DNA of 64,000 nt, taken from Cristatella mucedo. Its lineage: Eukaryota; Bryozoa; Phylactolaemata; Cristatellidae. Position numbers and translations under genes: made by a program. The notes beneath the pieces are model-generated. The model worked only from the letters and a program-made list of their open reading frames with translations, had not been told where the DNA came from and did no database searches. Below, piece by piece: positions 1 to 64,000 of the stretch (positions within the stretch are counted from its first letter, which is position 1; the number at the start of each line of letters is the position of its first letter). The DNA is taken from the NCBI GenBank assembly GCA_009760855.2, contig WPIO01000044.1, positions 1,092,001 through 1,156,000 on the forward strand, written 5' to 3'.

Positions 1-515
1 TTGACACTGTCTATCGAAGAGCTTTTAGCCTCAGCGCTTTTATCGGAAACAGCTTTATAGAAAATTTGGAAATGGGATAATAAACTAGTTATCTCGATCC
101 CGAGCCCTGCTCTTATCGGAATCGATAACGCGACATTAACAGTGACAGAGCGGCTGAGGCTACCGCTGAAACTGAGAACTAACGTTCAAGTTTCGAGTTC
201 ATCAGTCCGAAAGTTTCAGTGCCACCCGCGAGCTATGTAGCGTACAAACACTACAATAGAATGCCGTACATCCTGATCGGTATGTGTCATGGCAATACTT
301 CACTGCTATCAGCTGTTCATCCAACATGCATCCATGGATGAGCAGAATATGGTTTTTGTGGAGGTAGACAGCAAACTAATTTAAAATAAAAATTGAACCC
401 TTTAGAAACGAAGAATTCTAGGATAACATGGTTCGGATAGAAGACTCATTAGGATGAAGCATCGTCTTTGGTGCTGTCCTGTGCACCATTAGGTTGTGAT
501 AAGTAAATAAGTATC
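1..515. other. No feature recognised
   Basis: Short frames only; no repeat family that I can match elsewhere in the window. Confidence 0.4.
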
Positions 516-760
516 ACTCATTTGTATAGCGCCATAAGACAGCCCAAGCTTTTCCCTTTGCAGCAAATGTAAAGCGCTTAGAGAGAGATTAAGTTCTCTG
601 AGGGCGCTTTATCAAGTGCATTATTATTATTATTATTAAGCTCTATTCGGACGCTTCACATACGCCACGGGACTCAAGCCCACGACCTCGGTCAGCAAAT
701 ACATCGACCTTTACCTTGATCATTAAAGGTGAGCACCTTAACCACTCAGCCAAACCAGGG
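516..760 (-). mobile_element. SINE-A copy (tRNA-derived), interrupted
   Basis: The left half (CTCATTTGTATAGCGCC) and the right half (CTATTCGGACGCTTCACATACGCC through the tRNA-like head ending CCAAACC) match intact copies such as 33812-33955. A LINE tail sits between them. Confidence 0.7.
541..640 (+). mobile_element. LINE family 1 (L2/CR1-like), 3' tail only, inside a SINE
   Basis: About 75 nt of the family tail (GCAAATGTAAAGCGC ... GGGCGCTTTATCAAGTG) plus (ATT)n. It splits the minus-strand SINE-A copy whose two halves are 516-540 and 641-760. Confidence 0.75.
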
Positions 761-919
761 GAATGATAACAATGATTGCTGCTAACTTATCAACTTTTAT
801 CAATGTACAAATGGTTTTTGGCAATGAGATACTGCATTTGGGCCAATACTGTCTCCCAAGAAACCATGAAAGCTTAAAGAAAAATTCTAGATATACCGGC
901 AGATGTCTCTCAGTGTTTT

Positions 920-1182
920 ACGTAGGACAGCATTTAGTGGGTCCCTGTGATTCGTCCTTGATGTGCTTATGCGTGCTGACACTGTGCATGCTGCCACTAA
1001 CCACATTTGCATGCTGACCCTGTGCATGTCACCCCTAACCACATTATTCATTTCGTTTGTTTTTCAAGCATGATTTTACTTACCATTCAATTGCATTTCA
1101 CTTTACAGCAAATGTAAAGCGCCTAGAGAGAGATTAAGTTCTCTGAGGGCGCTTAATCAATGGAATTATTATTATTATTATT
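920..1182 (+). mobile_element. LINE family 1, 3' UTR fragment
   Basis: It begins in the last codons of ORF2 (GGACAGCATTTAGTGGGTCC), continues through the TGCATGCTGACCCTGTGCATG 3' UTR and ends in the AAGCGCC...GGGCGCTT hairpin and (ATT)n. Confidence 0.85.
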
Positions 1183-3002
1183 ACGCCTAAGAACAGGCCG
1201 AAAAATCCGTGCAGCCCTAACGCAGTCCAAGATCGTTCGTGATAAGCGAGTGGAGGCGTTTTACGTTGAACGGGATATTAGCCGGGCTCCAATCGTAGTT
1301 TACTCCAAAAGTAAGTATGGAACCACTGCCTAACTGAGACAACGAAGGCGCTCTTCTTCCTGACTGCAGCACCAATCTTCGGAGTGCAGCAGCCAGCCCC
1401 ACTTCATTCCCCGAGCAGCTCGGCACACGATTCGGTACCCCACTTGCCGAATGAAGGCAGTGAGTACATCAGGCCGGGTCAAGGAGATGTAGATGATTGC
1501 TTAGACCAGGTCTAGCTCACGATGCCAATGAAACAAACGAGCCCTGTCAAGGCAGCCAGTGAGGGCAACATGTGCTCGAGTGCGACCATCAGCACTGCAA
1601 CCTCTGAGGCTAAAGGCTAAAGCTATGCCGAAAAGTAGATGGCCAAATACTGCGCTGGCTCCATACGGTCTCAGTACCGAACGTATAGGGAACACTGGCC
1701 AGTGCAAAGAAAGCATTCTCAATGTTTATTCCTGGAAAGAGAGTAGCTAAAAGAAATGGCTTGTGCTTTTTTTAAAGCTTCAAGCGAACGTCTGCGTCAA
1801 GTTGCAGAAGCCAAAGCTGCAGGGCACAAATATTGCTGGATGCCTGCGTTCGCCAGCCGGCAGATGGCGCTGCACTAATGCAATATAGGCTGCCCCGGCA
1901 GCAACACGGTCCATGCTCTTCCTGACAGGCACCGACACAGTCGATTCGGTCAGTGCATTGCATGGTGGCATTCGAGCTGTGCGTATAAAACAGATCGTCA
2001 ATTGGGGAGCCTTCTTTCTCCTTTCCCCCTTTTTAACTGGAAGCTTTTGTTTAAACAGCAGTGCCTTCGTGTTGCACTCGCTCAGACCGAACAGCAGTGC
2101 TGCTGGGTGTACCGCTCACCTATAACGATCAAGTCGTGTCTGACCAGCAAACACCCAACGCAGTTAGGCTAGGGCAAATATACTGCAGAGAGCACCTTTC
2201 CAATCGTTCAAGTACAGCACCATAAGATTCAGGGAGTCGTCGGAGAGCTTAACTATAGAATGCAACACGAGGTCTTTCAGCAAATTTTGACAAATATGCA
2301 CAGCTTTTTCAAGGACATCATGAGGCAAGCTCATACTAAAAATAAATACCATACACTACTGAGAAAGCCAAAAGAGATAAGCAAAGCCACTCCAGGCACC
2401 CCAGCGATGACAAACGCCTAGAGGCTTGCAGAAGCAGGTCACTAGGCACAATTATATGTGAGCCGAAGTTCCGATGGAGGCCGCATCTGACAGAGGCTGC
2501 TAGCTGCCTCCCAATGCTGCTGCCTCAGGCTACTTCGGGGTGCTGACATGCTCCCTAGCTGCAGTGGCAGCAGCATCGCAAAGCATCACCTGCTGCGGTG
2601 AAGAGGAGCTGCCTTCGAAGCGCAACCCGGCATCACCGGCAGACTGGCTGCGATCGCTGTGTACGATTCGGTAGGGCTCAACTCGGGCCACCTGAAAAAA
2701 GAAAGGGTATATTTGCTATTATTTTATATTATATATAGCACTACTGCTGGTCCGTGCAAATGGCAGTCATCGCTGTATGGCAAGTCAGGGTCATAAAGAA
2801 CCCTACGGTTGAGTTTCCTGTGCCAACCGTGTTCACTCGTGTATTGCTACCTAGTTGGTTGTCTGCTTACCCGTCCAGCAACCAGCAACCGCATGCAGGC
2901 GCTTGCAGCAGCCCCAGCTTACTCCCGTGCTGGAGCCATTGCAGAAAATTGCAAAAGTCATAGCCTGCTTAGAAAAGAGTAGGGCAATCAAACTACTTCA
3001 CA
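1183..3002. other. Unassigned sequence
   Basis: No convincing exon. Overlapping short frames on both strands near 1500-1760 and 1780-2125 look like chance. An AT-rich patch lies near 2715-2745. Confidence 0.4.
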
Positions 3003-3486
3003 AGCTTGTGACATAACGTCCGGATCATTTCAATCCCTGTTATTCACGACTACCAGCCTGTGCACTTAATCGTCAGCAGTTGGTTCAAAACTGAGCAGCT
3101 CGGCTGGTCTGTAATTAACGACGAAGTTGCCAAATTAGTTCGTATGCTCCCAAAGCCTGGAACTCCCTCCCGACCTGCGTCAGAACATCCCTTGACCTGA
3201 CCACATTTAAAAGGAACTTAAAAACACACCTATTTAGGACAGCATTTAGTGGGTCCCTGTGATTCGTCCTTGATGTGCTTATGAGTGCTGACACTGTGCA
3301 TGCTGCCACAAACCACATTTGCATGCTGACCCTGTGCATGTCACCCCTAACCATATTATTCATGTTATTTATCAAGCATGATATTACTCACCATTCAATC
3401 GCGGTTCTCTTTGCAGCAAATGTAAAGCGCCTAGAAAGAGATTGAGTTCTCTGAGGGCGCTTTATCAAGTGCATTATTATTATTAT
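3003..3486 (+). mobile_element. LINE family 1, internally deleted 3' end
   Basis: 3003-3112 corresponds to the [12 protein letters not shown]...VQNSAARL part of ORF2. From about 3126 it resumes at SYAPKAWNSLP and runs to the 3' tail, so roughly 220 nt are missing between the two parts. Confidence 0.8.
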
Positions 3487-3499
3487 AAATCATACACAT

Positions 3500-4025
3500 T
3501 AAAAAGACGTTAGTACAGCATCCTCAGAGAACTCAATCTCTTTGTAGGCAAATTTACATATGCTCTAAAGGAAGCACGTCAACTGCTTTGCGATAATATA
3601 CACAGTGTCAGCACGCATAAGCACACAAAGAAAAACCCAGGCAGATCCAGAAAATACTGTGCAATGCAGGCAGTTTTTAGCTTTTTTTAATGTTGTCAAG
3701 TCAGCAGATGTCGTGACGTCAGTCAAGAGTGAGTTTCAAGCTTTTAGAGCATAAAATCTAAAGGCCTCTAAATGCCTCTAAAGGATTTGAGGTTGGTTAT
3801 TGGTACACCTAGCCGACCTGAGTCAACAGAACATGTGGTAAGATGCCTAACCTGATTGGGAAGTAGTTCTGATAGGTAGGCTGGAGCAAGAGAATCAAGC
3901 GGCCCAAAAGTGAGATACAAAACTCTGAAGAAGTAGATATGCTGCTAGGTGGGGAGCCAGTGCAGGTCGGTGAGAAGTGATGTGATGTGGCAACTGCAAC
4001 TCGCTCGACAGGAATCGCCCTCCGT
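3500..4025 (-). mobile_element. LINE family 1, decayed copy
   Basis: A minus-strand tail (CTCAGAGAACTCAATCTCTTT), degraded 3' UTR and the LADLHWLPV region of ORF2 with several frameshifts. Confidence 0.75.
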
Positions 4026-4317
4026 CCAGATGGCCTATAGTTTACTTCAGACATTAAACCTATAAATGCAAGTTTGAGAAAGCACAAAAAGAGCTGAATA
4101 TTGACCACTCATCGACTGACTGCAAACAAGGGCTACAGTAGTTCATACCAATCCACCCTTGTTATGACCAAATCCAGCTTCTACGAAAAACATAGTGGTA
4201 TCACAGGTGCACATTGCAAAAATGCCTATGTCTACGTGAACTATTTCCTTAACCGTTCACAGGTCGGCACCTCACCTAGCGATCCTTGCGGCGATCTAGC
4301 AGGCACATAGCAATAAT
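4026..4317. other. No feature recognised
   Basis: A short gap between two LINE remnants with nothing I can assign. Confidence 0.3.
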
Positions 4318-5077
4318 AACATGGTGTTACTCTAGCGCCCAAAGAGAATTTAATCTCTATCAACATGATTAAAAGGTTGCTGCAAGAGAATCAATAGTCA
4401 AGGGTTAGCAACATGTACGATATCAAGCATGCAAAAGCAAACAAGTATCATGCTTAGGCCAGCATGCTAAAGCAAACATAAAGACATTCAGTACAACCGG
4501 TCAGTGAGGCCTTGACTTTGGCATGTTCCTCACATGAAAGTAGGCAAAAAAGGAAAAAAGGAAGCAATGAGCTCCTCCTGACAAGTCGGTATGTGACAAG
4601 TCGGACAAGACAATACTGACAAGTCGGTATGTGACAGCACGTTCAGATTATGGGCAGACGTGACAGGAGTGATGCTCGATGAACCAATTTTGTGGTTGAG
4701 GTCTTTCACGAGGTTAGCCCATTGCAATTAGGTTGGTTGGTTTCGGCGTTAAGCTTCAGCAAATTATAGGACGTCCAAGTGCAAATTGTCGATGCAGGCT
4801 GCAAGTGAATTGAGTGAGTCGGATGAGGAGCAAGGCTTAGATGGGTCGAGAGATAGGTAGAGCTGGGTGTACAGGGTGTAAAAATGTAAGCCAATGTTGT
4901 GTTTAACGAAAATTCGGTCAGAGGGAGAATATAGCTAGAGAAAAGAAGAGAGCCTAGGAGCAAACCAGTATCCGATACTTTTCGACGGCTCCCGAATGAC
5001 CTAAAGCCATCGATATCTACACAGGTACATCTCTCATTGAGGTAGGACCTCGGCAGTTTACAAGTGTGCCAGTGATA
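4318..5077 (-). mobile_element. LINE family 1 (older subfamily), RT fragment
   Basis: The minus strand reads SDTGLLLGSLLFSSYILPL, then NLLKLNAETNQP and KIGSSSITPV, which match the GxPQGSxLGPLLF to LKLNxxKTxLL part of L2/CR1 reverse transcriptase. The YADD box is lost. A tail with the variant AGAGAATCAATAGTCAAGGG lies at the left end. Confidence 0.75.
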
Positions 5078-5078
5078 A

Positions 5079-5770
5079 TAATAATAATAATAATAATGCA
5101 TTTTAAAGTGCCTTCAGAGAACTCAATCTCTTTCTAGGCGCTTTACATTTGCTGCAAAGGAAGCACGATCGAATGGTTAATGATAGCACGCTCAATAACA
5201 ACAAACAACACTAAACACAAGAATAACATGGTTAGGGTGACATGCACAGGGTCAGCATGCAAGCGAAGTTAGTGGCAGCATGCAACAGTGTCGGCACGGA
5301 TAAGCAAATAAAGGACGAATCGCAGGAACCCACTAAATGCTGCGATAAATAGGTGTGTTTTTAGTTTCTTTTTAAATATGGTCAAGTCATGAGGTATCGT
5401 GATGCAAGTCGGGAGGGAGTTCCAAGCTTAGGGACCATACGAACTAAAGGCACGGTCTCCAAAGGATTTCAGGTTTGTACGAGGTACAGGTAAACAAATG
5501 GGTGGTACAATGCTCATCCTGGTGGGGAGAAGATCTGATAGGTAGGCTGGAGCCAAAGAATGAAGGGACCTAAAAGTGAGTGACAAAACCTTGACCTTAA
5601 GTCAATGAGTTGCTTGACCGGGAGCCATTGCAAGTCGGCAAGAAGTGGTGTGATGTGGCAACTGCTATGATCACGACAGACAAACCTAGCTGCAGAGTTT
5701 TGCACCAGTTGTAAGTGCCTGATTGCATAGGCCGGAATACTCAGGCTAATATCGTGCATTACTATATATA
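5079..5770 (-). mobile_element. LINE family 1, 5'-truncated copy
   Basis: (TAA)n at the left, then the shared tail, 3' UTR and ORF2 C-terminal part ([37 protein letters not shown] on the minus strand, about 5600-5730). Frameshifted. Confidence 0.85.
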
Positions 5771-5885
5771 TATAATCCATTGTTATTTATTGTGATGTAT
5801 TGAACAAAAGGCCTTCACCTGTATGAGTTCTTCGGTGATGCAAACACTTAGCACTATGATAAAGCACCATGCCATTACTACTTAC

Positions 5886-6043
5886 CGGGATATCGCGAGC
5901 CTCGCCAACAGACGGCAGGACCTCCGAATTCGGCATGCCTGTACAAGGACCGTGCAAGGTCACGGTCGAACTTCTGTCTTCCGCCTCTGCAGGTGCAGTG
6001 GCATTTTCTTTCCCCGAATCCCCACATCCCCCGGCAACAGAGT
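5886..6043 (-). CDS. Candidate exon, unknown protein
   Basis: 158 nt of open frame between TAGGTGTCAG|AC and ATCCCG|GTAAGTAG, phase 1 to 0. It encodes an acidic, Ser/Ala-rich disordered segment (DSVAGGCGDSGKENATAPAE...). The same frame past the donor reads CLHHRRTHTGEGLLF, which looks like the second half of a C2H2 zinc finger with its HTGE linker. No family recognised and no partner exons found. Confidence 0.3.
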
Positions 6044-6244
6044 CTGACACCTATAACATACAACCGTCACACAGACAACATGTGACCTCCAACAGATGCT
6101 TGCTGGAGGTGGCCCAGATTGACATAAATAATAATATAGCGTTTCCCTAATGCCCTGATAAAAAAAATGTACTTCAAGTAACAATGCACTTTTTTGAATG
6201 TGAGTCCTGAAATGAGTGAGCTTGAGAATCCGTCTGTAATGTAA

Positions 6245-6795
6245 ACACAGTTAATAAATATGTTCTTAGCCTCAGATCATTCCATGCACCTTTCAAAAAA
6301 TGCTGTCGTTAGACCAGTAATTAAGAAAGCGATGCTAGGCCTAAGCATCTTCTGTCCTGTCCCCCATTCTCCTGTTACTATCAAAGACACCGGAACAAGT
6401 AGTGGTAGGCCAACTGAAGTCATATGTTGAGACCTCAAGTCTAGCAAGTAAGTTCCAGTCTGGGGCTTTTAATCATTCCACAGAATCAGCACTGCTTAAG
6501 GTGTATAACGAGCTTCTCGGGAACGTAGATTTGGGTCTCTCTGCTTGGTCTGTTGTTGGTCTTGCTTGTTGTTGTTGTTGGTCTTGTTGTCTCTCTGAGT
6601 CTCTCTGCTTGGTTTGCTTGATCTTTGGGCAGCGTTCGATACAATTATCACAAAGTCCTTCTTGAGCACCTCTCATCTCGCCTGGGCATCACTTTTACTG
6701 CACTGCAATGGTTCAAATCTTATCTCGGTGGGAGACTCCAGAGTATTGATAATAATAATAATGCACTTGATAATGCACTTAATAATTTTTAAATG
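6245..6795 (+). mobile_element. L2/CR1-like reverse transcriptase fragment
   Basis: Reads QLKSYVETSSLASKFQSGAF, then NHSTESALLKVYNELL and, after a (GTT)n-like insertion, DLWAAFDTI: the N-terminal RT blocks (HSTETALL, DLSAAFDTVDH). It stops before the YADD box and is followed by (ATA)n. Confidence 0.75.
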
Positions 6796-7553
6796 GAATT
6801 GACCCCCCAAATTTGTTTGTGGGTATGTCTGTAGTTTGACATTCTCTAAGCGGCAGGTACGCCATACCACACAGAATACCGAAGGGGGCTCAAAGACGTT
6901 TATTCACGCGGACACTGCAGCGGACCAGTTCGCTATTGCCTGCATGGCGTCCTCGACCTAACTGCCCGGGCCTTTGCCGCCGTTACTTACATGCCACTGC
7001 CATAAATCGCAACAGCTCATAATCCAACGACAGTGTCATAATCTCAAAATAGCCACATAATCTCAAAATAACCACAATGTCCAAGCAAGTAAGCTAATCA
7101 TTCGATGCTATAGTTAAGCTACTCATTAGCTGTCAATGTGAATTGTTTCTAGGTGTTTATGTAATTCCTCAGTAACGGTTGTCAACGTACATGGTCTTAC
7201 ATGTACTTTTTATCTGGTTCACCACACTCATTTGTATATTGGTATGTATTTTTTTAAATAATTGCTCATTGTGTTAAACACTAGGACGACAGCTAATGTT
7301 ATTTAATATGCCTACTTACCTAGCGGTCGCATATACAGGTAAGCATGGGTTGTTTGTGCCCGTGTCGGTCGGTAGAATAGGAATGTATCTCCCCAGGCCA
7401 GTTATTGGACATTGTCCAAAGTTGTGTGTGCATTGGTTTGAAACATGGACAGTCAGTTTTAGCTACGGTCTGCCGGTCGATGAGTCATTGCGGCTGAGCC
7501 TTTGCAAAGCTATTCGCTTACATACCCTGACACTTTTCAAATTAAATAGAGTG
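6796..7553. other. Unassigned sequence
   Basis: One 95-codon plus frame at 7296-7583 has no recognisable domain. Nothing else supported. Confidence 0.3.
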
Positions 7554-7575
7554 CACCCGCTATTTTTAGCGGGTG
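7554..7575. repeat. Perfect 9-bp hairpin
   Basis: CACCCGCTA / TAGCGGGTG around a TTTT loop, just before a LINE tail. Function unknown. Confidence 0.6.
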
Positions 7576-7579
7576 TGTG

Positions 7580-8075
7580 CTAGTAATAATTAATAATGAT
7601 AATAAATATTCGTATAGCACCTTAAGAGGGCTAAATCTCTTTCTTGGTACTTCAGTGTGCAGTAAAGTAGGTCAATTTTTGTGATTACATGCATAATTTC
7701 TGCATGCATGAGCACATAAAAGACAATTTGCAAGGACTGAGCAAATGATGAGAGGAATGTATGGTCTTTAGATTCTCCTTAAATGTAGTCGAATTAGGGA
7801 ATGTTGTGATTTCAGTCAAGAATGAGCTACAGGCTTTTGGAGCATACGAACTGAAAGCATGTTATTCTTATGATATGATTTTGGTTAAAGGCATAGTTAA
7901 ACTACTTGAATCAGAAGAGTGGGTCATACAAAAGGATGCCTTATTACAAAAGTATTACAGGTAGCTAGATTCGAGCAAAAGAATGATAGAACCTAAAGGG
8001 ATTGACAGAACCTTGAAATAAATATGGTGCTTGATAAAAACTCAGTGCAGGTCAGTGACAAATGAAATGATTGAC
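7580..8075 (-). mobile_element. LINE family 1, strongly decayed copy
   Basis: A minus-strand tail (CTTAAGAGGGCTAAATCTCTTTC) and degraded 3' UTR and ORF2 C terminus; homology is visible but the frame is lost. Confidence 0.65.
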
Positions 8076-8176
8076 AGTTGAGCCGTTAACAACAAACAAG
8101 CCGCTGAAGCGTTTTGGACCAACTGAATACACCTCATCGCCAAGTGCTGGGAGACCTAAAACTACATAGACATAGT

Positions 8177-8325
8177 CCCACCGAGCTGGTTTGGCCCAGT
8201 GGTTAAGGTGCTCGCCCCAACCAAGGTTCGGCCGAGGTCGTGGGCTCGAGCCCTGTGGCATATGTGAAGCGCCTGAATAGAGATTAAGTTCTCTTGGGGT
8301 GCTATACAAATAAATTATATTATAT
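8177..8325 (+). mobile_element. SINE-A copy
   Basis: tRNA-like head with box A (TGGCCCAGTGGTTAAGG) and box B-like GGGCTCGAGCCC, then the tail GTGAAGCGCCTGAATAGAG...GTGCTATACAAATAAATTATA that it shares with LINE family 1. Confidence 0.85.
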
Positions 8326-8334
8326 CATTATCTT

Positions 8335-8485
8335 AGTGGAACATTTCAGAACCTATTGCAGATATAGACAACAGATGCCAAGGGTCAGCGGTCATACAGT
8401 AAGCCTTTTAAGTATGGGGTACCCCCAGAGACATATTCTAGATCCACCCATTTTACAATGTATTCTCTTCCTCCATCCGAAGTAA
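8335..8485 (+). mobile_element. LINE RT fragment
   Basis: SMGYPQRHILDPPILQCILFLH corresponds to the GVPQGSILGPxLFxxY block of L2/CR1 reverse transcriptase. Confidence 0.6.
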
Positions 8486-8498
8486 TCACCAAGCAATG

Positions 8499-10540
8499 CA
8501 ATCTAATGTATCTCCGTCTACAACTCCACAACGACTATGTCGGTGTTACACAGGAGGATTTTGTAAAGTACACTCAAAGCCTAAGTGGCTTTCGGTAAGC
8601 ATTCGGTAGCCAACAGAGTTCATCTCACGCAGCAAAGAGAAAGTGAGAAGCACAGCTCATTCAGTGATTAGCCTGGAAGTAGCAGCTCAGGACGGCTGGA
8701 AAGGATTTGCCACAGTCTGCAGCAGGAGACTAGATGTAGAGAATTGTGGATGCGATTTACACAGACTAGGACCTGCAGAGCAAACGCTTCTGTCGCCAAC
8801 GGTCTGTAAGCAGAAGAATGAAACAGCTAATGCACTGCCCATACAAGACCCGAGTACATGTGGAGGCTGAAACTGATACAGCAGTTCAGCTAGGTATGTG
8901 GAAGCCAAGCTGTGGCGGGCCTTGTGGATCAGTGTAGGAGCTTTGCTCTGCACCCGTTGATCAAACGGCAGCCATCCAAGCTTTTTTGGCAAAGGTGACA
9001 CACAATCAAACTTCTGGGATTTGTGAACTAGCCTTGTAGCCACATTCATCACCAGCTGCAGTGGCCACGTGGCTTTCTTCGATACCCCAGACAAAAAGGA
9101 ATTAAATCATCTAGCTGAGACAGAACCAAGGTACTAGTTAAATTTTTTGCAAGCCACTGTGGAAGACATTTCATAATCATAGATACAGATCGGACGTGGT
9201 GGCTAGCTGTGCAAGCAGTCTTCTTAACGAAGCTTTCAAAATTTAGGACACTGTCGAAGACGACACTTAAATTCCAAGCATGTGGTTGTGGTCGTACAAC
9301 AGCATCACCTATTAGAAGAGCAAAATGTCCAGCAACATACTTGGGGTGTCCCGTAAGTATTAGTTCTGCTTTATCATCGTTTAGTTTAAGGAATTTGCCG
9401 ACGTCCAGGATCGAATATCTGCAAGGCAACCATTCAGTTTAAGAGTCAGAGCAGCAGATTCCGATCGTTTATACGACAAATACAGCTGAGTATCTTCAGC
9501 ATAAAAGTGACAGGCTATTCCATGTACTCGAATATGTCCCAGAAGCTCAGTATAGATGGAGAACACCAAAAGACCGAGGACTGACTCTTGTGGGACTCCA
9601 CAGTTGACTGGTGAGACCTAATCCCCACACGACACGGATTGAACACGACCGGACAAGTATGATTTGAACTAGGCCAGTGCCCCTCCTGCCAGACTGATCG
9701 CTGTTCTCAGTCGTTCAAGTAGAATATCGTGATCAGCAGTGCCGAATGCAACTGATAAATCTAGCAGAGCTAGGGCGATAGTGACATCACCATCACCGTT
9801 GTTGCATAGGATGTCATTGGCTACACGGAGGAGAGAAGTTTCAGTGAAGTGCTGCTGCTTGAAACCCAGACTGAAATTTCTCTTAAGAATTTATTCTTTT
9901 CAATATGTTGAACCAGCTGCTTAGCAACAACTTTTCAAGAATCTTTGACAAGAAAGGAAGAAGGAAAACTGGGCGATAGTTTGCAAGGACCTCTGTGTCT
10001 AATCCAGGCTTTTTAAGAATGGGTCTAACGATGGCCGATTTGAAGGACTTGGGGACGACCCCTTTTCCCAAAGAAGCATTACAAATCTTGGTTATGGCAG
10101 GGCTAAGTTGGTCTGCAAGTGAAGACCACAGAGATGAGGGTATAGGGTCTTCAGGAGACAAACTATTTTTACTAGACTTTATTGAGGTAACCACATCGCA
10201 TGCAGAAGCCTCAAAAAATCTCATAAGGAAAGTCACAGACTGCAATTCAAAATATAGTCGAAGGGAGCTGTATGAAGGCACGAATTTGCACAACTTTTTC
10301 GGTGGAGAAGCCTAGGAACTTGTCGGCCTAGCCCTTAATATCTGTGAAGTGAGACCACTCAAAATTGGCAAGCAAAATGTTAACCGTCTCCTAAATCTGT
10401 TTTAAGCCAGACCGACAGGACTTCAGTTTTCCAGAGAAAAAAGAAGCCCTGGCTTTTCTAGGCTTTCGGTTGTAGACTCGAAGGAATTCTTTGAAACTGA
10501 CTAGATCGTCATCAGCCCCAGACTTCCTAAAGCACAATAC
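8499..10540 (-). mobile_element. LINE family 2 (L2/CR1-like), RT-containing 2-kb copy
   Basis: The longest reverse-transcriptase copy in the window. From the 5' side (10540): FFSGKLKSC; SPEDPIPSSLW; IVRPILKKPGLDTEVLANYRP; LLDLSVAFGTADHDILLERL; a catalytic box mutated to YAEDTQLYL near 9510; [19 protein letters not shown]; the LPKKLGWLPFDQRVQ region; and a 3' end with a long palindrome at about 8517-8556. Several frameshifts and the D-to-E change make it dead. No endonuclease domain is present (5' truncated). Confidence 0.88.
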
Positions 10541-10589
10541 ATGCTTTCATTTTAATGTAGGTACCCACACCTGAACTTGGTATTTTAAT

Positions 10590-10800
10590 CCCTACCTGTA
10601 AGCACCTCGAACTCTCTCGATACACGTGCAGCATGTATTGCAGACATTTGTACTCGGATAGCAATAAATTGTAGCAAATTTAATTACGATAAAACCAACT
10701 AACTTGTTGTGGGTAAACCGTGTGACTCAGAAATTTGAAAGTTTAATATTCAAAGCGGCTCTGCCTGCATATCTCTTGCAACAGTGGCCGAGCCAGAGGG
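10590..10800 (+). mobile_element. LINE family 1 RT fragment
   Basis: Degraded match to the ACIDDIRTWMAANFLKLN...GKP segment of ORF2 (for example TIKPTNLLWVNRV). Truncated at both ends. Confidence 0.55.
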
Positions 10801-10817
10801 CAGGGGGCGTTTGCCCT

Positions 10818-11745
10818 TTATAATAATAATAATAATAAAAATAATGCACTTGATAAAGTGCTCTCAGAGAACTCAATCTCTTTCTAGGTGCTTTACATTT
10901 GCTGCAAAGGGAAACGCCATTGAATCGTGAGTAATATCATGCTTGATAAACAACATGAATAACATGGTTAGGGGTGACATGCACATGGTTAGCATGCAAG
11001 TGTGGTTTGTGGCAGCATGCATAGTGTCAGCACGCATAAGCACATCAAGGACGAATCACAGGAACTCACTAAATGCTGTCCTAAATAGGTGTGCTTTTAA
11101 GTTCTTTTTAAATGCGGTCAAGTCAGGGGATGTTCTGACGCAAGTCGGGAGTGAGTTCCAGGCTTTGGGATCATACGAACTAAATGTACGGTCTCCAAAG
11201 GATTTGAGGTTTGTACGAGGTATTGGTAAACTGCGGGATTCCGAAAAGTGGGTAGTACGATGCTTGGCCTGGTGGGGGAGTAGATTTGAGAGATAGGCTG
11301 GAGCCAAAGAATGAAGTGACCTGAAAGTAAGTGACAAAACCTTGAAGTCGATCCGTTGCTTGACTGGGAACCAGTGCAGGTCGGCGAGAAGTGGTGCAAT
11401 GTGGCAACTGCGAGGCTTGCGACAGGCAAGCCAGCTGCCGAGTTTTGCACCAGCTGTTATCGCCTGATTGCACATGCCGGTAGGCCGGCAAGCAGTGAGT
11501 TGCAGAAATCAAGACGGGATGTCACAAATGCATGGACCAACTTAGACGTGGTTTCCTTATCTAAACATATAGGTATTCTAGGTTCGGTCCTTTTCACGGT
11601 TAATACTCTCCCTCTTGCTGATGTGATTGCCAAGCACAATCTAGGCTTCCACTTCTATGCGGACGACACTCAGTTGTACCTTTGCTTTGATCTCTCCCAG
11701 CCTTCAAACACCTCGAATGTTGTGCTGTTGGAAATTGACAGCTGA
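10818..11745 (-). mobile_element. LINE family 1 copy with 5' inversion
   Basis: 10818-11569 is a normal minus-strand 3' part (tail, 3' UTR, ORF2 back to [13 protein letters not shown]). At about 11570 the orientation flips: 11570-11745 reads on the plus strand as [17 protein letters not shown], then [18 protein letters not shown], the upstream RT block with an intact YADD (11656-11667). About 100 codons between the two parts are missing. Confidence 0.85.
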
Positions 11746-12437
11746 AACTAAGCAAACACGGGAAGTTCGGTCTTAGAAGAGGTTAACAAAAATCTAAATT
11801 TGCTGCTCGGCCACTAAAGCGCAGGAATAAGGGGGCGGCTGAAAAGCATCCGTGACCGGTAGGCTGCAGAGGCCATCGACTGCAGCAACAGGGTCGGAAT
11901 GGTGGTGGAACTGACGACGTGAATCTAGTCTGGCACGCACAGGCACGAAATGAGCATGCTATATGCTATATGCTGCTTTCCAGCCCACACTGCTTCTCTG
12001 GCAGCAAGCTGTAAATCGCCTAGATACAGATTCGATTCTCCGTGCTATGCAATAAACTAATTATTTTCAATTTTTCCTTAAAGAACTAGCTTTGGCTCTA
12101 GAAAAATCGAGTCACAGTTTGCTTGCCTACGAATGACACATTCTGCTGGCGCTGCTAATGAATGCATGACAGACACAAACGACTGGCTAGCACAAGCTGC
12201 CGCTCTGACAAGAGCAGCTCTAATTACTTACAGCACCGGGTGCTGGCAGAGCATCAAACGAAGGCAGCTGACGGCTGCCTGATCCCAGCAGTAGCCGGCT
12301 CGAGTCCACCACTGATGCAGGCTGATCGCCAGGCTGAGACGAAAGTAGCAGCACTGCTGCTGTTCCCGCCTGGTTGCACACAGGGCTAGCACCGGCAGCT
12401 TCCCCATCTCCATTCATGTCTCCCTAGCAAAAAATAG
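11746..12437. other. Unassigned sequence
   Basis: A worn SINE/LINE-like tail may lie at 12005-12060 (GTAAATCGCCTAGATACAGATT). Otherwise nothing recognised. Confidence 0.35.
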
Positions 12438-13456
12438 CTGCATGCATTGATGACATCCGCACATGGATGGCAGCAAGTTTTCTAAAACTTAACGATGATA
12501 AAACTAACTTACTAGTTATGAGCAAACCCAGTGTGATCCAGAGATTGGAAAGGCTGACTCTCAAAATTGGCTCTGCCAGCATCTCTCCAGTTGAATCAGC
12601 TCGAAATCTAGGTGTCATATTCCAAAGCGACCTCTCGTTAGACGACCATATCAGCTCCACAGTCAAATCCGCCTATTTTCAGCTTCATAACATTGCTAAA
12701 ATTCGGGCTTGTTTAGATAAAGATGCCACATCCAAGTTGGTCCATGCATTCGTGACATCCCGTCTCGACTTCTGCAACTCACTGCTTACTGGCCTACTAG
12801 CATGTGCGATCAGGCGATTGCAGCTGGTGCAAAACTCGGCAGCTAGACTTGTCTGCCGTGAGCATCGCAGTTGCCACATCACTTCACTTCTCGCCTACCT
12901 GCACTGGCTACCAGTCAAGCAACGGATTGACTTCAAGGTTTTGTCGCTCACTTTTATGTCCCTTCATTCTATGGCTCCAGCCTATCTGTCAGATATACTA
13001 CCCCATCAGGCTAAGCATCGTACCACCCGCTTTTCGGAATCCAACAGTCTAGAAATACCTCATACAAACCTGAAATCCTTTGGAGACCGTGCATTTAGTT
13101 CATATGCTCCCAAAGCCTGGAACTCTCTCCCGACCTGCGTCAGAACATCCCCTGACCTGACCACATTTAAAAGGAACCTAAAAACACACCTATTTAGGAC
13201 AGCATTTAGTGGGTCCCTGTGATTTGTCCTTGATGTGCTTATGCGTGCTGACACTGTGCATGCTGCCACTAACCACATTTGCATGCTGACCCTGTGCATG
13301 TCACCCCTAACCATGTTTATTCATTTTGTTTGTTTTTTTCAAGCATGATTTTACTTACCTTTTAATTGCATTTCACTTAACAGCAAATGTAAAGCGCCTA
13401 GAGAGAGATTAAGTTCTCTGAGGGCGCTTTATCAAGTGAATTATTATTATTATTAT
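12438..13456 (+). mobile_element. LINE family 1, young subfamily A, 5'-truncated
   Basis: An uninterrupted 251-codon frame (12467-13222) covers the C-terminal part of ORF2 from [17 protein letters not shown] to FRTAFSGSL, then the full 3' UTR, hairpin tail and (ATT)n. It is nearly identical to 17061-18138, so insertion is probably recent. The truncated frame cannot itself retrotranspose. Confidence 0.92.
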
Positions 13457-13879
13457 AAGGCATAGCAGGACACGCCTTTGGCAGACAACCCATGCCAGAA
13501 GGCACGTACGCAGGCACAGACGAAAGTAAGGCACACAGTAATAGAAACAGATCATAGTATTTCAATACCCATCTTTGAAGAAGGCCGCGTAACATCAGTT
13601 GAAGTCAGCCGAATAGTTTGCACGTGACTATTAAGTATTACTGTGGTCCTTTCTTTGTGCGATGGTGATGATAACCAACTGCGACTATCATGATCCAAAC
13701 ACTTTACCCAGCGAGGGCTAGAAGTGTCTGTCTCTATCGCCGGGCACGAAATGCCACAATTTTCAGCAGCAAAAGAAAAAACGCTGTATGCACAAGAAAC
13801 ATATCAGCAAAGCAGCTGCTGGACTAAATAAAGGGCCACTAAAAAATACAGAACCCAGGACAGGAAGGTCTATCCTGGG
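13457..13879. other. No feature recognised
   Basis: Non-repetitive spacer between two LINE copies; no exon that I can support. Confidence 0.3.
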
Positions 13880-15300
13880 CTACACCCAGCTCTTACGACA
13901 CGGCATCGGCCCAATCGTCAAGCAATCCCTTGAAAACGCCAATGGGAAAGAGTTGCTGATGAAGTTCAATCAAGCTATTGCCGTACATGATAATTTTCAC
14001 CAGAACCAATACCCACAAAAGGCACAGGCAAAGAGTATCAAGATCTCTCAGCAGGATTTGATACAATTGGACCAAAATCCTTTCAGAGTACCTCTCGACA
14101 CACTTAAGTATCACTGGCACAGTGCTAAACTGGGCTAGATCATACCTCAGTGAGAGATGTTGGATTGAAGATGTAAATTTAAAATAGAAATAAAAAACTA
14201 AGGAGTAGATTCAAATGACCGGCAGGCATCTTATAAGTATGGGGCACCTGAGGAGCCCTATAAGTATGGGGTACCTCAGGGGTCGGTCTAAGACCCTCTC
14301 CTTTTTAGTATCTCTACTCTTCCTCTGGCTGATGTCATTGCCAAACACCATCAGGGCTTTTATTTCTTCCCAGATGACACTCAACTCTACCTATTGTCTG
14401 ACCCTTCTAAGCATTGCTCCCACCCGACTCACTTATTTACCTTGAAGCCTGCATCAACGACATCTGTGTTAGGACGGCTACTAACTTCTTGAACCAACGA
14501 TAATACAAACCTAATTATTATGGGAAAAGCTTGTGTCACCCCCAAGCTGGAAGACCTTATCTTCAAGACTGGTTCACGTAACATCACCTCCGTAACGTCT
14601 TCCTGTATGCTGGCCATGCTGTTCCAAAACGACTTATCATCGGATGAGTAAATTGCCTATATTGCCAATTCAGCCGAGAAACATTGCCAAAATTAGGGAC
14701 AGCCCATACATGACTATGACAGCCAAACTTCAAGCGTTTGTGACATCACGTCGACATTGCTGCAATTCCCTTTATTCTAGATTACCAGCCTGTGCTCTAA
14801 ATCGGCTGCAATGGTGCAAAACTCAGCAGCTCGAATAGCGCCATAATCAGCATAGCTGCCACACACACCACTTCTGTCTCAAACTCAATTGAAATAGTTT
14901 AATGACTGGGCCTTTAAGTCTGGGACTTGCTTCCCGATTCTGCCACAATGTGCTTAGACTTTGCATCATTTAAGTCTCACCTAAGCACGAATCTGTTCAG
15001 CTCAGCTTTCCCTGCACACCAGTGAACTAGTCTTTTTTCATTCTGGATGCCTTTTGTGCTTACTTGTGCATGATTCAGCGCATGCTACTAACCAAGGGTC
15101 CTACTAACCAGAGGCCCTTGGTGTCTTCTTGTGTACTTTTGCCTACTGGTCTAGGTACAATACTTGCACGCTTTTGCAAGCTTGACTAAGCTTGATACCG
15201 AGCATGCCATTAGCCAGTGGTTATTGCATTTCTTGCAGTGAGTTGTAGAGCACCTGGATAGAGATTGGGTTCTCTTAGGGCACTGTGCAAATGACTTTTC
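13880..15300 (+). mobile_element. LINE family 1 (older subfamily), decayed 1.4-kb copy
   Basis: RT blocks are visible out of frame: FDTIGPKSF, GVPQGSVLRP (14270), a ruined catalytic box, NFLNQR, the CxSLYSRLPACALNRLQWCKT region, and a tail at 15240-15295 (GTAGAGCACCTGGATAGAGA). Many stops. Confidence 0.75.
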
Positions 15301-16672
15301 AGCATTGCTGAGGACAAGCACTGGGATCATCGTGGAGGTGGAGTGTTTATTAAACTACCATTGGAGTGATAACAAACACGCAACATTAAGCGCTGGCACT
15401 AGCTATTGAGTAGCTGCCTAGTGAAAGGAATTCACTGAAGTTAAATTCCCATGCCCAGGTCTCTGGAATCAGTAGACATAACATTCTTGGAGATGCTATG
15501 GAAGTTATAGGAAAAGGTATCCATAATTCATGGGTTTTCGGGGTGAATAGGTGAGCATTTTTCATCGGGCATCACATTTTGGATTACATTTCCTAGGACT
15601 AGCAATGCCCTGTGTGAAAGCCATACTTCGAATACTAAAACAAGTCTCAGTCGCCTAGTTTGTTGCCGGATATAGCACTTTCCCCCTAAATTTCGAGAAA
15701 AATACTGTAGACATATGATGCCCGAGCTTGAGAGTGGCTTTCACCTTAGTTACGGTGAATGCATGGTGCAGCAGATGGACTAGAGCTGCTGCTGCTGCTT
15801 TGGCAAGGCTGATTTAAGGCCACCATGCATCCTAATGAAGCCACGGGATGTCTACTAAGGCTTAGCAACAGCAAGTCAAGTAGCAATCGAAGCGGCTTTA
15901 GCAGTCAGTAATGCTGCTTGTAACTGAGCCAGGCCGAGATCGTACCCACAGCCACCGGATGCAGCTGCTTGCCTTTGCCATCCTTTATTTGTGAGAGCAG
16001 CTCCAGTGGCACGAGCCATCATTAAGCCAACGATTTCCGGTGAATCACAAAGCAGCTTCATGAGTTACACAAAGGCAGCAAGATACTGACATCAATTCTC
16101 CTTAAAGGATCACCATTTTATGAGGAACTCGGACATCTGCACAGCCAGACCGCACTATGCTGCTTGCTCTTAATAAATGTACCGAGCTCAACAAGTCGAC
16201 CGCGCTCCAAGGCACATGCAGCATGCACGCACATCATCCCTTTCTAATTCCCTTGTATGCCAGTCTAGGTTGGCATGCTTTCAATAGGAGCCGGTCAGAC
16301 AAAATGCAAACTAACTGCAACAGTAGAGCACGCACTGGTTGCAAGAGAACTAAGACATGCAGGTCTTATTTAATTGCAAGTACAAATAGAATATACTAGT
16401 TTCATGTGGGTGTCCAGTGTCTATGGTCACAGCAGAATGTGTACAGCTGAGCATTGCAGTAAGTCGGCTATCTTAATTCTAACTCTACAAATATTTTAGC
16501 ATGCTATTTGGCATACTTCTACTGACATTTATTATTATTACCTCATCGTTCGAAAATCCCTCGGAAGCAGTTATTGACGACAAACCATCCATGGTAACAC
16601 CAAAAGTTGATGTCGGGTGAAGAGGGCTACAATAGCAGTTGCACAAGCAACATTTCAGACAATGCCAACGAG
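15301..16672. other. Unassigned sequence
   Basis: 1.37 kb without a repeat or exon that I recognise; all frames are short. Confidence 0.35.
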
Positions 16673-16857
16673 TAATAATAATAATAACAATTCACTTAAT
16701 AAAGCGCCCTCAGAGAACTTAATCTCTCTCTAGGCGCTTTACATTTGCTGTAAAGTGAAATGCAATTGAATGGTAAGTAAAATCATGCTTGAAAAACAAA
16801 CAAAATGAATAATATGGTTAGGGGTGACATGCACAGGGTCAGCATGCAAATGTGGTA
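16673..16857 (-). mobile_element. LINE family 1, 3' UTR fragment
   Basis: (TAA)n, hairpin tail and 3' UTR up to CAGCATGCAAATGTGG, truncated there. Confidence 0.85.
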
Positions 16858-17060
16858 AGCTATCAACTATGGTGAGGCACTGGCAACCCACAAAACACAG
16901 CAAATGCCTCTACTTACAAAGACAGCTCACACAACGAGCTACCAGGGTAAGCATGTCACTTAATCGTCAAGGCTGGTTCAGGTTTGCAGGCAGCCTCCTA
17001 ATGGAGTAAGTTATCTGTGATAGGCTAACTTGTTACCAAGATATGAATGCACTGCATGCA

Positions 17061-18106
17061 TCCCTCCCAGCCTTCGAGCACCTCAAACTCTCTAAACTCA
17101 CTAGTTGCATGCATTGATGACATCCGCACATGGATGGCAGCAAATTTTCTAAAACTTAACGATGATAAAACTAACTTACTAGTTATGGGCAAACCCAGTG
17201 TGATCCAGAGATTGGAAAGGCTGACTCTCAAAATTGGCTCTGCCAGCATATATCCAGTTGAATCAGCTCGAAATCTAGGTATCATATTCCAAAGCGACCT
17301 CTCGTTAGACGACCATATCAGCTCCACAGTCAAATCCACCTATTTTCAGCTTCATAACATTGCTAAAATTCGGGCTTGTTTAGATAAAGATACCACATCC
17401 AAGTTGGTCCATGCATTCGTGACATCCCGTCTCGACTTCAGCAACTCACTGCTTACTGGCCTACTAGCATGTGCGATCAGGCGATTGCAGCTGGTGCAAA
17501 ACTCGGCAGCTAGACTTGTCTGTCGTGAGCATTGTAGTTGCCACATTGCACCACTTCTCGCCGACCTGCACTGGTTCCCAGTCAAGCAACGGATTGACTT
17601 CAAGGTTTTGTCACTTACTTTCAGGTCACTTCATTCTTTGGCTCCAGCCTATCTGTCAGATATACTACCCCATCAGACCAAGCATCGTACCACCCGCTTT
17701 TCGGAATCCAACAGTCTAGAAATACCTCATACAAACCTTAAATCCTTTGGAGACCGTGCATTTAGTTCGTATGCTCCCAAAGCCTGGAACTCTCTCCCGA
17801 CCTGCGTCAGAACATCCCCTGACCTGACCACATTTAAAAGGAACCTAAAAACACACCTATTTAGGACAGCATTTAGTGGGTCCCTGTGATTTGTCCTTGG
17901 TGTGCTTATGAGTGCTGACACTGTGCATGCTGCCACTAACCACATTTGCATGCTGACCCTGTGCATGTCACCCCTAACCATGTTTATTCATTTTGTTTGT
18001 TTTTTTCAAGCATGATTTTACTTACCATTCAATTGCATTTCACTTTACAGCAAATGTAAAGCGCCTAGAGAGAGATTAAGTTCTCTGAGGGCGCTTTATC
18101 AAGTGA

Positions 18107-18138
<32 letters not shown>
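17061..18138 (+). mobile_element. LINE family 1, young subfamily A, longest open copy
   Basis: An intact frame of 280 codons (17047-17889) starts just after the catalytic YADD box (QPSSTSNSLNSLVACIDDIRTW...) and continues to the ORF2 stop. 3' UTR, tail and a long (ATT)n follow. A sister of 12438-13456, with which it shares PHQ[AT]KHRTTRF and APKAWNSLP. Confidence 0.92.
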
Positions 18139-18257
18139 GTCAGCTTACACTGCTCAAGTAGAAAATACTAGAAAATGCATCATCGAACAAAAAAGAACCC
18201 TGAAAACGGTAGTCTCAAACGAATGTTAGCGCCACTAATTAGTTCAATCACCAAACT

Positions 18258-18520
18258 TAATAATAATAATAATAATATTGCACTTGATAAAGCGCCCTCA
18301 GAGAACTTAATCTCTTTCTAGGCGCTTTACATTTGCTGCAAAGTGATATGCAATAGAATAGTAAGTAAAATCATGCTTGAAAAACAAACAAAATGAATAA
18401 CATGGTAAGGGGTGACATGCACAGGGTCAGCATGCAAATGTGGTTAGTGGCAGCATGCACAGTGTCAGCACACACAAGCACATCAAGGACGAATCACAGG
18501 GACCCACTAAATGCTGTGTT
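18258..18520 (-). mobile_element. LINE family 1, 3' UTR fragment
   Basis: (TAA)n, tail and 3' UTR to the last ORF2 codons. GCAAAGTGATATGCAATAG near the tail matches subfamily B (52.9 and 57.7 kb). Confidence 0.85.
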
Positions 18521-18989
18521 ATCATATCACCCCACCCAGATCATATTCCACTGCAGGTAAAAGCAAAACCAAAGCAGACACGTGCATGGTGAGCCCATTG
18601 CTATAAGCCTTTTATTTGTGTTATTTCTTGTTATAGGTCTCTCGATAAGGGCTAAAACCGAGCATCCATCAAACTCTACACAATACAGCACATGGGTAAA
18701 GCGCTGCCTGCTATGAAGTTTCCCAAATATTTTTGGGCAGGTTGGCTGACACATCCACTTAGCCTTGGCTGCTAGTGCAGAATTAGTCTGTTCCATGTCT
18801 ATGAAATTCCAAAATTTAAAAATAGTTGGCATCTGAAACTATTCTTACAACTATATAGCAACCATACTAACTAAACTCTGGCCTGACGATAACTTCACTA
18901 TGTCAACGGTGAACTGCAAGTGAATTAGTTCAAGAACTCGTAGAAGTATCATTTCATCACTCGGTTTTTTATAGTATTTATGTAAGTAT
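18521..18989. other. No feature recognised
   Basis: A 101-codon minus frame (18527-18832) has no recognisable domain. Confidence 0.3.
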
Positions 18990-19150
18990 TTTAAGGCGGT
19001 TGCTTTTCACGACCTCGGCCCCGAGGTCGTGGGTTCAAATCCTGCGGTGGGCGATCCTTTATCGCTACTGTAAGCAGTGGTGATAGCCGTAAAGGCTCTT
19101 CTTTCGCTATACAAAAAGAGGCTGTTGAATAAGCTAGTATTTTTTTTCTA
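18990..19150 (+). mobile_element. SINE-B copy
   Basis: A canonical Pol III box B (GGTTCAAATCC) in a tRNA-like head, then the body GGCGATCCTTTATCGC and tail TTCGCTATACAAAAAGAGG. It differs from SINE-A in body and tail. Head truncated at the left. Confidence 0.8.
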
Positions 19151-20052
19151 AACTTACGTAAAGATCGTGATTGGCTTCCTTAATTGAGCTTTGCCAGTGT
19201 TCTGCAGCTGGAGCTACGTTGATTAAGAAACACCTTCTGCACCTACTGTGCCAACTTTTAGGATTTCTATTAATTGCAGCAAAGCTCCTATCGGCATCAG
19301 TAAAAATCTGCAATTCTTAGGGAACGCACTTTGGTCCGCACTCCTGTTCCTGAGAACACGGTGTAATGTACCACGGACAGCAATGCAAACCTGACCGCTG
19401 TATGATATCTGCTAAATCTCACAGCATACTTAACGCAGCCCTGGAGAGAAGCCTGATACACTCGTCTGCAAACACAGGCAAGTATCGCTGAAAGACATTC
19501 GTCCGGTCTATGCTATTCTGTTATTGCTATCAAATGAGGACAATGTAACCACAGCGATTGTGGACCCACTGAAAGATCTCTGCCGTTCCACGTAAATGCC
19601 TGGTTCACACATGCCTGATTCAAAATATGTGCCTGATTCATAGATGCCTCATTCATAGATGCTGTAGGCTTCCCGGCCTCAGCCTCAGCCTGTGCACTAC
19701 ATGGCCACTATCATTTTTCTTTGCCTCACGTTCCTGCACCCGTGCCAAGCTATTATGGAAAGTTGACCATCCGGTTGCTCCCAGCACACGGGTCGACAAG
19801 CACTAACAGCTGCTTCTAGATATACACTAGCTAGATGCACTAGGAAAATAGTGCACTACACAATACTGTTCTCAGAAATCACTGTCCTGATACCAAGACT
19901 GTTAGACTCTGACTCGGAAATTTAAGGGGACCTATGCTCAAGGTTTCTTCAGTATGGATACTTGTCCCTACATGCTTAGCAAAAAAGATCATCCATCGTA
20001 ACATAAAGCCGAAACAGCAGACAGTTCAAAGTCCCTCCTCTTGCTTTGCCGT
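19151..20052. other. Unassigned sequence
   Basis: No exon or repeat recognised. A short direct redundancy (GATTCA...TAGATGCC) lies at 19617-19660. Confidence 0.3.
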
Positions 20053-20118
<66 letters not shown>

Positions 20119-20140
20119 GTTCTCTCTCTTTTTCTCTCTT
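20053..20140 (+). repeat. (CT)n microsatellite
   Basis: About 65 nt of pure CT followed by interrupted CT/T runs. Confidence 0.95.
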
Positions 20141-20435
20141 CTATCCATCCAGTTGCTTATTAAACCATCACCCTTTGATTTTCTCTTTTTGCAGAGGCCT
20201 GTCAGTAAAACAACAGAAACTCTTGATATGATGAGGCTCACAGAGTAGTAGAAACATGAGTCACACCAACTTGTGTGAGCGCAGAGTGACTGCAGTGAAA
20301 AAAGGAGGTAATGAGGGTTCCACACAGAAGCCAGAAATGACCAGCAAACGTCTGTCATACAGAATCCGCGTGGCTTCTACGACCTGCTAGCTGTGCTTCA
20401 AGGTGCTAGCTTCATCAGCATTTGGTCACAAGGTA

Positions 20436-20535
20436 GTGATGTTTACTACAGCTGCATACGCTTCGTTTGTGGGATGGACACTAGTGTGATGTTTACTACA
20501 GCTGCATACGCTTCGTTTGTGGGATGGACACTAGT
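20436..20535. repeat. Exact 50-bp tandem duplication
   Basis: A 50-bp unit beginning GTGATGTTTACTACAGCTGC occurs twice back to back, at 20436-20485 and 20486-20535. Confidence 0.95.
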
Positions 20536-20584
20536 TTTGAAGTGGCTACGCGAGCTTGTAAAATTTGGTGACAGAAGTTCCGAA

Positions 20585-21250
20585 TAATAGTAACAACAAC
20601 AATATTTACAAGTAAAATAAAAAATGTATGGCATCCTAAGAGAACTAAATCTCTGCCTATGCACTTTAGATGTGCTAGGAAGGTAGCATGTCAATTAGTA
20701 GTAATAAATGAACAAAAATCAGCATGCATAAGCACACGAAGGACAATTTGTGTGAACAAAGCCAGCCATTAGCTTCTTCTTAAATGTGAAGTCAGGGACG
20801 TCGCCATGACGTCGGCCAGTAGTGGGCTCCTGGCTTTGGGAGCTTACAAACTGAAGGCATGGTCTTCAAAAGATTTGAGAGGTGGTAGAGGCACAGCTAC
20901 ATGACCTGAGTCAGAAGAGCTGGTGATACAATGCCTAGCCTGATTGGGAAGTTCGTTCGAATAGGTAGGGGTGGAACAAGCGAGTGAAGAGAACTAAAAG
21001 TAAGTGACACAATCTTGGAAGTCGATACCTACTTTATGGGGAGCCGGTGCAGGACGCTGAGAAGTGACACACTGTAGCCACTGTGACGTGCATAACAGTC
21101 AAGCCAAACTGAAGAGTTTTGCATCAGCTGTAGGCATTTTATTGCTCAGACAGGGAGACGTGAGCAATGACTTATAGAAGTTTAGATGGGCTTTCACAAT
21201 TGAATTAACCACCTTAACTATGGTATCTTTATCTTTATCTAGGCAGCTGG
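20585..21250 (-). mobile_element. LINE family 1, decayed copy
   Basis: Tail variant (CTAAGAGAACTAAATCTCTG), 3' UTR and ORF2 C-terminal region up to LDKDKDTIVKVV. Frame broken. Confidence 0.75.
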
Positions 21251-21454
21251 GCACCCTTAGAAACCTTGAATATGATGCTCCCAATATAGTCTCTTTGCTT
21301 ATGACTATGTCGGTGAACATCGTTCCCCGAAGTTGTGAGCGTGTGTGCGTGCATATTGCTAAACAGCAAACGATTTGGAGCACTCAGAACACAACCGAAC
21401 TCAACAACGTTTAATCAACGACTGTTCTGCAGACGTCAATCTAACCGGAGTTTC

Positions 21455-21565
21455 CTGTCGTCTGTGACCAGGAACGCTGTGCTCCAATTGGTCAGCGCCG
21501 TTGCTAGCACCAGCAGCAGGAACGCTGAGCCTCGATTGGTCAGTCAAGGTCGGGAGCCTCCCCCC
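21455..21565. promoter_or_regulatory. Paired NF-Y sites with X-box-like site
   Basis: ATTGGTCAG occurs twice (about 21497 and 21535), separated by GTTGCTAGCACC, an X-box-like palindrome. The segment is GC-richer than its flanks. No transcript start or exon could be attached. Confidence 0.3.
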
Positions 21566-22222
21566 CCCCAGCCTAGTACCACAGATAACATCTAGGCGTG
21601 GCATTGTTGTAGGCTGGGGTATGCATTCTCTATTACAATCTCAACACATGCCTTTCAAAAAATTGGAATAAAGAATATTCTATTGAACTTGACGAATTAG
21701 GAACCAGTGCTTAACCGAATTTAAGCAAACTACAGAGCATACTACGGCGAACTTTGTGAGAAATAAGAAGCAGTGCTTCCTTAATAGCTCCGGGGATAAT
21801 ACTCACATTTAGAGAGCAACTGATCGAATCACCGGGTATGCTAGTTGAGACTGCTATCACCCGTCGTGCAGAAACACGACGTTTGAAACACGTATGGTAG
21901 TGATATCGGAAGTAAAATGTACAGACAGCCTACAGTCTCATAGGAGGAATGCTTGAGATTAATAACATGAAGCAGGAATTGAAGTGGCTAACGAAGGCAG
22001 CAGGAATGAACCGTCAAAGACGAAGTAAATGGCCTATAAGGCAAAAAATGTAGGTAGCACAGGTGCAGGCTACGGTTGAAGCTCTGGTGGTAAAATCAGG
22101 TATTCGGCTCATGGGCTTGTAAACACGAGTATATGATTTTACAAGACAGCTTGTAACTAGCTGCAGGTAACATGCAGGTATCTGATGCCTTAGCCTTGAC
22201 TTTGACGATGTGATGCACCAAG

Positions 22223-22494
22223 CAGTGGTGGAGTCAGGATTTTCGTCACGGCAGCAAGATCAGCAAAATTTTCAATTAGGGGCCAAGACCCGAAAGATTT
22301 TCGTGTGGGCAGTGCGAGACCTGCAATTAATGAAAAATTATAATGCAAAATCATAGTGTTTATTTCTCATGAACACACCGGCAGCTCATCAAGTGGAATT
22401 CAGATATGATTTCGTCACTAGTGACCATCGGGGTACGTAGGAATAGGGAGGGGCCCAGGTCGAAGCCCCCTGCCAACCCCAGGCGTCGCCACTG
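22223..22494. mobile_element. hAT-like MITE with 8-bp target duplication
   Basis: The left end is CAGTGGTGGAGTCAGG and the right end is the complement of CAGTGGCGACGCCTGG, typical of hAT terminal repeats. Flanks are GCACCAAG (22215-22222) and GCACCAAT (22495-22502), 7 of 8 identical, fitting the 8-bp duplication of hAT. The 272 bp encode no transposase. Confidence 0.7.
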
Positions 22495-23605
22495 GCACCA
22501 ATTGGTGGCTTTTACTGTGCAGGTTACTCATTGTGGGGTCTGTGAGTGAGTAACTTGCTTTGAGACTACTAGACTGTAATAACTGCTGAGGTGATAGACT
22601 GCTGCTGATGCTAGTCAAACTGCTTTGCTTCTCTATGACCTTCCTGTAAATGGTGCCAGCTCGACTCGTCAGCGATAGCAACTGCCAGTAACTACGTTCC
22701 GAATGTTTCAGCAATGTGCAATGCAGTGTTTCAGCTATGTGCAATGCAATGACGCGGCACTCCATAGTGAGCCCATGCTTTACGATGACTGAGAGAAACG
22801 TGTGCATGACTAGCGATGAAAACATTTTGATGATTCCTCTCAGTATTTTCGTCGACTCTGTAAGCCTCTTGTTGACGATAATCGTGATATCTACCAGGCA
22901 ATTTCTATCAGTATTCTGTTGAGATTTGAAGCTGATGGATGCAATGCCACGATCTTTGTGCCCCTGTGTGTCAACCAACATTATACGATTACGACCAGGC
23001 CACGGTCACTGAATCGGTGTGAAGTAAAAGCAAGTGGATTGAACTTTGCTCCGATTTGCAGTAACTTAATTCGTTACTCTGTTTCAAAAGTCTGCCAGAG
23101 TTTTATGAGCTAAGAGATCGGTGGGAAGTTCTCTATCATACCCCACAGACTGCCTAGTTAAATGTAAGGCAGACAATAATGAATTGCTAGGACGGTGACA
23201 CTGATGAATACTTCGAAGTCACACTCGCTAGTGCAGCAATGCCTAGATAATTCCTCATCCTAGTTCCGTGTGTACGAATCATGTTCCACTTTTGAGATCG
23301 CTTCAGGTATCTTATGAGATAGAGCCGAAGCTAAAGGTGATCATCTGTTTCCAGTCACGGTGAAGTGCAGGTGATGAGAACACCTGGAAGCCACAAGCTC
23401 AGGATACACTGAAGGCCAGCACGATGCTGCGACAGCTTTGGTAATGACGATGTAGAGAAGACCGCTACAATAATTGCTGCAAAGAAGGCATCTGAAAATC
23501 CTCTGTAGGAATGCTATGCGAAAGTCTGATGAGGTGGGGAGGCCGGCAGTTGATACCTATCATAGATGGTTATGTAAGGTTCTTTTATTGCCTAGGCAGG
23601 ATTAG
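22495..23605. other. Unassigned sequence with one 187-codon minus frame
   Basis: The minus frame 22981-22418 has an ATG (MLVDTQGHKDRG) but no domain that I recognise. Its last third lies inside the MITE, so it is probably chance or a decayed gene. Confidence 0.25.
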
Positions 23606-23661
23606 CCTTAATTTAAGGAGGTAGAGAAACGTAACCTTAATTTAAGGAGGTAGAGAAACGT
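23606..23661. repeat. 29-bp tandem duplication
   Basis: CCTTAATTTAAGGAGGTAG... repeated with a period of 29; the unit contains the palindrome CCTTAATTTAAGG. A short (AAATT)n follows at about 23681-23704. Confidence 0.9.
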
Positions 23662-23702
23662 TGGCATGCTAAATCAGTCAGAATAAATTAAATTAAATTA
23701 AA

Positions 23703-23872
23703 TACTAGTTGATTTAACAGCCTCATTTGTATAGCAGCAAAAGAGCCTTAATGGCTATCGCCACAGCTTGCAGTTGGCAATATAGGATTGCCCACTGCAG
23801 CATTCGAACCCACGACTTCGGTCGTGAAGAGCGAGCATCATACCTCCTGGGCTATCACGGCCCAGTCGATTA
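23703..23872 (-). mobile_element. SINE-B copy
   Basis: Tail AACAGCCTCATTTGTATAGC at the left, then AAGAGCCTTAATGGCTATCG, box B (complement GGTTCGAATGC) and a tRNA-like head ending in ACGGCCC. Confidence 0.8.
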
Positions 23873-23967
23873 TGACAGTGCTTGAGCTTATAAGCAGCTC
23901 TTCGGTTATAATCGTTAGGAACCCAATATGTCATAATCTATGGTCTAGACCCAAAAAGGGTCATTCT

Positions 23968-24125
23968 AAGTGATATAATTTATATATAATTTATTTATAT
24001 AGCGCCCCAAGAGAACTTAATCTCTATTCAGGTACTTCACATATGCCTCGGGGCTCGAGCCCACGACCTCATTCAAACCTTGGTCGGGGTGAGCACCTTA
24101 ATTGCTAGACCAAACCAGCTCGGCT
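23968..24125 (-). mobile_element. SINE-A copy
   Basis: Tail ATTTATATAGCGCCCCAAG...CTCTATTCAGG at the left, box B GGGCTCGAGCCC and box A side ending CCAAACCAGC. Confidence 0.85.
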
Positions 24126-25309
24126 GTGATGTCAGTCAGCTGTGCAATGTGGCCTTGCACATATAGCTCCTTTGTGGCTGTGAAATGTATAGCTCTACTT
24201 TAAGATACAAATTTTGATTAAGGTATAGGCGGTCTTGTTTGCTGCCGTGTGCTTCGATCGTCGCCTTGCCTTTGTGCATCCGTGTGGCTCCTACGATCTG
24301 CTATCATGTGCTTGAGCTTCTTTTTGAGCTGTTACTACGTTCACTGCGTTCGTGGCAGAGGAGTTTAGTACAGGAGCCGCCGCTACAGCATGCTCATTAC
24401 AGTAGAGGAAATCACCTAAAAGGAAACAGGGAAGCACGGACCTCACTAGTTAGCATTCATCATGCGATGTGCTAGGAGGCAAGAATAAAGTGCTGGCTCA
24501 CTGTGACATTATATCCTATAGGGTCGAAGTACCTCAACAATTGTAGAGCCCAAATATTGCTAGTCAGAATCACATTACTGTGCCTGAAGTCTTTGCCAAA
24601 GAAATACTCAGGCCACCACGACCCTGAAGATAGGCATGTTTGAGTGTTTTTCTTGGACAGCACCAGCAATAATAAACTAGCTTATGCCCGTGAAAAATCA
24701 CAGTAAATTTCACTGTTGCATTACAAAGCAAGCTTGAGTGTCCGATGATAACGTGCTAAGCCCGGCCAAGCCTGTGAGCCCGGCCTACTGTTAGACAAGG
24801 ACAACATACCACGACCTCGGTTGCCAAGTGATGGAACTTAATCTTCAGTCTTTCTGTTACTAACATTGCCATAAGTGAGGCATTCGATGAGTTTTGACAG
24901 CACGAAACTCGAGCGGCTTCTTCTTCAGGCTCTTCGTGTCGATGCGTTTGTCGTTCGATGAGTTCGTGTCGATGAGTTTTTGCCACATTTCTATTGAGTT
25001 TTAGGAGTGCGGTACTGAGTGGCTTCCTTTGTAGCTTGTTTTTCTCACTTTTGTCTACGATAGGCATGCTTAATTCTGCTCGATTCGCTCCTTTTTGTTT
25101 ACGATTCAGTGCTGTGAAAACTTGCTAGCCCACGATGTAGGGTGGAAACCACAGGCTTAATATGGAAATTCAACCGTGAAAAATTGCTGAAACTCAAACT
25201 TTGCTTTGGAAGGCCGGCCTAAGCGTCCGCAGACCTAGCTGGTGAGTTCAATCCACTAACTTCCAAATTCTTAGTTAATAGAGAAAAATCTATTTAGGCA
25301 TGCAGTTGC
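24126..25309. other. Unassigned sequence
   Basis: 24255-24330 resembles 20365-20400 (CCGTGTGGCTCCTACGATCTG), so a low-copy repeat may be present. No exon supported. Confidence 0.3.
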
Positions 25310-25705
25310 GATATTTAATTTCGACTTCTGTAATTCTCTGCTCGCAGGTCTGCCGGCCTATGCAATCAGGTGCTTGCAGTTGGTGAAAAACTCTGCAGCC
25401 AGGCTTGCCTGTCGTGAGCACTGCAGTTGCCACATTATACCACTTCTTGCCCGACCTGCAGTGGCTCCCAATCAAGCAGCGTACCGACTTAAAGGCTTTG
25501 TCGCTCACTTTTAGGTCCGTTCATTCTCTGACTCCAGCCTACCTATCAGAACTACTCCCCAAGTAGGTGCCATCATAACTGTTCTTCTGACTCAAATCGT
25601 TCCGATATGCCTCGAACGAACCTGAAATCTTTTGGATACCTTGCCTTTAGTTGGTATGTTACCTAAGAATAAAACTCACTCACGACTGACATCAAAATCT
25701 TCCCT
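25310..25705 (+). mobile_element. LINE family 1, fragment without tail
   Basis: ORF2 C-terminal region from [17 protein letters not shown] to a decayed KSFG block. It abuts the tail of the opposite-strand copy. Confidence 0.8.
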
Positions 25706-25708
25706 ATA

Positions 25709-26705
25709 AAAATAATAATAATATCAACACACTTGATAAAGCCCCCTCAGAGAACTCAATCTCTTTCTAGGTGCTTTACATTTGCTGCAAAGGAAACACA
25801 ATCAAACGGTTGGTGGTAGCATGCTCGATAAACAACAAGAATAACATGGTTAGGGGTGACAGGCACAGGGTCAGTATGCAAGTGTGGTTAGTGGCAGCAT
25901 GCACAGTGTCAGTATGCATTAGCACATAAAGGACGAATCACAGGGACCCACTAAATGCTGTCAAAAAAAGTGTTTTTAATTTCTTTTTAAAGGTGGTAAA
26001 GTCAAGGGATGTCGTGACGAAAGTCGGGAGTGAGATCCTGGCTTTGGGAGCATACGACCTAAAAGGCACAGTCTCCATAGGATTTCAGGTTTGTACGATG
26101 TATAGGTAAACAGATTCCGAAAAGCAGGTAGTATGAGGCTTAGCCTGGTGGGGGAGTAGATCTGATAGGGAAGGCTAGAGCCAAAGAATGAAGGAACCTA
26201 AAAGTAAGTGGCAAAATCTTGAAGTCGATGCTTTGCTTGACTGGTAGCCAGTGCAGGTCGGCAAGAAGTGGTATGATGTGGCAATTGTGACACTCACGAC
26301 AGACAAGCCTAGCTGCAGAGTTCCGCACCACTTGTAAGCTTCTGGTAGCACAGGCCGGTAGACCAGCAAGCAGTGAGTTACAGAAGTCAAGACGGGATGT
26401 CACAAATGCATGAACCAACTTAGATGTGATATCCCTGTCTAAACAAGCCCGAATTTTAGCAATGTTATGTACCTGAAAGTAGGCAGACTTGATTGTGGAG
26501 TTGATGTGGTCGTCTAATGAAAGGTCACTTTGGAACATGACACCTAGATTTCGTGCAGATTCAACAGGAGATATGCTGGTAGAGCCGATTTTGAGTGTTA
26601 GCTCTTTAATTTTTGAATCACATTTGGTTTGCCCAACTAACTAGTAATTTAGTTGTATCATCATTCAGTTTAAGAAAATTTGCTGCTATCCATGTGCAAA
26701 TGTTA
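25709..26705 (-). mobile_element. LINE family 1, 1-kb copy
   Basis: Tail and 3' UTR, then ORF2 back to NFLKLNDDTTKL, including a 132-codon open stretch (26140-26538: FQSDLSLDDHINSTIKSAYF...). Frameshifted elsewhere. Confidence 0.88.
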
Positions 26706-26815
26706 TCAATATATGCAGCAAATAATCATCAAATAAACACTGATTTGTTGCCACAAATCTTTCATTAATTGCAGGCTTAGTTTAGCCTATATAAAAATCT
26801 TTCGGGTCTTGCCTC
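26706..26815 (-). mobile_element. Partial copy of the hAT-like MITE interior
   Basis: AAATAAACACTGATTTG, TTTCATTAATTGCAGG and AAAATCTTTCGGGTCTTG match the reverse complement of 22264-22372. Termini not seen. Confidence 0.6.
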
Positions 26816-26889
26816 TACATTAAAAATTTGCAGGTCTTGTCCCCCCCCCCAGAAGACAATGGATGGGTTAGCCCCTACCAGAAACGCAT

Positions 26890-27130
26890 CTACTCTCCTG
26901 CTGCTGTCTGTGACACGTCCTTTCAAGCCGTCCTGAGCTGCTACTTTCATGATGCTCACTACCTCGACTGCTCCCCTGACTCAGCTATGCTTCCCACTTT
27001 CCCTTTGTTGCATATGATGAAGTCTGTTGGCTACCGAATGCGTACCGAAAGCCACTTAGGCTGTGAGTTCACTGTACAAAACTCTACTGTGTAACACACA
27101 CATTGTCTTTATGGCTTTGTGGAATTGCAG
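26890..27130 (+). mobile_element. LINE family 2, 3' end
   Basis: Matches the complement of 45690-45930: ACGTCCTTTCAAGCCGTCC, GTCTGTTGGCTACCGAATGCG, then the terminal palindrome near 27089-27128. Confidence 0.8.
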
Positions 27131-27138
27131 GTGGAAAT

Positions 27139-27500
27139 ACATAATAATAATACACTTGATAAAGTGCCCTCAGGGAACTTAATCTCATTCTAGGCTCTTT
27201 ACATTTGCTGCAAAGGAAACACGATCCAATGGTAAGTGGTATCATGCTTGATACACAACATGAATAACATGGTTAAGGGTGACATGCATAGGGTCAGCTT
27301 GCAAGTGTGGTTAGTGGCAACATGCACAGTGTCAGCATAAGCATAAGCACATGAAGGACGAATCACAGGGACCCACTAAATGCAGTCATAAATAGGTGCG
27401 TTTGTAATTTCTTTTTAAATGTGGTCAGGTCAGGGGATGTTCTGATGCAGGTCGGGAGGGAGTTCCAGGCTTTGGGAGCATACGAACTAAAGACAAATTT
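27139..27500 (-). mobile_element. LINE family 1, 3' end
   Basis: (TAA)n, tail (CTCAGGGAACTTAATCTCA), complete 3' UTR and the last ORF2 codons back to SYAPKAWNSLP. Confidence 0.85.
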
Positions 27501-27514
27501 ACATTACATTACAT

Positions 27515-27665
27515 ACAATTATGCTTCCTTTACAGCCTACATAAAGTGCCTGGAAAGAGATTAAATTCTTGTAAGGTGCAATACAAATGTATTATTGTTA
27601 GGAGGAGAAAAGGAGAGAGATTAAGTTCTCTTAAGGTGCTACACAGATGTATTATTATAAGGAGA
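27515..27665 (+). mobile_element. Two successive LINE/SINE tail remnants
   Basis: AAAGTGCCTGGAAAGAGATT...ATTATTG and then AGAGATTAAGTTCTCTTAAGG...ATTATTATAAGG, each ending in an ATT run. Confidence 0.65.
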
Positions 27666-28299
27666 AAAAATTAAGTCGTACTTCAACATTATATTAATCA
27701 TTTTCCTGTAAAATGAACATACAGTGTAAATCCAATTTATGAAATTTATTTGTCAGCACCGGGTAGTGAATTAGCATTGAGTTGTGTTCACATAATGTAC
27801 AGACGTGCTGACCATCTTCAAATTTATATTAAAAATGCAGTAAGCCTCCATGAAGCATCACGGACAGATTCTATTATGTATGTCCATTGTGTGGCAAAGG
27901 CAGGCACGGCAAGGCAAGTTCAATTTTAACTAGGAGAGTACAGGTTGCAACGACAAATGCTAATTAGCTAATTACCCCTTACCCCCTTTTTGACACGACA
28001 CTCATGATTTCTGTAGCATCGTCATAGTGCTATAAATACCACAACTGGCATAATGTGAGCAGGACGTCAATGACTGTGACAGACAGAACTAACTTACCAA
28101 CAATCCTAGCTTATTATAGGGGTTAGTAGACACCCGATGGCCCTTAGTCCATGCTGTCTTCTTTCCGGGCCACTGCCTCCCCCTCCCTTAGCTTCCTTAA
28201 CCTTGACGTACAGGCAAGCACACGCTGGTGCAGGTTTCTGGATGTTCGACCAATTCTTTTCTTCAACGAGGACCAACTTGGCTCTCTGCTGACCCTTCT
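27666..28299. other. Unassigned sequence
   Basis: The TIR-RHIM gene's next exon could lie here, but no segment stands out as coding. Confidence 0.25.
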
Positions 28300-28500
28300 G
28301 TTGAGCCTTGCTCACATCCAACTCACTTAATTCCCTTTCTGCTTCTATCGATGGCATTCACACTTGGACGGCCACTTTCTGAACCTTAACTATAATAAAA
28401 CTCCCCCCCTAATACTTATGGACAAGCCTACAGTCACACTCAGATTGCAAGCACTTAAAATCAAGATTGGTTCATCTGGCATGACTCCTTAGCCGACTGC
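28300..28500 (+). mobile_element. LINE family 1 RT fragment
   Basis: Reads DGIHTWTATF, then LNLNYNKTPPLILMDKP and LKIKIGSSGMTP with frameshifts: the segment after the catalytic box. Confidence 0.65.
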
Positions 28501-28898
28501 CTGCCCACCATCTGGACGTGCTTTTCCAAAACGGTACTTGTATGCCCCCTTACACATGCGCACAAGCACACACAACATGCACACACTGTGTGCACTCCTC
28601 TACGAGCGTGAGGGCCTAGAAAGCTTTCACCTGCTGGTGTGCTGCCCCGTGCCCACAAGCGCACGAACGTAGGCATGACAGGTCTCAGGCCTCAGTGAAA
28701 GCACCGGCTAGGAAGGCTGAATAATACTATGCACCAACGCTTTGCACACCATGGGCTCTCCAAGTTTAACACGACGATGGCAGAGATTAACCCAGCAGCA
28801 GGGCTCAATGGAAGTGGCAAGCAGCTCGCTACGCCTCACTCGTGCAGCTCACGCATGCTCGCGCGCACACAGGCCACACATCCCTTGAGAGGAGAGCA
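28501..28898. other. Sequence following the TIR-RHIM exon
   Basis: Likely intron. It contains a CA/GC-rich stretch (28555-28600). No acceptor plus open frame was convincing. Confidence 0.3.
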
Positions 28899-28910
28899 GC
28901 TTACCTCAGC
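28899..28910 (-). other. Splice donor ending the TIR-RHIM exon
   Basis: CTGAG|GTAAGC on the minus strand is a near-perfect donor. The TAA that appears to end the frame is bases 2-4 of the intron. The next exon must lie below 28.9 kb or outside what I can recognise. Confidence 0.6.
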
Positions 28911-29709
28911 TCGGTGACCTCGCCCGACCTCAGCCAGCTCGGGGCACAGTAGTGCGTGGCATTTGAGTCGCCAACTTGCACCGTCGACTGGTGTGCGCTT
29001 ACGTTGATATTGTATATGACTGTCGAAGGCACGTGTGCGTTCGATGCCACCGCCGGTCGACGTGTGCGCCCGCACTGGGTGGCACTCGAACGAACCGACA
29101 CGCCGGCAGCCATGCCAACGCCGCCATCGTTTCCCGCCTTGGCGGCAGAAGCAGCTGCCGGCTTCGTCTGCCGCTCCAGCTGCAGCCTTCGCTCCTCCTC
29201 CTCTTCCTCCTCCTGCAGGGTGAGCTTCGCATTCTGCCACTGGGCCTCCAGCTCGCGCCACAAGCTCTCCGCTGCGTCCGACTTGAGCAATCCGGTCACG
29301 GCAGCCTCGAAGTGGCGGTCGCGGCAGTAGAGGCCGGTCAGCGAGCCGAAGCCCCAAGCCAGGCGCCTGTACTGCGACTTGGGCTTGCAGTAGATGGGTA
29401 TCAGCCGGCTGGCATAGCGCCTGCTGCGGACGAGCGCGGTCTGGGCCAGCAGCTCGCCACAGTGCTGCTCGAGGAAGCCGCCGCGCTCGGCAAAGAACGA
29501 GTCGGTGGCATAGACGAACCAGTACTGGCTGTTGCGCACGGCCAGCTCGGTGCGCCTGTACTCGTCGGCCTCCAGTGCCAGCAGGCCGGCGTCGTTGTAC
29601 AGGCGACCGGAGAAGCCGAGACGCTCCAGGCGCTCGAACAGCTCCTGCGCTTCGCCACCGGCGTCGTCGGCGAAGAAGAGGACGAAGCGGCGCAGCGGCA
29701 GACGACCGT
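28905..29709 (-). CDS. TIR - coiled coil - RHIM adaptor-like protein, internal exon
   Basis: The frame is open from 29992 (TTG, not a start) to 28901; residues below count from 29992. TIR domain, about 101-236: RRFVLFFADD (first strand), helix ELFERLERLGF, loop YNDAGLLALEADE, strand YWFVYATDSFF, strand RLIPIYCKP, last helix HFEAAVTGLL. An acidic coiled coil (LWRELEAQW..., then a Glu run) spans 240-275. A low-complexity linker follows. At 325-348 comes IYNIN...STVQVGDSNATHY, which has the RHIM core [IV]-Q-[VIL]-G-x-x-N and the preceding I-Y-N of RIPK1/RIPK3. TIR-helix-RHIM is the order of vertebrate TRIF (TICAM1), which signals from TLRs to RIP kinases and TBK1. The exon ends CTGAG|GTAAGC, so the stop lies inside an intron. 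Its 5' end is a guess: CTGCTGCAG|AC at 29709, TTTGCAG at about 29822, or an unspliced ATG at about 29782. GC content is far above the flanks. TICAM orthology is inference. Confidence 0.8.
28949..29020 (-). other. RHIM amyloid motif
   Basis: This codes for VQVGDSN with an upstream IYN. RHIMs are short segments that stack into amyloid fibrils in RIPK1, RIPK3, TRIF and ZBP1. Core residues V338, Q339, V340, G341 and N344 are all present (numbering from 29992). Asn/Ser/Thr/His-rich flanks also fit. Confidence 0.75.
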
Positions 29710-30104
29710 CTGCAGCAGCAGAAGCGCGACGCACTGGTGGCGTGGCATGACGCAAGCGCCCTCCGAGCGGTGGCCTGCCCATAGAGCCCGAGGACGACTG
29801 GCTCAGCCACTTGGCAACCGATTCCAGCTGCAAAGCCACGTGCCTAGGCGAAGGTCGGGTGGCTCGAGGCCAAGCACAGACGGGCCTATAATCGCCGATG
29901 CACAAGCCCGAAATGAAAACGTCATCTGGTCTCAACGACTTACTGATTGGACTGGTGCACTCGGCGCTTCTCGGCAGGTGGGTTCCAGACAAAACATGCC
30001 CCCTCCCACCAAAAAAGGCCTGAGCTCAGGCAGAGACCAGGAGCTGTCTCCATGCTGATTCTCAGGGTTACGAGTGTGTATTAGGGGGCGGGAGCCATGT
30101 GGCT

Positions 30105-30418
<314 letters not shown>

Positions 30419-30764
30419 ACACGGTAATCTGCTGCTTGCATTCAACACCGAGCAATGTGAAATCCCCTAATCATCCTCTTCTAAAAGGCAATGCTTATTA
30501 AGCAAGTCTGTGTAGGCATGCCATGCTAGACGCTTCCAGTGAGCAGCTTCGGGCTCTCAAATTGTGTGAAAAACTTCTTTTTAGAGTGCTAAAGCATTCT
30601 TCTGGGCTGCACCAAGCTTCAAGCTGTCAATAAACCGTTTTGAGAGCTAAGCTAGCAGTTAAAATAGCAAGTTTACTGGGGAGCCTTTTTGTGCAGATGT
30701 CGAAGTGAAGGCCGCCCCAATCTTGTGACACATCCCTTAAGGTCGAGGTTTAGCTTACCTACAC
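30419..30764. other. No feature recognised
   Basis: Spacer between the CT tract and a SINE. Confidence 0.3.
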
Positions 30765-30900
30765 TAGCCGCCTTGGTTTGGCCCAGGAGTAACGTGCTCA
30801 TCTTTAACGGCCAAGGTCGTGGGCTCAAGCCTTGTGACATATGTAAAGTACCTAGATAGAAATTAAGTTCTTTATGGGAGGTGTACAAATGAATTATATG
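30765..30900 (+). mobile_element. SINE-A copy, diverged
   Basis: TTGGTTTGGCCCAGGAGTAACG head, GTCGTGGGCTCAAGCC box B, then AAGTACCTAGATAGAAATT...GTACAAATGAATTATA. Confidence 0.75.
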
Positions 30901-31919
30901 TTAAGTATACATATATAGCCAATCCGGGCTAACACGAGCCCAACGCATTGGTCAGATGCAGCACATTTGAGGCTTAGTAGCAATATCATGGTAAGAGCAG
31001 AGCTGGAGTTTAGCTTGGAGCTCTTGCAAATCGTAGAGCAGTCACGCAGAGTTCAGATCACCTGCCCAGAGTTCGGACTGGCGATTCTTTCAACCATCCA
31101 CTCCCTATTTCACAGCTGTCACCATTTCCTAGTGTCGGTTCAATGTTTGCAACTATTGAAAATTCTTACCAATGGCCCTTTCCTGTGTGGCCCTTTCCGG
31201 TGGTTCATCTGTCATTAGGAAGGTCATGTACATTGTCATAACAGTAGAACGAAGGAAAACGAACTTGCAAGGCAGAGGAAGAGCAACAGTGAAGGCTGCA
31301 CAGTAAACTCTACCACAGTAAAAGAAGGCACATAGAAGAGTGAAGACGTAGCCTTGCCAGCAATAAACTGCATCTCACATGCTGTTTAGCCAACAGACTA
31401 GACAATTATTTTCAAAATCTGGTGATCCATATTTCATTTCGATACCATCAGGGTCGAGGGCTGTCATCACGGGTTTCAAATTCCAATCAAATTCGGATGC
31501 TTTCCCAGTCAGTCATCTTTGATAGCTTCACCGTGCTTGAGACTTTTACTTGAAACCCCTCTTTACATAGTCCTCTAGAGCCTATCCAAAACACTTTCAC
31601 GTCTAGCTCAAGTGATCAGTGACAATTCTTTCACTGCAGATGAATTAACAAGTGACCTCTGGGTCAACATGCGACACTCAGCCAACTGACACGTCACCAG
31701 CATATGATTTCGCTGCTTGTAGGGCCAGGCCCAATAGTAGGACTATAGTCGGCAGAACTTCTAAACATGCCAGTTGGCACACGAATTCATCAACATGGGT
31801 CTGAAGAAGGGAAGTGTTTAACATGTGGACATGCCACATTGCTCGAGTGGCACAGTAAAACAACAAGCAACAGGCACAAATGGACCGGAGGCAAGGGCAA
31901 GATTGAGTCCCCTCCCACA
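30901..31919. other. Unassigned sequence
   Basis: 1 kb without a recognisable element. Probably intronic if the 32706 exon belongs to the TIR-RHIM gene. Confidence 0.3.
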
Positions 31920-32620
31920 ATAATGAACTAAATCTCTTTCTGGGCACTGTATAAGTGCTAGAAAGTAAGCATTTCAATTTTAGTGATAAAATAACGCTTT
32001 CTGTCTGTACGCACATGTGCACGCACAGAACAAATTTTTACACGGACCCAGCAATTGCTATGAGCAACAGGTGCGATTTTAGCTCCTTTTTTAACGTCAT
32101 CAAGTCAGAGGATGTCGCTACCTCTGTCGCGATTCATACAAGCTGCAGGTATGGTCTCCACGAAGTTTGAGGTAGGCTGAGGCACAGTTAAACGGAAAGG
32201 TAGGCCGGAGTAAGAGAATGAAAAGACTTTATTGCGTGAAACAAAAACTTGAATTTTATAAGTTTCTTGGTTATTAGAAAGCTCGCGGCGGTGAGACGAG
32301 GTGCAACGTAACAGTTCGACGTTCGTGACAGACAAGCCCTAGCTGCCAAGTTTGGCGGAAACTGTAAGCGTCTTATTGTACAGACAGGAGTAATACAAAT
32401 AATATTAACAAGACATTTGTATGGGGCCCTGGCAAGATTGGCGAGTAATGAGTTACAGTAGTTGAGACGGGATGTCACAAATGCATGGACGAACATGGAT
32501 GCGGTATCCTTGCCTAACTATGCCCGAACTTTTGAAATGGTACATCCCTGAAAATGGGCAGGCTTAACTGTGGAGCTAATGCAGTCATCGAGTGAAATAT
32601 AGCTTCGGAACAGAGCAATA
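31920..32620 (-). mobile_element. LINE family 1, decayed copy
   Basis: Tail (TAATGAACTAAATCTCTTTC), 3' UTR remnants and ORF2 ([19 protein letters not shown], 32188-32496) with many changes. Confidence 0.75.
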
Positions 32621-32687
32621 AGCTATAAACTTCTGACGGATCGCGTGGGCAGCATAAAAGCTCGTTGTAATTACTTCCGAGACCTAC

Positions 32688-32706
32688 CGACGATGGACGG
32701 ATCCAT
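32688..32706 (-). CDS. Candidate 19-nt first coding exon (TIR-RHIM gene?)
   Basis: An ATG at 32706 encodes MDPSIV plus one base and is followed by G|GTAGGT. The phase (1) matches the acceptor at 29709, which would give MDPSIVDGRLPLRRFVLFF. It lies about 300 nt below a CCAAT-containing, GC-rich region. Support is phase, a canonical donor and position only. Confidence 0.3.
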
Positions 32707-32989
32707 AGCAGCCTGGCGCTACACGGAGCAGCGAGAGAAAAAGCTCCGAATCTCGCACGCTCCGATGCGATCAGTCAACTTCCTTCAGCATGGATGTTCC
32801 TGTAGTGTACAACCCGCGACACCTAAGGACGCTTACAGTGCGAGTCGCGGGAGATCCGGCGGCTCGACCTTGACCCTATTAGCTAGGTCGGCCGCACCTA
32901 TGAAGAGGAACTCTTCCGCGGAGCTATCTCCCTTCCAGCAATCCGAGCCACACAAAGTAAAGCGAAACTAGGATAACCACCACTGGAAA

Positions 32990-33070
32990 CGACGGTCGTA
33001 CGGTGTCTCATTGGTCAATCTTCGATCCAATCCGGAGATGGCAACAGCGGTAGCGTGGCTTGTCTGGTTT
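32990..33070. promoter_or_regulatory. CCAAT-cluster promoter-like region
   Basis: ATTGGTCAATC near 33010 and CCAATCC near 33028 form back-to-back NF-Y-type sites, followed by GAGATGGCAACAGCGGTAGC (YY1/RFX-like half sites). The block 32640-33120 is GC- and CpG-richer than its flanks. It could serve the minus-strand candidate exon at 32706 or a plus-strand transcript. Confidence 0.35.
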
Positions 33071-33159
33071 CCTGTCGACCGTGCCTTCGCTGCCCCTGAT
33101 AACTGAGGCTGCTGCGACGTCTATAATTTAGCGGTGTATGATGTCCCGTGCATGGGCAT

Positions 33160-33194
33160 TGGCTTTCTCTCTTTCTCTTTCCCCCTCTCTCTTT

Positions 33195-33277
<83 letters not shown>

Positions 33278-33279
33278 GC
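33160..33279 (+). repeat. (CT)n microsatellite
   Basis: About 75 nt of pure CT after a CT/C-rich lead-in. Confidence 0.95.
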
Positions 33280-33427
33280 TGTGCGCTTGAAGAACCCTTA
33301 TTAATCCAATCCTTTGAACTACGTGGTATTTAGTTTACAGTGCTGTATATTAGTCTTAAGGTTAGAGAGTGCTCCTTTAAGTGAACCAATCAGCTTAATA
33401 AAAAGATAATGGCTTATTAGCCTATAA

Positions 33428-33690
33428 TAATGGTGATTCACAAAGCATCCCAAGAGAACTAGAACTCTTTCTAGGCACTTGAGATGTGGCCGAAAGGAAG
33501 CAGGTCAACTGATTCGTAAATCGCATTTCACACAAGTATGCAATAACAATAATTATTATCATAGGGCATTTGTATAGCACCGTAGGATAACTTAAACTCT
33601 AGCCATACACTTTATAATTGGCTGCAAGAGAATAAATACCCAAGGGTTGGCGACTTGCATGGTATCAAACATTAAAAATAAGAAATTGAT
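33428..33690 (-). mobile_element. Two LINE family 1 tail remnants
   Basis: 33428-33535 and 33545-33690 each start with a degraded tail. The second carries the older-subfamily 3' UTR (AATACCCAAGGGTTGG) also seen near 4380. Confidence 0.65.
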
Positions 33691-33695
33691 AAAAA

Positions 33696-33805
33696 ATAAT
33701 GAGCTGATTTAACAGCCGTTCTTTATAGCAAATGTAAAGTGCCTAGAAAGTAATTGAGTTCTCTGAGGGCGCTATATCAAATGCATTGCTATTATTATTA
33801 TTTAA
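33696..33805 (+). mobile_element. SINE-B tail fragment joined to a LINE tail
   Basis: GAGCTGATTTAACAGCCG (a minus-strand SINE-B tail), then GCAAATGTAAAGTGCCTAG...GGGCGCTATATCAAATG and (ATT)n on the plus strand. Confidence 0.65.
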
Positions 33806-33811
33806 TAATAT

Positions 33812-33955
33812 TATTTAATATAATTCATTTGTATAGCGCCCTAAGAGAACTTAATCTCTATTCAGGCGCTTCACACATGCCTCAGGGCTCGAGCCCACGA
33901 CCTCAACCAGACCTTGGCTGGGGGCGAGCACCTTAACCGCTGGACCAAACCAGTA
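33812..33955 (-). mobile_element. SINE-A copy, near full length
   Basis: Tail TTCATTTGTATAGCGCCC at the left, box B GGGCTCGAGCCC and head ending AACCGCTGGACCAAACCAG. A good reference copy. Confidence 0.88.
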
Positions 33956-33956
33956 G

Positions 33957-34280
33957 TAGCAGTAGTAGTAGTGCGTTTTTATCTGCCTTTTAAATTTTCT
34001 CATGTCAGGGGATGTCGCAACATCAGTTGAGAGTGAGTTCCATGCTTTGGGAGCATGCAAATGACAGGCGCGGTCTTCAAAGAATTTAGTGGATTAGGGA
34101 CACAGCTAGCTAAGTGACTAATCAGAGGAGTGTACAAGGGCTAGCCTGGCGGGGAAGCATTTCAGACAGATTGGCCGGATGTGTATTCTGTAGCAAGAAC
34201 CCAAGTTTAAAATAACAATGACAGGACCTTAGATACGTTGCTTGATGGGTAGCCGCACAGGTCGGTGTGTGGTGTGATGG
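33957..34280 (-). mobile_element. LINE family 1, ORF2 3' fragment without tail
   Basis: Minus strand HAPKAWNSLSTDVATSPDMRKF and flanking sequence. It follows an AGT-rich run directly beside the SINE. Confidence 0.7.
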
Positions 34281-34324
34281 AATTTACTTTCGAGTGGTTT
34301 TTCTGCTCTCGTTGCAATTAAGCG

Positions 34325-34470
34325 TTGCTGAAATCCCTCTTATTCGTATTTCAACCGCCTTAGCGGCTATAACCACTGCTTCGCAGTGAGCAATAAAGGA
34401 TTGCCAGCCGAAGGACTCGAACCCACGATCTGAGTCGTAAAGCGCGAGCACTTTAACCCTGGGCAAAGAT
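34325..34470 (-). mobile_element. SINE-B copy, tail degraded
   Basis: TTAGCGGCTATAACCACTGC, AATAAAGGATTGCC and GGACTCGAACCCACGA (box B complement), then the tRNA-like head. Confidence 0.75.
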
Positions 34471-36182
34471 TCGCAGACAAAGTACAATCCTCCCTCCCGA
34501 AAGCCCATGGCTATGCACTTTTATTAGGGTGGTGTTCAAAATCAACCTTACGCGGGCAAGAGCACAAGTTTTTAAAAGTCTGCTGATGTCCACCGTGGTT
34601 TATTTTTATTTTTGCTGTCCGGGTGGCTTAGTAAGTCAACCGGGGATGTATTTCTTCCAAATGTGCCGAATTTCTTCGAAACAAGTGGACGGCCAGGTGC
34701 AAGGGGTCTTCATTTTCAATATTGTATGAAAGCTATTGGTCTTCAATAGGAAGCCGCTGTTGTGAACACTTAGCAATGGACTTGCACAGTTTATTGTGAA
34801 GCTATTGCTCATCCGATTTCGCTTCGGTGTCAGGCTACGCCAACCGGTCGCCAGGCAGCTAGGCTGTCCTCGCTCAAGAGACGAACTCGAACTGGAGTTC
34901 TCGATTGGTGCCTTCGACAAGACATCCACACCCTTCCATTCCCCCAGCCATTTAGACCGCTCCAGCCTGAAAATCTTTATGCATATGGCGCGTAGCCCGG
35001 ATAGGCTCTTCAGCCGCTCTAAGAAAATTACCTACCCCATTTCATGTACCCTGAAGGTCGGTGGCGAGGGCGTGCAGGAAACATGTTTGAACCGGTCTGA
35101 AAAGAAATCTTCACGTCCACTAGAACCTGGAGCCGCACGCCGGACCCAGCATGCCTGCCGCACGTTTATTTAGTCACAACAAAAACAAAAATGGACAGCC
35201 CTTCCCCAGATAGACACCCTAGAGGTTCGGGAAGGACTCTATAGTTTCTCGGAAAATTGGGCGCTCCCGATAGGTGGACGATCTGAAACACCGCCCAGTT
35301 GACCTTGGTAGTCATAACAGAGAAGAAATACCATTTTAGCCCGCCTAATAATATGAGTAATCCCTCTTTAAAAACCCAGCTATCGTCCCCATAGAAACTA
35401 TGTATGTCTGCACGTAAGGTTACCGCCTCACCCTCTTCAGTCTCACCCAACGACATGCACTTAAGTATCTATGTTTTGCTGTATGCTCAAACGTCCTGGA
35501 GCTTTATTCTCTCCAATCATGGACATGTATAGAACAACTTAGCAGTAAGAAATAATCTAGACTCGTATCGTACAGGCAGAGCTGAACTGGTATTTCAAAC
35601 TTCACTGATACGTTAAGTATGAGCCGAGTTAAGGAATGTCCAAGGCATCGAGCTGCACTGAAAATAAAGCTGTATTAAAGTCACAACCATGCACTTCACA
35701 ATAAACACGAATTGGGATACTAATGGCGCATAATGCAGATATCAATATTTTTTTATTTATAGATATATTGCTTCCGGTCTACAGATAGGTTAGATACGGA
35801 TTGCACAATAATTTTTTCTTGTGGGGAAGTCATCAGAACTTCTGACTCCATTTCTAACATGTTTGTCTTTTGAAATGCACCCTAAACACATTCGATTGCC
35901 GGATCACTAGGGGCCCCATATTTACTCACAAAGTGGCAGCCAGGAGAAACTCTCTGCATCGCCATTTAAGCATCCATTTCGACAGATCATGTACATTATA
36001 TATGCAACAAAACCAATGACTTTGTGCAATCGTGCAGCTGTGATGGCCATAACAGCTACTGTATATGATAGAATTGACCAAAACTGCTGATCAATCGGCG
36101 ACCATACTATTACTTATGAAACTACTTAACTCCACGTGCAATTGCAAAAGTCTGTCTGCAAAAGAAAATCAAAGGTCGACTT
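34471..36182. other. Unassigned sequence
   Basis: 1.7 kb. Frames of 97-125 codons at 34636-35456 on both strands show no family that I know. No repeat match inside the window. Confidence 0.3.
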
Positions 36183-36260
36183 CTTCAGCAGCCTTATTTC
36201 TATAGCTGCAGTAAAGAGCCCTTGCGGCTACCGAGGCCATAAACCTATAAGACAGGCTCG
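36183..36260 (-). mobile_element. SINE-B fragment
   Basis: CAGCAGCCTTATTTCTATAGC...AAAGAGCCCTTGCGGCTACCG, the tail and part of the body only. Confidence 0.6.
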
Positions 36261-36659
36261 TGCACTACAATAATCCTTTAGGTTTGTTGATGAAACATAT
36301 TGACATGATCTCTTCCCCTAAGAGTAGCGGCTGGTTAAGCCTGGCAGACATCCAACGTGGCAAAAATACGTGGGGGTCTCCCTCGTGAATTAAGAGGATA
36401 CAGCGATGGCATTGTCGAAATGGAAATGCAAGACCTTTCCTGACCACATGGGTCGCCCGTAAGACACATACAATACAATATCTCGTGGAGCCCCTGAATT
36501 TCTGGAAGGGCTCTCGAGTTGAAAAATAACTAAGGTTTCGTGAAGATAAATCCTAAATGGAAGTGCATAATCAGTTTGGGTAGAGGAGCTATGCACGAGG
36601 TCTGGCGATAATTAAAGTGTGTATACAACGACTGCAAGGCAATGCAAAAATTTCTGCAA
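36261..36659. other. Unassigned sequence
   Basis: Two overlapping minus frames (36265-36596) without a recognisable domain. It may be distal 3' UTR or flank of the GLCCI1-like gene. Confidence 0.25.
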
Positions 36660-37161
36660 TCTCCTAACTTTAATACAGCTCATGGACATGGTGACAAAAG
36701 CCTGCACTCATAGCTGCTGCTATTCCTTGACTGGCAAGGTATACAAAAATAAGTATCTTCCGATAAAAATATATACACAAACAAACTACTAAAACAATAT
36801 ATACAAAGAGCACAGTGAACTCGCGACAGCGGCTATGAGCCACGAGGATAGCTGTTCAGCCGAAGGCACACTGTCAATAAAAACTGGCCACTCAGAGCCA
36901 ACCTCGGGTAGCGAGACGTGCTTTCTGCAGTATAAACACAAGGTCTGGACAGAACTCAGTATTCAGAGCTGAGAATATAGCAGCATGATCTAGGAGGTGC
37001 AGCTGATGAATTGAACTACCTAAGCAAAAATAGGCATCCGCCTGAACGAATAGATGGAACGAGATGAATGATAAAGATGCTGGTCGTAGTAATTTGATTA
37101 GGAATACGTCATCAGCTCTCATGACACGAAGTCGATCCTTAACAAGGCACTGTAGCCTACT
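36660..37161 (-). other. Likely 3' UTR of the GLCCI1/FAM117-like gene
   Basis: About 500 nt after the stop hold no further family-like coding. An ATTAAA hexamer (minus strand, 36669-36674) is a possible poly(A) signal, but nothing else fixes the end. Confidence 0.35.
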
Positions 37162-60475
<23,314 letters not shown>

Positions 60476-60680
60476 CGTACTTCTTTTTAGCTTGGGTGCA
60501 TACCAGGCATAGAGACAAAGGGTAGCCCTCAGGCTGGACGGCGTCCACAACCGGCGAGCCCGCAAGCCGGCACAGGTACTACGTAGGCCATCCGAGCAGC
60601 CAATGTGGAATTCACGTGACCGTATTGCGTTTTTCTGATTGGTTCAAACGGATGCAACGTGCCTGAGGGTACTTTCACAC
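60476..60680 (-). promoter_or_regulatory. Candidate promoter of the GLCCI1/FAM117-like gene
   Basis: Directly upstream of the ATG lie a CCAAT box at 60600-60604 (plus), an inverted one (ATTGG) at 60638-60642, and between them the palindromic E-box TCACGTGA at 60612-60619, a USF/MiT-type site. CpGs are denser here than in the surrounding repeats. No TATA box is seen near the expected start. Confidence 0.5.
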
Positions 60681-60825
60681 ATGCTTTGGAGTAGTATAAA
60701 CACATCAATATAGCATTGATCGTAATTTCATGCTTGTCTTATTTTTATTTTTCTTGATAGATTAACTTGAATTTCATGCTCAGCTTTCTGGTTGGTACTG
60801 TGGAAGCTGCGTGAGAAAAAGGCCA

Positions 60826-60860
60826 AACCGTTGCCATGGTAGCGCAATGGCGGCCATTCG
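60826..60860. promoter_or_regulatory. X-box-like and YY1-like sites upstream of the GLCCI1-like gene
   Basis: GTTGCCATGGTAGC at 60830-60843 is an RFX X-box-like palindrome with one mismatch. AATGGCGGC at 60846-60854 fits YY1 and overlaps a plus-strand ATG at 60847. A short plus-strand frame (MAAIRCFQEPVHDP...) starts there and runs to 61014, but I see no convincing donor, so a divergent gene is only possible. Confidence 0.3.
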
Positions 60861-61017
60861 ATGCTTCCAGGAACCAGTTCACGACCCTCACCGGCGCCGG
60901 AAACGATCTGTAACTGAGTCACACATGGCCAGACATGGAACAAACTACGAAGCCATCTACCGCGTTGATGTGTCTATTTCTACGAACGAACCGCCGATTC
61001 ACATAAAAATCTAACAT

Positions 61018-61019
61018 AC

Positions 61020-61113
<94 letters not shown>
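61018..61113 (+). repeat. (TG)n microsatellite
   Basis: About 90 nt of pure TG preceded by ATATATAT. Confidence 0.97.
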
Positions 61114-61117
<4 letters not shown>

Positions 61118-61770
61118 CTATTTGCTAACAGAGGCTGGCCAGGTTAGCAAGACGAGCCGATCTTGACGGCGCCGCAAAACCATTCGTCGCTTACCTCGGA
61201 TATTTGTTCTGCCTTTAGCCCTGCTTCAAACGGAAATATTCAGATAGCCGCAAATGCAACTCTTCCATTCTTGCTCATTCACTGCTCGTATGGTTTACTT
61301 CGCATGTGTCCACAAGGGTCTGAATGGCAACCTTACGCGCCTCGTTATTGCATAAACCCCTGCCAAGCACTACGTCAATGTTCACTGAATTTTGATACTT
61401 AATGAATGACTAACTCCTAAGTCTTATTCTGCGCCTCAATCGGTCAAGCAACGGAGATCTCAATCGAGAGCGAAGAATCCTATAGGAATTCTCATGACCG
61501 CAATGCACTGACAATAATAATAGGCCTCTTATACATCTCAGCGAAAACAGCCGAACTCGCTTCATTAGATGTGTATACACTATGTATGGAAGCTAGTCAA
61601 ATATACTTTACGATGACAGAGATTTTTAGATACCACTCGAGCGCTGTCCATTTTGTAGTAGCGTATGTCAACTCTTAAGATTTTTTTGTGGAAAGCATCC
61701 ATATCGATAATCCCCATATTCGCAACCGCAAGCAATTCGCCATATCTGCGACTTGGATATCAACACAAAA
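61114..61770. other. Unassigned sequence
   Basis: Short frames only. Confidence 0.3.
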
Positions 61771-61941
61771 AGGTTAGCTGATTTAACAGTCTCATTTGTG
61801 TAGTACCAGAAGAGCCTTAACGGCTATCAAAACTGTTTTGCAGTGGGCAATAAAGGATCGCTCACTCACTCCAGGACTCGAACCCACGACCTGGAATGCG
61901 AAGAGCATGCACCTGTGCCCCTGGACTAAGACCCTGGGGCA
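61771..61941 (-). mobile_element. SINE-B copy
   Basis: GGTTAGCTGATTTAACAGTC tail, AAGAGCCTTAACGGCTATC, AATAAAGGATCGC, box B complement GGACTCGAACCC and head ending GACTAAGACCC. Confidence 0.8.
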
Positions 61942-62221
61942 TATTTCATCTTTGAACGCCTGAACGAGGTTCAGATGTGCTTCCGTGGTGAGAGTTTCTT
62001 TCTTTTTTAGTTGAAAAATGCCACTGGACCTCTACAGTCAGTCGTGAATGTGGCCAATGAATTGGCAATTATATCCATGAAATACAGCCAAGTTTCCCTT
62101 TCCAAGAAAAGCTTCAGTGGCAAACAAACCATGGTCAAGCAGAGCAAGCAACAAAATTTTTCATCTGACCTAAGTGTCTACCTAGATTTAGTTTGCTAAT
62201 TCCTAATATTTAAATACTATC

Positions 62222-62305
62222 ATATATAAAATGCCTGGACAGAAATCTAGTCTCTTAGTGGGCTATAGACATCTTATTGTTAGTATTACTATTATTATTA
62301 TTGCA
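62222..62305 (+). mobile_element. LINE/SINE tail remnant
   Basis: AAAATGCCTGGACAGAAATCTAG...GGGCTATAGAC with a trailing (ATT)n. Confidence 0.55.
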
Positions 62306-63070
62306 TCTGAAGTGTAAAACTAGCATCAGCTTCCTTGGACTCTCAAATCCTCGTAGGAGAATTGATCTAGCTGGCTCTATCCTATATTTTACAATTGTTG
62401 ATGGCTGGAGCTGTAACTCTGCACTTGTTGCACTACTTATTGCACTACTTGTTGCACTACAGAAAAAGCTCCAGCATTTCCTCTGCAGCAAACTGGTTCT
62501 TTCCTCTACTGCCAGTTCTGGCCGGCTTGCTGTCCAGCTTTGGCTACTATTTCTGTTTACCTTACTTTCTCGGCCCTTTCCTAATTTTGCAATTTTTTTC
62601 TGAATCCGAATCATAATTTCTTGCTTTCCTCTATTTCTAAAGATGAAATCGCTGGCTACAGAATGGTGTAGAGAAAGCTGTCTAGGCTTGAACTGGGTTC
62701 TATTGAGCCCCAAATAGGACACTCGCTTAGTTCTAGTCACTTTGTAAAGCTTTCGGATGGAGATACAGGGCACGTTTATGTACACGTGCGCCCAGCAGTC
62801 GACCGCTCGAGGGGCCGTTTAGCTGAGCATCACTGCCGTGACTGCCCCCCTGTCGACAAGCGTGCTTCGTACACAGGCTTATTCGAATCTATTCAAACGC
62901 ATCAGTTGTCTATTGCAGGAGGAACATGGTTTTGCTATCCTCATCGCAATTGTCGCCGAACCAAAATGCTACTAGAATCGGCCCCCTGTGCAGCTTTGGA
63001 TTTTGGCTTTCGACCAAAACGCCTACTACCAGCCCTGATGTCGTCGGAGGGTGACCACACGTGCTGGGCC
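62306..63070. other. Unassigned sequence
   Basis: A 176-codon minus frame (62785-62255) ends in the Asn run made by the ATT microsatellite and has no recognisable domain. TTGTTGCACTACTTATTGCAC-type short tandem units lie at 62425-62460. Confidence 0.3.
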
Positions 63071-63118
63071 AGGAGGAGAAGGAGAAGGAGAAGGAGGAGG
63101 AGGAGGAGGAGGAGGACT
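63071..63118 (+). repeat. (GGA)n purine tract
   Basis: AGGAGAAGGAGAAGG leading into GGAGGAGGAGG. Confidence 0.92.
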
Positions 63119-64000
63119 GAGCCATGGAGGTGTCCTTTCGAGCGTGCCCGCGACAGTTTGTGGGACTAGAAGTGGCTGGGTCCTCCAGAAGCAGACTTCG
63201 GCAGCCTGCTCAAAGGCAGAGTCCTTGCCTGCTGTCACCAGTGCTCCGGAGACATGCCTGGCAGCATTCTAGGGCAATGCCATTGGGAGGGAAGCTGGAC
63301 GATGCATAATTAGGTGTACCCCTAGCAGCTCATTACAAAGACCCCGGCTCAACTCTTCTGTGCACTGTAAAGTTTCTGTTGCTTCTACATTTCTTGGAAT
63401 GCATACCCGCCCGGTTGGTTTATCGCCATCCTTTCCTGGAATCTCCGAGAGCCACCCCATGCGGTTGCTTCTTCCCTTTCCTCTGCACTGCGGAGATGCT
63501 CTCATCTGTGCTGCACCAGCAGTCGATGCTGCTGCTGCTTTATCTTTTCCCTTTTCCGGCAATGAAAGCTCCAGCATATGCCAGTCACTGTCCCCTCAGT
63601 TTCGAGACCGAGCCACATGCCTCGAGTAATCCCACGCAATCGGGTGTACACGGAGGCATAACGCCAGTAAGCAGTCTCTTAGCACGAGGCCAAGGCAGTT
63701 GTAGATAAGCTACAAAATGCACGGGGATGTGAATCAGTGTCGTGGAGCAGGAAGAGGTTAAACAGGAAGAAGGTGAGATGAGATGCACATCATCCCCAAG
63801 TCTTGGGAAATCTTTTGTAGGATAAGCTACTGGTTTTGGATAATTTTGTCTAACGACCAGGGTTCGTCTGAAGCTTGATTGGAGAACGAAATGCACATGC
63901 ATGTGCGCATCACGCTCACCTCTAGCTGACCAATGCCATCACTGCATAGCCCTTAGACCAGGTAGCTCGCAATGGCGCCTCGCAATGGCTGAACTGCCTA
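63119..64000. other. Unassigned sequence
   Basis: Apart from the weak candidate exon near 63.4-63.57 kb, nothing I can support. Confidence 0.3.
63416..63566 (-). CDS. Weak candidate exon, unknown protein
   Basis: A minus-strand frame beginning MLELSLPEKGKDKAA at about 63577 stays open through MGWLSEIPGKDGDKPTGR and meets a GG|GTATGC donor-like site near 63413. It is Lys/Gly/Ala-rich, with no recognisable domain and no clear acceptor. Confidence 0.15.

Follow-up and report, generated by a model that had tools for sequence, protein, structure and literature searches.

The minus strand of the window, that is, the whole 64-kb stretch of DNA analysed here (C387:1092001-1156000, from an assembly of 572,011,866 bases in 688 contigs), carries a gene with seven coding exons that spans 32706 to 2051. 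Its predicted product has 470 amino acids, in which a TIR-like domain is followed by a helix, an in-frame RHIM-like motif and a tail of about 210 residues. The structure of the gene, its conservation in a relative (P0001) and the existence of a tandem TIR-only paralog were established computationally. The best reading of the product, to which we give about an even chance, is that of a TICAM-like or convergent TIR-to-RHIM adaptor that would be TRIF-like in action.

According to this reading, the protein would be a cytoplasmic adaptor whose divergent TIR-like domain is recruited by another TIR protein, either a Toll-type receptor or the adjacent TIR-only paralog. The acidic helix would keep the molecule in place or act as a spacer, and the RHIM-like strand-turn-strand motif could stack into a short amyloid. 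Such an amyloid might recruit another RHIM protein, for instance a RIP-kinase-like partner, with the signal passing on to NF-kB or cell death. A TIR fold, expression, amyloid formation, partners and a pathway are what we infer for this gene.

The gene was delineated by mapping P0001 with tblastn. P0001 is a relative of 466 amino acids from a contig of 1,894 bases and was the sole relative returned from about 5.8 billion proteins (7733 word-sharing candidates scored), in a collection that takes in nr, NCBI and UniRef entries. An alignment search again returned P0001 only (8000 candidates sharing most words scored, so that distant orthologs may escape), and no lancelet protein was among the matches in this collection, for which word-sharing candidates were scored. 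Since the 1.9-kb contig of P0001 covers what spans 30.6 kb here, it is most readily explained as the spliced transcript of a different species, and the gene is apparently expressed in that relative.

The frame of the main exon shares 65% identity with P0001 over 274 columns, indicating that it is coding and did not arise by chance. In the N-terminal and TIR part, 121 of 148 residues (82%) of the window protein are identical to those of P0001. The corresponding values are 21 of 46 in the helix (5 gap columns), 17 of 31 in the linker that joins the helix to the RHIM (12 gap columns), 20 of 26 in the RHIM segment and 122 of 204 in the tail (8 gap columns). Conservation is therefore higher in the RHIM-like segment than in the preceding stretch. 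This segment is not the sole conserved island past the TIR part, since the onset of the tail is also well kept (14 of 20 in sliding windows from columns 281 and 291).

All six introns are GT-AG, their phases are consistent, and the matches of P0001 are collinear and on one strand (Table 1). Both proteins end in QHEGTAV. The gene structure is solid, and it is that of an intact nuclear gene, whose GC3 is 0.83 in the main exon and 0.69 in the whole coding sequence. The initial annotation had given a coding span of 28905..29992, of which 28905-29709 form one open frame but 29710-29992 are intron. Nor does the protein end with this exon: five more exons follow downstream, to the TAA at 2051-2053, and the LR* terminus of the exon 2 open frame is a read-through into the intron.

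Table 1. Features of the TIR-RHIM gene and of its paralog. Positions are those of the window unless a contig is given.
Feature	Position	Strand	Basis or remark
Putative coding exon 1	32688..32706	-	19 bases, ATGGATCCGTCCATCGTCG, M-D-P-S-I-V-(D); donor gtaggt, phase 1; aligned with MDPFAID of P0001
Part of intron 1	29710..29992	-	Similarity to P0001 ends at the acceptor 29709/29710
Coding exon 2, with TIR-like domain, helix and RHIM	28929..29709	-	tblastn match 29716-28928, 5e-97
TIR-like domain	29282..29709	-	About residues 7-149; low-confidence models (TIR structures rank first) and uneven profile statistics
Acidic helix after TIR, LWRELEAQW...EEEEEE	29129..29281	-	10-residue blocks at pLDDT 66 and 82
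RHIM-like motif VIYNINVSAHQSTVQVGDSN	28961..29020	-	Residues 237-256; conservation in P0001, shuffle test against RIPK3
Coding exon 3	16542..16626	-	tblastn match 16622-16539, 4e-8
Coding exon 4	12232..12423	-	tblastn match 12420-12223, 7e-8
Coding exon 5	5886..6050	-	tblastn match 6050-5880, 9e-11
Coding exon 6	2590..2691	-	tblastn match 2691-2557, 7e-6
Coding exon 7, stop TAA at 2051-2053	2051..2119	-	tblastn match 2104-2054, E 0.13 alone; order and end residues agree
Candidate polyadenylation signal AATAAA	1725..1730	-	About 320 bases past the stop
TIR-only paralog	C387:1077198-1078313	-	About 16 kb past the stop of the TIR-RHIM gene

Exon 2 may end at 28929 or, through an alternative donor 24 bases further on, at 28905, both being in phase. 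The alternative donor is stronger by eye, yet it would lead to a product of 478 amino acids and add eight residues relative to P0001. At the other end of this exon, the acceptor ctgctgctgcag lies directly before 29709, and the reading of P0001 carries on into the proposed exon 1. The latter is the least certain coding exon, owing to its short match, and its support comes from the in-phase donor. Upstream of 29700, the minus strand of the window has ATGGAnCCn at this site only, MDP alone being expected by chance about once per 34 kb (an estimate). CpG is depleted in noncoding sequence (0.63 observed/expected overall). The highest value among sixteen 4-kb blocks, 0.85, corresponds to window 32001-36000, which surrounds the proposed exon 1 and is a possible promoter region.

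When the assembly was searched with P0001 at E 0.001 (13 candidates scored), the paralog was the only other P0001-like place. The match (C387:1077792-1078265, E 2e-30) is on the same strand, is 44% identical in the TIR part and belongs to a frame that is open for 372 amino acids. A possible acceptor, cttgtag, precedes the D-x-R-L-P start at the position where the TIR-RHIM gene has its acceptor, and the frame is also open further upstream. Translated in six frames, the 40 kb containing the paralog (C387:1052001-1092000) showed no RHIM-like pattern. A TIR-RHIM gene beside a TIR-only gene mirrors the layout of TRIF and TRAM, although the same duplication event is not claimed. Tentatively, and at less than even chances, the two genes could be a non-chordate TICAM-like tandem pair, one TIR-RHIM (TRIF-like) and the other TIR-only (TRAM-like), the TIR-to-amyloid branch then predating chordates or having arisen twice. 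If so, neither gene of the pair is recognised by current domain models in that lineage.

The kinship of the TIR-like domain was explored with TIR proteins whose letters were checked against PDB chains, those of TLR2, TLR3 and TLR4 being unchecked. The Smith-Waterman score of P0001 was 59 with human TRAM (equalled by 0 of 1000 shuffles) and 42 with TRIF (11 of 1000). The alignment with TRAM is collinear, from FVLFFADD/FVILHAED through W-R/K-E past the domain. Against MyD88, SARM1 and the three TLRs (the latter with unchecked letters), P0001 was at shuffle level, with 351 to 881 of 1000 shuffles as good. The window protein alone was at shuffle level against all seven proteins (255/1000 for TRIF, 320/1000 for TRAM and 331 to 943 for the others).

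Some of the profile comparisons placed TRAM above MyD88 and SARM1; those with the window protein by itself did not. A two-sequence profile scored TRAM at 5.8 (2/2000 shuffles as good), MyD88 at 1.5 (47/2000) and TRIF at 0.3 (148/2000), and was null for SARM1 and for the TLRs with their unchecked letters. With a TRAM+TRIF profile, P0001 reached 9.6 bits (0/3000, and 0/5000 in another run) and the window protein -1.6 (187/3000, and 339/5000 in another run). For the profiles of individual proteins, the shuffles as good as P0001 and the window protein were, out of 3000, 4 and 359 (TRAM), 245 and 1694 (TRIF), 225 and 341 (MyD88), and 1625 and 1546 (SARM1), respectively. A family profile made of the two orthologs and the paralog scored human TRAM at 9.3 bits (0/5000), TRIF at 1.2 (176/5000), MyD88 at 0.0 (407/5000) and SARM1 at -2.3 (2375/5000). 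The paralog alone scored 3.4 with the TICAM profile (18/5000).

Aligned with hhalign, the family matched the TRAM+TRIF profile with an E of 4e-4 over 136 columns (probability 34%). This TICAM profile (73 TRAM rows plus TRIF) is deeper than the single-sequence controls, and its depth favours TICAM; at equal depth, TRAM was not above MyD88. The TRAM rows were 73 of the 88 listed proteins besides P0001, with lengths of 225-260, and the species-named ones are all mammals (7999 candidates scored). Against single sequences, the family gave E values of 0.0049 (TRIF), 0.029 (MyD88), 0.041 (TRAM) and 0.42 (SARM1), and with two sequences the probability was below 3% for each of six targets. The profiles therefore appear to lean towards TICAM, weakly and unevenly, and the lean comes mostly from P0001 and the paralog. 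TICAM kinship is possible. With two orthologs and one paralog, the gene may descend from the TICAM family or be convergent, with a mild lean to TICAM.

The nature of the TIR-like domain could also be different. The protein might be an effector and not an adaptor, namely an NAD+-cleaving TIR that the RHIM-like amyloid would switch on by seeding, in the way proposed for fungal and bacterial amyloid signalling and its effectors. We regard this as unlikely but worth weighing. The top structural matches of the domain are largely SPARTA TIR-APAZ, AbTir and plant resistance TIRs, which we take to be enzymatic TIRs. In the model, the helix that follows the third strand carries two glutamates (FLEQH, GELL) which both orthologs share, and the paralog also keeps that of GELL. 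Furthermore, a passage of PMC7889193 describes partial cross-seeding of the RHIM motifs of RIP1/RIP3 with fungal and bacterial motifs. However, the profiles lean, if unevenly, to TICAM adaptors and leave SARM1 at shuffle level, and the model is too poor for placing a catalytic glutamate.

The initial annotation had placed the helix LWRELEAQW...EEEE, the IYN and the VQVGDSN in a single chain after a TIR domain. All three do lie in one minus-strand open frame (28905-29709), and the order TIR-like domain, helix and RHIM-like motif is borne out in frame in both orthologs. In P0001, whose contig looks spliced, the RHIM is neither spliced out nor read in another frame. The acidic helix is the most confident stretch of the first structure model; the same model draws strands at 230-237 and 240-247 with a pLDDT near 30, which are no evidence by themselves.

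VQVG fits the RHIM core tetrad, given as (V/I)-Q-(V/I/L/C)-G in a passage of PMC9444067, and the D and N that follow are as in RIPK3. The earlier claim that the core equals RIPK3 at all key positions is right for VQVGDxN but not for the spacer between IYN and VQVG, which has 9 residues instead of 3. The alignment with RIPK3 thus reads IYN, six additional residues and S-x-VQVGD-x-N. Once the letters of human RIPK3 had been confirmed, the RHIM segment of the window protein scored 36 against its RHIM (shuffles with a mean of 18.8 and sd of 4.0; 10/5000 as good) and that of P0001 scored 35 (16/5000). The IYN-plus-core pattern appeared in 0 of 100 simulated windows. The only other match to the 7-residue RHIM pattern in the window is in a frame riddled with stops.

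These data point to a RHIM-like motif that is likely real. Its amyloid nature is a separate question: the TIR-like adaptor could be real and VQVGDSN could be a short linear motif serving another, non-amyloid purpose, which seems quite unlikely to us. The Pfam RHIM model did not match pieces of 42 or 95 residues, nor was the motif among its 8 matches in the assembly (24 candidates scored), and short PDB searches with the RHIM segment gave no match. The spacer is six residues too long, the mouse RIPK1 core is matched only weakly (134/5000 and 158/5000 shuffles as good for the window protein and P0001), and short motifs recur by chance, the 7-mer at a mean of 0.19 per simulated window. On the other hand, the segment is well conserved in P0001 with both IYN and VQVGD.N retained, few shuffles equal it against RIPK3, and it is located after a TIR-like domain and a helix.

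The TIR fold that had been read from the sequence has its support in low-confidence models, which match TIR structures first, and in weak profile statistics, but not in any sequence match in Pfam or PDB. None of four queries (exon, TIR piece, P0001, paralog) matched a Pfam TIR family up to E 10 (in such searches, HMMER filters discard most matches above E 0.1), and PDB sequence searches returned no TIR match. NCBIfam and PADLOC searches gave no match either. In the first model, TIR-bearing chains occupy ranks 1-11 of the structural matches, and rank 12 is an IL-17R/ACT1 assembly (SEFIR domains, TIR-related). In the second, made of the TIR part alone and no better in confidence, they occupy ranks 1-6 and caspase-6 is rank 7. 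LarB, caspases and flavoproteins are also found among the structural matches with close scores. They, together with the missing sequence matches and the low model confidence, would suit another alternating alpha/beta fold (flavodoxin- or caspase-like) in place of a TIR, a view made unlikely by the leading ranks of TIR chains in both models and by the profiles, which give a signal for TRAM and leave SARM1 at shuffle level. The N-terminal domain probably has a TIR fold, one that would be highly divergent. That the locus is a decaying gene copy or a functionless open frame derived from a retroelement, as its repeat-rich region might suggest, is highly improbable given an intact reading over seven exons with GT-AG introns and a common C-terminus, the 82% identity of the TIR part in a relative, and the lack of any significant match of P0001 to the LINE-like frames of the window.

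Compared with known systems, the adaptor proposed here resembles TRIF/TICAM1 in carrying, in one chain, a TIR-like domain, a helix starting with W-R/K-x-E and a RHIM-like motif. Human TRIF has its RHIM motif at 687-695, as given in a passage of PMC9440496. Here, unlike in TRIF, the RHIM is internal (237-256 of 470) and followed by the tail of about 210 residues, not near the C terminus. The gene has seven coding exons, and its TIR resembles that of TRIF itself no better, or hardly better, than shuffled sequences do. The TRIF N-terminal domain is absent, since the TIR part begins at about residue 7 in both proteins (assuming that the start of P0001 is the true one). The pLxIS motif is absent from the window protein and from P0001; the TRAF6 motif PxExx[DEFWY] occurs once in the former and not in the latter, and is thus not shared.

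TRAM/TICAM2 provides the best sequence match of the TIR part (through P0001) and also lacks a TRIF-type N-terminal domain, and the downstream TIR-only paralog has a TRAM-like layout. However, TRAM has no RHIM, and the window protein taken by itself matches it no better than shuffles do (320/1000). The likeness to human RIPK3 resides in the core VQVGDxN and in IYN, whereas the six extra residues between IYN and VQVG, the location of the motif outside a kinase and the weak match to the mouse RIPK1 core separate it from RIPK3 and RIPK1. MyD88 differs in that no Death domain accompanies the TIR here: none was found in the exon frame or in P0001, and none of the 16 Death matches in the assembly (17 candidates scored) is on contig C387. 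SARM1 differs in its SAM and ARM domains, which were not found in the exon frame or in P0001, and in its NADase TIR, which scores at shuffle level. The fungal PP and bacterial BASS3 motifs are described in part of PMC7889193 as related to RHIM and thought to seed cell-death effectors. By description, these motifs chiefly occupy the termini of NLRs and effectors, while the motif found here is internal and follows a TIR-like domain.

Among invertebrates, amphioxus bbtTICAM is reported in an excerpt of PMC6043800 to activate NF-kB with RIP via a RHIM motif, while a passage of another survey (PMC9440496) describes lancelets as being without RHIM motif and domain. The review itself (PMC6043800) states that, until amphioxus, homologs of TRIF had not been known from outside the chordates, and a section of a TIR survey (PMC7075850) suggests that TRIF-type TIRs are restricted to gnathostomes. 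No non-chordate TIR-RHIM protein was found among the literature matches listed (titles and abstract openings). Zebra mussel, other spiralians and lancelets are reported in a passage of PMC12119088 to have RIPK1 homologs that combine a kinase, the RHIM tetrad and a Death domain, so that a potential partner exists outside vertebrates. In the present assembly, no RIP-kinase-like partner combining RHIM and Death on one contig was found (best 24 and 17 candidates scored): the 8 matches to Pfam RHIM were weak (best E 0.26), and none of them shares a contig with any Death match. Two short matches over the Pfam RHIM cut-off, at C497:1664652-1664699 (-) and C110:1716751-1716789 (-), with E 0.26 and 4.6, are possibly due to chance.

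An invertebrate TIR-RHIM protein, if true, could be the upstream adaptor that is missing, and the gene would make the age of TIR-to-amyloid signalling testable. It may represent an older or an independently evolved version of the link that vertebrate TRIF establishes between sensing and cell death. If it is convergent, TIR plus RHIM would be a solution reached more than once.

With respect to the surroundings of the gene, LINE-like fragments were recognised by eye at window 12428-13222, 17047-17889, 26140-26640, 46187-46780, 52800-53513 and 57637-58164. Among those scanned, only 46187-46780 was above the cut-off of Pfam RVT_1. They include two copy pairs 4.65-4.67 kb apart and 96-97% alike, and several end in (ATT)n. 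Searches of genome_contigs and viral_contigs yielded no LINE relatives. A 17-base minisatellite with about 20 copies of ACACGCCACACAGACAC occupies window 59207-59539. At window 30114-30418, within intron 1 and just upstream of the TIR exon, and at seven other places, there are long arrays of (GA)n/(CT)n and (CA)n/(TG)n. Elsewhere on the contig, frames read by eye at C387:1036353-1044547 (-) and 994797-995195 (-) resemble a two-pore potassium channel and a phospholipase C fragment, respectively.

The description of the genome as invertebrate agrees with contig C688 (assumed, as a member of the same assembly, to come from the same animal as the window), which has 21,008 bases and a large-subunit rRNA of mitochondrial length. 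Under the invertebrate code, Pfam recognised nad1, cob, nad5, nad4, cox1, cox2, a nad2-type gene, cox3, atp6 and nad3 (10 of 10 frames). The stop-to-stop frames contain AGA/AGG codons, 30 in nad5, 31 in nad4, 11 in nad1 and 13 in cob (of which three precede the Pfam match), and the first 14 kb hold seven frames of 140 amino acids under code 5 and none under the vertebrate code. AGA and AGG are thus sense codons on this contig, which excludes the vertebrate mitochondrial code. A vertebrate source (lamprey or hagfish), which the GC-rich main exon and the depleted noncoding CpG had brought into consideration, is rejected on this ground, and the code is a better basis for calling the genome invertebrate than its repeats. 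The order nad1-nad6-cob-nad4-nad5 on one strand, with nad6 placed by position only, presumably recalls that of molluscs and other spiralians. The nad2-type and cox2 frames are on the opposite strand. The contig also has duplicated segments in direct and inverted orientation (about 2.1 and 1.8 kb, 100% identical), which may be a real rearrangement or an assembly artefact.
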